A stretch of DNA of 64,000 bases from Peptostreptococcus porci (GTDB taxonomy: Bacteria; Bacillota; Clostridia; Peptostreptococcales; Peptostreptococcaceae): assembly GCF_009695815.1 (NCBI RefSeq), contig NZ_VUNE01000001.1:558001-622000 (forward strand), read 5' to 3'. Position numbers and translations under genes: made by a program. Positions 1 through 64,000 of the stretch are shown piece after piece (the first letter of the stretch is position 1; every line of letters starts with the position of its first letter). The notes below the pieces were generated by a model that worked only from the letters and a program-made list of their open reading frames with translations, was not told the origin of the DNA and ran no database searches.

Positions 1-1076
1 ACCTAGAGTTTGTGGATAGCCTTCATGACCTAGAACCATTTGGAATAAATAATCCAACGCCATATTTTTTGATAAGGGACTGCATTGTTAAAAGCAGATA
101 CCTTATTGGTAAGGATAAAAACCATCTGAAAATAGGCATTGAAAAAGGAAAAAGCTTTGAGTGTGTAGGATTTGGTATGGCACACTTATCGGAATTATTT
201 GAGGTTGGAGATAGTATAGATTTGGTATTTAAGGCAGACAAAAATACATTTAATGGAAATACGAAAGTTCAGCTTTTAATTAAGGATATTAGATTAAATA
301 AAACAAAGTCAGTTTATAAACATACCAATTTTTTTGGTGAGTATGCTAATAATGTTTTGAGTTATTGTGAAAGGGTAATAAATGATAATAATAGTGATTG
401 TGCTAACAGTCATTACCCTGATTTAGAAAGACACAGCAGCATTGTGGATAGCATCGTCAATCGTAAGAACAAAAGAGTTGAAAATATAGCTGAGTTATTT
501 GATGGGAAAAATTTGTTTATTATAAATACGTTAAATGGAATGTTTAGATTATTTTCCGACATAAATATATTGAACAATGAAAAAATAGAGTTCATTTTCA
601 TATCAAATATTGATAAAAGAGATATTAAAGGATATAATAAAATTATTATGTATGATTATCCAAATAATTTGGATGAAGTTTATTATTTACTTAAAGAAAA
701 AGATGAAAATACTGATATTATTATGAATGTTAATGAAAGTGATTTTGTACATTTAATGAGAAAGTTTTCTAACATGAAATTTGACAGGAATAAGTTTGTT
801 AAAATTTACAAATATTTAAACAATCTGTCTATTGGTGAGATAAATATTGGGGAGCTGGTCGAAAATACTGGTGTGCCAGTAATTAGTGTATTGCTGATTA
901 TCAATATATTGAAAACAGAGGACTTAATAGATTTTAATATCGATCTGGAAAATGGAACTATTAATTTTAAAATATTGCCAAAACCTGAAAAAAAGGTTAA
1001 TCTTGAAGAGAATGTTATCGTAAAAAAGATATCTAGTGATTTAGATGGATTTATTAAAATGTACGGCTTGGATTAA
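1..1076 (+). CDS. recJ: Single-strand DNA exonuclease RecJ, C-terminal part (5' truncated by window edge)
   Basis: RecJ is a 5'-to-3' single-strand DNA exonuclease acting in recombinational repair and mismatch repair. The reading frame is open to the window edge, so only the C-terminal ~357 residues are seen and the catalytic DHH and DHHA1 domains lie outside. The visible part opens with the family's conserved Leu-Glu-Pro-Phe-Gly-x-x-Asn-Pro-x-Pro motif and continues into the OB-fold domain with its Gly-rich turn. A long Asn/Ile/Lys-rich tail, about 240 residues, follows and is poorly conserved, as in clostridial RecJ. The GTG at position 12 is internal, not a start. Its position just before apt and rel is the usual clostridial order. 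I am confident in the family from the motif and the context. Confidence 0.85.
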   Translation, partial: LEFVDSLHDLEPFGINNPTPYFLIRDCIVKSRYLIGKDKNHLKIGIEKGKSFECVGFGMAHLSELFEVGDSIDLVFKADKNTFNGNTKVQLLIKDIRLNKTKSVYKHTNFFGEYANNVLSYCERVINDNNSDCANSHYPDLERHSSIVDSIVNRKNKRVENIAELFDGKNLFIINTLNGMFRLFSDINILNNEKIEFIFISNIDKRDIKGYNKIIMYDYPNNLDEVYYLLKEKDENTDIIMNVNESDFVHLMRKFSNMKFDRNKFVKIYKYLNNLSIGEINIGELVENTGVPVISVLLIINILKTEDLIDFNIDLENGTINFKILPKPEKKVNLEENVIVKKISSDLDGFIKMYGLD

Positions 1077-1157
1077 ATAGGTTTTGATTAGATTAATTGA
1101 GATTTAAAAAATTAGATTAAACATATTGAAATTTAACTATAAACAATCAAATTAAGT

Positions 1158-1225
1158 AATATAAGTTAAAGAATATAAATTAAACAATATAAATTAAACA
1201 ATATAAATTAAACAATATAAATAAG
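1158..1225. repeat. Tandem repeat, 14-bp unit, about 4.5 copies
   Basis: Between recJ and apt a 14-base unit (aatataaattaaac) is repeated head to tail: one diverged copy at 1158-1171, three identical copies at 1172-1213, and a partial copy to 1225. It has almost no G or C. There is no spacer, so it is not a CRISPR. It probably arose by replication slippage. It lies in the probable 5' leader of apt, but no function can be read from it. Confidence 0.85.
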
Positions 1226-1274
1226 AAAATATAATACATATAGACTAAATATATAAATATTTATGGAGGCAAGC

Positions 1275-1796
1275 ATGGACTTATCAAAAAAAATTAGAGA
1301 AATTGAGGATTTTCCAAAGCCAGGGATTGGATTTAAGGATATTACAACACTTTTAAAAGATGGAGAAGCATTTAAATATACAGTTGACTGCATATCTGAA
1401 AATCTTAGAAGGCATAATGTGGACATTATTGTAGGACCTGAGGCTAGAGGATTTATTTTAGGGACACCTGTTGCATATAATTTAGGTGTGGGCTTTGTGC
1501 CAATAAGAAAACCGGGAAAATTACCTGGAAAAGTAGAATCCTATGAATATAGCCTTGAATATGGAACAGATGTTCTCGAAATACATGAGGATGCAATAAC
1601 AAAAGGGATGCGTGTGGCAATAGTCGACGATTTATTGGCTACTGGTGGAACTGTTGCAGCTGCCACAAAATTGATTGAAAAACTTGGTGGAGAAGTGGTT
1701 TCTATAGAATTTTTGATTGAACTGGACTTCTTAGATGGTAGAAAAAAACTTGATGGTTATAATGTAAATACTTTAGTTCATTATTCTGAAGAGTAA
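1275..1796 (+). CDS. apt: Adenine phosphoribosyltransferase
   Basis: Apt converts adenine and PRPP to AMP in purine salvage in the cytoplasm. The 173-residue product has the family length. It starts with the typical Ile-Arg-x-Ile-x-Asp-Phe-Pro-Lys-Pro-Gly-Ile segment and carries the PRPP-binding motif ([10 protein letters not shown]) at about residues 120-130. I chose the ATG at 1275 because a ggagg ribosome site at 1265-1269 precedes it; the in-frame ATG at 1263 overlaps that site and would lack one. It is followed 33 bp later by rel. Pairing a purine salvage gene with the ppGpp synthetase is the standard order in Firmicutes. Confidence 0.95.
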
Positions 1797-1829
1797 TCAG
1801 ATGACGGTCAGTTTGAAAGGGGTGAAATT

Positions 1830-4079
1830 ATGAGCGATAACGAAAAAGTTTATGATGAAGATTTGAAAAAATTAATAAATAAAATATTGTCATATTCACC
1901 TGATGCTGATTGTGAAAAGGTGGTAAAGGCATATTATCTCTCCAAGAAAGCTCATGAAAACCAGTTCAGAAAATCTGGAGAGCCGTATTTTATTCATCCG
2001 GTAGCGGTTGCAAATATATTGGCAGATATGCAGCTGGATGTAGATACGATTTGTGGCGGTCTTTTACATGACGTTGTTGAAGATACTGAATATGAAGAAA
2101 AAGATATAGAAGAAATGTTTGGCAAGGACGTAGCTATTTTGGTTGATGGGGTAACAAAGCTTGGTAAGATAAAGTATATGACTAAGGAAGAATCTCAATC
2201 TGAAAACCTAAGAAAGATGTTTCTTGCAATGGCAAAAGACCTGAGAGTTATTCTGATAAAACTGGCGGATAGGCTTCACAATATGAGAACTTTAGAGTAT
2301 ATGAATCCCCAAAAAGCCAAGTATAAGGCTCAGGAAACTTTGGATATATATGCAGGTATTGCTAATCGACTTGGTATTTCCAAAATCAAATGGGAATTGG
2401 AGGATTTGTCTCTAAGATATTTGGATCCAGAAGGATACTACAACTTAGTAAAAAAAGTAAGAATGAAAAGAGAGCAGAGAGAGTCATATATTGAGGATAT
2501 TGTAAAGCTCTTAAAAGAAAATTTTACAAAATCAAGCATTCCTTGTGATGTATATGGTAGACCAAAGCATTTTTATAGTATATATAGAAAAATGAAAATC
2601 AAGGATAAGAGCTTTGACGAGATATATGATTTGATAGCAATCAGAGTAATTGTAGATTCTGTGAAGGACTGTTATGGCGTTTTAGGTATTATTCATACTC
2701 TTTGGAAACCAATGCCAGGTAGATTTAAAGATTATATAGCGATGCCAAAGCCCAATATGTATCAATCTTTGCATACTACTGTTATTGGTTCCGATGGGGA
2801 ACCGCTTGAGATACAAATTAGAACTCACGAAATGCATGATATTGCCGAATATGGTATTGCCGCCCACTGGAAATATAAGGAAGGCAAGTCTGATGAGGCT
2901 ATTTCAAGTGTCGATGAGAGATTACAGTGGCTTAGAAGGATGATGGAGTGGGAGAAAGATGTTACCGATCCACATGAATTTCTTGACGCTTTGAAGGAAG
3001 ATGTATTTAATTCTCAGGTTTATGTATTTACCCCTCAGGGTGAGGTAGTAGAGTTGCCAAATGGATCTATTCCAGTAGATTTTGCCTACAGAATTCACTC
3101 GAATATAGGCAACAAATGCATTGGAGCAAAGGTAAATGGAAAAATAGTTTCCTTTGAATACAAGCTGAGAAATGGTGATATTGTCGAGATTCATACTTCT
3201 TCAAATTCTCCGGGACCTAGCAGGGATTGGCTCAATATGGTCAAAACCTCCAATGCGAGAAATAGAATCAGGCAGTATTTTAAAAAAGAGAGAAGAGAAG
3301 AAAATATTGAGCGTGGTGTCGCCATATTAGAAAAAGAATTCAAACGATTGAATCTAAATAAAAATGATGAAAATGTTCAAACTGCTTTGAGAGAGGTTTC
3401 TAAAAAGTTTAATCAACCAGATTATGACGATTTTTTGGCGACTGTCGGGTATGGTGGAATTGCAGGCAATCAAGTTGTAACAAAGGTTAGAGACTTTATT
3501 TTAAAAGATGCTAGAAAGCAGGAAAAAGAGCAAAAAATAAATCAAGAGGAAGATATTGAAAAGCATAATGCTCTGGAAAATGAAAAGCTAAAAACTGCAG
3601 CAAAATCAAAAAAGAGAGAAAAAAGACATACAGGTGTTCAAGTTGATGGATTGGATGGTATTTATGTAAGATTTGCAAAATGCTGTAGTCCGCTTCCAGG
3701 TGATGATATAGTTGGATATATCACTAGGGGAAGAGGTGTGACAGTTCATAGAACTGATTGCGAGAATATTATTAGAGATAAAGAAAATAATGCTGGAAAA
3801 ATGATTAATGTTTCATGGGTTGAGGATAATGATTCGAGATTTGAGGCGGATATTCAATTGAAGGCAAATGATAGAAGAGGAATTCTAAACGAGATAACGC
3901 ACGTGATTTCAAATGAAAAGGTAGGGCTAAATGGAATTTATGCTAGAAAGGGATCAGAGATCGGCATTACGATCGATTTGACACTAGAGGTAAATGGGAT
4001 CGAGCAACTGAATCACGTGATGAGAAAGTTAAACAATATACCTGGTGTAGAGGATACATACAGAGTTCATAGTAGATAG
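1830..4079 (+). CDS. rel: Bifunctional (p)ppGpp synthetase/hydrolase Rel
   Basis: This is the long RelA/SpoT homologue (749 residues) that makes and degrades the alarmone (p)ppGpp in response to amino-acid starvation on ribosomes. The N-terminal HD hydrolase domain is intact (His80-Asp81 in a Leu-Leu-His-Asp-Val-Val-Glu-Asp motif), so hydrolysis should be active. The synthetase domain follows at about residues 235-345 (Tyr-Gly-Arg-Pro-Lys-His-x-x-Ser-Ile-Tyr). Then come a TGS domain near 390-450, a Cys-Cys-containing zinc-finger-like segment near 615-650, and a C-terminal ACT domain from about 675. An aaaggggtg ribosome site precedes ATG 1830. The stop is nearly contiguous with dtd, so the two are probably co-translated. 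Confidence 0.96.
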
Positions 4080-4087
4080 AGGTGTAT

Positions 4088-4537
4088 ATGAGAGCAGTAG
4101 TTCAAAAGGTAACGGCTTCAAATGTCAGCGTAGATGGAGAAGTGGTTGGAAAAATAAACTCAGGTTTGCTCGTGCTATTGGGTGTGGGCGAGGATGATGA
4201 GATAAAGGATGTCGACTATATGGTCGATAAAATCGTAAATCTTAGAATTTTTGAGGATGAAAATGAAAAATTGAATTTATCATTGCTTGATGTTGGTGGT
4301 GAGTTGTTGGTGGTAAGCCAGTTTACTTTGTTCGGTGATTGTAGAAAAGGTAGACGCCCAGGGTTTTCTGATGCAGCAAGACCGGATAAGGCTGATGAGT
4401 TCTATATTGATTTTGTGGAAAAGGCAAAAGCTCATGGCATAAATGTACAAACTGGAAAATTTAGAACACATATGATGGTTGAGCTGATAAACGATGGTCC
4501 TGTGACATTGTTGATAGATTCGAAAAAGAATTTTTAG
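4088..4537 (+). CDS. dtd: D-aminoacyl-tRNA deacylase
   Basis: Dtd removes D-amino acids (classically D-Tyr) and wrongly attached glycine from tRNA. The 149-residue product has the family length. It starts Met-Arg-Ala-Val-Val-Gln-Lys-Val, as most Dtd proteins do, and carries the two signature motifs Ser-Gln-Phe-Thr-Leu-Phe-Gly-Asp and Asn-Asp-Gly-Pro-Val-Thr that shape the chiral-proofreading pocket. An in-frame GTG at 4082 lies inside the gaggtg ribosome site, so ATG 4088 is the likely start. The gene is 8 bp after rel and 8 bp before the MBL-fold gene, inside one operon. Confidence 0.95.
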
Positions 4538-4545
4538 GAGGGCTT

Positions 4546-5172
4546 ATGAAATTAGAGGTAATAGTGGACTCAATGATGCAAGAGAATACTTATATATATT
4601 ATGATGAAAATACACTTGAGGCTGTCGTGATCGATCCAGCCCTTTGTTTTGATAAACAGAAGGATTTTATAAAAAAGCATAATTTAGTTGTGAAATATAT
4701 AATGTTGACACATTCTCATGCAGATCATATTGGAGATGTGCTGGAGCTAAAAAAGCTTACAGATGCCAAAATAGTGGCAAATATCAATGAAAAAGAAATG
4801 TTAAATGATGCAAGTAAGAATTTAAGCAATCAGTTTTTTCCATACCCAGTGGAGATAGAAGCCGATATCTATGTTTCAGATAGAGAAAAGCTAAAGATGG
4901 GTGAACATACTTTTTCATTTTTCGATACTCCAGGACATACTGAAGGTGGAATGTGTATTAGATGTGGAATGGAGATGTTTACTGGAGATACTCTATTTAT
5001 GGGGTCTATTGGAAGAACAGATTTATATGGTGGCGACTATAACCAGATGTTGAAGTCCTTAAAAAAGCTATCAAAAATGGAAAATGATTTGGTTATCTAC
5101 CCTGGTCACGGTCCTGCCAGTACCATTGGCAGAGAAAAAAATAGTAATTATTATATGAAATTGGTGATATAA
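4546..5172 (+). CDS. MBL-fold metallo-hydrolase (glyoxalase II-like)
   Basis: This 208-residue cytoplasmic protein belongs to the metallo-beta-lactamase superfamily, in the short hydroxyacylglutathione-hydrolase-like (YcbL-type) group. The metal motif Thr-His-Ser-His-Ala-Asp-His occupies residues 55-61. Further ligands appear in Asp-Thr-Pro-Gly-His-Thr and Phe-Thr-Gly-Asp-Thr-Leu-Phe, and a late His sits in Tyr-Pro-Gly-His-Gly. Such proteins hydrolyse thioesters, but the physiological substrate is not known. A gene of this type between dtd and hemZ is a recurrent clostridial arrangement. An aggagg site precedes ATG 4546. Its last base is the first base of the hemZ start codon, so translation is coupled. 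Confidence 0.88.
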   Translation: MKLEVIVDSMMQENTYIYYDENTLEAVVIDPALCFDKQKDFIKKHNLVVKYIMLTHSHADHIGDVLELKKLTDAKIVANINEKEMLNDASKNLSNQFFPYPVEIEADIYVSDREKLKMGEHTFSFFDTPGHTEGGMCIRCGMEMFTGDTLFMGSIGRTDLYGGDYNQMLKSLKKLSKMENDLVIYPGHGPASTIGREKNSNYYMKLVI

Positions 5173-6764
5173 TGATAGATATACTTTTGATTGGACATGA
5201 CTATAGGTATGAATTGTCTGAATTTTTAAAGCTATTTTCTTCTGAGTTTTCATTCCTTGAGAGCTCAGAAGTTTTTGACGTTAATAATGAAGATGAGTTT
5301 GACTCACTGGCAATATCAAAAAAAATTTATGAATTGAGTGATTTAGATAATGATATTTTGATCAATAGACTGCATGTTGATAGAGACATGCACCATATTA
5401 GTATTATTTCAGAAACCATTGTCATAAGTAATAACGCAATATCATACCAAAAAGAATTGTCCGAGCATTTAGATTTTGAAAAAAAATTTGCAAATAACGA
5501 GAAAAAAATAGATAATGTAATAAAGAGTGCTTCAAAGAGATTGATTCAAAAGAGTATGTTTGAATTTCTAAAGAATAGATTTGATGCATACGTACCATGG
5601 GGGATTTTGACTGGAATAAGACCACTAAAGATAGTTCATTCATTGTTGGATGAAGGTTTATCTGAAGCAAATGTCATCGATATTTTGAAAAACAATTATT
5701 TGATATCTGATGAAAAGGTAGACTTGTTGATGAAAGTGGCAAAAAGGGAAAGAAAATACATTTATCCAGTAGATGAAGACAAAATTTCATTGTATGTAAG
5801 TATACCATTTTGCCCAACCAAATGTCTGTACTGTTCATTTCCATCACATCCTCTTGCAAAATTTGGTAAGCTAAGAGATTCATATTTGGAAAAATTAATA
5901 TACGAAGCAAAGGGTCTTGGCGAATTAATCAAACTGCAGGGAAAGAGCATTGAAACTCTTTACATTGGTGGAGGTACTCCAACTGCATTAGATGCCGAGC
6001 AGCTCGATTTTTTGATAAAATCTCTTTTTGAAATATTCGATTTAGAGCAGCTTGAGGAGTTTACTGTCGAGGCTGGTAGACCTGATAGTATAACGAGAGA
6101 GAAGCTAGAAGTTTTAAAAAGAAACAATGTCACGAGAATCAGCATCAATCCTCAAACCATGAATCAAGATACACTTGACAAGATAGGGCGTAATCATACA
6201 GTTCAAGATATAGTTGATTGTTTTTTTCTGGCACGAGAGCTTGGCTTTGATAATATAAATATGGATTTGATACTCGGTCTTCCAGGAGAAACGCCCGATA
6301 TGGTCGAAAATACGATGAAGGAAATCGTAAAATTAAATCCTGAAAATGTGACAGTTCACACACTTGCATTAAAGAGAGCGTCTGATTTAAATATTAATAT
6401 TGAGGAATATAAAAGTGATTTGAGTTCCTATAAAAATATGATTAGTATGATTGAAATATCTCAGAAATATATGAGTATGTATGAATATTCCCCATATTAT
6501 TTGTACAGACAAAAGCATATGCTTGGAAATTTGGAAAATATTGGATATTCAAAGGATGGGAAAGAATGTATGTACAATATGCAGATAATGGAAGAAATGC
6601 AATCTAATTATGCGATTGGTGCGGGTGCTGTTTCAAAATTTGTGTACTTGAAGGAAAATAGAATTGAAAGGGTCGATGATGTTAAAAATGTTGAAATCTA
6701 CATTGATAGAGTCGATGATATGATAGATAAAAAATATGCGGAGGTAAAGAAAAATGGTTATTAG
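5172..6764 (+). CDS. hemZ: HemZ-like radical SAM enzyme (coproporphyrinogen III dehydrogenase family)
   Basis: The product (530 residues) is a radical SAM protein of the oxygen-independent coproporphyrinogen dehydrogenase/HemZ family. The [4Fe-4S] motif Cys-x3-Cys-x2-Cys is at Cys214, Cys218 and Cys221. It is followed by the Tyr-Ile-Gly-Gly-Gly-Thr-Pro-Thr SAM-binding segment and by a HemN-like C-terminal region. The ~200-residue N-terminal extension is typical of HemZ rather than HemN. No other haem gene is in the window, and many anaerobes keep HemZ without a full haem pathway, so the true substrate is uncertain. It overlaps the genes on both sides (1 bp upstream, 11 bp downstream), which marks one operon. 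Confidence 0.88.
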   Translation: MIDILLIGHDYRYELSEFLKLFSSEFSFLESSEVFDVNNEDEFDSLAISKKIYELSDLDNDILINRLHVDRDMHHISIISETIVISNNAISYQKELSEHLDFEKKFANNEKKIDNVIKSASKRLIQKSMFEFLKNRFDAYVPWGILTGIRPLKIVHSLLDEGLSEANVIDILKNNYLISDEKVDLLMKVAKRERKYIYPVDEDKISLYVSIPFCPTKCLYCSFPSHPLAKFGKLRDSYLEKLIYEAKGLGELIKLQGKSIETLYIGGGTPTALDAEQLDFLIKSLFEIFDLEQLEEFTVEAGRPDSITREKLEVLKRNNVTRISINPQTMNQDTLDKIGRNHTVQDIVDCFFLARELGFDNINMDLILGLPGETPDMVENTMKEIVKLNPENVTVHTLALKRASDLNINIEEYKSDLSSYKNMISMIEISQKYMSMYEYSPYYLYRQKHMLGNLENIGYSKDGKECMYNMQIMEEMQSNYAIGAGAVSKFVYLKENRIERVDDVKNVEIYIDRVDDMIDKKYAEVKKNGY

Positions 6765-8016
6765 TGCTCCAAGAGGAACAAAAGACATAACTCCTAAAGA
6801 ATCTTATAAATGGAATTTTTTGGAGAACAAATTCAAGGAGATTTGTTCGATTTACGGCTATGAAGAAATTAGGACTCCAATTTTTGAACATACTGAGTTA
6901 TTCAAAAGAGGCGTTGGGGATACGACTGATATAGTTCAGAAGGAAATGTATTCCTTTGTAGATAAGGGTGATAGAGAAATTACACTGAAACCAGAAGGTA
7001 CAGCGGGTGTAGTGAGAGCTTTTATCGAGCATAAAATGAATGCTGATGCTCAGCCAACCAAATTATTTTATATCACACCTTGCTTTAGATATGAAAGACC
7101 GCAATCTGGTAGACAAAGGCAATTTCATCAGTTTGGAGTAGAGGCAATAGGGGGAGATTCTCCGTCACTTGATGCTGAGGTAATTGCTCTTGCAATGCAG
7201 TTTTTGAATGAATTGGGATTGAACGATCTATCTGTTTCAATAAACTCGGTTGGATGTCCGGTTTGTAGGGAAAGCTACAACAGACTCCTAAAAGACTACC
7301 TATTGCAGAAATCAGATGTTCTTTGTGATTTGTGTAATGATAGAAGAGAAAAAAATCCTATGAGAGTTATTGACTGTAAAAATGAAACTTGTCAATCAAA
7401 TATTGTCGATATACCTCTGATGGCTGATCATTTGTGTGAGGATTGCCAGAAGCATTTTGAAACATTAAAAGAATATCTTGATGAGATGGATATTAGGTAT
7501 TCTGTCGATAAGAAAATCGTAAGAGGGTTGGACTATTACAAGAGAACTGCCTTTGAGATAATATCAAATGACCTTGGATCGCAATCTACTGTTTGTGGTG
7601 GTGGTAGATACGACGGACTTGTGGAATTAATCGGTGGTCCAAAAGGCTTTAGTGGAATAGGATTTGGCATGGGTGTTGAGAGATTATTATTGACACTTGA
7701 AGCGAATGAAATTGAAATTGAAAACCCAAATAAAACCGATATATTTATTGTGACTATTGGAGAAAAGGCAAAATTAAAATCATTTAGTTTGCTAAAGGAA
7801 TTGAGAAAAGAGCATTTCTCCGCTGACAAAGATCATTTGGATAGAAGTGTAAAGGCTCAGTTTAAATACTCGAATAAGGTTAATTCAAGGTTTACGATTG
7901 TTATTGGCGAAGATGAACTAGAAAAAGATGAGGCAAGCCTAAAGGATATGGAAACCGGAGAACAGAGACTTATTAAAATCAGCGAAATAGTTGATGAATT
8001 AAAAAAAGGAATCTAA
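6754..8016 (+). CDS. hisS: Histidyl-tRNA synthetase
   Basis: HisS charges tRNA-His in the cytoplasm. The 420-residue product has the normal length. It begins with the typical Ala-Pro-Arg-Gly-Thr-Lys-Asp-Ile segment, has the class II motif 2 (Phe-Arg-Tyr-Glu-Arg-Pro-Gln-x-Gly-Arg-x-Arg-Gln-Phe), and has the HisS-specific Val-Arg-Gly-Leu-Asp-Tyr-Tyr motif near residue 255. A C-terminal anticodon-binding domain follows. The insertion region has Cys pairs (Cys-Pro-Val-Cys, Cys-Asp-Leu-Cys, Cys-Glu-Asp-Cys) that could bind zinc. The start overlaps the end of hemZ behind a ggaggt site. Confidence 0.96.
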   Translation: MVISAPRGTKDITPKESYKWNFLENKFKEICSIYGYEEIRTPIFEHTELFKRGVGDTTDIVQKEMYSFVDKGDREITLKPEGTAGVVRAFIEHKMNADAQPTKLFYITPCFRYERPQSGRQRQFHQFGVEAIGGDSPSLDAEVIALAMQFLNELGLNDLSVSINSVGCPVCRESYNRLLKDYLLQKSDVLCDLCNDRREKNPMRVIDCKNETCQSNIVDIPLMADHLCEDCQKHFETLKEYLDEMDIRYSVDKKIVRGLDYYKRTAFEIISNDLGSQSTVCGGGRYDGLVELIGGPKGFSGIGFGMGVERLLLTLEANEIEIENPNKTDIFIVTIGEKAKLKSFSLLKELRKEHFSADKDHLDRSVKAQFKYSNKVNSRFTIVIGEDELEKDEASLKDMETGEQRLIKISEIVDELKKGI

Positions 8017-8042
8017 ATTTGAATAATGATTTGGATGTTCAA

Positions 8043-8076
8043 AGTAACTATTAGTTCGTTTAAGCTGATAGTTACT
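8043..8076 (+). other. Inverted repeat between hisS and aspS
   Basis: A 9-bp perfect inverted repeat (agtaactat / atagttact) with a 16-base loop lies in the 107-bp gap. No T-run follows the 3' arm, so it does not look like an intrinsic terminator. No T-box consensus is present either. It may be an mRNA processing or stability hairpin. Confidence 0.45.
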
Positions 8077-8123
8077 GGATACAAACTAATAAATAGATGA
8101 TTTAAAGCTTGGAGGTAAAGAAG

Positions 8124-9911
8124 TTGGATACTATTAAGGGAATGAAAAGAACTTGTTATGCAGGTAGTCTTAGACTTGACGATATAGGTAGAGAAGTTGT
8201 GCTTATGGGTTGGGTTCAGAAGAAAAGAAATTTAGGTGGACTGGTATTCGTTGACTTAAGAGATAGAGGCGGTATTGCTCAGATAGTTTTTGATAATGAT
8301 GTCAGTAAATCTGCTTTTGAAAAAGCAGAAAAATTAGGCAGTGAGTATGTAATAGCCATCAGAGGGAAGGTTTTTGAAAGACAGTCAAAGAACAGTAATA
8401 TTCCTACTGGTGATATTGAGGTTTTTGCTGAGGAAATAAGAGTACTAAATGAATCTCAGACACCACCTATTTACATCAAGGATGATGATGAAGTAGGTGA
8501 GGCTCTAAGACTTAAATACAGATATCTTGATCTTAGAAAACCTAAGATGCAAAAGAACCTGATGCTGAGAGCAAAGGTTGCAAATGTAGTAAGAAATTAT
8601 TTGACAGACAATGATTTTTGTGAAATAGAAACACCATTTTTGATAAAACCTACTCCAGAGGGTGCTAGAGATTACCTTGTACCTTCAAGAGTAAATCCTG
8701 GGAAATTTTATGCTTTACCACAATCCCCACAGCTTTATAAGCAATTATTGATGGTAAGTGGTATGGATAGATATTTCCAGATAGTTAAGTGCTTTAGAGA
8801 TGAAGACTTGAGAGCTGATAGACAGCCTGAATTTACTCAGATAGACTGTGAAATGTCATTTGTTGATGAGAATGATGTTATGGAAATAATGGAAGGAATG
8901 CTGAAAAAAATATTCAAAGAAGTATTAGATAGAGATATTGTAACTCCTTTTCCGAGAATGACTTTCGCTCAAGCAATGGATAAGTATGGATCTGATAAGC
9001 CAGATACAAGATATGGACTAGAATTTGTGAATATTAGTGATGTGGTGAAAAACTGTGGTTTTAAAGTATTTGCTGAATGTGCAAAAGAGGGATACTCGGT
9101 TAGAGGTATCAATGTTGTTGGCGAGGCGGACACTTTTACAAGAAAAGCAATTACACATTTGGAGGATCATGCAAAAACATATAAGGCGAAAGGCTTGGCA
9201 TGGATGAAGATTACAGATGAAGGTGTTACTTCTCCAATTGCAAAATTCTTTAGTGAAGAGGAGCTGACAAATATTCAGAATGCAATGGGAGCGAAGACGG
9301 GAGATCTTCTGCTATTTGTTGCTGATAAGGATTCTGTGGTCTATGATTCATTGGGGCAGGTTAGAATAGCTGTTGCTGATAAATTGAATCTTGCAGATCC
9401 TGATAAGTTTAATTTATTATGGGTTACTGAATTTCCTGTATTTGAAGAGGATGAGGAAAACGGAAGATTTATCGCAAAGCACCATCCGTTTACGTCACCG
9501 ATGGAAGAAGATATAGATAAATTAGAAGGTGATGATAAGCTTAAGTTAAGAGCAAGAGCGTATGATATTGTATTAAATGGATACGAAATCGGTGGAGGTT
9601 CTATTAGAATTTCTGATGCGAAGGTGCAGGAAAAAATGTTCAGAGCGCTAGGGCTTTCTGATGAAGAGGCAAATAACAAATTTGGATATTTGTTAGAAGC
9701 TTTTAAATTTGGAACACCTCCTCATGGTGGTTTGGCGTTTGGGTTGGATAGACTGGTAATGCTGTTGGCAGGAGCTGAAAATATCAGAGAAGTAATAGCA
9801 TTTCCAAAGAACCAAAATGCTGTTTGCACAATGACAAATGCACCTACAGAGGCGGAGAGCAATCAGCTAGAAGAATTGAGTATCAGAGTATCCCTAGAAG
9901 ACAAGGAGTGA
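8124..9911 (+). CDS. aspS: Aspartyl-tRNA synthetase
   Basis: AspS charges tRNA-Asp. The product (595 residues) has the bacterial architecture: an N-terminal OB-fold anticodon domain (Gly-Trp-Val-x-Lys-Arg-Asn-Leu-Gly-Gly), class II motif 2 (Cys-Phe-Arg-Asp-Glu-Asp-Leu-Arg-Ala-Asp-Arg-Gln-Pro-Glu-Phe), a GAD insertion domain in the middle, and motif 3 near the end (Gly-Leu-Ala-Phe-Gly-Leu-Asp-Arg). The start is a TTG at 8124, seven bases after a ggaggt site. An earlier in-frame TTG at 8109 overlaps that site. Whether the enzyme also mischarges tRNA-Asn cannot be decided here. Confidence 0.95.
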   Translation: MDTIKGMKRTCYAGSLRLDDIGREVVLMGWVQKKRNLGGLVFVDLRDRGGIAQIVFDNDVSKSAFEKAEKLGSEYVIAIRGKVFERQSKNSNIPTGDIEVFAEEIRVLNESQTPPIYIKDDDEVGEALRLKYRYLDLRKPKMQKNLMLRAKVANVVRNYLTDNDFCEIETPFLIKPTPEGARDYLVPSRVNPGKFYALPQSPQLYKQLLMVSGMDRYFQIVKCFRDEDLRADRQPEFTQIDCEMSFVDENDVMEIMEGMLKKIFKEVLDRDIVTPFPRMTFAQAMDKYGSDKPDTRYGLEFVNISDVVKNCGFKVFAECAKEGYSVRGINVVGEADTFTRKAITHLEDHAKTYKAKGLAWMKITDEGVTSPIAKFFSEEELTNIQNAMGAKTGDLLLFVADKDSVVYDSLGQVRIAVADKLNLADPDKFNLLWVTEFPVFEEDEENGRFIAKHHPFTSPMEEDIDKLEGDDKLKLRARAYDIVLNGYEIGGGSIRISDAKVQEKMFRALGLSDEEANNKFGYLLEAFKFGTPPHGGLAFGLDRLVMLLAGAENIREVIAFPKNQNAVCTMTNAPTEAESNQLEELSIRVSLEDKE

Positions 9912-9916
9912 TAACT

Positions 9917-10393
9917 ATGGATCAAAGAGGCTATATTCTTGAAGTAACGAGTGATGATACAGCGATGTTCAAGATGCAGAGACTGTCTGCGTGTGCGAGT
10001 TGTGGGAAATGTATTGGGGCTAGCAACAGCGAATCTCAGGATATTATTGTCGAAGTACAGAACAAAATCGGTGCAAAAAAGGGACAGTATGTTGAGGTGT
10101 CAATGGAACATATAGATGTGATGAGAGCAATATTTATCGTCTATGGAATACCTCTTATAGCGTTGATAATCGGCTCGGTAGCATCATTTTATCTGCTTGA
10201 GAATATCGGATATACTGGGAATAAATTGGAAATATTGTCATTTGTTTTTGGGCTTGTATTGATGGGAATTTCATATATTTTCATCAAGAAGAAGGATAAT
10301 TCTTTTAGAGAAAGCAGGAGATATATGCCAACTGTCACAAGGATAGTGGGAGATATTAAGCCAGAGAATGTCTTAGATCAATTTTCTAATTAG
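9917..10393 (+). CDS. RseC/MucC-like small membrane protein with Cys cluster
   Basis: The 158-residue product resembles the SoxR-reducing/RseC (MucC) family of redox-linked membrane proteins. An N-terminal soluble part carries Cys26, Cys29 and Cys32 (Cys-x2-Cys-x2-Cys). Two transmembrane helices follow at about residues 68-90 and 98-117, and the tail is basic. In Proteobacteria this family is tied to SoxR reduction or sigma-E control; in Clostridia its role is unknown and may relate to Rnf-type electron transfer. An aaggag site at 9903-9908 selects ATG 9917; the frame is open further upstream, but only inside aspS. It is the last gene of the hisS-aspS operon. Confidence 0.75.
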   Translation: MDQRGYILEVTSDDTAMFKMQRLSACASCGKCIGASNSESQDIIVEVQNKIGAKKGQYVEVSMEHIDVMRAIFIVYGIPLIALIIGSVASFYLLENIGYTGNKLEILSFVFGLVLMGISYIFIKKKDNSFRESRRYMPTVTRIVGDIKPENVLDQFSN

Positions 10394-10484
10394 AAAAAAT
10401 AATAAACAGTAATAAAAAAACAGACACCAATAAACAATTAATCGTTATAAAAATTTTTGACGATAAAATTATAGGAGGATAAAA

Positions 10485-11453
10485 ATGGAATTATTAGAAG
10501 GATTAAAAGCACAAATAGAAGGGAAGAATATTAGGATTGTTCTTCCAGAGGGTACTGAGCCTAGAATATTAGAAGCTGCTGCAAGATTAAACAAAGAAGG
10601 TATACTAGTGCCTGTATTGGTAGGAAAGGTTTCAGAAGTCGAAAAGGTAGCAAATGAAAATAATTTTGATATATCTGGAATAGAAATCTTAGATCCAGCA
10701 AACTACGGAGAGTTTGATATGATGGTTGATTCCTTTGTTGAGAGAAGAAACGGTAAGGCGACAAAAGAAGATGCTCAAAAAATATTATTAGATGAAAATT
10801 ATTTTGGAACAATGCTTACATATATGGGAAAGGTTGACGGAATGGTTAGTGGTGCCGTTCATTCAACTGGTGATACTGTAAGACCTGCACTTCAAATCGT
10901 AAAGACAAAGCCGGGTGTTTCTAGAACAAGTGGTGCGTTTGTAATGCTAAAGGATGATACAAGATATATATTCTCTGATTGCGCTATAAATATCGAATTG
11001 GATGCTGAAGGGTTGGCTGGTGTTGCAGTTGAAAGTGCCAAGACTGCGAAAATTTTCGGCATAGATCCCAAAATTGCAATGCTGAGTTTTTCAACAAAAG
11101 GATCTGCAAAGCATGATTTGGCTACGAAAGTTGAAGAGGCAACAAAGCTTGCGAAGGAAATGGCACCAGAGCTTCCAATAGAAGGTGAAATTCAATTTGA
11201 TGCGGCAATAGTTCCATCAGTTGGTCAGCAAAAAGCACCAGGCTCTGAAGTGGCTGGATACGCAAATGTATTCGTATTTCCGTCTCTAGAAGCAGGAAAT
11301 ATAGGTTACAAGATCGCCCAGAGATTGGGAGGTTTTGAAGCTTTAGGTCCAATACTTCAAGGATTAAATAAACCTATTACAGACCTTTCTCGTGGTTGTA
11401 GTGCTGAGGATGTGTACAAATTGAGCATAATTACTGCTTGTCAGAGTTTATAA
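10485..11453 (+). CDS. pta: Phosphate acetyltransferase
   Basis: Pta interconverts acetyl-CoA and acetyl phosphate, the step before acetate kinase in fermentative ATP production. The 322-residue product is the short bacterial form without the N-terminal regulatory domain. Family landmarks include the N-terminal Val-Leu-Pro-Glu-Gly segment, Gly-x-Val-x-Ser-Gly-Ala-x-His-Ser-Thr-Gly-Asp-Thr, and the C-terminal Pro-x-x-Asp-Leu-Ser-Arg-Gly-Cys. An aggagg site precedes ATG 10485. The acetate kinase gene is not adjacent. The enzyme suggests an acetate-producing fermenter. Confidence 0.96.
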   Translation: MELLEGLKAQIEGKNIRIVLPEGTEPRILEAAARLNKEGILVPVLVGKVSEVEKVANENNFDISGIEILDPANYGEFDMMVDSFVERRNGKATKEDAQKILLDENYFGTMLTYMGKVDGMVSGAVHSTGDTVRPALQIVKTKPGVSRTSGAFVMLKDDTRYIFSDCAINIELDAEGLAGVAVESAKTAKIFGIDPKIAMLSFSTKGSAKHDLATKVEEATKLAKEMAPELPIEGEIQFDAAIVPSVGQQKAPGSEVAGYANVFVFPSLEAGNIGYKIAQRLGGFEALGPILQGLNKPITDLSRGCSAEDVYKLSIITACQSL

Positions 11454-11558
11454 CAAAAATTTTAAGTATCCAAATAAAAATATTATTAAAGTGTTCAGTT
11501 ATGGGTATCATAGAATTAATAACAAAAACATATTGTTAATAATTTTTGGAGGATACAT

Positions 11559-11969
11559 ATGATAAAAGAAATAAGTCCATATATTGTATTAAATGGAAAC
11601 GGTAGAGATGCAGTGGAATATTATAAAGATGTACTAGACGCTGAGGTAAGAGCTCTTACATTTTGGAAAGACTTTGTACCGAATTGCCCACTAGAACTTG
11701 AACAAAGAGTAATCAATGCTCAGCTATATATCAATGGTATGAGAATACAAATTTCAGATAATAGTCCTGAGTTTGAGTATAAATATGGTGAAAATGTGAC
11801 TATTGCACTGATTTCAGATGATGTCGATACATCTAAAAAATATTTTAATAACCTAAAGAAAGATGCAAAAGAAGTGGTGATGGATTTGCAAGAAACACCG
11901 TGGAGTCCCGCTTATGGAAATATCGTCGATAAATTTGGGGTTATATGGCAAATAAATACAGAAGTATAA
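11559..11969 (+). CDS. VOC-superfamily (PhnB/glyoxalase-like) protein
   Basis: This 136-residue cytoplasmic protein has the vicinal-oxygen-chelate fold of the PhnB/YjdN type. It starts with the typical Ile-x-Pro-Tyr-Ile-Val-Leu-Asn-Gly-Asn-Gly stretch, has the Ala-Val-Glu-Tyr-Tyr-Lys helix, and ends with Gly-x-Ile-x-Asp-Lys-Phe-Gly-Val-x-Trp-Gln-Ile. Members include metal-dependent lyases, dioxygenases and antibiotic-sequestering proteins; which applies here cannot be told. It has its own ggagg site and is followed by a strong bidirectional terminator, so it is probably monocistronic. Confidence 0.8.
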   Translation: MIKEISPYIVLNGNGRDAVEYYKDVLDAEVRALTFWKDFVPNCPLELEQRVINAQLYINGMRIQISDNSPEFEYKYGENVTIALISDDVDTSKKYFNNLKKDAKEVVMDLQETPWSPAYGNIVDKFGVIWQINTEV

Positions 11970-11990
11970 GTAATAAAAAGAATAAGTGAT

Positions 11991-12045
11991 AAAAAGCATA
12001 CCCTACATTCATTTTTCATACGTGGAGAATGTGGGTATGCTTTTT
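11991..12045. terminator. Bidirectional intrinsic terminator
   Basis: A long stem pairs 11991-12010 (aaaaagcataccctacattc) with 12027-12045 (gaatgtgggtatgcttttt), with one mismatch and A/T runs at both ends. It can stop transcription from the VOC gene on the + strand and from the ThrE-type operon on the - strand. Confidence 0.85.
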
Positions 12046-12092
12046 AATTGTGGCTATTATAAGTCAGCCATTACTTATATTATTAATGCTAA

Positions 12093-12659
12093 TTATTCTT
12101 TTTTACTTGAATCGTCAATTTTTCTATATGGATTGATATCATATCTACTTGACGTTCTATTCTTACCTAAGTTTACCCAAGCTACATATTTTAGCTTATC
12201 GTTGGTAGTTATAGCTTTTTTAAGCTGATATAGGTTGAATACTCTTGAAAGTGACGCCATTACAAGTATTCCAAGTGCTATTCCAATACTTATTATTACA
12301 GAACGAGTACCTGTTGTAGCTGCTACTATATAATTTTTTTGCAATATATTATATATTGTATTGTAAAGACCGATTCCAGGTATAAGTGGAAGTATTCCAG
12401 GTATTACAATTATTATTGCAGGCTGCTTTAATTTTCTTGCCAAAATCTCGCCAAGCAGAGATACAGTAGCTGCTGAAATAAATGAGTAAATAATAGGATT
12501 GTCATAGTGGAATGTGAGTACATAATATACAATCCATCCGATTCCTCCGACTATTCCATCATAAATCAGGAATTTTTTTTGAATATTGAAAAACACTGCA
12601 AAACCACAGGTTGCTATTGCAGAAAAGAAAAAATGCTGCCATAGTGGTATATCTGCCAT
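12093..12659 (-). CDS. Threonine/serine exporter, C-terminal-type subunit (ThrE_2/YjjB-like)
   Basis: The 188-residue integral membrane protein has about five hydrophobic helices and matches the small, YjjB-like half of the split ThrE threonine/serine exporters. The Pro-Gly-Ile-Leu-Pro-Leu-Ile-Pro-Gly motif near residues 88-96 is the hallmark of this half. Its start lies 1 bp after the stop of the larger half, so the two are translated together and presumably form one carrier. The ~25-residue tail is charged and cytoplasmic. Substrate specificity is inferred from the family only. Confidence 0.85.
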   Translation of the reverse strand: MADIPLWQHFFFSAIATCGFAVFFNIQKKFLIYDGIVGGIGWIVYYVLTFHYDNPIIYSFISAATVSLLGEILARKLKQPAIIIVIPGILPLIPGIGLYNTIYNILQKNYIVAATTGTRSVIISIGIALGILVMASLSRVFNLYQLKKAITTNDKLKYVAWVNLGKNRTSSRYDINPYRKIDDSSKKE

Positions 12660-12660
12660 T

Positions 12661-13509
12661 TTATATTCCTCCTATTCCAAGTATAACCGCCACACCGAAT
12701 GCGATGGCAGTGAAAATCATAAATACTTCAAACAATCTTGCTGTACCAGCCATTAGGTTTCCAGATATTAGATCACGCATAGATTTGATAAAGGCAACTC
12801 CAGGAATCAATGGCATAATTGAACCGACTATCAAAGCAGAAGGTGTGTCAATATATCCTATTTTATGGAAAAATACCCCTATCGAAGTAATTATGACTGA
12901 TGATAGTATCGTGGAAAACATTACAATAGAGCTGTATTTTATTGTTTTGTCATAAATATATGTTGCCAATATCGATGTTAAGAATGTTAAAATATAGGTT
13001 AGTATTTGATTACCACCAAGAATTGCAGCAAAGCTTGCAGAGCCAATTCCCGTTCCAGCAAGGTACAACCATGTCGGATATCCTTTTTCCTTGTCTATTT
13101 GTCTTAACTCTTTGATTTCCTCATTGATATCAGGGTCTATTTTATTTACGAAATCTCTTGAAAAGTTATTCAATAATGCTATTTTATGTAAATTTATCCC
13201 TCTTGAATTTATGGTTTTCATAAAACATAGTCCGTCGAATTTATCATCTGAGATAATTAGAACGGTCGGAGTAGTAAAGCAGTTAATGTGATTGTATCCC
13301 CTTGATTTGCATATTCTTATTACACTATCTTCAACTCTATAAGTTTCAGCACCATTTTTTATGAGCAACTCACCTAAATACAATGCTAATTTCAATGTAC
13401 TCATCTTATATTCTTTGTCTTCAAGTCTGGCTGTTATTTTCATTACTCTTTCTTGCTCTGGATCCAGTTTTATCTCTTCATTATTTTGAAAATCGTTGTT
13501 TGCGCTCAA
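12661..13509 (-). CDS. Threonine/serine exporter, N-terminal-type subunit (ThrE/DUF1212)
   Basis: The 282-residue protein matches the larger half of split ThrE exporters (YjjP-like). A soluble N-terminal domain contains Leu-Leu-Ile-Lys-Asn-Gly-Ala-Glu-Thr-Tyr-Arg-Val-Glu-Asp, and about four to five transmembrane helices follow, including a Met-Pro-Leu-Ile-Pro-Gly-Val-Ala motif. The likely start is the TTG at 13509, seven bases after a strong aaggggg site; the ATG codons further upstream (13536, 13527) overlap or precede that site. It is transcribed divergently from the CWB2 gene and is coupled to the smaller half. Confidence 0.85.
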   Translation of the reverse strand: MSANNDFQNNEEIKLDPEQERVMKITARLEDKEYKMSTLKLALYLGELLIKNGAETYRVEDSVIRICKSRGYNHINCFTTPTVLIISDDKFDGLCFMKTINSRGINLHKIALLNNFSRDFVNKIDPDINEEIKELRQIDKEKGYPTWLYLAGTGIGSASFAAILGGNQILTYILTFLTSILATYIYDKTIKYSSIVMFSTILSSVIITSIGVFFHKIGYIDTPSALIVGSIMPLIPGVAFIKSMRDLISGNLMAGTARLFEVFMIFTAIAFGVAVILGIGGI

Positions 13510-13676
13510 CTTATTACCCCCTTCCATTATTTTCACATATACTAATATACACTATTTTATAGTAATTTTGTACATATTTTTTCCTGAAAAATTGTTTATT
13601 TTTAATCGAATGATCGTTAAAAAATATAAAAAAATAGTTAAGTTTAATTTTAGTATTATAATGGATAATAATTACA

Positions 13677-13708
13677 TTTGAAAGTATGATATATCATCAT
13701 ATTTCAAA
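13677..13708. other. Imperfect palindrome in the leader of the CWB2 gene
   Basis: Arms tttgaaa / tttcaaa flank the interrupted tatgat / atcata core just upstream of the aaggagg ribosome site of the cell-wall protein gene. A tataat sequence at 13657-13662 would place the transcription start just before it, so it may be a 5'-leader hairpin or an operator. No regulator is identified. Confidence 0.45.
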
Positions 13709-13726
13709 ATTAAGAAGGAGGTAGTT

Positions 13727-15178
13727 ATGAACAAGAAGATAACGTGTGTTTTATCTATGTATTTAATCGCAGGTATGTCACTAGCATTGTGCGAAAATAC
13801 AGTGAAGGCAGATGAAATTACAAATAATTATTCTGTTGAGGAAATACTAAGTTATGAAAATGTAAAAACAGAAGATATTTCGTCTAGTATACCAAAGACA
13901 GAAAATCCTGTAAATAATTCAATTCAAATTTCGAATATTGATGACAAAATTGATAGTTTATATAGGGATTTAGGGGGAGACATTAAGCTTCCGAAGACTG
14001 TCGATTTAGGATCAAACACTATTATTGGAAAGCTGGCAAATGGTGTTGGAGTCACTGTGTATAAAGTAAGCAGTGAAGACTTGGCAAAAGGCAGTGTTGT
14101 TTTAAATTCTAGTATGAGCCTAAGTGATACGAAATACAGTATTCAAAGTAAGAATGGAGAGTTTTCAATTGGATTTGATAATACGAAGCTAAAGGAAAAT
14201 GAACACTTTATAATTTGTGTTTCTTATTCTATTACGGATTCATCTGGAAAGGACATTCACAAAACATTTTTATTTGACACAGTATATCAGAAAAAAGATA
14301 ATGCTGAAAATGCTCCTGCTGAACCTCAAAACGAAAATAGGATAAGTGGTAGTGACAGGTATGTGACAAATTTAAATTCGATAAAGAAGAGCTATAAAAA
14401 GGGTGAATTTGACACGGTAATAGTGTCATCAGGCGAGAATTTTGCTGATGCTCTAACTGCTGGACCATTATCAATGAAAAATAAATATCCAATTTTGTTT
14501 GCAGGAAGAAATGGAATTAGCTCTGATGGATTGAAATTTCTGAATGAGTATGGAGTGAAAAGCGTCTTGATCGTCGGTGGTGAAAACTCAGTGCCAAAGA
14601 ATGTCGAAACGCAGCTTGTAAATATGAATGTTAGGAGAATTTCGGGCGTTGATAGATACGAAACATCAAATAAGCTATTGTCAGAATTTGGATCAGCTAG
14701 GCATCTGATATTGACAGATGGAAGAAAATTTGCTGATGCATTGTCAGCAACACCGCTTTCAAAAAAATTAAATTCTCCGATATTATTGGTAAATAATTTG
14801 ACAAATGTACCGACGAATATCGATAATTATTCGGATGTGTATATTATCGGTGGCAAAAGCTCTGTAAATCAATCGGCTGAAGATAAATTAAGGGAAATTA
14901 GCAATGGAAAGAGCGTATATAGAATATATGGGGGCGATAGAGTACAAACCTCATATCAGGTTGCCAAGCAAACAAAATATGCTTCGAATTTAGTTGTCAA
15001 TGGAAATAATTTCCCTGACGCTTTGAGCTCTGCGAATTTGGTTGCATCTAATCCGAGTAACCTTTTACTGATAAATAAGTCTGGTTATCCTACTTATATG
15101 GCTGAGCTTATAGAAGGAAAAACAAACATTATAGTAGGCGGATATAATTCAGTCATGAAAAATATATTCAATTATTAA
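13727..15178 (+). CDS. Secreted cell-wall protein with three CWB2 (cell wall binding 2) repeats
   Basis: The 483-residue protein starts with a signal peptide (Lys-Lys, then a hydrophobic stretch, probable cleavage near Val-Lys-Ala at residues 26-28). A unique domain of about 170 residues follows, then three tandem CWB2 repeats from about residue 205 to the end. Each repeat carries the Arg-Ile-Ser-Gly-x-Asp-Arg-Tyr-like opening, a Phe-Ala-Asp-Ala-Leu motif and a Gly-Gly-x-x-Ser-Val motif. CWB2 repeats trimerise and anchor S-layer and other surface proteins of Clostridioides-type bacteria to anionic wall polymers. The N-terminal unique region is presumably the exposed effector part; I do not recognise it. 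An aaggagg site precedes the ATG, and a terminator follows. Confidence 0.9.
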   Translation: MNKKITCVLSMYLIAGMSLALCENTVKADEITNNYSVEEILSYENVKTEDISSSIPKTENPVNNSIQISNIDDKIDSLYRDLGGDIKLPKTVDLGSNTIIGKLANGVGVTVYKVSSEDLAKGSVVLNSSMSLSDTKYSIQSKNGEFSIGFDNTKLKENEHFIICVSYSITDSSGKDIHKTFLFDTVYQKKDNAENAPAEPQNENRISGSDRYVTNLNSIKKSYKKGEFDTVIVSSGENFADALTAGPLSMKNKYPILFAGRNGISSDGLKFLNEYGVKSVLIVGGENSVPKNVETQLVNMNVRRISGVDRYETSNKLLSEFGSARHLILTDGRKFADALSATPLSKKLNSPILLVNNLTNVPTNIDNYSDVYIIGGKSSVNQSAEDKLREISNGKSVYRIYGGDRVQTSYQVAKQTKYASNLVVNGNNFPDALSSANLVASNPSNLLLINKSGYPTYMAELIEGKTNIIVGGYNSVMKNIFNY

Positions 15179-15265
15179 AAATTAGCAAAGAAAAACATCC
15201 AATCTGAGATGTGAAATCCAAATATTTAGAATTAAATTTTATCAAAAAAACATGATGAATTTTTT

Positions 15266-15296
15266 ACCGTAGGCAAGGATATTGCCTGCGGTTTTT
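15266..15296 (+). terminator. Intrinsic terminator after the CWB2 gene
   Basis: Stem accgtaggcaa (15266-15276) pairs with ttgcctgcggt (15282-15292), with one G-U pair, and a T-run follows. It resembles the terminator after rnpB, which shares the cgtagg..cctacg core. Confidence 0.8.
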
Positions 15297-15359
15297 CTAT
15301 GTATAAAACATTGGATGTATATTGAAAAAACTAAATCATAAAAAAATATTAAAACTATC

Positions 15360-15388
15360 TTGATTTTTTCTTAATTTTTGTATATAAT
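15360..15388 (+). promoter_or_regulatory. Sigma-A-type promoter for the polyamine operon
   Basis: A ttgatt -35 box (15360-15365) and a tataat -10 box (15383-15388) are separated by 17 bases. Transcription from here would give a leader of about 140 bases before the regulator gene. Apart from this promoter and the preceding terminator, the 15179-15536 gap shows no gene. Confidence 0.65.
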
Positions 15389-15536
15389 CTTTATTGTTTA
15401 ATAATAATAAACATTGAGTTTAGTTTTTGATTACATACTGTTTAGTCATAAATGACAAATAGTTTATTTAAAGTAAATAATTTAAGGGATAGATTAGGAG
15501 GTGTAGGCGGCTATTTTAAGATGGTCGCACATTATT

Positions 15537-16076
15537 ATGGATATTGGAGAAAAAATTAAGCGTTTAAGAAGCGAAAAGCAACTCACCCAAGAAGAGTTGG
15601 CAAATAGATGTGAATTGTCAAAGGGGTTTATTTCACAGTTGGAAAATAACCTTACATCTCCATCGATTGCCACGCTTATCGATATATTGGAAATTCTAGG
15701 AACGAATTTAAGAGAGTTTTTTGCCGATGAGGTCAATGAGAAAATCACTTTTAAAAAAGATGATATGTTTGAAGTTGAGGATTTTGATGACGGATACACA
15801 TTTAGATGGCTGGTCCCAAACTCACAAAAAAATGATATGGAGCCGGTTATTATTGAGATAAAACCTGGTGGTAGGTACAAAGAGGAAAAGCCTCACGAGG
15901 GTGAGGAGTTTGGCTATGTAATTAAGGGGACAATTTGCCTTTATATGGGAAATAAGAAATTTAAAGTAAGAAAGGGCGAAAGTTTTTATTATAAGCCAAA
16001 AGAAAACCACTATATATCGAACGAAGGAAAGACACCGGCTGAAGTTATCTGGGTCAGTTGTCCTCCTTCTTTCTAA
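15537..16076 (+). CDS. XRE-family regulator with C-terminal cupin domain (polyamine uptake regulator type)
   Basis: The 179-residue product has an N-terminal helix-turn-helix (residues 5-59, Leu-Thr-Gln-Glu-Glu-Leu-Ala) and a C-terminal cupin domain (about 105-175, with Gly-Glu-Glu-Phe-Gly-Tyr-Val-x-x-Gly). Such HTH-cupin proteins often sit directly before potABCD and sense polyamines or related ligands; that role is inferred here from its place 25 bp before potA. The start is problematic: ATG 15537 has no ribosome site. The strong aggaggtg at 15496-15503 is 33 bases upstream, and no ATG, GTG or TTG in this frame follows it closely. An ATT at 15513 is in frame with suitable spacing, or a 12-codon upstream ORF (15521-15559) may intervene. 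Confidence 0.85.
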   Translation: MDIGEKIKRLRSEKQLTQEELANRCELSKGFISQLENNLTSPSIATLIDILEILGTNLREFFADEVNEKITFKKDDMFEVEDFDDGYTFRWLVPNSQKNDMEPVIIEIKPGGRYKEEKPHEGEEFGYVIKGTICLYMGNKKFKVRKGESFYYKPKENHYISNEGKTPAEVIWVSCPPSF

Positions 16077-16101
16077 TTTGAGTATTAAAGGAGTGTAGGA
16101 A

Positions 16102-17145
16102 GTGAGTAATAAATTAATTGAATTAGTAGATGTTTCAAAAACTTTTGATGATAATACGGTATTGGATAAGTTCAGCTTGGCAATAAATGAAAATGAATTT
16201 TTAACCTTGCTGGGACCGAGTGGATGTGGAAAGACAACGCTTTTGAAAATTATTGCTGGATTTGAATTTGCTGATGAAGGCGATGTTTATTTTGGTGGCT
16301 ATAAGGTAAACAATGTTCCTGCATATCAGAGAAACATAAATACTGTTTTCCAAAAGTACGCATTGTTTCCACATATGAATGTTTTTGAAAATATTGCCTT
16401 TGGACTAAGGATAAAAAAGATAAGTGAAGCAGAAATTGCCGAAAAAGTTAGAACAATGCTTTCGTTGGTATCTTTATCAGGCTTTGAAAAGAGAACTGTG
16501 CAATCTTTGTCTGGAGGTCAGCAGCAGCGTGTAGCAATAGCAAGAGCTTTGGTAAATGAGCCAAAGGTGCTTTTGTTGGATGAGCCATTAGGAGCATTGG
16601 ATTTGAAATTGCGTCAAGAAATGCAGGTTGAATTAAAGAAAATTCAGAAGAAGTTGGGTATAACTTTTGTATTTGTTACTCATGATCAAGAGGAAGCGCT
16701 AAGTATGAGCGATACTATTGTAGTGTTGGACAAGGGAAAAATTCAGCAGATAGGAACACCTGTCGATATTTATAATGAACCTGAGAATTCATTTGTCGCC
16801 AACTTTATAGGAGAGAGTAATATCGTTGACGGAATTATGCATGATGATTTTGATGTAGAGTTTTGTGGCAGGAGATTTGTCTGTGTTGACAAAGGGTTTG
16901 AACAGGGCGAAAAAATAGATGTAGTTATAAGACCAGAGGATATTCAGATGGTGAATGCTGAAGAGGGAATGCTAAGAGGTGTTGTTAAATCTTCAATATT
17001 CAAGGGTGTTCACTATGAATTAGAGGTTGAAGAAAATGGAAGAATGTGGCTTTTGCATAATACAAAAACTGCAAGCGTTGGAACAGAGCTCGGAATGTCA
17101 TTAAATCCGGAAGATATTCATATTATGCATAAAAGGGAGGCATAA
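16102..17145 (+). CDS. potA: Spermidine/putrescine ABC transporter, ATP-binding protein
   Basis: PotA powers polyamine import. The 347-residue product has Walker A (Gly-Pro-Ser-Gly-Cys-Gly-Lys-Thr-Thr, about residues 36-44), the signature Leu-Ser-Gly-Gly-Gln-Gln-Gln-Arg, and Walker B ([11 protein letters not shown]). A C-terminal TOBE domain of the PotA/MalK kind follows. The start is GTG 16102 behind an aaggag site. It lies 25 bp after the regulator and 3 bp before potB. Family and gene order together make the assignment firm. Confidence 0.95.
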
Positions 17146-17148
17146 TAG

Positions 17149-18021
17149 ATGAAAAATAAAAGAATTAGAACAACTGAGGTCGATAAAAAAGAAGCAAGAT
17201 TGGCATATCCATATGCGGCATGGTCGCTTATTTTCATAGTAGTTCCACTGGTTTTGGTTGTATTTTATAGTTTGACTCAAAAGGATGCGGATGGAAATCT
17301 GTTTTTTACTATGAGCAATTACGGAGATGTTTTTGAACCGTTGTTTTTAAAGGTGTTTGGAAGATCATTTTTATTGTCTGGGATTGCAACTTTGGCATGT
17401 ATATTGATAGGCTATCCAGTCGCATATATCATATCACAGATGAATTTGAAAAAGGGCGGAATTTTGATACTGCTATTTATTCTTCCAATGTGGATGAATT
17501 TCTTGTTAAGAACGTATGCTTGGATTGCGATTTTAGGTAAGCATGGACTATTGAATAATCTACTAGGACTATTTGGTATACATCCTAGTTCAATACTATA
17601 CACTAGTATGGCAGTTTTACTTGGGATGGTGTACAATTTCCTACCATTCATGGTTTTGCCGATATATACGACTTTACAAAAGATTGATAAGGATCTTATC
17701 AACGCTGCAAGAGATTTGGGGGCAAATAGCTTTACCGTATTTAGGAAAGTTGTTTTTCCTTTGAGTATGCCAGGTGTTATGAGCGGAATAACTATGGTAT
17801 TTATGCCTTGTGTTACTACCTTTGCAATATCAAGACTTTTGGGCGGTGGTAAAACCATGTTGGTCGGTGATTTAATCGAGCAACAGTTTACTACTGTCGG
17901 TGATTGGAACTTTGGTTCATCTCTTTCTATTGTAATGATGATAATAATATTGATATCAATGGCGATAATGAATAAAATTGACAGAAATGTAGAAGGAGGA
18001 GAATCAAATGCAAAGAAATAG
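17149..18021 (+). CDS. potB: Spermidine/putrescine ABC transporter, permease PotB
   Basis: This 290-residue permease has six predicted transmembrane helices and the binding-protein-dependent transport motif (Ala-Ala-Arg-Asp-Leu-Gly-Ala, about residues 185-191) that contacts the ATPase. It has the PotB position, between potA and potC. The last 14 bases overlap the start of potC, so the two permeases are translationally coupled. It acts in the cytoplasmic membrane. Confidence 0.94.
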   Translation: MKNKRIRTTEVDKKEARLAYPYAAWSLIFIVVPLVLVVFYSLTQKDADGNLFFTMSNYGDVFEPLFLKVFGRSFLLSGIATLACILIGYPVAYIISQMNLKKGGILILLFILPMWMNFLLRTYAWIAILGKHGLLNNLLGLFGIHPSSILYTSMAVLLGMVYNFLPFMVLPIYTTLQKIDKDLINAARDLGANSFTVFRKVVFPLSMPGVMSGITMVFMPCVTTFAISRLLGGGKTMLVGDLIEQQFTTVGDWNFGSSLSIVMMIIILISMAIMNKIDRNVEGGESNAKK

Positions 18022-18820
18022 TAGAAAACTTGATATTTTTAAAAATATCTATTTGGTGCTAGTATTTGTATTCTTGTACGCACCTATTGCTGCATTGATT
18101 ATATTCTCTTTTAATAAGTCTAAATCAATGGGGCATATCACAGGCTTCACATTGCATTGGTACAAGCAGCTATTCAGTAATGAGGCAATATTGAGTGCTT
18201 TATACTATACGATAACGATAGCGGTGATTGCTTCAGTGGTTTCAACTATTTTCGGAACAATTACAGCGATTGGAATATACAAAATGAACAATAAGCCAAA
18301 AAAGATATTGTTAAATATAAACTACCTACCAGTTCTAAATACAGAGATTGTAACTGGTATAGCAATAATGAGTCTTTTTGCGTTTTTCAAGATGGATTTT
18401 GGATTTAGGACGATGCTGATATCACATATTATGTTTTGTGTTCCTTATGTTATTTTGTCAGTTCTTCCAAAGTTAAGGCAATTGCCTGAAAATATTGAAG
18501 AAGCAGCACTTGATTTGGGTGCAACACCTTGGTATGCAATTAGAAAAGTCATCATTCCACAGATTAAGCCAGGTATTATTTCTGGATTTTTGATGGCATT
18601 CACTATGTCTATTGATGATTTCGTAATTTCATTCTTTAATACGGGTAATGGAGTGAGCAATTTATCTATAGAAATCTACGGTATGGCAAGAAGAGGTATT
18701 AAACCAGAGATAAATGCGTTGTCAACTCTGATGTTTACAACAGTGCTAATTTTGATAATATTAGCCAATAGAAAAGATTCAATAATTAGAAATACTGTTA
18801 ACAGAAGTGAGATTGATTAG
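18008..18820 (+). CDS. potC: Spermidine/putrescine ABC transporter, permease PotC
   Basis: The 270-residue second permease has six predicted helices and the coupling motif Glu-Glu-Ala-Ala-Leu-Asp-Leu-Gly-Ala near residues 163-171. The conserved Ser-x-Asp-Asp-Phe-Val-Ile-Ser-Phe-Phe segment, typical of PotC proteins, lies near residues 204-213. The ATG at 18008 sits inside the end of potB behind an aaggagga site. With PotB it forms the membrane channel. Confidence 0.94.
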   Translation: MQRNSRKLDIFKNIYLVLVFVFLYAPIAALIIFSFNKSKSMGHITGFTLHWYKQLFSNEAILSALYYTITIAVIASVVSTIFGTITAIGIYKMNNKPKKILLNINYLPVLNTEIVTGIAIMSLFAFFKMDFGFRTMLISHIMFCVPYVILSVLPKLRQLPENIEEAALDLGATPWYAIRKVIIPQIKPGIISGFLMAFTMSIDDFVISFFNTGNGVSNLSIEIYGMARRGIKPEINALSTLMFTTVLILIILANRKDSIIRNTVNRSEID

Positions 18821-18832
18821 GAGGATAATTTT

Positions 18833-19897
18833 TTGAATAAGATATTAAAAAAATCAAAAATATTTGTAATGATTTCAGCCGTACTTAGCTCTTCAATATT
18901 ATTTACGGGCTGTGGTGCTACTAGTCAAAGCTCTTCGAAGGTATTGAATGTTTACAACGTTGGTGACTATATCGACGAGGAGTTGATAAATGAATTTGAA
19001 GAAAAAACTGGAATAAAGGTTCAATACTCAACATATGATACAAATGAAATGATGTATCAAAAGGTCAAGAGTGGTAGTACAAAGTATGATTTGGTTTTTC
19101 CATCAGACTACATGGTTCAAAAGATGAGTAGGGAAGGACTTTTGAAAAAAATCAATTACAATAACATTCCCAATTACAAATATGTGGATAAGGATTTTCT
19201 AAAAAATGCATATGATCCAACAAATGAGTACTCTGTACCGTATATGTGGGGAACCTTGGGGATTGTATATAATAAAAAAATGGTTAAGGATAAGGTTGAC
19301 TCATGGGATATACTATGGAATTCAAAGTACAGGAAGAATATTCTGATGTTTGATTCTGTTAGAGATACAATGGGAGTTGCTTTGAAGAAGCTTGGATACA
19401 GTATGAATACGACAAATCAGGATGAAATCAACAAAGCCAAGGATTTATTGACAAAGCAGAAGGATTTGGTACTAGCATATGTAAATGATGATGGAAAGGA
19501 CAGAATGGTCGGAAATGAAGCTATGATGGGTATTTTCTATTCCGGTGATGTGCCGATGATGATTGAAGAAAATGAAGATTTGGCATATGTGATTCCAAAG
19601 GAGGGATCAAACAAGTGGACAGATGCAATGTGTATTCCCAAAACTTCGGACAATCAAGATTGGGCAGAGGAGTTTATCAATTTTCTTTGTGATCCGGATG
19701 TAAATGCGAGAAATACGGAATACATTGGCTATTCAACTCCTATTAAAAAGGGCTGGGAACAGCTTCCAGATGATGTGAAATACGATAAATCTCTTTACCC
19801 GGATGAAGAAATATTGTCAAAGTGCGAAGCATTTTTAGATTTAGAGGAAAATATTAAAAAATATGATAGAGCTTGGGTTGAGTTAAAGAGCAATTAG
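18833..19897 (+). CDS. potD: Spermidine/putrescine-binding lipoprotein PotD
   Basis: The 354-residue substrate-binding lipoprotein starts at TTG 18833, eight bases after an aggagga site. A signal peptide ends in a lipobox (Phe-Thr-Gly-Cys at about residues 24-27) for lipid anchoring outside the membrane; Lgt in this window would modify it. The mature part begins with the Leu-Asn-Val-Tyr-Asn-Val-Gly-Asp-Tyr-Ile strand typical of PotD and has Tyr-Asp-Leu-Val-Phe-Pro-Ser-Asp-Tyr. It closes the operon. Polyamine preference (spermidine or putrescine) cannot be read. Confidence 0.94.
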   Translation: MNKILKKSKIFVMISAVLSSSILFTGCGATSQSSSKVLNVYNVGDYIDEELINEFEEKTGIKVQYSTYDTNEMMYQKVKSGSTKYDLVFPSDYMVQKMSREGLLKKINYNNIPNYKYVDKDFLKNAYDPTNEYSVPYMWGTLGIVYNKKMVKDKVDSWDILWNSKYRKNILMFDSVRDTMGVALKKLGYSMNTTNQDEINKAKDLLTKQKDLVLAYVNDDGKDRMVGNEAMMGIFYSGDVPMMIEENEDLAYVIPKEGSNKWTDAMCIPKTSDNQDWAEEFINFLCDPDVNARNTEYIGYSTPIKKGWEQLPDDVKYDKSLYPDEEILSKCEAFLDLEENIKKYDRAWVELKSN

Positions 19898-19940
19898 AAA
19901 ATTTTGATAGTATCAACTGTAGAAACTATATTATTTTTTC

Positions 19941-19969
19941 TTGAATTGACTTGTGCTTTATGATAGAAT
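19941..19969 (+). promoter_or_regulatory. Promoter of RNase P RNA
   Basis: A ttgaat -35 box (19941-19946) and a tagaat -10 box (19964-19969) are separated by 17 bases, and the -10 box ends 11 bases before the first paired base of the RNA. An overlapping ttgact at 19946 is an alternative -35 but gives poor spacing. Confidence 0.6.
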
Positions 19970-19980
19970 TACAAGGTATC

Positions 19981-20306
19981 AAGTATGGCAGATGATCGCG
20001 TGTTTTAACACGAGGAAAGTCGGAGCTCCACAGAGCAGGGTGCTAGGTAACGCCTAGTGAGAGCGATCTTAAGGATAGTGCAACAGAAATAAACCGCCAA
20101 TTTTTGGTAAGGATGGAAAGGCGAGGTAAGAGCTCACCAGCATATAGGTGACTATATGGCTATGTAAACCCCACCTGGTGCAAGGCCAAGATAGGAATAA
20201 GAGATGTTGCTCGCATCTCCCGGATGGTAGGCCGCTTGAACTTGTCGGTGACGGCAAGTCTAGATAGATGATCATCTAATACAGAACTCCGCTTATAGCC
20301 ATGCTT
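19981..20306 (+). ncRNA. rnpB: RNase P RNA component (bacterial)
   Basis: This is the catalytic RNA that trims the 5' leader of pre-tRNAs. Conserved segments are visible: gaggaaagtc near the 5' end (P4/J3-4 region), acagaaataaaccgcc, a ggtaagagctcacc hairpin, gatggtaggccgctt, and the 3' tail acagaactccgcttatag that completes P4. The terminal helix P1 pairs aagtatggc (19981-19989) with gccatgctt (20298-20306), allowing one G-U pair; this sets the ends. Subtype A or B was not decided. The gene is flanked by its own promoter and terminator. Confidence 0.95.
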
Positions 20307-20344
20307 AATTAACATAAAAATGAGTCGATATTAATCGTCTTTTT

Positions 20345-20377
20345 CGTAGGTAAGTTAGTCTTGCCTACGTTTTTTTT
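20345..20377 (+). terminator. Intrinsic terminator after rnpB
   Basis: Stem cgtaggtaa (20345-20353) pairs with ttgcctacg (20361-20369), with one G-U pair and a run of eight T. The following 240 bases up to the next gene contain only AT-rich DNA with a tataat at 20560-20565 that may be a -10 box. Confidence 0.85.
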
Positions 20378-20620
20378 GTTAAAACATCTGTTATAGTAAT
20401 GCATGACACAATCAGAGTTATATCGTGATCAGCTATTCTTATTGTCAATAATAAAAAATATATTGCATAAAACAGATTAATTTTTTTATCAAATGCTTGA
20501 TTTTACAATATAAGTCACAAATTTTAATATATTTTATTTCATTATTACTCTTGTTAGTGTATAATAGTAAGTAATAATGTTTATTTGTAAAACTTGACTA
20601 TATTATAAGGAGTGAAGGTT

Positions 20621-23600
20621 TTGAATGATTTTGGTAAAATAACAATTAAGTCGGTTGTATCCGATGTTGATAAAAAATATATAAGAGATAGAGAAGAATT
20701 GAGCTCAAATTTGGATGAGGCATTAAAAAATAAATATATAAAAGTTGGAAAAGACGAAGAAAAATATATAGAGCTTTTGAGATATAATATTATTTTCTAT
20801 AAATCTATAATAAAAAAATTGGAAGTTATTATAGAGATGTGGGTTCAAAATGGTGTTATTTCCAGTACTCAGTCGGTTGAAAAAAGTATTGTGAATATTA
20901 CTAATTCGTCGAAGGAATACGTGAATATCGCAATGAAAAAGGGAAGAACATACTTAAACGACAAAGATAAGAAGATTTTTGTATCTTATGACAATTCAGT
21001 TGGCCTAAAGCGAATTGAAAAAGTAGAAAATGACTATAAGATACTTAATCTTTATAAAGATATACTTAGTATGATGATAAGCGTTATATCTGAAGATCCT
21101 ATAAAATATAACGTGATTTTGGATATGAGTATCGAAAAACTTAAGATAGATATAATGAATGAAGTATTTGCGATGATAAATGAAATACTTTTTAGCGTAG
21201 AAAGAGAAAAGGATAGATTCACTGATGAGGCTTTGGTGGACGAGGACAAGCTTTATGCTGGAAATATCGATGATGAAGAAAAATGCTTAGGATTCAAAAA
21301 ATATGTGGCAATGATAAGTTCACCTGAAATTTCTGTCAGAATAAATGATGTTTTTAGATCGTCAGTGGAGTTGGAAAATATCGATGAAGTTGATGCGAAC
21401 TTGTTTGATCCAGATTTCAAAGATTATATTTCATGTGCTGTTATTTTAATGGACTATGTATCTGCTGAAAATAAAGTATTATTAAAAAATATTTTTAGAA
21501 TGTTTATCTCCAATAATATTACACAGGATCAGTTTGAAGAGACATTTGATAAAATAGTTATTGAGAGAACATTTGTTGATAAGAGAACTTGGCTGGAATG
21601 TCAAAAGATGGTTAAGGCTGATTTTAATCTTGAAAATAACAATTTCTTTGGAGAAAGCAAAGCAGAGGCTGAGGAAACATTGTCTCTTAACGATAGACTG
21701 GATATTGTCGAAAATCTTACTGAAGATATGAGTGTTGAAGAGTGTATTGATTACATGAAATACAGCAAGCCTAGATTTGGAGATGGAGCCTATTCTGACA
21801 CAGAGGGTGGATTCGCTAATAAGCTAAAGCAAGGCTTATTTAGTTTTTCTGAAAAGCTTAAATCTAAGGATGATTCCTATGATCTAACAGATGAGTATGA
21901 TGAGGAAGAATATCATGACTATGATGATGGGTATGAGAACGACGATTCATATTATGCCGATGATGAGGATTTGGAGGACTATGAAAAAGGTAAGTCAGGC
22001 TTTATGTCAAAGTTTAAAAATTTCTTCAAAAGGAATGATTATGATGAATTCGATGACTATGAGGACTACGATAAAGATGATGATTTTGACAATGAATACG
22101 ATGATTTTGTCGATGATGAGGACGAAGTGGTTGACTCAAAGTTTGAAGAAAAATCTTCAATTCAGGATAAAAATGCAGTTGCAATCTTGAAACTACGTGA
22201 GAAAAATAAGAAAAGAGAGCTTGCAAAACAAAAGGCCGAGATAAAGGATCTTAAGGACGAAAGAAAGATTGCAGAAGAAATCAATAAAGTTGGTATTGGT
22301 AGCTTTAAAAACAGTGAAATTGTATTTACAGAAAATGATGTTGTCTATAAAAAGAGTGACGGAAATTTCAAGTCAAAAAGTGAGGAAGTTTTCCAAAATA
22401 AAATAGATGGACAGATATCGTTTGATGATTTCAGTGGAAGAGTTACTCCACAGAACGATGATAAAAAATTAGAAGCTTCAGATGTAAAAAATGATGATGA
22501 AAGAAGTGACAATGAAGCAATAATTCAAAGCTCTCAAGATAAAACAAAATCTAAAAATGAAGGTAGCAAAAAAAATGAATCTGAAGATATTGATGACAAA
22601 AAAGATGTTTTCGACTCTGAGTTTAAAATAATAAATTCGAAAAAAAATGAAAGAAATAAATCTGCAGGCGACAATAATACGTTTGAAGAGCTAGAGAGTC
22701 TAAAGTCTATGAACGCTTCTGATTTACGTGTATTGAATAAGACTTCATTAAAGAAAGGGCATATTGAAGAAAAAAAATCGGTAACGACAGATCATAGTAT
22801 TTTGGATAAAACCATAGTCAAAAACGAAGCTGATGATATAGAAAAACGAGAATCAAGTCTATTCTCTAGAAACATTGGAAAGTTTGGAAATTTTAAGGAT
22901 AAAATGATCCAAAAAAATGATGAGAGACGAAAGAGGAAAGAGGATAGAGAGTCCGAAGGTGAGATGTTTCCAAAATCTGTTGTTATAAGAGATTTTGTTA
23001 TTGTTGTTGTTTTACTTGTGGCTATCTTCGCTTCTTATATCTATATGATAAAAGGGTTCAATAGACCAAGTGTTGAAGAAACAAATAGTGCTGCAAAACA
23101 GACACAAACAACTGGAAAGACAAAAAATACTTCCAATTCAGGAGCTGACAGTACTGCAAGCAACAGTGCAAAATCAACAACTGAGATTACACAGAAAACA
23201 GAGGCAGAAAAAGAAAAGGATGAAATTGAAAAGAAAGCCAGTGCATTGGATAGAGAAGCTGAAAGCTATAAATCTGGAAAAGGTACATATTATACTGTTT
23301 TCGTAGGTGCTGTGAAATCTGAGGATGCAGCAAATACATATGCCAATAGTTTTGCAAAGAGAGGTGTAAATTCAAAGGTTGTAAGAAATGGCGGATTTTA
23401 TATGCTAAAGGTTGGAGAGTATTTTGACGTTAATCAGGCATATTCAGAATCATATAGAATAACTTCTAAGGGAATACAGAACTATGTTGCGACTCAGAAC
23501 AAGTATTATGAGTTAAAGATAGAAGCATTTAAGATTAGAAGCAAAAATCTAAGTGCTGATCAGATAAAGACTGATTATAATGATATTAAAAATCAAATTT

Positions 23601-23677
23601 CATCTACTGGAAAAAATGATCAGTATATTAAGAATTTAGATGAAATATATAACGAAGCATTAAAGAGCAAACAATAA
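20621..23677 (+). CDS. Large SPOR-domain membrane protein with acidic Asp/Tyr-rich region
   Basis: This 1,018-residue protein is not a member of a family I recognise over its full length. Its N-terminal ~420 residues look helical and cytoplasmic. Residues ~423-506 form a very acidic Asp/Tyr/Glu tract interrupted by a basic Phe-Lys-rich helix. A charged, Lys/Asp/Asn-rich disordered stretch runs to about 780. One transmembrane helix lies near 788-810. Outside the membrane a Thr/Ser/Lys linker leads to a SPOR-like domain (about 885-955) with Tyr-Tyr-Thr-Val-Phe-Val-Gly-Ala-Val and Gly-Gly-Phe-Tyr-Met-Leu-Lys-Val-Gly. SPOR domains bind denuded septal peptidoglycan, so a cell-division role is inferred. 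The TTG at 20621 fits the aaggag site better than the GTG at 20612, which overlaps that site. Confidence 0.75.
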   Translation: MNDFGKITIKSVVSDVDKKYIRDREELSSNLDEALKNKYIKVGKDEEKYIELLRYNIIFYKSIIKKLEVIIEMWVQNGVISSTQSVEKSIVNITNSSKEYVNIAMKKGRTYLNDKDKKIFVSYDNSVGLKRIEKVENDYKILNLYKDILSMMISVISEDPIKYNVILDMSIEKLKIDIMNEVFAMINEILFSVEREKDRFTDEALVDEDKLYAGNIDDEEKCLGFKKYVAMISSPEISVRINDVFRSSVELENIDEVDANLFDPDFKDYISCAVILMDYVSAENKVLLKNIFRMFISNNITQDQFEETFDKIVIERTFVDKRTWLECQKMVKADFNLENNNFFGESKAEAEETLSLNDRLDIVENLTEDMSVEECIDYMKYSKPRFGDGAYSDTEGGFANKLKQGLFSFSEKLKSKDDSYDLTDEYDEEEYHDYDDGYENDDSYYADDEDLEDYEKGKSGFMSKFKNFFKRNDYDEFDDYEDYDKDDDFDNEYDDFVDDEDEVVDSKFEEKSSIQDKNAVAILKLREKNKKRELAKQKAEIKDLKDERKIAEEINKVGIGSFKNSEIVFTENDVVYKKSDGNFKSKSEEVFQNKIDGQISFDDFSGRVTPQNDDKKLEASDVKNDDERSDNEAIIQSSQDKTKSKNEGSKKNESEDIDDKKDVFDSEFKIINSKKNERNKSAGDNNTFEELESLKSMNASDLRVLNKTSLKKGHIEEKKSVTTDHSILDKTIVKNEADDIEKRESSLFSRNIGKFGNFKDKMIQKNDERRKRKEDRESEGEMFPKSVVIRDFVIVVVLLVAIFASYIYMIKGFNRPSVEETNSAAKQTQTTGKTKNTSNSGADSTASNSAKSTTEITQKTEAEKEKDEIEKKASALDREAESYKSGKGTYYTVFVGAVKSEDAANTYANSFAKRGVNSKVVRNGGFYMLKVGEYFDVNQAYSESYRITSKGIQNYVATQNKYYELKIEAFKIRSKNLSADQIKTDYNDIKNQISSTGKNDQYIKNLDEIYNEALKSKQ

Positions 23678-23715
23678 TCTACTTGTAAAAAGACTAAATA
23701 AAGGAGGAACAGATT

Positions 23716-25704
23716 TTGTTAAAAAATAATGAGAAAATTATATTTGAAATGAAGTCTGGATATAGTCTACTTGGTCTTGAAGGGTATGATTTGTCTGGTA
23801 AGTGCTTGCAAATTACTAACCTTGGAAATATTTTTATTTCCAAGGTTGATTATTTAGAAGATAATGAGGTAGATTATATAGGATATAGTTTCGAAAATCA
23901 ACAGACGAGACTAGGTGCTGAAATAGATAGAGAGAGCGTAAATATTATTGCTGAAAGTCTTAATTTCAAAATGATAAGGGAAAATTTTGAAATGGACTTG
24001 AAACTCGATTTAATAATGGTGCTGGATTTAGAGGAGATAATCTCTATTTCAAGTGAGCTTGAAAACAATATTTTTGAATATAAAAATAATGCAATTATAC
24101 TGAATAATGAGAAGAGAGCAATTGTTGGAAATATAGAACACAATGCTGATAAAGTGATTTTTTTTAATATAAATTTTAGATTTGAATTTACATTTACAGA
24201 TATCGAGTATTACTTGCCTAAAAATGACATTATATACTTTAAGGGATATTTTTATTCAGTCCACAGAAAGGATATAATAACAAAGATTTTATTATTGGGA
24301 AATGGGATAGAAAGTAAATTTCCAAATGATATTTTTTCTATAGTGGATAATAATAAAAAAATAGGAGTATTACCAACAGAAGATGTTGTTTCTTATTGCA
24401 AATTGAGTGGATTGATAGCCTCAATTGGTTATGTTGACGCTCCGGCATTGATAATAAGACATTCTGATATGATAGTTATTTACGATTTTGTATCAAAAAA
24501 TGAATTGAAATTTTGTGAAATGTCGTCCCTGATGATGTTAGGCTCAGAAGGGGGAAAGTATATACTCTATGATGGAAGTGATTTTTTCAGTATCGCAATT
24601 GACTTACAAGATTTAAAGAAAATAGGCTTGGATAGATTGGGCAAGATAAAAAGCAAATACTTGGGATTTACAAAAAGATTTATGCCAGTAGTTGTGAAAA
24701 TCGACGAAAATAAAATATTAATAAAAAGTTCGAGCGATGATGAAGGTGAAAATGAAATTTTTAACATAAAAAAATCTGAGATATCAAATATATCGGTAAA
24801 GGAAACAAATATAGCTGGAGAAAACTATGTAGAGGCAGAAATTCGATTTGGTGATAAAATTATAAAAATCAATTTAATGAGGGAATTTGTGATGGAAATT
24901 TCTACAGAGGTATTTTCTGACTATCAGAATTCAATAATAAATGCAATTCCAAGAAAAGAAGTCTACGATAATTGGACAAAATCAGTATGTGATATGGTTG
25001 TTTATAATTTTTTTGGGCATATTTACGATTTAAAAAGGAGGTATTCTCATATAACTGAAAGCTCAAGCTTGCAGGACATGATTAATTTTACGAATGACCT
25101 ATATGATGACATTCATTTTCAAATCGAAAATGTGGATTTTTCTGCTGTCAGTATGTTTGATATACTTTTTAATAATGAAAAAAAATACTTTACTTCTAAT
25201 GAATTTTCCTATGATATTACGATAATGGAAAATTTGGAGAGGGTTTTCTATGATATTAGAAATGATATAAAGATAGATTTGATCGATATTTCTTCTTGCT
25301 TGGAGAATATTAATCATTTTATTTTACCAGAAAAATTGAGAGAGTCGACTGTAAATAGAATTAACGAAGGACAGTCATATCAGCTTGCATATTTCAGCAG
25401 GATGGGGTTGTCCAAATTGAACCATCTTATTTATAATTTGCTCCCTTCATATGTTTCGAGAATCGTGAGTAATATTTTTAGGATTTATGATGCTATGTAT
25501 GATAACTACTCGGTTTTATCTGATGAGGAATTGAAAAATGAGATTGTAGATAGGATAAGAAATGCATACATTTTTAAGCAGTATATTATAGATGCTGATT
25601 CAAATGTAATTAGAAATGATATTATAGAGGATTTATACTCTATTGCAAAATTCTCCTCTATGAAGATAGATAGTGAGTTTTACTATTCAGGTGGTTACAG
25701 GTAG
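23716..25704 (+). CDS. Unknown 662-residue cytoplasmic protein
   Basis: I do not recognise this protein. It starts at TTG 23716 behind an aggagga site, 38 bp after the SPOR-protein gene and so probably in the same operon. The first half is rich in short beta strands (many Ile/Val/Tyr/Phe alternations with Asp and Asn turns). The second half, from about residue 400, is helical, with an Arg-Arg-Tyr-Ser-His segment and long amphipathic helices. No signal peptide, no clear membrane helix and no catalytic motif are visible. It may work with the SPOR protein. Base composition resembles the neighbours, with no sign of recent transfer. Confidence 0.7.
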   Translation: MLKNNEKIIFEMKSGYSLLGLEGYDLSGKCLQITNLGNIFISKVDYLEDNEVDYIGYSFENQQTRLGAEIDRESVNIIAESLNFKMIRENFEMDLKLDLIMVLDLEEIISISSELENNIFEYKNNAIILNNEKRAIVGNIEHNADKVIFFNINFRFEFTFTDIEYYLPKNDIIYFKGYFYSVHRKDIITKILLLGNGIESKFPNDIFSIVDNNKKIGVLPTEDVVSYCKLSGLIASIGYVDAPALIIRHSDMIVIYDFVSKNELKFCEMSSLMMLGSEGGKYILYDGSDFFSIAIDLQDLKKIGLDRLGKIKSKYLGFTKRFMPVVVKIDENKILIKSSSDDEGENEIFNIKKSEISNISVKETNIAGENYVEAEIRFGDKIIKINLMREFVMEISTEVFSDYQNSIINAIPRKEVYDNWTKSVCDMVVYNFFGHIYDLKRRYSHITESSSLQDMINFTNDLYDDIHFQIENVDFSAVSMFDILFNNEKKYFTSNEFSYDITIMENLERVFYDIRNDIKIDLIDISSCLENINHFILPEKLRESTVNRINEGQSYQLAYFSRMGLSKLNHLIYNLLPSYVSRIVSNIFRIYDAMYDNYSVLSDEELKNEIVDRIRNAYIFKQYIIDADSNVIRNDIIEDLYSIAKFSSMKIDSEFYYSGGYR

Positions 25705-25712
25705 GTGATACT

Positions 25713-25925
25713 ATGGTTATAGATGATATTTTGAATAGAGATTTCAGGTTGTGCAATTTTTCGGATAGAGAAAAAAGCGTTCTATATAGGGAAGTCGATT
25801 TAGATAATTTAATATTGGCGAATTTAAAATTAAATGAAAGTGAACTAAAGGATGCAAGGTCTCATAAGGGCTTTTCAGTTGGTTTTGATTTAACAGAAGA
25901 GAAAGAGGTAAAAAGAGATGAGTAG
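25713..25925 (+). CDS. Small unknown protein (70 residues)
   Basis: A 70-residue, highly charged protein starting at ATG 25713, eight bases after the preceding stop, with gtaggtgat as a ribosome site. It overlaps galE by 8 bp, so it is real if the operon is translationally coupled. It contains a short run with leucine spacing resembling a pentapeptide-like turn (Leu-Asp-Asn-Leu-Ile-Leu-Ala-Asn-Leu-Lys-Leu), but not a proven repeat. No family is recognised and no membrane segment is present. Confidence 0.65.
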   Translation: MVIDDILNRDFRLCNFSDREKSVLYREVDLDNLILANLKLNESELKDARSHKGFSVGFDLTEEKEVKRDE

Positions 25926-26940
25926 TATTTTATTAGCTGGTGGAGCAGGATATATTGGAAGTCACACCGCAGTTGAGTTATTGTTGAGAGATAAAGACGT
26001 AATAATCGTTGACAATTTTTCAAACAGTAATCCAAATGTTATTGAGAGGATAGAAAGACTGGCTTCAAAGAGAGTAAAGTTTTATGAATTAGATACAAGA
26101 ACTTCGGAGTTTGAAATTGTATTTAAGGAAAATGAAATTGATGTAGTCGTTGATTTTGCAGCTTATAAGGCAGTTGGAGATTCAGTAAAGGAGCCTTTGA
26201 GCTACTATGAAAACAATTTGTGTTCTTTGATAAATACATTGAAATTAATGAAAAAATACAACGTAAATAAATTTGTTTTCAGCTCTTCGGCAACTGTGTA
26301 TGGTGACGTTAAGGTTGATATGTTACCTGCAAGAGAAGACTATCCTAGGTGTGCAACTAATCCATATGGAAATACCAAGCTTATAGGAGAAGAAATTATA
26401 AGTGACATTGGAAATGCTGATGATAATTTCAATAGTATTGTGTTGAGATATTTTAATCCTATTGGGGCACACCAAAGTGGTTTGCTAGGTGAACAGACAA
26501 ATGGTGTACCAGCAAATATTATGCCGTATTTAACAAAGGTGGCTATTGGAGAATTGCCTTTCTTGAATATATTTGGTGATGATTACGATACAGAAGATGG
26601 AACTGGTATAAGAGATTATATTCATGTGGTTGACCTGGCAATTGGTCACGTCAAGGCAATTGAGAGACTTCTGAAAGTAAATAATGGTGTTGAATTTTTT
26701 AATCTTGGAACCGGCAAAGGATATAGTGTCATGGAATTAGTAAGAGCCTTCTCCAGAGCATCACAAATGGAAATACCTTATAAAATTGTTGAGAGAAGAG
26801 ATGGAGATGTTGCAATGTCGTATGCGGATCCAAGCAAAGCAAAAGAAGTTTTAAATTGGGAAGCAAGCCTAGGTATTGATGAAATGTGTAGAGATTCTTG
26901 GAACTGGCAAAGTAAAAATCCAAATGGCTATGATGATTAA
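25918..26940 (+). CDS. galE: UDP-glucose 4-epimerase
   Basis: GalE interconverts UDP-glucose and UDP-galactose for surface polysaccharide synthesis or galactose use. The 340-residue short-chain dehydrogenase-type protein has the NAD-binding Gly-Gly-Ala-Gly-Tyr-Ile-Gly-Ser-His motif at residues 8-16. The catalytic Ser-Ser-Ser-Ala-Thr-Val-Tyr-Gly and Tyr-Gly-Asn-Thr-Lys (Tyr-x3-Lys) motifs are present, as are the Asn-Pro-x-Gly-Ala-His and Arg-Asp-Tyr-Ile-His-Val-Val-Asp-Leu segments typical of GalE. No other galactose genes are nearby, so an envelope role is more likely. It could also accept N-acetyl sugars. Confidence 0.93.
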   Translation: MSSILLAGGAGYIGSHTAVELLLRDKDVIIVDNFSNSNPNVIERIERLASKRVKFYELDTRTSEFEIVFKENEIDVVVDFAAYKAVGDSVKEPLSYYENNLCSLINTLKLMKKYNVNKFVFSSSATVYGDVKVDMLPAREDYPRCATNPYGNTKLIGEEIISDIGNADDNFNSIVLRYFNPIGAHQSGLLGEQTNGVPANIMPYLTKVAIGELPFLNIFGDDYDTEDGTGIRDYIHVVDLAIGHVKAIERLLKVNNGVEFFNLGTGKGYSVMELVRAFSRASQMEIPYKIVERRDGDVAMSYADPSKAKEVLNWEASLGIDEMCRDSWNWQSKNPNGYDD

Positions 26941-27011
26941 TTTTTAAATATTGATATTAGGGCTTGTAGATATTGGCGAAAAAATTCGTGTCGACAAGCT
27001 GGGAGGAAAAA

Positions 27012-28118
27012 ATGATAAAAAAAATAGCATATTTATTTACCATTGTCTTTGTTTTAGTATCTCTTGGTGCTTGTACTAAGAATGACAGGGCATCAAGCAG
27101 CGACAAAGAGTCATTGGAAGACATAACTAATAATAAATCTGAAATTACTATCTATTTACCTGAAGGACAACAGCTAGACAAAAAATATATTGAAAACAAA
27201 AAAATCGCTGTTAATTTTCTGCCTAAAATTGAGGGAAAATACACCGAAAAACAGGCTGATATGATTGCGAATAATATTGATAAGCATGTAAAGGTCTTGA
27301 TCATTTCTTCAAGTAATAATGGGTTATCATCGGTTTTCGAAAAAGTTAAAGATAAGCTACCAGGAGTAATAACAATTTCTTGTGATATGGAAGAATTTAA
27401 CAACCATTCTCTTGACGATTTGTTAAAGAACTCCAACATTGATGTTGGATTATCTGTATCTAATACAAACAACCTGCTTATTGGTGTAAAAAATTCAATA
27501 CTGATGAATGCAAAAAAGTTTGCCTATATTTATAATCCAAATGATATTGATATCACAGATCTTGAAAAAGCGAAAGAATACTGTAAGGAAAACAATATGA
27601 TTTTCGATGAGATAAAAGTCGATAAAAAGATCGATGATAAATATTTTAATGAGATTGTTGGCAAAATTAGCAATATAGAAAATACGGCTGTTTATTCATC
27701 AATCGAGGATGCTTCTATGTTACTATTAAAGAATTTTTCTAAATATAAGTATATAATTCCGAGTCTTAACAGTGGAAATGATGGCAACATTTTTTCACAA
27801 GAATTTGCTCTGGAAAAAGAATTTGCTTCTTTAGAAAGAGAAGAATTTGAAGTTCTTGTTTCAAAAAAGCTTAAGGAAGAGGGCTTGATAGGAAAGCTGG
27901 GTATGATAATTGAGGACAAAAAATCAGTACCAATAGAGATATCAATTGAAATCGCAAAATATATGTACGAGAATAATTTTATGATTGAGGAATGCTATAG
28001 AGATGTATCTCTTGTGGCTAGAGGTAATAGAAATTTAAATCTATCTATAGCACCACAAAAAATAGGAAATTCAGCTGGTTATTTCAGATATCTTAATCTC
28101 GTGCCGAGAATATATTAG
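27012..28118 (+). CDS. Lipoprotein resembling DUF3798 (first of a tandem pair)
   Basis: The 368-residue protein has a signal peptide ending in a lipobox (Leu-Gly-Ala-Cys, Cys at about residue 21) and is expected on the outer face of the membrane. I chose ATG 27012 because a gggagg site precedes it; a TTG at 26973 is in frame but unlikely. The mature part alternates strands and helices like a two-lobed solute-binding protein and resembles DUF3798 proteins, an uncharacterised lipoprotein family. It shares architecture with the next gene (12 bp away), especially the Leu-Val-Ile-Ser-Ser-Ser-Asn-Asn-Gly-like segment and the C-terminal Glu-Ile-Ala region. The family match is from memory, so it is moderately sure. 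Confidence 0.65.
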   Translation: MIKKIAYLFTIVFVLVSLGACTKNDRASSSDKESLEDITNNKSEITIYLPEGQQLDKKYIENKKIAVNFLPKIEGKYTEKQADMIANNIDKHVKVLIISSSNNGLSSVFEKVKDKLPGVITISCDMEEFNNHSLDDLLKNSNIDVGLSVSNTNNLLIGVKNSILMNAKKFAYIYNPNDIDITDLEKAKEYCKENNMIFDEIKVDKKIDDKYFNEIVGKISNIENTAVYSSIEDASMLLLKNFSKYKYIIPSLNSGNDGNIFSQEFALEKEFASLEREEFEVLVSKKLKEEGLIGKLGMIIEDKKSVPIEISIEIAKYMYENNFMIEECYRDVSLVARGNRNLNLSIAPQKIGNSAGYFRYLNLVPRIY

Positions 28119-28130
28119 GAGGAAGAGGAT

Positions 28131-29309
28131 ATGATGTTTTTTAAGAAAATAATGACAAGCATGTCTCTGATGCTTGTTACTACATTTTTGCTGACAGCAT
28201 GTAGTAACAAAAATAATTCTACTACCGAGGTTTTAGATGAAAGTGGAGATAATAAGACAAAAATTGCTCTGCTGATACAGGATAAATCGGAAAATAAAAC
28301 AAATTTTGATGTGGCAGAGTCTGTTATTGCAAGTAAGGAATATCAGCGTGAAAAAATGGATAATTCCAATGTTGATATCAAGCTTTTTAAGCTACCAAAA
28401 AATTACAACGAAAATGAAAAAGAAGTTTCAAATATTTTTTCCGATATAGAAAAGGATAAGGACATCAATGTTCTAGTAGCATCATCAAATGAAGGTGGTT
28501 TGGTAAATTATGTCAAAGCCTTGAAGGGTAAAAGAAAAGATATATTGACAATAAGTGCAAATCTTGCTGATAATGACGAGGAACTAATAAATACCTTTGA
28601 TTTAAATTTCAAAAATATGAATGTGAATAAAGCGAAGAGAGTGGTTGATTTTTCAAAGTCTTTAGGTGCGGAAACATTCTGTTATTTTGTTGATGGAGAA
28701 CAGAAAAATGATAAAAAAATCGAGGAAACTATAGAGCTTATGAAAAAAACTGCTACTGAAAACAGTATGCCAATAGTGGAGATTGTAGTTCCAGATAATT
28801 TGGATAGATATGGCAAAAAGATGTTCGTATCAAATAAGATAGATGAGTTGATAATTGAAAAAGGGAAAGAGATTAATATTTTCGCTTTCAATCAGGATTA
28901 TGATGATATATTGCTAAGTAAGGTCATAAAAAACGGAATATATATCTCTGAATTTTCAAGCCCGAACATAGATAAAAAGATGCTGAATTATTTTGGCATT
29001 GGACATTTATCTAGAAATTCTGAGGATTATGGCTGGATGAATACTCAAATAATAAATTATCTAGGAAAATATGGAATAGAGAGACATATTGGATCAATGG
29101 GGGCTTTACAAGATCCATTTGTTTTACAATTTGCAATCGAGCTTGGTATAAGCATGAATGCAAAAGAGCAAGAGGTGAGTAAAGCATACAATTCCTATTA
29201 TCTGGAAAAAGTATCAAATACTAGGTGCAATATTTCATCGGGATTTATCAACAAAAAATCTGGTGTGGGTAATTTTAAATATGTTATCCCAGATCAGATA
29301 TCATATTAA
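28131..29309 (+). CDS. Lipoprotein resembling DUF3798 (second of a tandem pair)
   Basis: This 392-residue paralogue of the preceding lipoprotein has a signal peptide with lipobox Leu-Thr-Ala-Cys (about residues 21-24). A predicted periplasmic-binding-like fold follows, with Ile-Asn-Val-Leu-Val-Ala-Ser-Ser-Asn-Glu-Gly-Gly and a C-terminal Gly-Ser-Met-Gly-Ala-Leu-Gln-Asp-Pro-Phe segment. The pair has no adjacent permease or ATPase, so the two may act as receptors, or feed a transporter encoded elsewhere. An aggagga site precedes the start. No terminator with a T-run is evident before asnA. Confidence 0.65.
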   Translation: MMFFKKIMTSMSLMLVTTFLLTACSNKNNSTTEVLDESGDNKTKIALLIQDKSENKTNFDVAESVIASKEYQREKMDNSNVDIKLFKLPKNYNENEKEVSNIFSDIEKDKDINVLVASSNEGGLVNYVKALKGKRKDILTISANLADNDEELINTFDLNFKNMNVNKAKRVVDFSKSLGAETFCYFVDGEQKNDKKIEETIELMKKTATENSMPIVEIVVPDNLDRYGKKMFVSNKIDELIIEKGKEINIFAFNQDYDDILLSKVIKNGIYISEFSSPNIDKKMLNYFGIGHLSRNSEDYGWMNTQIINYLGKYGIERHIGSMGALQDPFVLQFAIELGISMNAKEQEVSKAYNSYYLEKVSNTRCNISSGFINKKSGVGNFKYVIPDQISY

Positions 29310-29457
29310 TAAAAATAGATTTTGTCGATAAATTAGAAAAAATTATGAAAAAACGAAAAAAAACTATAAAAAAATACAAATTTAGTATATAATAGACACT
29401 TATAAAAATACTTTATTAAATTATGTATTTTTGAGAAAGATTAAAAGGAGTGATTTT

Positions 29458-30465
29458 GTGATGGTTATGATTATACCGAAAAACTACAAAAGTGAGTTGG
29501 ATGTTTTGGAAACTCAAAAAGCTATAAAAAAACTGAAAGACTTTTTTCAGAATGAATTGAGTAAAGAACTTAATTTATTGAGAGTATCATCTCCGCTGTT
29601 TGTACTACCAGAAACGGGAACAAACGACAATTTAAATGGAATTGAAACTCCAGTTAGCTTCAACGTACCATTTATGAATAAGAAAGCAGAAATAGTTCAG
29701 TCTCTTGCGAAATGGAAGAGAACAGCTATAAAGAAGTATAATATTCCTCAAAATGAGGGTATATATGCAGATATGAATGCCATTAGAAAGGACGAAGAGC
29801 TTGACAACCTTCATTCTTTATACGTAGACCAGTGGGATTGGGAATACAACATTCCTAAAAGCGACAGAACGTATGAAAAGCTTGTTTGGATAGTTGAGAA
29901 AATATTTGGAGTATTTAAAAGAACTGATGAATATATGTTGTCCTTGTATCCAAATTTCAAACCTCTATTGCCAGAGAAAATTACATTTGTTTCTACTCAA
30001 GAATTGGAAAATGAATGGCCAAATTTAACTCCAAAGCAGAGAGAAAAAGAGATAGTGAAAAGACATGGGGCGGTTTTTTTGACTGGTATTGGAAAATCAT
30101 TAGAATCAGGAGAAAAGCATGATGGAAGATCTCCTGACTATGATGACTGGGATTTAAATGGTGACTTCTTGTTTTTCAATCCTGTTTTAGATGATGTTAT
30201 CGAGCTATCTTCAATGGGAATAAGAGTTGATGAAGAATCTTTGGAAAGACAGTTGGAAATAGCAGGCGCTGAAGATAGAAAAAATATGGATTACCATAGA
30301 GATTTATTAAATGGTGATTTGCCATATACTATAGGTGGAGGAATCGGACAATCGAGAATATGTATGTTCTTCCTTAGAAAGGCCCATATAGGAGAGGTTC
30401 AGGTAGGAATTTGGCCTAAGGGTATGATTAAGGAATGTGCAAGTGCAGGAATTCATCTATTGTAA
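29458..30465 (+). CDS. asnA: Aspartate-ammonia ligase (AsnA type)
   Basis: AsnA makes asparagine from aspartate, ATP and ammonia, and is related to class II aspartyl-tRNA synthetases. The ~335-residue product has the normal length and the family landmarks: Leu-Arg-Val-Ser-Ser-Pro-Leu-Phe-Val near the N-terminus, Asp-Met-Asn-Ala-Ile-Arg-Lys-Asp-Glu, Tyr-Val-Asp-Gln-Trp-Asp-Trp-Glu, and a late Gly-Gly-Gly-Ile-Gly-Gln-Ser-Arg. The start is GTG 29458, seven bases after an aaggag site; ATG 29461 is an alternative. A tataat at 29387-29392 gives it a likely promoter of its own. Confidence 0.95.
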   Translation: MMVMIIPKNYKSELDVLETQKAIKKLKDFFQNELSKELNLLRVSSPLFVLPETGTNDNLNGIETPVSFNVPFMNKKAEIVQSLAKWKRTAIKKYNIPQNEGIYADMNAIRKDEELDNLHSLYVDQWDWEYNIPKSDRTYEKLVWIVEKIFGVFKRTDEYMLSLYPNFKPLLPEKITFVSTQELENEWPNLTPKQREKEIVKRHGAVFLTGIGKSLESGEKHDGRSPDYDDWDLNGDFLFFNPVLDDVIELSSMGIRVDEESLERQLEIAGAEDRKNMDYHRDLLNGDLPYTIGGGIGQSRICMFFLRKAHIGEVQVGIWPKGMIKECASAGIHLL

Positions 30466-30497
30466 TAATTGATTTTTAGTTTGATAAGGGAGGAAAT

Positions 30498-31022
30498 ATG
30501 TACAAGCTATCAGGTGTATTATTGAGCGAAAACGAAATTAAACAAAAAGTCAACGAGTTAGCTCAGGTGATCGAGTCAGATTATGAGGGGCAGGATATTT
30601 TGTTGGTTGGAATTTTGAAGGGTGCGAGTGTTTTCGTTGCAGATTTAATGAGAGCTATAAAATTGGATGTTAATATTGATTTTATGAGTGTATCTAGCTA
30701 TGGAAGTGGGACGACTTCCTCTGGAACTGTGAAAATATTAAAGGACTTGGATGTAGATATTGATGGTAAAAATGTGTTGATAGTAGAGGATATTATCGAC
30801 TCTGGGGCCACATTGAGAAATCTATATGATACTTTGATGACAAGAAATCCCAAAAGCCTAAGGCTTTGCACTTTACTTGATAAACCTAGTAGAAGAAAAG
30901 TCAATATTGATGTAGACTATGTAGGATTTGTGATTGAGGATAAATTTATTGTAGGTTATGGAATTGATTACGATGAAAAATACAGAAACCTTCCATACAT
31001 AGGGATAGTTGAGGATATATAA
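30498..31022 (+). CDS. hpt: Hypoxanthine phosphoribosyltransferase
   Basis: Hpt converts hypoxanthine and guanine with PRPP to IMP and GMP. The 174-residue product has the PRPP loop Val-Glu-Asp-Ile-Ile-Asp-Ser-Gly-Ala-Thr-Leu (about residues 96-106), the Val-Gly-Ile-Leu-Lys-Gly-Ala segment, and the C-terminal Val-Gly-Tyr-Gly-Ile-Asp-Tyr-x-Glu-x-Tyr-Arg-Asn-Leu-Pro typical of bacterial Hpt. A ggaggaa site precedes ATG 30498. The HAD gene starts one base after its stop, so the two form an operon. Confidence 0.95.
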   Translation: MYKLSGVLLSENEIKQKVNELAQVIESDYEGQDILLVGILKGASVFVADLMRAIKLDVNIDFMSVSSYGSGTTSSGTVKILKDLDVDIDGKNVLIVEDIIDSGATLRNLYDTLMTRNPKSLRLCTLLDKPSRRKVNIDVDYVGFVIEDKFIVGYGIDYDEKYRNLPYIGIVEDI

Positions 31023-31023
31023 A

Positions 31024-31809
31024 ATGTTTCGAAAAAAATATTTTTTCTTTGACATAGATGGTACTATTGCTGTGAATTTTCCGAGAGTAATTCCCGAATC
31101 CACCAGAAGAACGATTAACGCCCTCATCGAAAGAGGACATTTTGTGAGTCTTGCAACCGGTAGAATGCGTGCGATGACAAAGGAATTTGTAGATGAATTT
31201 GGAATTACAAACATGGTAACCGATGGTGGAAAAGGAATTGTTCTTGACGGTAAATTTGAGGTTGAGCCACTTGAATATTATCCTATAAAACAATTGACAA
31301 TGGAGCTTGACGAAAAAAATATTCCATGGGCAGTATGCTTGAGTGATGAATTGGTTTGCTACTCAAAATATCCCGATTTTCAAACCTTGATGGAGAGTTC
31401 TATAAAGGTTAAAGGCTATATTGATTTTGTAGCTATGCCGGACTTGGATATAGATATTGAACGGAACATTTATAAAGGGTTTGTATATATACGAAAAGAA
31501 CAAGAAAAGGATATTGAATCGCTAAAGTATGTATCCTATACCAGATATCAAGAAAACTATATTATTTTAGAAGATGATGACAAATCGATAGGAATAAAAA
31601 AAATAAGAGATAGAATGAATATCGATGATAGAGATATTGTGGTATTTGGCGACAATACTAATGATATAAAGATGTTCAAGCCTGAATGGACTTCAATTGC
31701 AATGGGAAATGCTGTAGAGGAATTGAAAAAGGTAGCAACCTTCGTTACGAAGGACGCTGATGATAACGGAATTGAATTTGCTTGTAAGCATTTTGGTTGG
31801 ATTGATTAA
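31024..31809 (+). CDS. HAD-superfamily Cof-type phosphatase
   Basis: The 261-residue protein belongs to the Cof/YidA subgroup of HAD hydrolases, which act on sugar phosphates, phosphorylated coenzymes and nucleotides. The nucleophile motif Phe-Asp-Ile-Asp-Gly-Thr is at about residues 8-13. Motif II is Leu-Ala-Thr-Gly-Arg, and the late Gly-Asp-Asn-Thr-Asn-Asp-Ile motif is present. A type C2 cap separates motifs II and III. The start is ATG 31024, one base after the hpt stop, with gagga as a weak ribosome site. The substrate is unknown. A terminator follows directly. Confidence 0.88.
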   Translation: MFRKKYFFFDIDGTIAVNFPRVIPESTRRTINALIERGHFVSLATGRMRAMTKEFVDEFGITNMVTDGGKGIVLDGKFEVEPLEYYPIKQLTMELDEKNIPWAVCLSDELVCYSKYPDFQTLMESSIKVKGYIDFVAMPDLDIDIERNIYKGFVYIRKEQEKDIESLKYVSYTRYQENYIILEDDDKSIGIKKIRDRMNIDDRDIVVFGDNTNDIKMFKPEWTSIAMGNAVEELKKVATFVTKDADDNGIEFACKHFGWID

Positions 31810-31818
31810 TTGATTATT

Positions 31819-31863
31819 AAGGTATTGCAAATAGAAGTTTATTTTATTTGCGATACCTTTTTT
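31819..31863 (+). terminator. Intrinsic terminator between HAD and flavoprotein genes
   Basis: Stem aaggtattgcaaata (31819-31833) pairs with tatttgcgatacctt (31845-31859), with one mismatch, followed by six T. It lies inside the frame open upstream of the flavoprotein, which argues that the flavoprotein starts after it. Confidence 0.75.
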
Positions 31864-31884
31864 AGGAAGGATTTATTGATAAAA

Positions 31885-33114
31885 ATGAGTAAGGTTATTG
31901 TTATTGGAGGAGGACCTGCAGGGATAATGGCGGCATATTTTGCGTCACAGGCAGGCGCCGAAGTCATACTGATTGAAAAAAATAAAATGCTAGGTAAAAA
32001 GCTGAGAATTACTGGTAAGGGAAGATGCAATATTACCAATGCGTGTGATTTAGAGGATTTTATTTCTAATATTTATCACAATGGTAGTTTTATGTATAGT
32101 TCATTATACTCATTTACCAACGACGACCTGATAAATTTGTTTGAAAAAAATGGTTTAAAGGTAAAGATAGAGCGTGGTAAAAGGGTATTTCCGATGAGTG
32201 ATAAAGCTATTGATGTAGTAAATACGCTAGAAAAACTGATTTGCAATGAAAATATAGAAATAATATTTGGAAAAAAAGTAAAATCAATTATTATTGAAGG
32301 TAAGCTTGCAAAGGGTGTAATATTGCGAGATGGTAAAAAAATATATTCCGATGCAGTCATTTTGGCAACTGGTGGAAAAAGTTACCCGCTGACAGGCTCA
32401 ACTGGAGATGGCTATGACATTGCCAAGAAATGTGGTCATACAATATCAGAGCTAAAACCTGCTTTGGTTGGAATGAATACAAAACCAATTCCAAAATCAG
32501 AAATGGTCGGTCTACTTTTAAAAAATGTATCGATTGCGCTTTACAGAAATGGTAAAAAGGTATATGAGGATTTTGGAGAATTGGAGTTTAGAGATTATGG
32601 TATTGATGGGGCAATAGTAAAATCAGCCAGTTGCTATATGAGAGAAGATAGATCAGACTATAAAATTATTCTAGATTTGAAACCTGCATTAGATGAAAAA
32701 AAGCTTGATAATCGGATTCAAAGAGATTTTAGAGAAATGAACAATAAGTTCTTTAGAGAGACGCTTAGGAAGCTTATACCAGCAAAAATGATCGATTTTA
32801 TAATAGAATATTCAGGTATAGAGCCTGATAAAATAGTTCATCAGATTACAAAAGAGGAGAGAAAGAGGCTTTTGAATGCGATAAAAAATATGGAGCTTGT
32901 CATTGAAAGTCTGAGACCAATTGATGAGGCGATAGTAACCTCAGGTGGCGTTAGTATAAAAGAAATAAATCCTAGTACGATGGAATCAAAAATTATTGAG
33001 GGTCTTTTTTTCGCTGGAGAGTTGATAGATGTTGATGGATATACCGGTGGTTATAATCTACAGATAGCATTCTCTACCGGTTATATAGCGGGAATAAACT
33101 CAATTAAAATTTAG
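31885..33114 (+). CDS. BaiN/HI0933-family NAD(P)/FAD-dependent oxidoreductase
   Basis: The 409-residue flavoprotein starts with the dinucleotide-binding Gly-Gly-Gly-Pro-Ala-Gly-Ile-Met-Ala-Ala motif. It contains Gly-Lys-Lys-Leu-Arg-Ile-Thr-Gly-Lys-Gly-Arg-Cys-Asn-Ile-Thr-Asn, the signature of the HI0933/BaiN (RdsA) family. The Leu-Ala-Thr-Gly-Gly-Lys-Ser-Tyr-Pro segment and the C-terminal Gly-Gly-Tyr-Asn-Leu-Gln-Ile-Ala-Phe-x-Thr-Gly are also family-typical. Some members reduce bile-acid intermediates; most have no assigned substrate. The start is ATG 31885 or a TTG at 31876; aggaagg at 31864-31870 could serve either. Confidence 0.88.
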   Translation: MSKVIVIGGGPAGIMAAYFASQAGAEVILIEKNKMLGKKLRITGKGRCNITNACDLEDFISNIYHNGSFMYSSLYSFTNDDLINLFEKNGLKVKIERGKRVFPMSDKAIDVVNTLEKLICNENIEIIFGKKVKSIIIEGKLAKGVILRDGKKIYSDAVILATGGKSYPLTGSTGDGYDIAKKCGHTISELKPALVGMNTKPIPKSEMVGLLLKNVSIALYRNGKKVYEDFGELEFRDYGIDGAIVKSASCYMREDRSDYKIILDLKPALDEKKLDNRIQRDFREMNNKFFRETLRKLIPAKMIDFIIEYSGIEPDKIVHQITKEERKRLLNAIKNMELVIESLRPIDEAIVTSGGVSIKEINPSTMESKIIEGLFFAGELIDVDGYTGGYNLQIAFSTGYIAGINSIKI

Positions 33115-33191
33115 AATTGTAAATTATTTCAAAATAATTCTTAACAGCTTTTAAAAAATAGGATAGCCTATTAGTAGGCAAAATAAACAGA

Positions 33192-33244
33192 AAAATAGAG
33201 ACTACAAAAATAGAAGAAAGAAGAAAAATGTAGTCTCTATTTTA
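33192..33244. terminator. Bidirectional intrinsic terminator
   Basis: A 15-bp perfect inverted repeat (33192-33206 against 33230-33244, aaaatagagactaca / tgtagtctctatttt) with a 23-base loop and A/T ends lies between two convergent genes. Confidence 0.85.
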
Positions 33245-33249
33245 GATCG

Positions 33250-33714
33250 CTAAATCTTTGTTACATAGTTATAAATTTTTTCATTTCCAATATCGATAAC
33301 ACCAGTGTTAATATACTTGACAATGCAATCTATATCCCATTCTGTCAAATATTGAGTCGGAATTTCAAGAACATAACCGTTATTTTCTAGCTCTGATTTG
33401 AGTTTGAAAATACTTGAACATGGTGCTTTATTTGAATAATATCCTGTGTATTTACTTTTATTATTCAATAAACTTTCATTTTGTATTCCTATTAAAGTTT
33501 CTACATAGCTCTTGTAACACTCTTCAAAATCGCAAATCGAAATTTGATTTTCCGAAAGAATTTTTTTAAACGAAAAGTCATTCATCATATAGTGAACAAA
33601 CTGTTCAGATGTAAGCTTGCCAGAAATAATACCTTTTTGATATTTTCTCAATACTTTTTTTGTCTGGGCATAGATTTTATAACGTGTATTAAGATCAAAT
33701 TCAATAAACAGCAT
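33250..33714 (-). CDS. Unknown 154-residue protein
   Basis: An orphan minus-strand gene of unknown family. The likely start is ATG 33714 behind a ggggtgg site. The product is soluble, with an N-terminal helical half that includes a Lys-Thr-Lys-Lys-Val-Leu-Arg-Lys segment, three cysteines, and a C-terminal part with alternating charges. No signal peptide, membrane helix or known motif is visible. It stands alone between a convergent terminator and a 400-base AT-rich gap, like an accessory gene. Confidence 0.65.
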   Translation of the reverse strand: MLFIEFDLNTRYKIYAQTKKVLRKYQKGIISGKLTSEQFVHYMMNDFSFKKILSENQISICDFEECYKSYVETLIGIQNESLLNNKSKYTGYYSNKAPCSSIFKLKSELENNGYVLEIPTQYLTEWDIDCIVKYINTGVIDIGNEKIYNYVTKI

Positions 33715-33979
33715 AAAACCACCCCTCAATTTAATTCTACAATAAAAAGAGAAAAAAATCTATAACTAAAATGTAAAAATATTATAAAAATTAATCACAA
33801 TTGAAATAATGAAAAATATATCTTGATATGTAGAAAAAATAAATATGTTATATCTGTTTAATTATTGATTTTTCAAGAAAATCAAATACAAATGAATAGA
33901 TATTTTATTATTGACAAAATATTAAGAATAGAAAAAAACTATATAAATTAATGTATTATTAGAAAAAAACTATAGTTAG

Positions 33980-33993
33980 CAGTATTGATACTG
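33980..33993. repeat. Perfect palindrome near a promoter
   Basis: cagtat and atactg flank two bases (33980-33993), six bases upstream of the -35 box of the next promoter. It could be an operator. Otherwise the 33715-34120 gap is AT-rich with no open frame of note. Confidence 0.45.
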
Positions 33994-33999
33994 ATTTTA

Positions 34000-34028
34000 T
34001 TGACATAGCAAGTTTAATAAGATATACT
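34000..34028 (+). promoter_or_regulatory. Sigma-A-type promoter for the TVP38-type gene
   Basis: A consensus ttgaca -35 box (34000-34005) and a tatact -10 box (34023-34028) are separated by 17 bases, upstream of the membrane-protein gene. Confidence 0.75.
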
Positions 34029-34120
34029 TTAAGCAATTTATGTTGCAATTATTGGTGAATTATTTAATATTCTTGGTATAATTTGGCAAACATATTAAAA
34101 TATAAACATCAGGAGGTATT

Positions 34121-34915
34121 ATGTTTAAAAAAGAAAAAAGTACTGAAAAAATCAAACTAAAGGATATAGATGACAGTACACCAGAGGAGAGAGAACAACA
34201 TAGACAAAAACTGAAAAAAATCAGATATGCTGCTATTGCAGTTGTAGTCATTTCTACTATTGTGTATTTTCTTGTACCGGGAGTCAGAGAGAATGTATCA
34301 AATGCAGTGAAGGTTCTATCACAATTTGATTTAAAAGTCGTGATAAGATACATAAGAAGCTATGGAGCCTATGCAGCAGTAATCTCTTGTTTGTTGATGA
34401 TACTTCAATCTATTGCAGCTCCAATTCCTGCATTTATAATAACACTGTCAAACGCCGCAATATTTGGATGGTGGAAAGGTGCGATATTATCTTGGTCAAG
34501 TGCCATGCTAGGAGCAGCATTATGTTTCTTTATCGCAAGAGGATTGGGTAGAGAAGTTGTTGAAAAACTTACTTCCAAGGGATCATTGGAAAGCATAGAC
34601 GTGTTTTTTAAGAGATATGGTAAACACACTATAATGATTTGTAGATTGTTGCCATTCGTTTCATTTGACGTTGTAAGCTATGCAGCAGGTTTAACTTCGA
34701 TGGGATTTTGGGAGTTTTTTGTAGCGACAGGTATAGGCCAGCTTCCAGCTACAATAGTATATTCATATGTAGGTGGAGTTTTGAGTGGAGGTGCTCAAAA
34801 GCTATTCATTGGACTTGTTTCTCTATTTGCGATTTCAATTTTAGTTGGAATGATAAAAAAGATTTATAACGATAAACAGAAAAAGAGAGAAGAAAGATTA
34901 ACAAAGGAAGCTTAG
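34121..34915 (+). CDS. TVP38/TMEM64-family (VTT domain) membrane protein
   Basis: The 264-residue membrane protein has a charged N-terminal cytoplasmic tail, about five to six hydrophobic segments, and a central VTT/SNARE-associated domain. Visible landmarks are Ala-Pro-Ile-Pro-Ala-Phe, Gly-Ala-Ala-Leu-Cys-Phe-Phe-Ile-Ala-Arg-Gly-Leu-Gly-Arg, and Arg-Leu-Leu-Pro-Phe-Val-Ser-Phe-Asp. Related DedA-type proteins act as lipid (undecaprenyl phosphate) flippases or keep membrane potential; this subgroup is not well studied. It stands alone behind a strong promoter, an aggaggt site, and a downstream terminator. Confidence 0.85.
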   Translation: MFKKEKSTEKIKLKDIDDSTPEEREQHRQKLKKIRYAAIAVVVISTIVYFLVPGVRENVSNAVKVLSQFDLKVVIRYIRSYGAYAAVISCLLMILQSIAAPIPAFIITLSNAAIFGWWKGAILSWSSAMLGAALCFFIARGLGREVVEKLTSKGSLESIDVFFKRYGKHTIMICRLLPFVSFDVVSYAAGLTSMGFWEFFVATGIGQLPATIVYSYVGGVLSGGAQKLFIGLVSLFAISILVGMIKKIYNDKQKKREERLTKEA

Positions 34916-34950
34916 TAAAAAAAGTAGTCAATGAAAATTCATAAAAAAAT

Positions 34951-34993
34951 AAAAGCTTGGTAGTAGAGATTCTCTATCTATCAGGCTTTTATT
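34951..34993 (+). terminator. Intrinsic terminator after the TVP38-type gene
   Basis: Imperfect stem aaaagcttggtagtagaga / tctctatctatcaggctttt with G-U pairs and a T-rich end, 36 bases after the stop. It lies between convergent genes and may work in both directions. Confidence 0.6.
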
Positions 34994-35068
34994 TAATCAA
35001 ATTTATATTAAGGGTGTTTTTTTGCTAAATAACATGGCTTTTGTTTAAACGACATGATTTTTGTCAAA

Positions 35069-35458
35069 TTATACTATTTTGTTGCCATCCTTTATAAAAA
35101 AGAACGAAAGTCCCGAAATAACAACTAAAGACGAGATTGCTCTTATTGAAATTGATGTAGAATGACATGCCATTGCATGGTTATTGCATATTCCGACAAC
35201 TGAGTTTGACGGAATAATAAATAGTATCAATCCGATAGCTATTATTGTAAATGGTAGAGAAGTCTCTTTTCTCCAACATTCTATTGATATTACAAAAAGT
35301 ATTATTGAAATTAATACTATACTGATACTCGTATAGTGACACTTCATAGGCATTGATGACATAGATTTGCTATGATTACAAACTGGAGTAATGACTTTAA
35401 CAAACAATATCATCAACAGGCTAAGAAGAGCAACTAAGAGATTTAATTTCTTTTTCAT
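35069..35458 (-). CDS. DUF4418-like membrane protein with duplicated Cys/His/Met motif
   Basis: The 129-residue protein has four predicted transmembrane helices and resembles DUF4418 proteins. Two extracytoplasmic segments, one after helix 1 and one after helix 3, each carry Cys-Asn-...His...Met...Cys-His-x-Thr-Ser-Ile-Ser (first copy about residues 27-47, second about 91-103). The repeat shows an internal duplication, and the Cys/His/Met set suggests metal or haem binding. It is divergent to the FtsX-type ABC genes; a joint role is inferred from that. Function is unknown. Confidence 0.75.
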   Translation of the reverse strand: MKKKLNLLVALLSLLMILFVKVITPVCNHSKSMSSMPMKCHYTSISIVLISIILFVISIECWRKETSLPFTIIAIGLILFIIPSNSVVGICNNHAMACHSTSISIRAISSLVVISGLSFFFIKDGNKIV

Positions 35459-35617
35459 ATGCTTTTCTCCTGTAAAAAATTTTCACTATTATTATATATT
35501 AAAATAAGCTTTTTTTGTTAATTTTTTATAAGTATTGAAAAAAACAATATCGACATTCTGTGTTATAGAAAAAATAAAACTTGAAGAAGGGATAGATTGA
35601 GGAAGAGAGGTGAAAAA

Positions 35618-36835
35618 ATGAATTTGTTTAGACTGGGTTTTCTAAATGTCTGGAGAAGAAGAAATAAAACCATATTATTAGGTGTCGTTTCTGCTATTTC
35701 AATGTGCATTTTGGTAAGTGCCATATCGGTGTTTTTTTCTATAAAAACATCTTTGGATATTTCTTCTCAACGGTTGGGTGCAGATGTTGTCATAGTTCCA
35801 GATTCTGTGGAAGCTGACGGAGAGGAAATAATGTTTACAGGAGTGCCGAAAATGGTCTATTTAGAAGAAAGTAAACTTAAAAATATTCCTGTAGATAAGA
35901 TAGAAAAAATAACAAGCCAGTTTTTTATTAAAACATTATCAGAATTTGCCTGCTGTACCTTTGAAAAATCATATAGGGTTGTCGGGATTGATCAAAAAAG
36001 CGACTTTATTATGAAGCCATGGATGAAATCAAATAGCATACCAAATCTTGATGATCGAGATGTGATTTTGGGGTCAAATGTAGAGCTGGAATATAAAGAT
36101 GAAATATCAATAATGGGAAAGGATCACAAGTTTAAGGGCAGGCTAGAGAAAACAGGAACGAGTATAGATGATACGATATTTGTTTCTATGAAAGAAGCAA
36201 GATATTTGGCAAGAGAGTATTATGACATAGAAAATAAAAACTATTTTCATGGAATAGCTACAGATAGACTGATATCTGCCTCATTTATCAGATTAAAAAA
36301 TGGTATTGATGCTGAGAAATTTGTCAGTGATATAGAAAATTCGATTGACGGAGTAAGAGCGTATTCAGTTGCTGCCAGCTCTCAAAATCTGAAGAATAAG
36401 TTCTATGGCTTTGGAAAGTTATTGGCTTTTTTTACAATAGGAGTTATCGTTATATCATTGGCATCATTATTTGGTATGTTTAACCTGATGATTGGAGAGA
36501 GAAAAAAAGAAATTGGTTTTTTGAAAACTATGGGATTTGAAAATAAGGAGCTAATTGTTGAAATTTTATTTGAAATTATCTTGATTGTTGGTGTTGGAGG
36601 AGCTGTTGGTAGTATATTTGGAATTTCAATTTCTTCCACGATAATAGGATACCTGAGTTCATTTATGATAATTCCAACAAATTCTTATGATTTTATTGGG
36701 TTTGTACAGTATGGAATTGCCGGTGTGATATTATCGTTGGTATTTAGTGCTGTTATTTCAATTTTTCCTATTTATTTTTTGCTAAATAATGATCCAAAGG
36801 ATATTTTTTCTGACGGAGGTATGACAAATGACTGA
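35618..36835 (+). CDS. FtsX-like ABC transporter permease (MacB type)
   Basis: The 405-residue permease has an N-terminal membrane helix, a large extracytoplasmic domain (about residues 45-255) and three C-terminal helices: the FtsX/MacB layout for lipoprotein, peptide or metal-related mechanotransmission. The start is ATG 35618 behind an agaggtg site; the upstream TTG is unlikely. It overlaps the ATPase gene by 8 bp. Together with the DUF4418-like protein and the YdjY-like lipoprotein it resembles gene sets around bacterial iron-uptake P19 systems, but that comparison is an inference. Confidence 0.82.
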   Translation: MNLFRLGFLNVWRRRNKTILLGVVSAISMCILVSAISVFFSIKTSLDISSQRLGADVVIVPDSVEADGEEIMFTGVPKMVYLEESKLKNIPVDKIEKITSQFFIKTLSEFACCTFEKSYRVVGIDQKSDFIMKPWMKSNSIPNLDDRDVILGSNVELEYKDEISIMGKDHKFKGRLEKTGTSIDDTIFVSMKEARYLAREYYDIENKNYFHGIATDRLISASFIRLKNGIDAEKFVSDIENSIDGVRAYSVAASSQNLKNKFYGFGKLLAFFTIGVIVISLASLFGMFNLMIGERKKEIGFLKTMGFENKELIVEILFEIILIVGVGGAVGSIFGISISSTIIGYLSSFMIIPTNSYDFIGFVQYGIAGVILSLVFSAVISIFPIYFLLNNDPKDIFSDGGMTND

Positions 36836-37526
36836 TAGTGCTATAGAGTTAAAGGAAATTTCGAAGGATTTTTCATTTGGAAATGGAATAAAGAACGTGA
36901 TTCAAGAGATTGATTTAATTGTCGATAAAGGAAAGTTTGTTTTAATTACAGGAGAATCTGGTGTTGGAAAATCAACTTTGTTAAACATTATGGGACTACT
37001 TTCAAAACCAAATAGTGGTGAATTGAAAATATTTGGTAATGTATCGAATGACGAAAATTGCGATTTATTGAGAAGGGCATTTGTAAGCTTTGTTTTTCAA
37101 GAAACTGTGTTGCTTGAAGCGTTGACGATTAGAGAAAATATCGACCTAATGAGATGCTTATGGAAAAAGAACAAGAAAGGAAATGAGTGTTTTTATGAAA
37201 ATGTCGATGAAATTGATTTGGAAGATGCAGTGGATAGTCTTGGTTTGAGAGAATACTTGGAAACTCTTCCAGGAAAACTTAGCGGAGGTCAAAAAAGAAG
37301 AGCGATGATACTTATGGCAGTGGCGAAAAACTCACCTATAATGTTGCTTGATGAACCAACAAATGACCTCGACTCAAAATGGGTTGATAGAGTTCTCGAT
37401 TTTACAAGAAGATTGACAAGTTGTGGTACAACAATCATAATGGTAAGTCATGATAAAAGAGCAGAAAACTATTGCGATGAAATTTATGAAGTAATTGATG
37501 GTGAGTTGAGAACGATAAGAAAATAA
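36828..37526 (+). CDS. ABC transporter ATP-binding protein (partner of FtsX-like permease)
   Basis: The 232-residue ATPase has Walker A (Gly-Glu-Ser-Gly-Val-Gly-Lys-Ser-Thr, about residues 43-51), the signature Leu-Ser-Gly-Gly-Gln-Lys-Arg-Arg, and Walker B (Met-Leu-Leu-Asp-Glu-Pro-Thr-Asn-Asp-Leu-Asp). The sequence and length fit the LolD/MacB-type ATPases that drive FtsX-like permeases. It overlaps the permease gene by 8 bp and so is made with it. Confidence 0.88.
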   Translation: MTDSAIELKEISKDFSFGNGIKNVIQEIDLIVDKGKFVLITGESGVGKSTLLNIMGLLSKPNSGELKIFGNVSNDENCDLLRRAFVSFVFQETVLLEALTIRENIDLMRCLWKKNKKGNECFYENVDEIDLEDAVDSLGLREYLETLPGKLSGGQKRRAMILMAVAKNSPIMLLDEPTNDLDSKWVDRVLDFTRRLTSCGTTIIMVSHDKRAENYCDEIYEVIDGELRTIRK

Positions 37527-37541
37527 TAAAGCTCTCACAAG

Positions 37542-37589
37542 TATAGATAAAAATTATTGTTATTAGTACGGTGATTGTTTTTATCTATA
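37542..37589. other. Inverted repeat between ABC and lipoprotein genes
   Basis: tatagataaaaa (37542-37553) pairs perfectly with tttttatctata (37578-37589) across a 24-base loop. No T-run follows, though A/T runs lie inside the arms. It may mark a weak bidirectional terminator or a protein site ahead of the lipoprotein promoter (tataat at 37639-37644). Confidence 0.4.
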
Positions 37590-37681
37590 GGTGCCCAGAT
37601 TAAGAATGTATTACTGTCAAATAAGTAAAAAATTGGTGTATAATAAGAGGAAAATTAATATTAATATCTTTGGAGGTAATC

Positions 37682-38380
37682 ATGAAAAATTTAAAAAGAT
37701 TATTTTTAAGTGCAGGTCTTGCATTAGCAGTTGGTCTTTCAATAACTGCTTGTGGAAATAAGACAGAAAATGCTGAATCTAATTCAGAAACAAAATCAAC
37801 TGTTGCTCAGGTAGAAAAAGCTGGTGTAACTGAAGAAAAACCTATTTTGGTCGACAAAGAAAAAAAGACAGTTACAGTTTTGGCAAAGGTAAATGGGAAA
37901 TATTTCGATCAGGGTACTAGACATGCTTTGGTGTTTAAAGATGGGAAATTTGGAGACAAGCCAATTCTTATTTCGTTGGCAGATCAAAACACATTCTATA
38001 ATAGTTTAATAGAAATCGGCGCAAAGCCAGGTAACAATATGACTCCTGAAAACGCAGAAAAAACTCAGGTTGAAGGTGATAAAATCAACGTTACTGTTAC
38101 ATGGGATGGGGCTGAAAAAGATTACGATATCAATGAAGTTGTAAAGGATAGTAATGGTAAAAAAATAGATATGAGATTTGGTGGCAATCAGGAAAGAGCA
38201 AAAGGCAAGAATACAGGCTGTCTTGCATGCTTGGATAGTTGCCCAGTTGGTATAGTTTCAAATCATACATATGCTTATGGAGCAGTTGAAAAGAGAATGG
38301 AGGCATCATTCTCAGGAAACTCTGAGGTGCTTCCAGCTGATGGTACATATGTAGCGGTGACATTTGCACTTGCTCAGTAA
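37682..38380 (+). CDS. YdjY-like lipoprotein with C-terminal Cys cluster
   Basis: The 232-residue lipoprotein has a lipobox (Ile-Thr-Ala-Cys, about residues 22-25), a Thr/Ser linker, a domain resembling YdjY (Val-Asn-Gly-Lys-Tyr-Phe-Asp-Gln-Gly-Thr-Arg-His-Ala-Leu-Val), and a Cys-x2-Cys-x3-Cys-Pro cluster near residues 182-189. The cluster resembles half a ferredoxin site and could bind metal or an Fe-S centre. The start is ATG 37682, behind a ggaggt site that the upstream TTG overlaps. It follows the ABC pair and is followed by a small membrane protein. The role is unknown; the metal idea is an inference. Confidence 0.75.
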   Translation: MKNLKRLFLSAGLALAVGLSITACGNKTENAESNSETKSTVAQVEKAGVTEEKPILVDKEKKTVTVLAKVNGKYFDQGTRHALVFKDGKFGDKPILISLADQNTFYNSLIEIGAKPGNNMTPENAEKTQVEGDKINVTVTWDGAEKDYDINEVVKDSNGKKIDMRFGGNQERAKGKNTGCLACLDSCPVGIVSNHTYAYGAVEKRMEASFSGNSEVLPADGTYVAVTFALAQ

Positions 38381-38387
38381 TATCGAG

Positions 38388-38777
38388 ATGAATTTGGAGA
38401 AGATGGGAAGAATACTGTTTTATCTTGTCTGTGGATTCTTTTTAGGCATACTGGTAGACTATCTTGTTACACTTAGCGTTTGGTTGGAAATGAGAGTACA
38501 TTTAAATCAGATAGTTGTGGCATTTTCTTTAATTGGTGGTGTTGTAGGATTCTTTTACAAGAAGATAAGGTATGCAGTATTTTTTATTATTGAGATATTG
38601 ACGTTAATAGTAGCAATGCTGCTTGGAAAAGTTGGATTGTTTTTTTACTATATAAAAGAGATTTTTTATTTGGAAACAGGAGTTGAAAATATTAAAATAC
38701 CGACACTATTGATACTCTTTATTATCAATGCTCTGTTTTTTGTATTCTATCTAGTGAGTAAGAGGCAGAAGCGATAA
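38388..38777 (+). CDS. Small integral membrane protein, unknown
   Basis: About 129 residues with four hydrophobic helices and a Lys/Arg-rich C-terminal end. No family is recognised. The start is unclear: ATG 38388 has no ribosome site, ATG 38403 sits close behind ggaga, and the frame is open back into the end of the lipoprotein gene. It begins 7 bases after that gene's stop, so it probably belongs to the same unit, possibly as a membrane partner of the Cys-rich lipoprotein. A terminator follows 70 bases after its stop. Confidence 0.6.
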   Translation: MNLEKMGRILFYLVCGFFLGILVDYLVTLSVWLEMRVHLNQIVVAFSLIGGVVGFFYKKIRYAVFFIIEILTLIVAMLLGKVGLFFYYIKEIFYLETGVENIKIPTLLILFIINALFFVFYLVSKRQKR

Positions 38778-38845
38778 AATTAGGTGTTTATTAGTGTACT
38801 TTGATAGTAAGAAATAATAATTGATTAGTCGTTTACGTAAAAATA

Positions 38846-38890
38846 GTTATCACATTTTGGAAAGATATCGATAAATGTGGTAACTTTTTT
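38846..38890 (+). terminator. Intrinsic terminator
   Basis: Perfect 12-bp stem gttatcacattt (38846-38857) / aaatgtggtaac (38873-38884, one G-U pair) followed by six or more T. Confidence 0.85.
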
Positions 38891-39080
38891 TACTTTTTTT
38901 TTATTAATCATCTATCTTTTTTAACAAAATATTCAAATTTTGAAATCATCAACATATATTTTTATATTATTTAGTTTGTGGTATAATAGTAAAGACAGCT
39001 TATTTGAGGTAAAGATTATTTTATGGTTTACCATGTGGTAAACTACTAGAAAATATTTAAAATAAATATGAGGTGTAAAG

Positions 39081-39533
39081 ATGATCAAATTTAAAAGTAG
39101 CAAATTAAAACAAGGAATATTAAAAAACTATATTGAAAAAATTGATCCTTTCTATATGGAAAATGAAGTTACAGAAGAAATGATGGAAAAATTTGAGTTG
39201 CTAGATTTGAATGATTTGGAAATTGATGATTTAAGCGGTATTGAGTATGCAAGAAATATTAGACTTCTATATATAGCAAATAATAATATTGAGGATATAT
39301 CGCCTCTTGAAAAATGTTCAAAATTGGAAATCTTGGATTTTCACAAAAATAAAATTTCGGATATTTGGCCATTGGAAAAGTTGAGAAGACTGGAATATTT
39401 AAATATTTCATACAATAATATAACAGATGTTATGGCATTAAATGATATACCGAATATAGATAGTATCAATATTAGAGGAAATGCTATTGAGAACAAATTA
39501 CCTCTAAGGCATATAAGATTTGTCAAAAAATAA
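39081..39533 (+). CDS. Small leucine-rich repeat protein
   Basis: The 150-residue protein carries about four 22-residue leucine-rich repeats from residue ~40 to ~135, of the SDS22/internalin type (Leu-x-x-Leu-x-Leu-x-x-Asn-x-Ile-x-Asp-Ile-x-Pro-Leu). It lacks a signal peptide, so it should be cytoplasmic. LRRs mediate protein binding; the partner is unknown. A tataat at 38982-38987 may be its -10 box, and tgaggtg precedes the ATG. M16 peptidase genes follow 20 bases later and may be co-transcribed. Confidence 0.8.
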   Translation: MIKFKSSKLKQGILKNYIEKIDPFYMENEVTEEMMEKFELLDLNDLEIDDLSGIEYARNIRLLYIANNNIEDISPLEKCSKLEILDFHKNKISDIWPLEKLRRLEYLNISYNNITDVMALNDIPNIDSINIRGNAIENKLPLRHIRFVKK

Positions 39534-39553
39534 AAAACTGGAAGGGTAACAAT

Positions 39554-40813
39554 ATGGGAAAGTTAAGCACTTATGAGTTAGGTGAAGGCATTAGCCTTGC
39601 TCTTATAAAAAATAATAAATTTAAATCCAATATTATTTCTATTTATTTTATAAAAAATTTGGATAGAGATGACGTTACACAGGTTTCGCTTTTGTCCAAT
39701 ATCATGTCTTCAGGGTGCATGAAGTACAAGAGCGTGAAAGAAATCTCAACTAGAATGGATGAATTATACGGGATGTCAATGACGAGCGGTGTTTATAAAA
39801 TAGGAGAAAAATCTCTCTCATATTTTAAATTTTTGAGTATATCAGATAGATATTTGGAGAAACCAATTTTGAATGATGTAGTGGAGTTTGTAAATGATAT
39901 TGTGTTTAACCCACTAATCATTGATGGTGAGATAAATCCAGATATGTTAGAGATTGAGAAAATGAACCTTGTAGATGAGATTCAATCAAAAATTAATGAT
40001 AAAAAGACCTATGCGTTGATTAAATGCATAGAGAATATGTGTGACGGTGAACCCTATTCGATTGAAAGAAGTGGTTATATTGATGATTTGGATGCAATAA
40101 CTTCAAAGGATTTGTATGATACATACAAAAGCTTGATATCGACATCAAAGGTTCTGGTTACGGTTGAGGGTGACATTGATATAGATAACGCTAAGACTAT
40201 TGTTGAGAAGAACTTTAATTTTAAGAGAGCAAATGTTGTCGACATAAACAGAGAAAAGTTTGATATTATACCGAAAGAAGTTAGATATATTTCTGAAGAT
40301 TTGGGAACTAATCAAGGAAAGCTTGTAATTGGATATAGAACACGAGTAGATTACAAAAATTTTAAAGAGTACTATAGTTTGATTGTAGGAAATAGTATCT
40401 TTGGTGGAGGGCCACATTCCAAGCTATTTAACAATGTGAGAGAAAAAGAAAGCATCTGTTATTATGTATCATCAAGCATCGAGAAATCAAAGGGACTGAT
40501 GATAGTTAATTCAGGAATAGATGTAGATAATTACGAGAAAGCACTAGTATTGATAGATAGAGAATTTGAATCGGTTTGCAAGGGAGAGTTTACAGATATG
40601 GAAATGGATAATGCGAAAAAGAGTATTGTCAATTCTCTAAAATCATCTTGTGATTCTATTTCAGGAGAGAGTGAATTTTTCTGCAATCAATTTATTAGCC
40701 AAACAAACCTTGATTTGGATGAAATAATTTATTTTGTGGAAAATACAAGTAGAGAAGATATCGTAAACGTCATGAATAAAATAAGGAAAGATACTGTGTA
40801 TTTTCTAAAATAG
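39554..40813 (+). CDS. M16-family peptidase-like protein, YmfF type (lacks zinc motif)
   Basis: The 419-residue protein belongs to the insulinase (M16B) fold but has no His-x-x-Glu-His zinc site, where the paralogue has one. It resembles Bacillus YmfF, which pairs with the active YmfH. It probably forms the non-catalytic half of a heterodimer with the next gene product. No signal peptide is seen, so it should act in the cytoplasm. The ATG at 39554 has a ggaagg site. Confidence 0.82.
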   Translation: MGKLSTYELGEGISLALIKNNKFKSNIISIYFIKNLDRDDVTQVSLLSNIMSSGCMKYKSVKEISTRMDELYGMSMTSGVYKIGEKSLSYFKFLSISDRYLEKPILNDVVEFVNDIVFNPLIIDGEINPDMLEIEKMNLVDEIQSKINDKKTYALIKCIENMCDGEPYSIERSGYIDDLDAITSKDLYDTYKSLISTSKVLVTVEGDIDIDNAKTIVEKNFNFKRANVVDINREKFDIIPKEVRYISEDLGTNQGKLVIGYRTRVDYKNFKEYYSLIVGNSIFGGGPHSKLFNNVREKESICYYVSSSIEKSKGLMIVNSGIDVDNYEKALVLIDREFESVCKGEFTDMEMDNAKKSIVNSLKSSCDSISGESEFFCNQFISQTNLDLDEIIYFVENTSREDIVNVMNKIRKDTVYFLK

Positions 40814-40837
40814 AGATGGATATAGATTGGAGGTTAT

Positions 40838-42133
40838 ATGGAAAAAATATATAACGATAGCATTAATGAAGAGCTGTTTTCTGAGGTATTAGAAAATGGA
40901 TTGGAAGTTTATTATCTGCCAAAGAAGGGATTCGAGAGTAAATACGCAATATTAGGTGTTAATTTCGGATCAAATGACTTGGAGTTTATTTCAATAGAAG
41001 ATGGAAGTAGAGTGAGAGTAAATGAAGGTATTGCACATTTTCTAGAGCACAAGATGTTTGAACAGCCTGATGGAAAAAATGCCTTTGATAAATTTTCAAA
41101 GCTAGGAGCAAGTGCAAATGCGTTTACAAGCTTCAATATGACTGCATATCTTTTTTCGGCAACTGAAAATTTTTATGAGTCTTTGGAGCATTTGATTAGC
41201 TATGTTCAAACACCGTACTACACTGATGAAAATGTCGAGAAAGAAAAAGGAATTATTGCACAGGAAATAAAGATGTATGAGGATGATCCAGAATGGAATG
41301 TTTATTTCAACTGTCTAAAGGCTATGTATTCAAAGCATCATACTAATATTGATATCGCTGGAAGTGTTGAAAGTATTTATAAAATAACTCCTGACGAGCT
41401 ATATAAATGTTATAATACATTCTACAATCCTGCCAATATGAAATTATTTGTAGTAGGTGATTTGGATTTTGAAAAAATAATCAAGGTTGTAAAAAAATCC
41501 AATAACGTTGAGGCTCTTTTTTCAAAGGACATAAAGAGATTTATGGATGAAGAGCCACAGGAGATAAATAAAAAAATTATTGAGCAGGAATTTACGGTGT
41601 CGTTGCCGATGTTTTATTTTGGATACAAGGATTCGAGCAAAATAGTATTACCTGATGAATCATTGTTTAGAGAGGTTGTTACTGATATACTTTTTGACAT
41701 TATTTTTTCTGAAAGTGCACAGCTTCATGAAAATCTATATAATAGTGGCTTGATAATAGGCACAATAAATGGTGGTTATACATCAAATCTGGATTATTCA
41801 TATGCTGTCGTTACTGGGACTTCAAAGGATCCTTACCGAGTAAAGAAAATCATAGATGAATATATTGATGATTTAAGAAAAAATGGGATTGATGAGATAG
41901 AATTCGATCTTAATAAAAGAAAAAAAATCGGAGGATTTTTGAAGTCATTTGATTCCATACCATTTATTGCCAATAACTTTTTGAGATATAAGTTTAAAGG
42001 GATTAACTTTTTAGATTACTTAGATGTTCTTAACAAGGTTCAAAAAAGTGATGTCGAAAAGCGCTTAAATGAATTTTTTATTGAAGAGCAAAGCGTAATT
42101 TCGATCGTAAAACAAAAGAAAGATGGCAAATAA
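40838..42133 (+). CDS. M16-family zinc peptidase, YmfH type
   Basis: The 431-residue protein has the inverted zinc motif His67-Phe-Leu-Glu70-His71 with a downstream Glu in the Glu-Lys-Glu-x-Gly-Ile-Ile-x-x-Glu segment (about residues 137-148), so it should be an active M16B metallopeptidase. It is 24 bp after the inactive paralogue, the same tandem arrangement as ymfF-ymfH. Substrates are unknown; relatives mature peptides such as bacteriocins. No precursor peptide or radical SAM partner is adjacent, so a housekeeping role is more likely. Confidence 0.87.
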   Translation: MEKIYNDSINEELFSEVLENGLEVYYLPKKGFESKYAILGVNFGSNDLEFISIEDGSRVRVNEGIAHFLEHKMFEQPDGKNAFDKFSKLGASANAFTSFNMTAYLFSATENFYESLEHLISYVQTPYYTDENVEKEKGIIAQEIKMYEDDPEWNVYFNCLKAMYSKHHTNIDIAGSVESIYKITPDELYKCYNTFYNPANMKLFVVGDLDFEKIIKVVKKSNNVEALFSKDIKRFMDEEPQEINKKIIEQEFTVSLPMFYFGYKDSSKIVLPDESLFREVVTDILFDIIFSESAQLHENLYNSGLIIGTINGGYTSNLDYSYAVVTGTSKDPYRVKKIIDEYIDDLRKNGIDEIEFDLNKRKKIGGFLKSFDSIPFIANNFLRYKFKGINFLDYLDVLNKVQKSDVEKRLNEFFIEEQSVISIVKQKKDGK

Positions 42134-42159
42134 TATGCAAATGAAGTGGGGGGATTTTT

Positions 42160-42897
42160 TTGAATAGAGTTGCTTTTTCAATTTTTGGAATAGATGTCAT
42201 GTGGTATGGGATATTGATTGCTATTGGAATGATGTTGGCTATAGTAATATCGTCTAGAGAGGCGAAGAGAGTCGGTTTTGATGAGAATAGCGTAGTTGAT
42301 CTTTCAATCTTCTTACTCCCGCTTTCGATTATAGGTGCAAGGCTGTACTATGTTATATTTAACTGGGACTTATACTCTCAAGATTTATCTCAGATAATTA
42401 ATACAAGAGGTGGAGGTCTAGCCATTCATGGTGGTATAATCGTGGGAATAATCGTCACGTTTTTATATACGAAGCTTAAAAAAATAAATTTCCTTAAGTT
42501 TTCTGATGTTATAGTATTGGGATTACCACTTGCTCAAGCGATAGGCAGATGGGGGAATTTTATTAATCAAGAGGCACATGGTGGACCAACAGATCTACCA
42601 TGGGGAATAATTGTAGAAGGTCAAAAAGTTCATCCTACTTTTTTATATGAATCGATATGGAATCTTATGATATTCGCATTGATATTTTACAAAATGAAAA
42701 ACAAAGAATACGATGGACAATTGCTTGCATATTATTTAGTTCTATATTCTTTGGGGCGTTTCTTTATTGAAGGATTGAGGACTGATTCATTAATGCTTGG
42801 GCCTCTTAGAGTAGCTCAGGTGATAAGTTTACTTGGAATAGCTTGTGGATTGATTGTTCATTTGATTTTAAAGAAAAGAGGCAAAGATGGAATTTAA
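42160..42897 (+). CDS. lgt: Prolipoprotein diacylglyceryl transferase
   Basis: Lgt attaches diacylglycerol to the lipobox cysteine of prolipoproteins, such as PotD and the other lipoproteins in this window. The 245-residue membrane protein has about seven helices and the Lgt signature [11 protein letters not shown]-x-Gly-Gly (about residues 127-140), plus the Ile-His-Gly-Gly-Ile segment. The start is TTG 42160 behind a ggggggat site. Its end overlaps rsmH by 11 bp, so the two are coupled. Confidence 0.94.
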
Positions 42898-43822
42898 TCA
42901 TGTTTCTGTATTATTGGACGAATGTATTGAAAACTTAAAAATAAAGCCAGACGGAGTTTACGTTGACTGTACTATGGGAGGGGCAGGACATAGTAGGGAA
43001 ATTGCAAAGAGAATTACTGGCGATGGTAAACTGATATGCTTTGACCAAGATATAAACGCAATAAATGTGGCGAGAGAGCGATTGGCTGAATTTGGCGATA
43101 AAGTGATATTGGTTCACAGTAATTTCGAGAACATTAAGGATGAACTGGCAAAGATAGATATTTTTGAAATCGATGGTGTTTTAGCTGATTTGGGAGTATC
43201 ATCTCATCAACTTGATGAGCCTATTAGAGGCTTTTCATACATGAATGACGCACCACTAGACATGAGGATGGATGATAGAAATTCGATTTCGGCATGGAAT
43301 ATTGTCAATGAATATTCTGAGGAGGATTTGCACAGAATAATTAGAGATTATGGTGAGGAAAACTGGTCGAAAAGAATTTCAAAATTTATTGTGGACTATA
43401 GGAAGGAAAAAAATATTGATACTACTTATGAACTAGTTGACATAATAAAAAAGGCAATTCCTCAGAAAGCCAGACAAAATGGGCCTCATCCTGCTAAGAG
43501 GACATTTCAAGCTATAAGAATAGAGGTAAATAATGAATTGGGAGTTATAAACACTCTTATTGAGGACGCAGTTTCATTATTGCGTAATGGAGGAAGAATA
43601 TGTATTATTACATTTCATTCTTTGGAGGATAGGATTGTGAAAAACCAATTCAAATATTTGTATCAGGATTGTATATGTTCGCCTGATTTGCCATTTTGTG
43701 TTTGCAATAAAAAAAGAGAAATAGAAATAATAACAAAAAAGCCTATACTCCCTTCTGACTATGAGGTTGAGATCAATCCAAGATCGAGAAGTGCGAAATT
43801 AAGGGTAGCGGAAAAACTGTAA
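42887..43822 (+). CDS. rsmH: 16S rRNA m4C1402 methyltransferase
   Basis: RsmH (MraW) N4-methylates C1402 of 16S rRNA. The 311-residue product has the family opening (His-Val-Ser-Val-Leu-Leu-Asp-Glu), the SAM motif [12 protein letters not shown], and the C-terminal [10 protein letters not shown]. It normally heads the division/cell-wall (dcw) cluster, followed by ftsL and a penicillin-binding protein gene; here murF follows directly, so those genes are missing from this locus. Confidence 0.95.
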
Positions 43823-43880
43823 AGCTGTTATTATATAATTTGGAAAAATTGTGGGTAGCCATAAATTTTAGGAGGAAAGA

Positions 43881-45299
43881 ATGAAGAGTTTAACTGTAGC
43901 GGAGATAGTCGATTCCACCGCCGGAAATTTAATGTCACAATGTGAAGTTGACACCTTGGATAATATAGTTATTGACAGTAGGGATGCAGGGGAAAAATCA
44001 ATGTTCGTTGCTATTATTGGCGAAACACTTGATGGACATTGTTTTGTTGAACCAGCACATGAAAATGGTTGTAGAACTTTTCTAATAAGTTCTGCGAAAA
44101 ACCTACCTGAAAAAGTATTAAAAGATTCAAACATTATTTTGGTGGAAAACACTGAGCTTGCTCTTGGAAAAATATCAAAATATTATTTGAGTAAATTTGA
44201 TGTAAAAGTTATAGGTATTACCGGAAGTGTCGGAAAAACAACTACAAGAGATTTTGTTTATTCTGTAGTTTCTAATAAATACTGTTCAATAAAGAATGAA
44301 AAAAACTTTAACAATCAATTTGGTGTACCACTGACCATATTCAATATTAATAATAAGCATGAAGTAGCGGTTATTGAAATGGGAATGTGCGGCTTTGGTG
44401 AAATAGACTACTTGGCGGAGATTACCAGACCACAAATAGCAGTAATATCAAATATTGGTCTATCTCATATTCAGAGTCTCGGATCGCAAGAGGGAATTTT
44501 TAAGGCTAAAATGGAGATATCAAACTACTTTGATGAAGGATCTGTTTTAATAGTAAACGGTGATGATGAGTTTTTGTCAAATGTTTATAGAGATAGCAAG
44601 CTTGACAAAAATAAGTATAAATTTGAGGTTCAATCCTTTGGAAAATTGCCAACGAATACGATTTATTTGAAAGAATATAAGGTTCTAGAGAATAAAGCCA
44701 CAACATTTATCGTAAAAATTGAGGGAATTAAGGAAGATTTGGAATTTACTATTCCAACTATTGGAGAACATAATTTATACAATGCTCTTTCTGCGATTCT
44801 TGTCGGTATAAAAATGGGAATGAGTGTTGATGAAATTAGAGAAGGATTTAAGAATTTTATTCCAACGAAAGACAGACAGGACATATTAAGTACTGACAAC
44901 TTTACTATAATCAACGATGTGTACAATGCCAGTCCAGATTCCATGATAGCCTCCTTGAGAGTATTGTCAATGTATGACGATAAAAGAAGAGTGGCAATTC
45001 TTGGAGATTGCCTTGAGATGGGGGATTTTGCTGAGCTTGGTCATAGAAAAATTGGATTTGCAGCGATTGGAAAAGCAGATATTGTGATTACAGTTGGTGA
45101 CAAATCACAGTTTATTGGAATTGAGGCAAAGGAAAAAGGCTTTGATCTTAGCAATGTATACCATTTTGAATCAAAGCTGGAATTGTTTGAAGAGTTAAGG
45201 ACTATATTAGAAAAAGATGATGTTATTCTTGTAAAGGCATCAAGAGGGATGAAGTTTGAAGAAATTGTAGAGTACTTAAAGGAGGGAATAGATGATTAG
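43881..45299 (+). CDS. murF: UDP-MurNAc-tripeptide:D-Ala-D-Ala ligase MurF
   Basis: MurF adds D-alanyl-D-alanine to UDP-MurNAc-tripeptide. The 472-residue protein has the ATP loop Gly-Ile-Thr-Gly-Ser-Val-Gly-Lys-Thr-Thr at about residues 112-121, the central Ile-Glu-Met-Gly-Met motif, and the Asn-Asp-Val-Tyr-Asn-Ala-Ser-Pro-Asp-Ser segment typical of MurF. murE, which commonly precedes it, is not here. An aggagg site precedes the ATG. The gene overlaps mraY by 8 bp. Confidence 0.94.
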   Translation: MKSLTVAEIVDSTAGNLMSQCEVDTLDNIVIDSRDAGEKSMFVAIIGETLDGHCFVEPAHENGCRTFLISSAKNLPEKVLKDSNIILVENTELALGKISKYYLSKFDVKVIGITGSVGKTTTRDFVYSVVSNKYCSIKNEKNFNNQFGVPLTIFNINNKHEVAVIEMGMCGFGEIDYLAEITRPQIAVISNIGLSHIQSLGSQEGIFKAKMEISNYFDEGSVLIVNGDDEFLSNVYRDSKLDKNKYKFEVQSFGKLPTNTIYLKEYKVLENKATTFIVKIEGIKEDLEFTIPTIGEHNLYNALSAILVGIKMGMSVDEIREGFKNFIPTKDRQDILSTDNFTIINDVYNASPDSMIASLRVLSMYDDKRRVAILGDCLEMGDFAELGHRKIGFAAIGKADIVITVGDKSQFIGIEAKEKGFDLSNVYHFESKLELFEELRTILEKDDVILVKASRGMKFEEIVEYLKEGIDD

Positions 45300-46257
45300 T
45301 TTAAAGGTTTTGACGGTAACATCTATTATGTCATTTTTGCTTGTAATTGTTGTTGGCCCAGTGCTTATACCAGTTTTGCACAAGTTTAAATTTGGACAGA
45401 CTGTTAGAGATGATGGACCACAATCACACTTAAAGAAAAATGGAACTCCTACAATGGGTGGATTGATGATTATTATTTCAATACTTCTTGTCAGTTTGAT
45501 TAGAGTTGGATTTAGTAATGAAATTTTGATGGCATTATTGTGTATGTTTGGTTTTGGCTTGATTGGTTTTCTTGATGATTTCATAATTATTAAACGAAAA
45601 AGATCATTGGGGCTAACTCCAAAGCAGAAAATTGTATTACAGGTTGTTCTATCATTTGTGTTGGCTTATTATAGATATGTAACCATCGGTGATGGGACTC
45701 AGTTTATTGTTCCTTTCTTAAATACTGGAATCAATATCGGTATAATATATATTCCGATAGTAATGGTGGCGATTATAGGTACAGTAAATGCTGTGAATTT
45801 GACTGATGGTCTTGATGGATTGGCTAGTGGTATAACATCTGTGGTTTCTGTATTTTTTATTTTATTTGCATCAGTGATTGCAAATAATTTTGAGATTTCC
45901 CAAATGGGAGCAGCTACTTTGGGTGCTTGTGTTGGTTTTTTATGTTTTAATGTTAATCCTGCAAAAATTTTCATGGGAGATACTGGTTCAATGGCACTGG
46001 GTGGTGCTGTTGCAGCTTTTGCTCTTTTTACAAATACAGTGCTTGTCATTCCAATCGTTGGAGGTATTTATTTCGCTGAGGCACTATCAGTGATGATTCA
46101 GGTTGGATATTACAAGAGAACGAAGAAGAGAATTTTTAAAATGGCTCCTTTACATCATCATTATGAGCAGTCAGGATGGCCGGAAACAAAGGTTGTTTTC
46201 GTATTTTGGATTGTGGCAATTATACTTGCTTGGATTGGTATTGTTGCGATGTTTTAA
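45292..46257 (+). CDS. mraY: Phospho-MurNAc-pentapeptide transferase MraY
   Basis: MraY transfers phospho-MurNAc-pentapeptide to undecaprenyl phosphate, giving lipid I. The 321-residue membrane protein has about ten helices and the catalytic Asp-Asp pair (Gly-Phe-Leu-Asp-Asp-Phe). The Asn-Leu-Thr-Asp-Gly-Leu-Asp-Gly-Leu and Met-Gly-Asp-Thr-Gly-Ser-Met-Ala-Leu-Gly motifs are present, as is the late Pro-Leu-His-His-His-Tyr-Glu segment. Clostridial clusters usually continue with murD; here a terminator and an insertion follow. Confidence 0.95.
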   Translation: MISLKVLTVTSIMSFLLVIVVGPVLIPVLHKFKFGQTVRDDGPQSHLKKNGTPTMGGLMIIISILLVSLIRVGFSNEILMALLCMFGFGLIGFLDDFIIIKRKRSLGLTPKQKIVLQVVLSFVLAYYRYVTIGDGTQFIVPFLNTGINIGIIYIPIVMVAIIGTVNAVNLTDGLDGLASGITSVVSVFFILFASVIANNFEISQMGAATLGACVGFLCFNVNPAKIFMGDTGSMALGGAVAAFALFTNTVLVIPIVGGIYFAEALSVMIQVGYYKRTKKRIFKMAPLHHHYEQSGWPETKVVFVFWIVAIILAWIGIVAMF

Positions 46258-46300
46258 AGATAAGAATTATAGATATTTATTTTGACTGTTAAAAATTTGT

Positions 46301-46349
46301 AAAGTAAACCACATTAGTAAGTGTAATATGAATGTGGTTTGCTTTTTTT
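46301..46349 (+). terminator. Intrinsic terminator after mraY
   Basis: Stem aaagtaaaccacatt (46301-46315) pairs with aatgtggtttgcttt (46331-46345), with one G-U pair and a T-run. It marks the left limit of the block inserted between mraY and murD. Confidence 0.85.
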
Positions 46350-46514
46350 ATTTTGATAAATTGTTTTTATATAAAAATAAATAGTGAATTCTGAAAATAC
46401 TATTGTTTTTTTATTATATATATGGTATCTTTCAAATAAAGATATATAAAGCTAAAAATAACTTAGTATAATTGATCTGAGCAGGTTATAAGTAATTGTA
46501 AGGAGGTATTTTTA

Positions 46515-46556
46515 TGAAGTATATAAATAAAAAAAGGATTTTCAATTATGAATAAA
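46515..46556 (+). CDS. Possible 13-codon leader peptide
   Basis: An ATG at 46515 stands eight bases behind a strong aaggaggt ribosome site, the best in the area. It gives only 13 codons (Lys/Asn/Tyr/Ile-rich) before a stop that overlaps the ATG of the next gene in atgaataa. The arrangement suggests translational coupling or attenuation. A frameshift in one longer gene is an alternative. Confidence 0.4.
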
Positions 46557-46733
46557 AAATTTAATATAAGTTTGGCAATACTACAAATAATCACTGGTAT
46601 TCTTGGAGCAGTGGTTTTTGTTAAAGGCATATTAAATCATGGAGAATTAACAATGACTATTATGTCATTAATTTTGATGGTGCTTGGATTGATTCTTGGA
46701 TTTAAAGGTCTCTATAATATAAAAAAACATTAA
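46548..46733 (+). CDS. Small two-helix membrane protein
   Basis: A 61-residue protein with two hydrophobic helices (about residues 8-27 and 36-55) and a Lys-rich C-terminus. No family is recognised. It starts within the stop of the possible leader peptide and has a weak aagga site of its own. It lies within the block inserted between mraY and murD and has no recognisable partner. Confidence 0.55.
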   Translation: MNKKFNISLAILQIITGILGAVVFVKGILNHGELTMTIMSLILMVLGLILGFKGLYNIKKH

Positions 46734-46879
46734 AATAGCAAGTGGCTAATGTCTATTTGGATATTGGGTACTCGTTATTTTATAGAGATTTTTCCAATTG
46801 AGTTCGCAAAGTGTGCGAAATAATAAATCCCATTTTATAAGAAATCTTTAGATAATTAGATTTTTCGCATGTGAAATAA

Positions 46880-47005
46880 TTTTGTAACTATGAAAGAACA
46901 CAGGAAGTTGAAATATACTTAAATTTTATTGGAAAGTTTGAAATGCAAAAAAAAGAATCTACAAAAGAAGGACTTGAGGAATTGGAAAAGGTAAGGGAAA
47001 AGTGA
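46880..47005 (+). pseudogene. C-terminal remnant of a serine site-specific recombinase
   Basis: A 41-codon open stretch after an in-frame stop reads Tyr-Glu-Arg-Thr-Gln-Glu-Val-Glu-Ile-Tyr-Leu-Asn-Phe-Ile-Gly-Lys-Phe and then a charged tail ending at a stop. This is the characteristic C-terminal end (DUF4368 region) of large serine recombinases from integrative elements of Firmicutes. Nothing upstream restores the rest of the gene, so it is a scar. It indicates that the DNA between mraY and murD was once part of, or next to, a mobile element. Confidence 0.7.
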
Positions 47006-47017
47006 TAAAATTAAAAA

Positions 47018-47046
47018 TTGACTACTATAAAATATAGTGATATAAT
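47018..47046 (+). promoter_or_regulatory. Sigma-A promoter of the PadR operon
   Basis: ttgact (47018-47023) and tataat (47041-47046) are spaced by 17 bases, a near-consensus promoter 34 bases before the PadR gene. The whole promoter lies within inverted repeats that may be the operator. Confidence 0.8.
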
Positions 47047-47056
47047 TTATAGTAGT
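47021..47056. promoter_or_regulatory. Probable PadR operator: nested inverted repeats
   Basis: actactataaa (47021-47031) pairs with tttatagtagt (47046-47056). Within it, actata-aaa-tatagt (47024-47038) is a second perfect inverted repeat, so tatagt (either orientation) occurs three times across the -35 to +1 region. Self-repression by the adjacent PadR protein is the simplest reading. Binding is an inference. Confidence 0.65.
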
Positions 47057-47079
47057 TTTTTATTTGGAGGAATAATGAT

Positions 47080-47604
47080 ATGTCAACAATAGATTTAATA
47101 GTTTTAGGAATGATTAAAGAAAAAGAACAAAGTGCGTATGATTTGCAAAAGAATGTTGAGTATAGAAATATTTCTAAATGGGTTAAAGTTAGCACTCCAT
47201 CGATTTATAAAAAAGTAATTCAGTTAGAAGAAAAGGGATATATAACAGGCAATTTGTCAAGAGAAGGGAATATGCCAGAAAAGTCAATTTATCGTATTAC
47301 GGAAGATGGAGAAAAGTATTTTCTTGAGCTTATGAAGAAAATATCCACTCAAATGGTCAATGTTTTTTTAGATTTTAATGCAGTTATTATCAATATGGCA
47401 ATGCTATCAAAAAATGAAGGTAAAGATATTATAGATAATATTGAAACAGAGATTGACAAGTACAAAAATGCAGTTAGCAAGTTAGAGATGGAAAGAGAAA
47501 ATATTCCTGTTTGTGCCAAATCTATCTTAAACCAACAAGCGTTGCTATCAGAAGCATTGAACGATTGGATAAATGATTTTAGAGAGCTATATTTAGAGGA
47601 GTGA
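47080..47604 (+). CDS. PadR-family transcriptional regulator
   Basis: The 174-residue protein has the PadR winged helix (Leu-Ile-Val-Leu-Gly-Met-Ile...Ser-Ala-Tyr-Asp-Leu-Gln; wing with Ile-Tyr-Arg-Ile-Thr-Glu-Asp-Gly) in residues 1-85 and a C-terminal coiled-coil dimerisation domain (PadR type 2, Vir family). PadR proteins usually repress their own operon and a neighbouring transporter or effector; here the operon holds a HEAT-repeat protein and an unknown protein instead. A ggagg site precedes ATG 47080. Some Arg codons are CGT, unlike the AGA habit of the window. Confidence 0.88.
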   Translation: MSTIDLIVLGMIKEKEQSAYDLQKNVEYRNISKWVKVSTPSIYKKVIQLEEKGYITGNLSREGNMPEKSIYRITEDGEKYFLELMKKISTQMVNVFLDFNAVIINMAMLSKNEGKDIIDNIETEIDKYKNAVSKLEMERENIPVCAKSILNQQALLSEALNDWINDFRELYLEE

Positions 47605-47612
47605 TTTTTGAA

Positions 47613-48266
47613 TTGGTAAATATAGGTGAAGAGAGAGAGCTACTAAAGGAATTAAGAGAGATAACGAAAAATAAGGAGAATTGGAAAACAGCTATTGATG
47701 AAGTTTCTATTTATTTGAATGAAAATCATTCTGATGATGTGAAAGCAAAGGTCTTATGGCTTCTTGGAGAAATGGGATTACATCATCCCTTAGAAGTAAA
47801 AAAATATGTTGTAGATATTGCAAGTTACTTAGATAATTATTGCCCAAAATTAAGAGAGCGTTCAGTAAATGCACTTGGAAGAGTAGGTAGAGCAGATAAG
47901 TATTTGATTGTTCCATATTTAGATAAAATAATGGAAATGAGAAAAGATAATGTAGATGAAGTAAGACTTGCATTCGTTTGGGCTTGTGAAAATATTGCAA
48001 CAAATGCTCCGGAATTGTTTTGTAAAAAACTTGATTTATTTTATGAAATGATACAAGACAAAGGAGAGAGAGTTCGTATAGAAGCACCGGAAATGTTTCG
48101 AGTAATGGGGAAAAGAAAACCGCAGTATGTAAAACCATATTTAGAAAAATTACAATGGTTTGTAGATAATGACACAAACCCTGTTGTTCGTATTCATAGT
48201 GCCGGTGCAATTCGTATTACCAAAAGAGCATTAAAGGAGAGTGACAGTAATGCCGCAGATGACTAA
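47613..48266 (+). CDS. HEAT-repeat protein
   Basis: The ~217-residue soluble protein is built of helical HEAT/armadillo-like repeats (about five helix pairs; Val-Lys-Ala-Lys-Val-Leu-Trp-Leu-Leu-Gly-Glu-Met-Gly, Leu-Arg-Glu-Arg-Ser-Val-Asn-Ala-Leu-Gly-Arg-Val-Gly). Some relatives are DNA-glycosylase-like or scaffold proteins; no catalytic motif is visible here. The start is uncertain: GTG 47601 lies on the agaggag site, while TTG 47613 is 11 bases after it. About five CGN arginine codons in this gene contrast with the neighbours and support foreign origin. It overlaps the following gene. Confidence 0.75.
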   Translation: MVNIGEERELLKELREITKNKENWKTAIDEVSIYLNENHSDDVKAKVLWLLGEMGLHHPLEVKKYVVDIASYLDNYCPKLRERSVNALGRVGRADKYLIVPYLDKIMEMRKDNVDEVRLAFVWACENIATNAPELFCKKLDLFYEMIQDKGERVRIEAPEMFRVMGKRKPQYVKPYLEKLQWFVDNDTNPVVRIHSAGAIRITKRALKESDSNAADD

Positions 48267-48714
48267 AGGAGGGAAATATATTTTTGGTTGGTCAAAGATA
48301 GGAGAAAATGGAGAAATTGTATTTCCAACAATGGTGGTAAAAGAATATAAGTTAAAAGAAGAAACCTATATTTATATTGTTTCAGGAAGCAAACAAACAG
48401 GCGGGTTCTGTGTTATGACAGAATCGTTGCTTTCAAATTCAAAACTCAAAAATATATTAGAAGAAAATCCAAGTTTAGCAAAGAGAAGTTTGAGGGAGGG
48501 AGAGCTCATTTCCTATAAGGGAAGAAAATATGGATGGCTTACATTAAAAGAAAATTCTATTCATCTTTCAGCCCCGTTAATGAAAGACTTGGAAATAAAA
48601 GTCGGAGATAGGCTTTTATCTATTCGTAGCAGTAATATTGCTTTTACAATGGGGGCAAGGGGAAGTTTAATAGATAAAGCAAATAAGTATAATGGGAAGA
48701 TTGAGATGTATTAA
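48250..48714 (+). CDS. Unknown 154-residue protein of the PadR operon
   Basis: The product is soluble, with several beta strands and a C-terminal Leu-Glu-Ile-Lys-Val-Gly-Asp-Arg-Leu-Leu-Ser-Ile-Arg-Ser segment that recalls AbrB/SpoVT-like or swapped-hairpin folds, though not firmly. ATG 48250 is ten bases after an aaggag site; the GTG at 48241 is too close to that site. The gene overlaps the HEAT gene by 17 bases, so the two are co-translated and may form a complex. No known family is recognised. Confidence 0.65.
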   Translation: MPQMTKGGKYIFGWSKIGENGEIVFPTMVVKEYKLKEETYIYIVSGSKQTGGFCVMTESLLSNSKLKNILEENPSLAKRSLREGELISYKGRKYGWLTLKENSIHLSAPLMKDLEIKVGDRLLSIRSSNIAFTMGARGSLIDKANKYNGKIEMY

Positions 48715-49046
48715 AAGTAAAGTAAATGAAGTTCTTTATGTAAACGGGAAAAATCGCACCTGAAAGTGAAGAAGTATACAAAGCCTATTGAAAGATAACA
48801 AAACATAAAAAATATCTTTAGAGAAAGCAAGAATTTTATCAGATTTTTATAAATCAGTCTCATTTAGTTTTCCTGCTTTTTCGGATGATTCGAAATTTTT
48901 ATCATCAAATCTAAATATTATTTAATCTTAATTTCACGAGAATCCCAATAATATAAGAAAGATTTAAATTAATTAGTATTTATGATATAATTAATATGTA
49001 AATTTTGAATGAATTTTACTTATAAATTGAAATAGAGGTGAAATAA
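48715..49046. other. Gene-free stretch between the PadR operon and murD
   Basis: AT-rich, with no ORF of note and no recognisable RNA. A tataat at 48986-48991 may be the -10 box for murD. I see no terminator after the PadR operon and no clear direct repeat that would mark the right end of the inserted block. Confidence 0.6.
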
Positions 49047-50420
49047 TTGTTTGGAGAAAACAAAGTATTGGTAGTTGGTTTGGCCAAATCAGGACTTGCT
49101 TCAGTCAAGTATTTATTGGAATGTGGAGCAAAAGTAATAGTATGTGATTCAAAGCCTGAGGAGATATTAGCAGATACGGTGGCGGATTTAAAAAAGCTTT
49201 CAAACATTGAGCTTATCATAGGAAGAAATCCAAATTACGATGAAATCAGAGATGTTGATTTTATCGTTGTATCTCCTGGCGTTCCTCTGGAGCTGGATTT
49301 CTTGGTTAAGTCAAAGGAAAATGGAAAGAAAATAATAAGTGAAATAGAGCTGGCATATAATGTTGGGTTGGAAAAAAATATTTCTTTTGTTGGTATTACT
49401 GGAACAAATGGAAAGACAACGACAACTTCCATTATGGGAGAAGTATGTAAGGCGGCAGGTATGGAAACATATGTTGTCGGAAACATAGGTAATCCAGCTA
49501 TTGAAGCAGTAAAGAATGCCGGTAAAGGTGCCTATCTAGTGACAGAGCTATCAAGCTTCCAGTTGGAGAGTATTGAAAAATTCAAGCCGGTGGTTTCGAC
49601 TGTTTTAAATCTTACTGAAGATCATTTGAATAGACATCACACGATGGAAAACTATGCGAGTGCAAAGGCAAGGATATTTGAAAATCAGACAAAAAATGAA
49701 ATTTGTGTTCTAAATTATGACGATTCCATCACGAAGAAAATGGCTACTGACAACAATTCAAAAATTATGTTTTTCTCTAGAAAGAATAGAGTTGAAAATG
49801 GAGTATTCTTAAATGAGAAAAATGAAATAATATTCTCAGATGACGGTTGTGAAGAATATTTTATGAATGCAGAAGACTTGAGCCTACCTGGTGGACATAA
49901 TGTCGAAAATTGTATGGCTGTGATTTGTATGTCTTTGGCAATTGGAATAGAAAAGGATGTAATAATAGATGTATTAAAAAACTTTAAGGCCGTTGAACAT
50001 AGATTAGAATATGTTGATACAATCAATGGTATTGATTTTGTAAATGATTCAAAGGGAACTAATCCTGATTCTACTATTAAGGCTGTTCAATCGTACAAAT
50101 CTCCAATAATTTTGATTGCAGGTGGGTATGACAAAAATAGCGATTTTAATGAATTGTTTGAAATTGCAAAAATAAATGTGAGAAGTGTACTTGTCTTGGG
50201 GCAAACTGCAGAACTAATTGAAACTACGGCGAGAAACCATGGGATAAAAGAAGTTATCAGAGTATCTACAATAAAGGAAGCTGTTGAGAAATCAATTGAA
50301 ATAGCAAACGAAAAGGATGTTGTACTTCTATCTCCGGCTTGTGCTAGTTGGGGAATGTACAACAACTACGAAGAACGTGGAAATGATTTTAAAGAATGTG
50401 TTAGAAAATTGAGAGGGTAG
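49047..50420 (+). CDS. murD: UDP-MurNAc-L-Ala:D-Glu ligase MurD
   Basis: MurD adds D-glutamate to UDP-MurNAc-L-alanine. The 457-residue protein has the N-terminal nucleotide fold (Val-Val-Gly-Leu-Ala-Lys-Ser-Gly), the ATP loop Gly-Thr-Asn-Gly-Lys-Thr-Thr-Thr at about residues 115-122, the Ile-Gly-Asn-Pro motif, and Asp-Asp-Ser-Lys-Gly-Thr-Asn-Pro-like Asn-Asp-Ser-Lys. The start is TTG 49047, six bases after gaggtg. It lies 5 bp before murG. The usual spoVE/ftsW gene between them is missing. Confidence 0.95.
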   Translation: MFGENKVLVVGLAKSGLASVKYLLECGAKVIVCDSKPEEILADTVADLKKLSNIELIIGRNPNYDEIRDVDFIVVSPGVPLELDFLVKSKENGKKIISEIELAYNVGLEKNISFVGITGTNGKTTTTSIMGEVCKAAGMETYVVGNIGNPAIEAVKNAGKGAYLVTELSSFQLESIEKFKPVVSTVLNLTEDHLNRHHTMENYASAKARIFENQTKNEICVLNYDDSITKKMATDNNSKIMFFSRKNRVENGVFLNEKNEIIFSDDGCEEYFMNAEDLSLPGGHNVENCMAVICMSLAIGIEKDVIIDVLKNFKAVEHRLEYVDTINGIDFVNDSKGTNPDSTIKAVQSYKSPIILIAGGYDKNSDFNELFEIAKINVRSVLVLGQTAELIETTARNHGIKEVIRVSTIKEAVEKSIEIANEKDVVLLSPACASWGMYNNYEERGNDFKECVRKLRG

Positions 50421-50424
50421 TAAG

Positions 50425-51540
50425 ATGAAGGTAATTTTATCTGGAGGCGGAACTGGTGGACATGTTTATCCAGCGATTGCCATTGCAAATAAAATCAAGG
50501 AGGAACACCCTGATTCAGAAATAATTTTTGTAGGTACAAAGATGGGAATAGAATCAGAAATCGTTCCGAAATACGGTTACGAGATCAAATTTATTGAAGT
50601 CAAGGGCTTTAAGAGAAAGATAGACTTTGAAAATGTCAAGAGAGTATTTATGTTTTTGAAATCCTTGACAGATTCAAAGAAAATAATAAAGGATTTTAAA
50701 CCAGATTTGGTAATAGGAACAGGTGGATATGTAAGTGGGTCAATAGTATTAAAAGCCAGCAAAATGGGAATAAAAACCTGTATTCACGAACAGAACTCTT
50801 TTCCAGGTATAACAAATAAAATGTTATCAAAAAATGTTGATTTTGTATTGACGAGTTTCGAGGATTCTCATAAAAGATTTCCAAAAGAAGCTCAAGATAA
50901 ATTATTTATCACTGGAAATCCTGTTAGAGGAGAGATTCTAACAGCAAGGAGAGATGAATCTAGAAAAATATTGGGTATTCCATCTGATAAAAAGATGTTG
51001 CTTGTAGCTGGAGGAAGCGGAGGCTCTGAGGAAATCAACGATGCATTGAAAAATACGATAACAAAGCTAGTTGAAAGGGATATAGCATTCACCATTGCCA
51101 CTGGAAAAGCATACTACGATAAATTTATAGATGAACATAAGGACATTGAATATAAATCCTACCAAAAAATAGTGCCTTATCTTGATGATATGGCAAATAA
51201 TTTGGCTGCCTGCGACATTGTAATAGGTAGTGCTGGTGCAATTTCCATGGCTGAAATGACTGCAGTTGGAGTTCCGGCTATAATAGTGCCAAAAGCGTAC
51301 ACTGCAGAAAATCATCAGGAGTACAATGCAAGGAGTCTAGAAAATGCTGGTGGAGGCATCTGCATAACTGAATCAGAGCTAAACGCAGACAGGCTTGATA
51401 GTGAAATATTCGAATTGCTAGGCGATGATGAAAAGCTGAAAAAAATGTCACAAGCGAGCAAATTATTCGGAAAAAGAGATGCAATTGACTTAATATACAA
51501 AAAAATTCAAAAAGAATGCATTTTCTTGCAAAAAAATTAA
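50425..51540 (+). CDS. murG: Lipid II synthase MurG
   Basis: MurG transfers GlcNAc from UDP-GlcNAc to lipid I. The 371-residue protein has the N-terminal Gly-Gly-Gly-Thr-Gly-Gly-His-Val-Tyr-Pro-Ala motif (residues 7-17) and the His-Glu-Gln-Asn segment. The C-terminal Gly-Ser-Ala-Gly-Ala-Ile-Ser-Met-Ala-Glu and Ala-Glu-Asn-His-Gln motifs bind the sugar nucleotide. It starts 4 bp after murD. murC, murB, ftsQ and ftsA, which often follow, are absent from this locus. Confidence 0.95.
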   Translation: MKVILSGGGTGGHVYPAIAIANKIKEEHPDSEIIFVGTKMGIESEIVPKYGYEIKFIEVKGFKRKIDFENVKRVFMFLKSLTDSKKIIKDFKPDLVIGTGGYVSGSIVLKASKMGIKTCIHEQNSFPGITNKMLSKNVDFVLTSFEDSHKRFPKEAQDKLFITGNPVRGEILTARRDESRKILGIPSDKKMLLVAGGSGGSEEINDALKNTITKLVERDIAFTIATGKAYYDKFIDEHKDIEYKSYQKIVPYLDDMANNLAACDIVIGSAGAISMAEMTAVGVPAIIVPKAYTAENHQEYNARSLENAGGGICITESELNADRLDSEIFELLGDDEKLKKMSQASKLFGKRDAIDLIYKKIQKECIFLQKN

Positions 51541-51685
51541 AAAATACCTTGCAATAAGTGTGTTTTTTAGGATATTATAGAATAGATAGAATATTATTTT
51601 TTGAAAAGAGTATATTAGTGATTGTTGAGTAAAATTGATAATAGACTTTTTGATTATATATATTAGTGCGAATGGAGGTTTAAAA

Positions 51686-52846
51686 ATGTTAAACTTTGTA
51701 GAGGAAAGTACAAACTCTGCCAATATTAAGGTAATTGGAGTTGGAGGCGGAGGAAATAATGCTGTAAATGTTATGATTAGCTCTGGAGTAAGAGGAGTTG
51801 AGTACATAGCAGTAAATACCGACAAACAAGCCTTAGATAATTCTAAAGCGGAAAATACATTACAAATTGGAACCAAATTGACAAAGGGTTTGGGTGCTGG
51901 TGCGAATCCAGAAAAAGGAAAAAAAGCGGCAGAGGAGTCTGCTGATGAAATTTCAAAAGCGATTGAAGGTGCAGATATGGTGTTTGTCACTGCCGGAATG
52001 GGTGGTGGAACTGGTACTGGGGCAGCTCCAGTTATCGCTCAAATTGCAAAGAATGCGGGCGCTTTGACTGTTGCTGTTGTGACCAAGCCATTCTCTTTTG
52101 AAGGTAGAGTTAGAATGAACAAAGCCGAAGAAGGAATAGCAGAGCTAAAAAAGAACGTTGATACTTTGATAACAATACCAAATGATAAAATCCTTCAGAT
52201 AATAGAAAAGAGAACTTCTATAACTGATGCTTTATCAAAGGCGGATGATATACTAAAACAAGGTATACAGTCTATTTCTGGTCTAATTTCAGAGGCTGCG
52301 TTAATAAATCTTGACTTTGCAGATGTTGAGGCTGTAATGAAAGATCAGGGACTAGCTCATATGGGTATGGGTACTGCTTCTGGGGAAGACAGAGCAATTG
52401 TTGCTGCTAAACAGGCGATTGAGTCTCCATTACTTGAAACTACAATAGATGGTGCCAAGGGAGTTCTTATTAATGTGACTGGTGGAAGCGATCTTGGTTT
52501 GCTAGAAGTAAGTGAAGCTACTGATATTATTAGACAGAAATGTGATCCAGATGCCATGATCATTTTCGGTGCTGCAACTAGGGATGACTTCGGAGACGAA
52601 ATTGTGATAACTGTTGTTGCAACGGGATTACAGGATGCATCGGATGATTTTTTTAATACTCCACAGTTGAGAAGACAGCCGGTTTCTTCTACTCCAAAAT
52701 ATAACGAAATTCCGAGAGTTAGTGATACTCCTAAGGTTGAGACAGTAACTCCTGCAGAAGAAACTTTTGCCAACAGCTTTGACGACAATGTCACTGCTGG
52801 AGATGACGATATGGTTATTCCGACTTTTTTAAGAAGAAAGAAATAA
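51686..52846 (+). CDS. ftsZ: Cell division protein FtsZ
   Basis: FtsZ is the tubulin-like GTPase that forms the division ring. The 386-residue protein has the Gly-Val-Gly-Gly-Gly-Gly-Asn-Asn start of the GTP site, the signature [10 protein letters not shown] at about residues 106-115, a flexible linker after residue ~330, and a C-terminal peptide ([12 protein letters not shown]) that binds FtsA/SepF. With no ftsA seen in this locus, SepF encoded in this window is the probable membrane anchor. The start at 51686 follows a ggaggt site. Confidence 0.97.
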
Positions 52847-52860
52847 ATATCTATATAAAC

Positions 52861-52893
52861 AAAATAGGCTCAACTAATGTTGAGCCTATTTTG
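52861..52893. terminator. Intrinsic terminator after ftsZ
   Basis: Perfect 14-bp stem aaaataggctcaac (52861-52874) / gttgagcctatttt (52879-52892) with a four-base loop. It is among the most stable hairpins in the window and is symmetric, so it may stop transcription in both directions. It separates ftsZ from nrdR. Confidence 0.9.
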
Positions 52894-52921
52894 TTCGGTG
52901 ATTTTGGAAGGAGATGAATTT

Positions 52922-53392
52922 ATGCTTTGTCCGTTTTGTGAATGTAAAGAATCAAAGGTATTAGACTCAAGACATATAGATGCGACCTCAATCAGACGAA
53001 GAAGGGAATGCGAAAAGTGTAGAAAGAGATTTACTACATATGAAAAGATAGAGCTGATACCTGTTATGGTTATAAAAAAAGATGGAAGTAGAGAGTCATT
53101 TGATAGAGATAAAATTAAATATGGACTTATAAGATCTTGTGAAAAACGACCAGTTCCAGTTTCTAAGATCGATGCAATTGTTGATGAAATCGAATCAGAA
53201 ATCAACAAGAAATGTATTGATGAGATTGAAACTACAAAGATAGGTGAAATGGTTATGGATAGATTGAAGGATGTCGATGAAGTCGCATATGTTAGATTTG
53301 CATCTGTATATAGACAGTTCAAGGATTTAAATACATTTGTAAACGAGTTAGAAAACATACTAAAGGAAAGAAGTCGTGACGATGAAAAGTAG
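52922..53392 (+). CDS. nrdR: Transcriptional repressor NrdR
   Basis: NrdR represses ribonucleotide reductase genes when (d)ATP is high. The 156-residue protein has the zinc ribbon (Met-Leu-Cys-Pro-Phe-Cys at the N-terminus, Cys-Glu-Lys-Cys near residue 30) and an ATP-cone domain (about 46-136) with Val-Ile-Lys-Lys-Asp-Gly-Ser-Arg-Glu. The start follows an aaggagatg site; the longer frame reading into the ftsZ terminator is not plausible. It overlaps pgeF by 17 bases. Confidence 0.94.
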
Positions 53393-54161
53393 TAGTGTAA
53401 ATAACAGTGGATTTTTTGATATATTCTCGTCTGGGGAATATGACAGTTCAAAATATTTGTACTCAGATATAAATGGGGTTTCAGTGGCAATTACCAAGAG
53501 AAAATACGATGCGAAAAATGATGCCGATATGAAAATGGTTTGTGATGAGCTAGGCTTTAATTTTGAAAAGCTAACTTATAACAATCAAATTCATTCTTCA
53601 ATAATCAGAAAAATAGATGCGTCAAATATTTCTGAAATAGAAGACGCAGATGCATTGATAACAGATTTGAGGAATGTTCCATTGGTTGTTTTTACGGCAG
53701 ATTGTGTCCCCGTTGTGATTATCGATGAGAAAAATTCTGCTGGAATAGCTCACGCAGGCTGGAGAGGAACCTATGGAAATATAGCGGTTAAAGCCATTGA
53801 TGAGATGATAAAGCACTATAATTCAAAGCTTTCGAGCTTAAAGGTTATAATTGGACCATGTATAAGTGAAAAATCTTATAACGTCGGTTATGAATTGATA
53901 GAAAAATTTTCATCGATGCTTGAAGAAAATGGAGTTATTGTTGATGACGGCAACAAATTCTACTCCGAAGTCGATGGAGTTTACTATTTGAATTTGGCTC
54001 AGGTAAACAGATTGTTGTTGGTCAACAGAGGGGTTAATCCTGAAAATATTCTTGAGGCAAATATTTGTACTGCTTTGGATGACGGTTTCTACTCTTATAG
54101 AAAAGATTCAAAGACATCTAAGAGAATAGGTACAATTGTTGAAATTAGAGAGGAAGTGTAA
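53376..54161 (+). CDS. pgeF: Peptidoglycan editing factor PgeF (YfiH/YlmD, polyphenol-oxidase family)
   Basis: The 261-residue protein belongs to the YfiH/YlmD family, cytoplasmic copper- or zinc-binding enzymes; in E. coli the homologue prevents mis-incorporation of amino acids into peptidoglycan precursors, and related proteins have laccase or purine-nucleosidase activity. The ligand motifs are seen as Thr-Ala-Asp-Cys-Val-Pro, Ala-His-Ala-Gly-Trp-Arg-Gly and Gly-Pro-Cys-Ile. GTG 53376 fits the aaaggaa site better than ATG 53382. It overlaps nrdR and sits 2 bp before der. Confidence 0.9.
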
Positions 54162-54163
54162 AA

Positions 54164-55489
54164 TTGAATAATGAAAATAGAGCAATAGTGGCTGTTGTTG
54201 GGAGACCAAATGTTGGAAAGTCCACTATATTTAATAAGCTGACTGGAAAGAAAATATCTATCGTTGAAGATACTCCAGGTGTTACAAGGGATAGGATTTT
54301 TGGAGAGGTTGAATGGCTGAATAAGTATTTTACAATTATCGACACTGGTGGTATTGAGCCAGAATCTGATGATGTAATAATATCGCAGATGAGAAATCAG
54401 GCGCTGCTAGCGATTGACATGGCACATGTTATTCTATTTATTGTAGATGGAAAGGGAGGACTGACTGCTGCCGATAAGGAAGTAGCTGAAATTCTAAGAA
54501 AGACAAACAAACCAGTCATATTAGTAGTAAATAAGATTGATTCTATGAGTCAGTTTGATAACATTTACGATTTTTACGAATTGGGGTTGGGCACTCCTTT
54601 TGCAATTTCCGGTGCAAATAGTATGGGGCTTGGCGATTTGTTAGATGAAGTCGTGCTAAACTTCCCAGAAGGCGTAAATACGGAATATGATGAAGATATA
54701 ATAAGAGTTGCTATTACAGGTAAACCGAATGCTGGAAAAAGCTCAATATTAAACAATATTCTAGGTGAAGACAGAGTAATCGTGTCACCGATAGCAGGAA
54801 CGACTAGAGATGCGATAGACACGTACTTTGAAAGCGGAGAAAATAAGTTTCTTTTAATAGATACGGCTGGTATAAGAAGAAAAAGCAAGGTATACGAGAA
54901 TGTGGAAAGATTCTCTGTAATAAGATCTATGAGTGCAGTCGATAGAGCTGATGTCGTTCTGATTGTAATAGATGCAACTGAAGGTGTTACTGAGCAGGAT
55001 ACAAAAATTGCAGGTATTGCGCATGATGAAGGTAAGGGCTGTGTTTTTGTAGTCAATAAGTGGGACCTAATAGAAAAAGACAATAAAACTATGGGTAACT
55101 TTAAAATGAGCATAAGGGAAAAATTCCCATTCATGAGTTATGCTCCGATTGTTTTTGTTTCTGCTGTAACAAATCAGAGGATTAAAAAGATACTTGAAAC
55201 AGTGGTAGAGGTATCTTATGAGCAAAACAGAAGAGTAACTACCTCTGTACTGAATGAAGTAATTGGAGAAGCAGTAATGTTAAATCAGCCACCGTCTGAT
55301 AAAGGTAGAAGGTTGAAGATATATTATGGCACACAAACAGGTGTAAAGCCTCCAACATTTACTCTATTTATCAACGATATAGAATTGACACATTTTTCAT
55401 ATACAAGATATTTGGAAAATAGATTAAGAGAAAATTTTGGGTTTGAAGGAACATCAATAAAGATCGAGTATAAGCAAAAAAGAAGATAG
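54164..55489 (+). CDS. der: Ribosome assembly GTPase Der (EngA)
   Basis: Der is an essential double-GTPase for 50S subunit assembly. The 441-residue protein has two G domains, each with Gly-x-Pro-Asn-x-Gly-Lys-Ser (residues ~12-19 and ~185-192), Asp-Thr-x-Gly and Asn-Lys-x-Asp motifs, and a C-terminal KH-like domain. The start is TTG 54164 behind an aggaagtg site. It is followed closely by plsY and gpsA, a common Firmicute order. Confidence 0.96.
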   Translation: MNNENRAIVAVVGRPNVGKSTIFNKLTGKKISIVEDTPGVTRDRIFGEVEWLNKYFTIIDTGGIEPESDDVIISQMRNQALLAIDMAHVILFIVDGKGGLTAADKEVAEILRKTNKPVILVVNKIDSMSQFDNIYDFYELGLGTPFAISGANSMGLGDLLDEVVLNFPEGVNTEYDEDIIRVAITGKPNAGKSSILNNILGEDRVIVSPIAGTTRDAIDTYFESGENKFLLIDTAGIRRKSKVYENVERFSVIRSMSAVDRADVVLIVIDATEGVTEQDTKIAGIAHDEGKGCVFVVNKWDLIEKDNKTMGNFKMSIREKFPFMSYAPIVFVSAVTNQRIKKILETVVEVSYEQNRRVTTSVLNEVIGEAVMLNQPPSDKGRRLKIYYGTQTGVKPPTFTLFINDIELTHFSYTRYLENRLRENFGFEGTSIKIEYKQKRR

Positions 55490-55504
55490 GTAGGAGGATT
55501 AACT

Positions 55505-56140
55505 ATGATTGGCTATATTTCTTTTATAGTAATATCGTATTTGCTGGGAAATATTTCTAGCTCCTACTTTATCAGTAGGTTTGTTTTTAATACGGATATA
55601 AGAACCATGGGATCAAAAAATCCTGGAACTACAAATGCATTTAGAGTATTTGGCAAAAGAGCAGGGTTCTTAACTTTTATAGGTGATTTTTTGAAGGGAA
55701 CAATTGCTGTGCTAATCTCAACATATCTTGCCAATAGATTCAATTTTGATGCCAATTTGGCGAGATATATCGCCGCAATTTCTGTGGTCTGTGGTCATGA
55801 TTGGCCGATATTTTTAAGGTTCAAGGGTGGGAAAGGCGTTGCAACCACATATGGTGCTATGCTGGTGATTGCACCACTACAGACTGTTGCAAGTGGTTTG
55901 TTCTTTTTCATCTCGCTGTTTACAACAAAATATGTTTCGTTGTCGTCAATGCTGTCAATAATGCTATTTCCAATATTGATGTTCACTGTAAAGGATCTGA
56001 GTGGTCTATGGGTTTGCTTAATTCTTTCAGCAATGGTAGTATATAGACATAAATCAAATGTACTAAGATTGATAAACGGCACAGAACCGAAAGCTGGGTT
56101 GGGTTCTAAGAAAAAAAATACTGAGAGTGGTGAATTATAA
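55505..56140 (+). CDS. plsY: Acyl-phosphate:glycerol-3-phosphate acyltransferase PlsY
   Basis: PlsY starts phospholipid synthesis by acylating glycerol 3-phosphate, using acyl-phosphate. The 211-residue membrane protein has about six helices and the family motifs Gly-Ser-Lys-Asn-Pro-Gly-Thr-Thr-Asn (about residues 36-44), Gly-His-Asp-Trp-Pro and Phe-Lys-Gly-Gly-Lys-Gly-Val-Ala-Thr. An aggagg site precedes the ATG. The neighbour gpsA makes its substrate, so the pair works in sequence. Confidence 0.95.
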   Translation: MIGYISFIVISYLLGNISSSYFISRFVFNTDIRTMGSKNPGTTNAFRVFGKRAGFLTFIGDFLKGTIAVLISTYLANRFNFDANLARYIAAISVVCGHDWPIFLRFKGGKGVATTYGAMLVIAPLQTVASGLFFFISLFTTKYVSLSSMLSIMLFPILMFTVKDLSGLWVCLILSAMVVYRHKSNVLRLINGTEPKAGLGSKKKNTESGEL

Positions 56141-56174
56141 AGCCTGCTAAATTTATAGAAGGAGAGGTACTGAA

Positions 56175-57185
56175 ATGAGAAAAGTTTGTGTTCTTGGAGC
56201 AGGTAGTTGGGGGACTGCCTTGTCGATGGTTTTGGAAAAGAATGGATATGATGTCTGCTTATGGACTAGAAGGGAAGAGCAGTGTGACGAAATTAATATA
56301 AGACATACGAATGAAAAATACCTGGATGGAATAGTATTAGGTGAAAAAATCAAATCCACAACGAATATTCTCGATGCCATAAAAGATGCAAAATTAATAG
56401 TTTTGGCAGTGCCTTCTCAAAAAATTAGAGAGATATGTAGAAAAATTTGTGATGATATTGATCGAGAGCAAATAATTGTAAACGTGGCGAAAGGAATTGA
56501 ATCAAATACAGGAAAGAGGATTTCTGAAATTTGCTTGGAAGAAATGCCGAATAACAAATATTGTATGTTATCGGGTCCCTCTCATGCAGAGGAAGTATCA
56601 AGAAACATTCCGACTGCCGTAGTAGTCGCTGCAGATGAACTCGAAATATCACAGAGAGTTCAGGACTACTTTATGAATGAGTTTTTTAGGGTTTATACAA
56701 ATGATGATTTGATTGGAGTTGAGCTAGCAGGGGCGACAAAGAATATTATCGCTTTTGGAGCAGGGATACTAGATGGTATAGAGTTTGGCGATAATTCCAA
56801 GGCGGCTTTGATGACGAGAGGGCTTACCGAAATAAGTAGATTTGGAGTGGCTCTAGGCGCAGATTTATCCACATTTTCAGGCCTTGCTGGCATAGGTGAT
56901 TTAATTGTTACTTGTACAAGTATGCATTCTAGAAATAGAAGAGCTGGTATACTGATAGGAGAAGGCTTAACCGTTGAAGATACCGAGGAAAAAATCAATA
57001 TGGTCGTTGAAGGTATAACAGCTACGAGAGCCGTTTTTAAGAAAGCAAAGCAGCTTGGTATTGAGATGCCGATAACTGAATGTATTTATCGTGTATTAAA
57101 TGGAGAAATTGATCCGAAAACTGGAGTTACGGAATTGATGACAAGGTCAAAAAAGCACGAAAATGAATTTATTTTCAAGATTTAA
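56175..57185 (+). CDS. gpsA: Glycerol-3-phosphate dehydrogenase (NAD(P)+)
   Basis: GpsA reduces dihydroxyacetone phosphate to sn-glycerol 3-phosphate, which PlsY then acylates. The 336-residue protein has the dinucleotide motif Gly-Ala-Gly-Ser-Trp-Gly-Thr-Ala-Leu (residues 8-16). The Val-Ala-Lys-Gly-Ile-Glu, Leu-Ser-Gly-Pro-Ser-His-Ala-Glu-Glu-Val and Ala-Thr-Lys-Asn-Ile segments carry substrate and catalytic Lys residues. A late Gly-Leu-Ala-Gly-Ile-Gly-Asp-Leu motif is present. It starts 34 bp after plsY behind aaggagag. Confidence 0.95.
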   Translation: MRKVCVLGAGSWGTALSMVLEKNGYDVCLWTRREEQCDEINIRHTNEKYLDGIVLGEKIKSTTNILDAIKDAKLIVLAVPSQKIREICRKICDDIDREQIIVNVAKGIESNTGKRISEICLEEMPNNKYCMLSGPSHAEEVSRNIPTAVVVAADELEISQRVQDYFMNEFFRVYTNDDLIGVELAGATKNIIAFGAGILDGIEFGDNSKAALMTRGLTEISRFGVALGADLSTFSGLAGIGDLIVTCTSMHSRNRRAGILIGEGLTVEDTEEKINMVVEGITATRAVFKKAKQLGIEMPITECIYRVLNGEIDPKTGVTELMTRSKKHENEFIFKI

Positions 57186-57344
57186 CCCTAAAATTCAATA
57201 AAAAACTCTGATATATGAATTATTTTTCAAAATAATAGATACAAGAATAGAAGTTTTTGTTATAATATTATATATGTGAGTTTATGCTTATTTTCATTTT
57301 TGAAGAAAGTATAAAATATTAATAAACTATTGTGTGGTGATTGG

Positions 57345-58043
57345 ATGAATATCGATTTATTTGATAATATAGAGAATGTTAAATCAAAAATTGAAAATGC
57401 TTCAAAGAGAGTGGGCAGAGATTCAAAAGAAGTCTTGTTATTAGCTGTGACAAAAACTGTTGATACTGATATCATCAATGAGGCTATATCTATGGGGATA
57501 GTAGCTGTGGGTGAGAATAAGCCTCAAGAGTTAACAAGAAAATTTGATGAAATTGGACCGATAGTTAAATGGCATCAGATAGGAACCTTACAGACCAACA
57601 AAGTTAAATATATTATTGAAAAGGTGGATTTGATTCATTCATTGGATAGATTTGTGTTGGCTGAAGAAATTGAAAAGAGGGCATCTGCTATTGATAGGGA
57701 AGTAGAGTGTCTGGTTCAAGTCAATATTTCTGGAGAAGAGTCAAAGCATGGCTTACCAAAGGAAGAGGCAATAGATTTTATTAGAAGCTGTTCTGAAAAA
57801 TATCATAGAATAAAGATAGTTGGTCTTATGACGATGGCACCATTTGACGCATCTGAAGCTGGGATTAGAGATGTTTTTTCTGAGCTGAAAAAGCTATCAG
57901 AAGATATTTCAGTTCTCAATTTTGAGAATGTGGAGATGAGAGAGCTATCTATGGGAATGAGCAATGACTTTGAGATAGCCATTGAAGAAGGTGCGACAAT
58001 CGTTAGAGTTGGATCGATGATTTTTGGAGATAGAAAATATTAG
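57345..58043 (+). CDS. ylmE: Pyridoxal phosphate homeostasis protein (YggS/YlmE)
   Basis: The 232-residue PLP-binding protein of the YggS family buffers pyridoxal 5'-phosphate and affects amino-acid metabolism. The PLP lysine is in Leu-Leu-Ala-Val-Thr-Lys-Thr. Other landmarks are Val-Gly-Glu-Asn-Lys-Pro-Gln-Glu, His-x-Ile-Gly-x-Leu-Gln-x-Asn-Lys, and Glu-Leu-Ser-Met-Gly-Met-Ser-Asn-Asp. I chose ATG 57345, close behind ggtga; the TTG at 57330 overlaps the ribosome site. Its place before sepF is the standard ylm order. A tataat at 57261-57266 may be its promoter. Confidence 0.92.
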   Translation: MNIDLFDNIENVKSKIENASKRVGRDSKEVLLLAVTKTVDTDIINEAISMGIVAVGENKPQELTRKFDEIGPIVKWHQIGTLQTNKVKYIIEKVDLIHSLDRFVLAEEIEKRASAIDREVECLVQVNISGEESKHGLPKEEAIDFIRSCSEKYHRIKIVGLMTMAPFDASEAGIRDVFSELKKLSEDISVLNFENVEMRELSMGMSNDFEIAIEEGATIVRVGSMIFGDRKY

Positions 58044-58099
58044 AGTTATTCATAAATAATACAATTTAAATTTAGAGATTAATTGCTGGGAGGTAAATT

Positions 58100-58588
58100 A
58101 TGGCAGGTTTTAAGGATAGAATGGGAAAACTGAAAAATTGGATGATTATCGATGACGATAATACGGAAGAATATGAAGCGTATGATGATGGATATGATGA
58201 GTACGATGAATATGACGATGGATATGATGATTATGATGAATCATTAGACAGTTCGTATTCATCTGTTTCTGCAAGCTCGATATCAGAGTATCATGGTCAC
58301 AATCAGATGAAAGTTGTCATCGTTGAACCAAAGCTTTATGATGATGCTGCTGTTATAGCTGATCATTTAAAGATGAAAAAGACTGTTATCGTAAACTTGG
58401 AAAAAATGACACAATCAGAAACAAAAAAATCTATTTTTAATTTTATGAATGGTGCTGTCTATGTATTAGATGGAAACATTCAGAGAGTAAATAAGTCGAT
58501 TTTTATTTTGGCGCCAAAAAATGTAGATGTAGACTCAAACATGAAAACAGAATTGGAAAGTAAGGCGACATTTCCTTGGCAGAAATAA
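58100..58588 (+). CDS. sepF: Cell division protein SepF
   Basis: SepF anchors FtsZ to the membrane and shapes the septum. The 162-residue protein has an N-terminal amphipathic segment (membrane targeting, residues 1-18), a striking Asp/Tyr/Glu linker (about residues 22-50, repeats of Asp-Glu-Tyr and Asp-Asp-Gly-Tyr), and the C-terminal SepF core (about 65-150) with Val-Asn-Leu and Phe-Leu-x-Gly-like Phe-Met-Asn-Gly segments. No FtsA is seen near ftsZ, so SepF may be the main anchor. The acidic tract resembles that of the large SPOR protein at 20.6-23.7 kb. Confidence 0.92.
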   Translation: MAGFKDRMGKLKNWMIIDDDNTEEYEAYDDGYDEYDEYDDGYDDYDESLDSSYSSVSASSISEYHGHNQMKVVIVEPKLYDDAAVIADHLKMKKTVIVNLEKMTQSETKKSIFNFMNGAVYVLDGNIQRVNKSIFILAPKNVDVDSNMKTELESKATFPWQK

Positions 58589-58615
58589 GTTGTGAGTAGA
58601 TAGGGGACAAATAAT

Positions 58616-58873
58616 ATGGAAGTCTTAAAAATAGCACTTATAAAACTTATTGACATAATAATTTGGGTAGTTATTGCGAAATCAATATTATCTTGGTTTC
58701 CTGGAACACAGGATAGCAAGTTTTACAGAGTATTGGATGATTTTACCAGTCCGATTGAAATACCTGTGAGGAAGATTTTTGGGCGATTTATGACAGGGCC
58801 ACTAGATTTTACTCCAATGGTCGTTATAATAGTTCTAATGATAATATCTAGATTAGTGTATATGTTCTTATAG
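58616..58873 (+). CDS. ylmG: YggT family membrane protein (YlmG)
   Basis: The 85-residue protein has two hydrophobic helices and the YggT motif (Ser-Trp-Phe-Pro, about residues 25-28; Pro-x-Arg-Lys-Ile near the middle; Asp-Phe-Thr-Pro-Met-Val). Homologues affect cell division or membrane organisation; the biochemical role is unknown. It lies between sepF and the ylmH-type gene, as in most Firmicutes. Confidence 0.9.
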   Translation: MEVLKIALIKLIDIIIWVVIAKSILSWFPGTQDSKFYRVLDDFTSPIEIPVRKIFGRFMTGPLDFTPMVVIIVLMIISRLVYMFL

Positions 58874-58887
58874 ATAAGTGGTTAATT

Positions 58888-59673
58888 ATGGATAAACAAA
58901 AAGTAACATCTTTTATCAGAGATGAGGACCTAAAGATCAAGATGTATCATATCGTCGATTTGTGTAATTTGGTTTCGAAAAAGCACATACCTAAAAATAC
59001 AGACTTTCTGAATCCTTTTGAAGTGAAGACCGCAGTTTCTATAATTAATTCCGAACCTGATTTGAAATATACTGTAGATGGTGGTTATCCTGGTTGTGAA
59101 AGAGCTATTATTCATATTTTTCCTTATTATTGTGATATGGATAGTGTTGGTGCAGGGTTGCGTTTTTTAGAGATAAAAAATAACGATAAATTTGGCTCTG
59201 CAAATCATAGAGACTATATGGGAGCTTTATTGAGCTTGGGGATAAGGCGAGAAAAAATAGGTGATATTTTAGTTCATGAAAACTATTGTCAAATTGTTGT
59301 TGATGAAGAAATTTGTGATTTTTTATTATACAACTTTAAAAAAGTAAAAAAATCCAACGTTGATGTTAGAGAGATACATAGGGAATTAGTTGAAATTCCT
59401 CAACAAAATTACAAGGAAAGTTCAGTTTCCGTTTCTTCACTGAGAATTGATAGCGTTGTTGCATCTGCATATAACCTTTCTCGGAGTGAGTCTATTAAAT
59501 TAGTCAATTCCGAATTGATTCAGGTAAACTATGAGAAGATTACTCAACCGTCGTTTCAAGTGGAGGAAAACTCAGTTGTATCTGTGAGGGGATACGGAAA
59601 GTTTTTGATTAAAGAGCTTGGTGGAATTTCAAAAAAAGGAAAATTTAGATTATCAATTAGTAAGTATTTGTAA
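58888..59673 (+). CDS. ylmH: S4-domain RNA-binding protein (YlmH)
   Basis: The 261-residue protein has the YlmH architecture: an N-terminal helical domain, a mid domain with Asn-His-Arg-Asp-Tyr-Met-Gly-Ala-Leu-x-x-Leu-Gly (about residues 108-120), and a C-terminal S4 domain (about 185-250) with Arg-Ile-Asp-Ser-Val-Val-Ala and Ser-Arg-Ser-Glu. In Bacillus the homologue has been tied to rescue of stalled ribosomes. It starts 15 bp after the yggT gene and precedes divIVA. Confidence 0.9.
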   Translation: MDKQKVTSFIRDEDLKIKMYHIVDLCNLVSKKHIPKNTDFLNPFEVKTAVSIINSEPDLKYTVDGGYPGCERAIIHIFPYYCDMDSVGAGLRFLEIKNNDKFGSANHRDYMGALLSLGIRREKIGDILVHENYCQIVVDEEICDFLLYNFKKVKKSNVDVREIHRELVEIPQQNYKESSVSVSSLRIDSVVASAYNLSRSESIKLVNSELIQVNYEKITQPSFQVEENSVVSVRGYGKFLIKELGGISKKGKFRLSISKYL

Positions 59674-59699
59674 ATTTTTATAGTTAGGAAGTGGTTTAT

Positions 59700-60350
59700 A
59701 TGATAACACCTGATATTTTAGAAACAAAAGAATTTAAGAAAGGCTTTAGGGGATATAATGAAACAGAAGTAGATGAATTTCTTGATGAAGTAAAAGAAAG
59801 CTATGAAGTTATACTTAAAGAAAATGATGCTTTGAAGGAAAAGCTTGCAATGTATATGGATCAGTTGAGTAAATATTCTAGCATAGAAGATACTTTAAAA
59901 GAAACTCTTATAACTGCTCAAAGTGCAGCTGAAGATACTACGAATGCGGCGAATAAGAAGGCAAGAATAATAGTTCAAGAGGCTGAGTTGCAGTCAAAGC
60001 AGATGATTGACAAGGCGAATAATAAGGTCGTTGAAATAAGAAATGAATATGAATCCTTGGTAAAAGAGTTCAAAGTTTTTAGAATAAAATTCAAGTCACT
60101 GTTGCAGGATGAAATCAAAAATGTGGACGATATTTTTAGTGATATAGAAATCGATGGAGATAGCTTTAACAGAGCTACTACACCTGTTACTTTTGAAGCG
60201 ACTGGAACGATGAGAATGGAAGTTTTAGAAGATGTTCAGGAAAAAGAGGAAATCAACAATGTTTCTAGTGAATCTACATTGGTTCTAGAACAAGACGATG
60301 ACGTACCTAGCATGACAGGTTCACCCGAAGATATTTTCAACATAAAATAG
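59700..60350 (+). CDS. divIVA: Cell division/polarity protein DivIVA
   Basis: DivIVA binds curved membrane at septa and poles. The 216-residue protein has the N-terminal lipid-binding domain (Ile-Thr-Pro-x-Asp-Ile-x-x-Lys-x-Phe-x-x-Gly-Phe-Arg-Gly-Tyr, residues 2-20), followed by the Glu-Val-Asp-Glu-Phe-Leu-Asp motif, a long coiled coil to about residue 150, and an acidic C-terminal tail. The start is ATG 59700, eight bases after aggaag; the GTG at 59691 overlaps that site. It closes the ylm block. Confidence 0.94.
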   Translation: MITPDILETKEFKKGFRGYNETEVDEFLDEVKESYEVILKENDALKEKLAMYMDQLSKYSSIEDTLKETLITAQSAAEDTTNAANKKARIIVQEAELQSKQMIDKANNKVVEIRNEYESLVKEFKVFRIKFKSLLQDEIKNVDDIFSDIEIDGDSFNRATTPVTFEATGTMRMEVLEDVQEKEEINNVSSESTLVLEQDDDVPSMTGSPEDIFNIK

Positions 60351-60433
60351 AATAATTCACTTGTCGTCAAGTTATAATTTTTGTATATTTTTAAAATTTT
60401 TTGAAAATTTTAGAAAAATTTTATCAAAAATAC

Positions 60434-60462
60434 TTGACGATTTTAATTTATTGCAATACAAT
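60434..60462 (+). promoter_or_regulatory. Promoter of the T-box leader/ileS
   Basis: ttgacg (60434-60439) and tacaat (60457-60462) with 17-base spacing. The start of transcription should fall near 60469, just before the first T-box helix. Confidence 0.75.
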
Positions 60463-60477
60463 ATTATCTAACAAAAG

Positions 60478-60713
60478 AAAAAGCTATGACGAAGACAGTA
60501 TCATATTTATAGTTTCGAGCGAGTCGGGTATGGTGTGAGCCGATAAATGATGAAATATGAGAATATCACTTCCGAGCAGAAGGCTGAAAATAGCAGTAAG
60601 CCGACCGGGTAGTTCCGATATGGACTGAAGAGAGCCTATATTATTTATAGGAACTAGGGTGGTAACGCGATTTTAACTCGTCCCTTGCAAATGCAAGGCG
60701 ACGAGTTTTTTTA
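60478..60713 (+). promoter_or_regulatory. T-box riboswitch (tRNA-Ile sensing) upstream of ileS
   Basis: The leader binds uncharged tRNA and turns on ileS. The conserved T-box sequence agggtggtaacgcg is at 60656-60669 (the usual form is agggtggtaccgcg, so one base differs). Its tggt can pair with the ACCA end of tRNA-Ile. A probable specifier atc (Ile) is at 60565-60567 in the internal loop after gagaat. The region ends in the intrinsic terminator at 60675-60713, whose 5' arm can also form the antiterminator. Confidence 0.93.
60675..60713 (+). terminator. T-box regulatory terminator
   Basis: Outer stem aactcgtc (60675-60682) with gacgagtt (60700-60707), extended inward by ccttgca/tgcaagg, then a T-run. 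It is formed when tRNA-Ile is charged. Confidence 0.9.
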
Positions 60714-60763
60714 TGAAAAAAGAGTTACTAAGATATATTTATTTTTAGAGAAGGAGAATCAGT

Positions 60764-63700
60764 ATGGAAAAAGAATTTGTGTTTGAGCCACTTAATGATT
60801 GTGGTATATCGAAAGCAGAGGAAGACACTCTTAAAAGATGGAGAGAGGACAACATATTAGAAAGAGTATTGGAAAAGGGAAAAAATGATCCTACATATGT
60901 ATTTTATGAAGGACCTCCAACAGCAAATGGTAATCCAGGTATTCACCATGTAATATCGAGAACTCTTAAAGACTGGGTTTGTAGATATAAAACTATGAGT
61001 GGTTATAAGGTTCCAAGAAAAGCAGGTTGGGATACTCATGGTCTTCCTGTTGAACTGCAGGTAGAAAAAGAGTTGGGACTTTCTAGTAAGAAAGCGATAG
61101 AAGAATACGGGATAGAAGATTTTTGTACAAAATGTAGAGAATCTGTATTCACATATGAAAAAAGTTGGCGAGAAATGTCTGAAAGAATGGCTTATTCAGT
61201 TGATTTGGATGATCCATATATAACACTAGACAATGATTATATCGAATCTCTTTGGTGGATTCTAGACAAGTTTAATAAAGAAGGGTTGCTTTATGAAGGT
61301 CACAAGATACTTCCATACTGTCCAAGATGTGGTACTGGTCTTGCATCACATGAGGTAGCACAAGGATATAAGGAAGTAAAGAGCAATACTTTGGTAGCAA
61401 AGTTCAAAAAGAAAGGAACTGAAAATGAATACTTCCTTGCTTGGACGACGACTCCATGGACATTGCCTTCGAATGTGGCTTTGACAGTAAATTCTGATGT
61501 TGAATACGTAAGAGCAAAAAAAGGTGACGAAGTATATTATTTGGCAAAAGTATTGGCAGATAAGCATTTGGGTGAAGGTGAATATGAGGTTCTAGAAGTC
61601 TTGAAAGGTAAAGATCTTGAATACATGGAATATGAACAACTAATGCCGTTTGTAGAAGTTGATGGTAAGGCGTTTTATGTGACTTGTGCAGACTATGTAA
61701 CTGTTACTGATGGTACTGGTATAGTTCACTCTGCACCAGCATTTGGTGAAGATGACTATAATATGGGTAGAGCATATTCACTTCCATTTGTTCAGCCGGT
61801 TGATTCTGAAGGAAAATTTACTGCGACACCATGGCAGGGAAGATTTGTAATGGAAGATGGACTTGACGTCGAAATAATAAAATACTTGGCTGGCGAGAAT
61901 AAACTTTACTCAAAAGAAAAAGTTGAGCATAATTATCCACACTGCTGGAGATGTGGAACTCCTTTGGTATACTATGCTAATCCTGGCTGGTACCTTGAAA
62001 TGACAAAACTAAAAGACAAATTAATAGCGAATAATAACGGTGTAAATTGGTTCCCAGAATTTGTCGGTCAGGGTAGATTTGGAAACTGGCTAGAAGAATT
62101 AAAGGACTGGGCTCTTTCAAGATCAAGATATTGGGGTACTCCACTTCCTGTATGGAAATGTGAATGTGGATGTATTGAAACGATAGGTTCCAGAGCAGAA
62201 TTGGCTGAAAAGGCGATAGAAGATATAGATCCTGAAACAATAGAACTACATAGACCATACATAGATGAAGTTCATTTGACTTGTCCTGATTGTGGAAAGC
62301 CAATGTCAAGAATACCTGAGGTTGCAGACTGTTGGTTTGATTCAGGAGCAATGCCTTTTGCACAATGGCATTATCCGTTTGAACATAAAGATGATTTTGA
62401 CAAGTTGTTCCCAGCAGATTATATCTGTGAAGGTATAGATCAGACTAGAGGTTGGTTCTATTCATTGCTCGCAGTATCAACATTCGTTACTGGAAAATCA
62501 CCATACAAAAATGTACTTGTAACAGATCTTGTATTGGACAAAGATGGTAAGAAAATGTCTAAGTCAAAGGGAAATACAATAAATCCATTTGAAATGTTTG
62601 ATAAATATGGTGTTGATGCATTAAGATGGTACCTACTATACGTTTCTCCACCATGGACTCCAATAAGATTTGATGAGGATGGTTTGAAGGAAATAATGTC
62701 TAAGTTTATAGGAACGTTGAAGAATACATATAATTTCTTCACACTATATGCAAATACAGACAATCTAAACCCTACTGATCTCTTTGTTGAATACAAGGAC
62801 AGACCGGAATTGGATAGATGGATGCTTTCTAAATTCAACAACCTTGCAAAGGAAATCGAAGAATATCTAGAAGTATTTGATGTAAATAAGGCGATAAGAA
62901 GAATGACTGAATTCTTGAATGATGATTTGTCTAACTGGTATATCAGAAGATCTAGAAGAAGATTCTGGGGAACTGAGTTAACAGAAGATAAGAAATCTGT
63001 TTACAATACAACTTACGAAGTATTAAATGGATTTGTGAGAATGGTGGCACCATTTGCACCATACTTATCTGAAGAAATGTATAGAAAATTAACTGGAGAA
63101 TACTCTGTACATTGTGCGGATTATCCAAAATGTAATTCTGAGTTAATCGACGCAGAATTAGAAGCAAAGATGGATTTAACAAAGAATTTGGTAACATTGG
63201 GAAGATCTGCTAGAGAAAACTCAAAGATCAAGGTTAGACAGCCGATAGCAGAAGTATTGATAGATGGTAAATATGAGGATACAATATCTGATTTGGTAGA
63301 ATTGATGAAGGAAGAGCTTAATGTAAAGGAAGTAGTGTTTGCGAAAAATCTTGATGAGTTTATGAATTTCTCATTAAAACCAAACTTTAAGGTTCTAGGA
63401 CCAGTTTTAGGTAAGAATGTAAATGAATTTGCAAAAGTTCTTTCATCACTTGATGCACATAGTGTAGTTAACAAGTTGGAAGCTGGAGAAACTGTCAAGG
63501 TTGAAGTTGCTGGAAAAGAGTTTGAATTTGATAAAGAACAGGTTCTAGTAAATATAGAATCTAAAGAAGGTTTCAATGTCTCAATGGAAAACAATCTGTT
63601 CGTAATATTGGATACTACATTGACTGATGAGCTAATCAAAGAAGGTCTTGCGAGAGAATGTGTATCCAAAGTTCAGCAAATGAGAAAAGCCAGTGGATTT

Positions 63701-63889
63701 GAAGTTCTTGATAATATCAAGATCTACTATAATGGCGATAGTGAAGTTGAGGCTGCATTGAAAGATTTCGAAGACTATATAAAGACAGAAACTCTTGCGG
63801 TATCAATAGAAAAAGTTGATTCTTCAGATTTAGAGGTTCAAAACTTAAATGATCACGACACAGGTTTAAGGGTTGAAAAGGTAAAATAA
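60764..63889 (+). CDS. ileS: Isoleucyl-tRNA synthetase, type 2 (IleS2), with GXHH signature motif
   Basis: IleS charges tRNA-Ile. At 1,041 residues it is the long type-2 (eukaryote-like) form rather than the ~930-residue type 1, and shares the Tyr-Glu-Gly-Pro-Pro-Thr-Ala-Asn-Gly entrance. At the class I signature the sequence reads Gly59-Ile-His61-His62 instead of His-x-Gly-His, so the first and third residues of the motif are exchanged. Lys597-Met-Ser-Lys-Ser601 is the normal second signature. Type-2 enzymes are naturally insensitive to mupirocin, and the GXHH variety is reported to be extremely so. Editing domain and C-terminal tRNA-binding region are complete. It is controlled by the T-box; an aaggag site precedes the ATG. 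Confidence 0.95.
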   Translation: MEKEFVFEPLNDCGISKAEEDTLKRWREDNILERVLEKGKNDPTYVFYEGPPTANGNPGIHHVISRTLKDWVCRYKTMSGYKVPRKAGWDTHGLPVELQVEKELGLSSKKAIEEYGIEDFCTKCRESVFTYEKSWREMSERMAYSVDLDDPYITLDNDYIESLWWILDKFNKEGLLYEGHKILPYCPRCGTGLASHEVAQGYKEVKSNTLVAKFKKKGTENEYFLAWTTTPWTLPSNVALTVNSDVEYVRAKKGDEVYYLAKVLADKHLGEGEYEVLEVLKGKDLEYMEYEQLMPFVEVDGKAFYVTCADYVTVTDGTGIVHSAPAFGEDDYNMGRAYSLPFVQPVDSEGKFTATPWQGRFVMEDGLDVEIIKYLAGENKLYSKEKVEHNYPHCWRCGTPLVYYANPGWYLEMTKLKDKLIANNNGVNWFPEFVGQGRFGNWLEELKDWALSRSRYWGTPLPVWKCECGCIETIGSRAELAEKAIEDIDPETIELHRPYIDEVHLTCPDCGKPMSRIPEVADCWFDSGAMPFAQWHYPFEHKDDFDKLFPADYICEGIDQTRGWFYSLLAVSTFVTGKSPYKNVLVTDLVLDKDGKKMSKSKGNTINPFEMFDKYGVDALRWYLLYVSPPWTPIRFDEDGLKEIMSKFIGTLKNTYNFFTLYANTDNLNPTDLFVEYKDRPELDRWMLSKFNNLAKEIEEYLEVFDVNKAIRRMTEFLNDDLSNWYIRRSRRRFWGTELTEDKKSVYNTTYEVLNGFVRMVAPFAPYLSEEMYRKLTGEYSVHCADYPKCNSELIDAELEAKMDLTKNLVTLGRSARENSKIKVRQPIAEVLIDGKYEDTISDLVELMKEELNVKEVVFAKNLDEFMNFSLKPNFKVLGPVLGKNVNEFAKVLSSLDAHSVVNKLEAGETVKVEVAGKEFEFDKEQVLVNIESKEGFNVSMENNLFVILDTTLTDELIKEGLARECVSKVQQMRKASGFEVLDNIKIYYNGDSEVEAALKDFEDYIKTETLAVSIEKVDSSDLEVQNLNDHDTGLRVEKVK

Positions 63890-64000
63890 AAAATATTTAC
63901 TCTTTTGTATAGTAAATAAGGTTTTATTATAATATTGCTTACAAGAACAAAATAATAACAACAAGAAGTTGCTGACAATATTATCACTGATATAATAACG
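63890..64000. other. Intergenic end of window
   Basis: AT-rich, no ORF; a tataat at 63928-63933 could belong to a promoter of a gene beyond the edge. No terminator hairpin is visible after ileS. Confidence 0.5.

What the first reader, a model, noticed from the sequence alone, without database searches (positions are those of the whole stretch)
60938..60949. IleS carries G-I-H-H instead of the class I H-x-G-H signature
The sequence shows residues 59-62 as Gly-Ile-His-His, with an intact KMSKS at 597-601 and the length of a type-2 enzyme. Class I synthetases almost universally have His-x-Gly-His here. A variant with the first and third residues swapped (GXHH) has been reported in some type-2 IleRS with extreme resistance to mupirocin. 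The inference is natural hyper-resistance of this organism, from its only visible ileS.
Basis: partly seen in the sequence, partly recalled or inferred. Interest (0 to 1): 0.75.

Follow-up and report, generated by a model that had tools for sequence, protein, structure and literature searches.

The report
Swapped-motif isoleucyl-tRNA synthetase, known kind
This bacterium's enzyme for loading isoleucine onto its tRNA carries a rearranged active-site motif that others have already described and tied to strong resistance to the antibiotic mupirocin; here it is simply the usual version seen in its relatives.

Summary
The ORF at 60764-63889 (+) is an isoleucyl-tRNA synthetase of 1041 residues with Gly-Ile-His-His at residues 59-62 (60938-60949) and KMSKS at 597-601. 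Alignment to solved structures puts GIHH on the HVGH column of type-2 IleRS without a gap there. It is the only ileS found in the genome. It is no oddity of one organism: 99 of 99 IleRS read in a sample of 100 related genomes, own included, have GXHH. The motif class was described and tested by Brkic et al. 2023 (PMC10485003): 86 G/AXHH against 77 HXGH type-2 enzymes in their tree. Two natural G/AXHH enzymes have millimolar mupirocin Ki, and exchanging the motif in three enzymes moved Ki by about 175- to 820-fold. Resistance of this enzyme and of the organism is unmeasured here. Residues that track GXHH (Asp588, Cys73, Asn587) were examined; Asp588 is not a strict partner, and shared descent can explain the rest.

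The parts
60764..63889 (+). ileS, isoleucyl-tRNA synthetase, type 2 (IleRS2), 1041 aa
   Evidence: TIGR00392 951.8 bits over cut-off 621.4; Pfam tRNA-synt_1 and Anticodon_1; best structural match PmIleRS2
60938..60949 (+). Non-canonical class I signature Gly-Ile-His-His (residues 59-62) in place of HXGH
62552..62566 (+). KMSKS signature, residues 597-601
   Evidence: residue 597; coordinates computed from the ORF start
62522..62527 (+). Thr587-Asp588, where most HXGH type-2 enzymes have X-Gly before KMSKS; substitutions that track the GXHH clade
60477..60688 (+). T-box leader of ileS; specifier read by eye as AUC (Ile) at 60565-60567
   Evidence: RF00230, 123 bits, gathering score 93; sequence; the specifier reading comes from no program

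Best explanation
An ordinary housekeeping type-2 isoleucyl-tRNA synthetase of the natural G/AXHH subclass, in a Peptostreptococcus-like genome and with a T-box leader. The third-position His61 is inferred to do the transition-state work of the missing first His. That same bulky side chain should clash with mupirocin and raise Ki, into the high-micromolar to millimolar range if it behaves like tested homologues. Shown here: motif, type, single copy found, conservation among relatives. Inferred from published homologues: catalysis and resistance.
For: Motif and alignment; type-2 scores; one match over the ileS cut-off in the genome; GXHH in 99 of 99 IleRS read in the relatives sample of 100 genomes, 75 of 79 readable of 80 named genome contigs, and 30 of 30 loci read (28 other matched genomes not read) from the phylum sample around L073; the query lies in a 208-row clade that is all GXHH, support 0.967; published kinetics and structures.
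Against: No measurement on this enzyme. Published Ki for engineered GVHH enzymes varies (35 and 460 uM) and natural ALHH gives 6.6 mM, so the level here cannot be predicted well. GXHH is not general in the phylum: in a sample of 179 genomes, 30 of 46 type-2 IleRS are HXGH.
Confidence: 0.93

Rival explanations
1. The motif is a recent, organism-specific adaptation to mupirocin exposure.
For: The motif does confer resistance in tested homologues (PMC10485003).
Against: It is in every IleRS read of the genus, family and order sample (99 of 99) and in one large clade, so it predates this species.
Confidence: 0.02
2. The gene is a degenerate or specialised second IleRS and GIHH marks lost catalysis.
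For: Mutation of the first His lowers activation about a thousandfold in several class I enzymes (stated in PMC10485003).
Against: It is the only ileS found in a genome listed as 100% complete, the frame is intact, it has a T-box leader, and natural DrIleRS2 with ALHH is active.
Confidence: 0.02
3. In the main GXHH clade, Asp588 next to KMSKS is a structural partner of the relocated His61.
For: Asp588 in 210 of 217 GXHH rows against Gly in 31 of 34 HXGH type-2 rows (which adds the 30 loci to the 187 rows; 3 rows without the motif or the KMSKS stretch dropped).
Against: Two Bacteroidota GIHH enzymes keep Gly there (L286, L287); L024 has Gly, L042 Ala, L188 Asn; 23 other columns separate the two groups about as well, the motif columns 59 and 61 among them, so shared descent explains it.
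Confidence: 0.12

Closest known systems
Type-2 IleRS with the non-canonical G/AXHH motif (Brkic et al. 2023, PMC10485003; D. radiodurans ALHH, S. griseus)
   Same: Type-2 scores, first and third motif residues swapped, intact KMSKS, single ileS found
   Different: Only organism and sequence; kinetics not measured here
PmIleRS2 GVHH mutant, PDB 8c8w (P. megaterium)
   Same: Best-scoring solved sequence, 1071.7 bits, GVHH on the GIHH column
   Different: 8c8w is a laboratory mutant of an HVGH enzyme; here GIHH is natural; Asp-Leu in place of Gly-His before KMSKS
MupA / MupB plasmid IleRS2 of staphylococci (NF000257, NF000258)
   Same: Same wider family (993.5 and 961 bits)
   Different: Far below the 1900-bit MupA and MupB cut-offs; here a large-contig gene with a T-box, not a plasmid gene

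Membership tests
IleRS (TIGR00392) | Score over curated cut-off | tested here: met
   951.8 against 621.4 bits
IleRS type 2 | Closer to IleRS2 than IleRS1 over the full length | tested here: met
   PmIleRS2 1058.7-1071.7 bits against type-1 chains 8c9e, 8c9f, 1ffy 378.9-387.1 bits; tree sets it apart from 15 IleRS1 rows
IleRS type 2 | HYPFE motif named for the eukaryote-like group (PMC4861432, passage) | tested here: met
   HYPFE at residue 536
G/AXHH hyper-resistant IleRS2 | Gly or Ala at motif position 1, His at position 3, in register with HXGH | tested here: met
G/AXHH hyper-resistant IleRS2 | Mupirocin Ki far above HXGH IleRS2 (mM for the two natural enzymes measured) | not testable with these tools
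   needs the purified enzyme
MupA | Score over NF000257 cut-off of 1900 bits | tested here: not met
   993.5 bits
MupB | Score over NF000258 cut-off of 1900 bits | tested here: not met
   961 bits
Class I aaRS | HXGH-like and KMSKS signatures | tested here: inconclusive
   KMSKS met; HXGH replaced by the known G/AXHH variant

The most novel reading that the evidence does not exclude
In natural GXHH enzymes the class I motif swap is embedded in a co-fixed remodelling around the active site (Cys or Asn73, Asn587 and Asp637 in most of the main clade, with Cys73, Asn587 and Asp637 also in two Bacteroidota enzymes; Asp588 in the main clade only), so that His61 catalysis rests on a setting absent from the laboratory GVHH mutants that were crystallised. 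That these residues act together, or lie near His61, is not shown; this window's enzyme itself has Thr587.
Probability: 0.15. Interest if true: 0.3.

Novelty: new member of a known kind. Interest (0 to 1): 0.12.

Why it matters
It shows that a published natural exception to the class I HIGH rule is the state in every IleRS read from a sample of one anaerobe genus, family and order, so low mupirocin sensitivity there, if measured, would be old rather than acquired. It adds no new principle.

Tried and rejected
Rejected: misalignment hiding a canonical HXGH (one search shows the motif in register); a second ileS (the other hits are partial and under the cut-off; those on C1 near 76 kb and on C7 were read as ValRS- and LeuRS-like with HMGH, while L251, L252 and L253 were not read); MupA/MupB identity (far under cut-off); a strict partnership of Asp588 with GXHH (counter-examples).

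Led nowhere: paper searches for mupirocin with Peptostreptococcus (41 papers, 15 listed, listing only) and for intrinsic mupirocin resistance in anaerobes (51 papers, 15 listed, listing only) listed no title that promises data on this genus; no paper was found that holds both isoleucyl-tRNA synthetase and HLGT.

Full report
What is there. The ORF at 60764-63889 on the + strand encodes 1041 residues. Residues 59-62 are Gly-Ile-His-His, written GGT ATT CAC CAT at 60938-60949; KMSKS is at 597-601. NCBIfam gives ileS TIGR00392 at 951.8 bits against a cut-off of 621.4; the MupA and MupB models score 993.5 and 961 bits, but the cut-off of each is 1900. Pfam finds the class I catalytic, anticodon-binding and DUF5915 domains. 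The gene has a T-box leader at 60477-60688 (RF00230, 123 bits). By eye the specifier reads AUC at 60565-60567 (sequence), a codon for isoleucine; that reading is mine and comes from no program. Upstream ORFs in the same direction look like divIVA, ylmH, sepF and yggS (names recalled from the translations, not searched).

Alignment. Against all PDB chains, the best matches are P. megaterium IleRS2 (8c8w 1071.7, 8c8u 1064.1, 8c8v 1064.1, 8c9d 1058.7 bits). In the five alignments shown, GIHH aligns without a gap to GVHH in 8c8w and to HVGH in 8c8u, 8c8v, 8c9d and 1ile. T. thermophilus IleRS 1ile scores 859.8 bits; type-1 chains 8c9f, 8c9e and 1ffy score 378.9-387.1. The 8C entries are named in PMC10485003, 1ffy in PMC4861432.

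Copy number. The protein search of the genome (2,163,094 bases in 11 contigs, completeness listed as 100) returned six places, one of them full-length. The ileS family search returned ten places, one over the cut-off. Those near C1:76 kb read as ValRS-like (GQLHMGH) and those on C7 as LeuRS-like (GKIHMGH); these labels are mine, from motif and score. Three weak ones (L251, L252, L253; 60.8 bits or less) were not read. So the GIHH enzyme is the only ileS found.

How common it is. The best named match is Peptostreptococcus faecalis, 80%, and the window's genus-mates match at 80-97%, so I take the organism as Peptostreptococcus. Relatives: of 100 genomes (own included), 99 had an IleRS whose motif could be read, counting two fragments (L211, L213), and all 99 are GXHH (90 GIHH, 6 GVHH, 3 GLHH); the hundredth, G088, gave only one weak match of E 8e-55. 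Phylum sample: of 179 genomes, 178 matched. By score, 46 (own included) are type 2; 16 of these are GIHH and 30 HXGH. The other 132 I take as type 1 from their scores (the listing is cut short, with the lower scores left out). I fetched 55 of these 132 and read 54; none is GXHH. A sample around the genome of L073 (59 genomes, 58 matched, 30 loci kept and read, 28 not read) is 30 of 30 GIHH. Some loci of different calls are the same genome, so these sets overlap and are not added together.

Tree. FastTree on 260 query-anchored rows, rooted on the own-genome ValRS-like row, places 208 GXHH rows, the window's among them, in one clade (support 0.967), sister to 30 HXGH type-2 rows. Rows under 850 covered columns (L069, L211, L213, L228, L229) and identical rows were left out; type-1 rows, the ValRS-like row and L285 were exempt from the coverage rule. 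Two Bacteroidota GIHH rows (L286, L287) fall elsewhere, giving two parsimony changes, but the node that holds them with four HXGH rows has support of only 0.50. The paper also infers at least two origins; these need not be the same two.

What is known. Brkic et al. 2023 (PMC10485003; introduction, results 6-10, discussion and data availability read; supplements not seen) described the G/AXHH motif: 86 of 163 type-2 IleRS in their tree, none in type 1. Natural ALHH DrIleRS2 has a mupirocin Ki of 6.6 mM; changing it to HVGH gives 8.1 uM. GVHH in T. thermophilus and P. megaterium IleRS2 raises Ki from 0.20 to 35 uM and from 1.08 to 460 uM. The third His occupies the place of the first in catalysis and clashes with modelled mupirocin. 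An earlier paper reports a Ki of 10 mM for S. griseus IleRS (PMC4861432; passages and one section read). A search for hyper-resistance with mupirocin and IleRS2 listed three papers. Whether this genus was in the published tree I could not see.

A lead followed. The residue before KMSKS that is Gly in most HXGH enzymes is Asp588 here. Asp is in 183 of 187 GXHH rows and in 210 of 217 once the 30 loci are added; Gly is in 31 of 34 HXGH type-2 rows, Glu in 3. But L286 (Parabacteroides) and L287 (Phocaeicola) have GIHH with Gly, and L024 (Gly), L042 (Ala) and L188 (Asn) are further exceptions. In all, 24 columns, the motif's own 59 and 61 included, separate the two groups nearly completely. In each Bacteroidota GIHH enzyme, 11 of these 24 have the state of the GXHH clade (Ala65, Cys73, Asn121, Met142, Asn587 and Asp637 among them), 8 that of the HXGH group and 5 neither clearly. 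Asn121 is also in the HYGH enzyme L285. So Asp588 is a lineage trait, not a strict partner. Whether Cys73 or Asn587 belong with the motif, or only show that the Bacteroidota enzymes share its descent, these data cannot tell. The terms that I searched for in PMC10485003 gave no discussion of the residue at 588.

Verdict. Confirmed observation, ordinary biology of a known kind. Enzyme-level mupirocin hyper-resistance is likely by homology; organism-level resistance is unmeasured.

Noticed in passing
PMC10485003 says HXGH is present in all IleRS1. I recall that the PROSITE class I pattern allows Thr there, so it may be well known.
   Followed up: partly
window 60477-60688: T-box leader of ileS (RF00230, 123 bits), specifier read by eye as AUC; uncharged tRNA-Ile would be expected to raise ileS expression.
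   Followed up: partly
window 19980-20311: Bacterial class A RNase P RNA, 276.8 bits.
   Followed up: no
L141, L218, L222: HIGH type-2 enzymes with Thr-Glu instead of X-Gly before KMSKS, a minority among the HXGH enzymes (3 of 34).
   Followed up: no
L073 / G278: Contig titled Armatimonadota; a phylum sample drawn around its genome also contains G279, the genome of the Cloacimonetes locus L072, so the title may be wrong.
   Followed up: no
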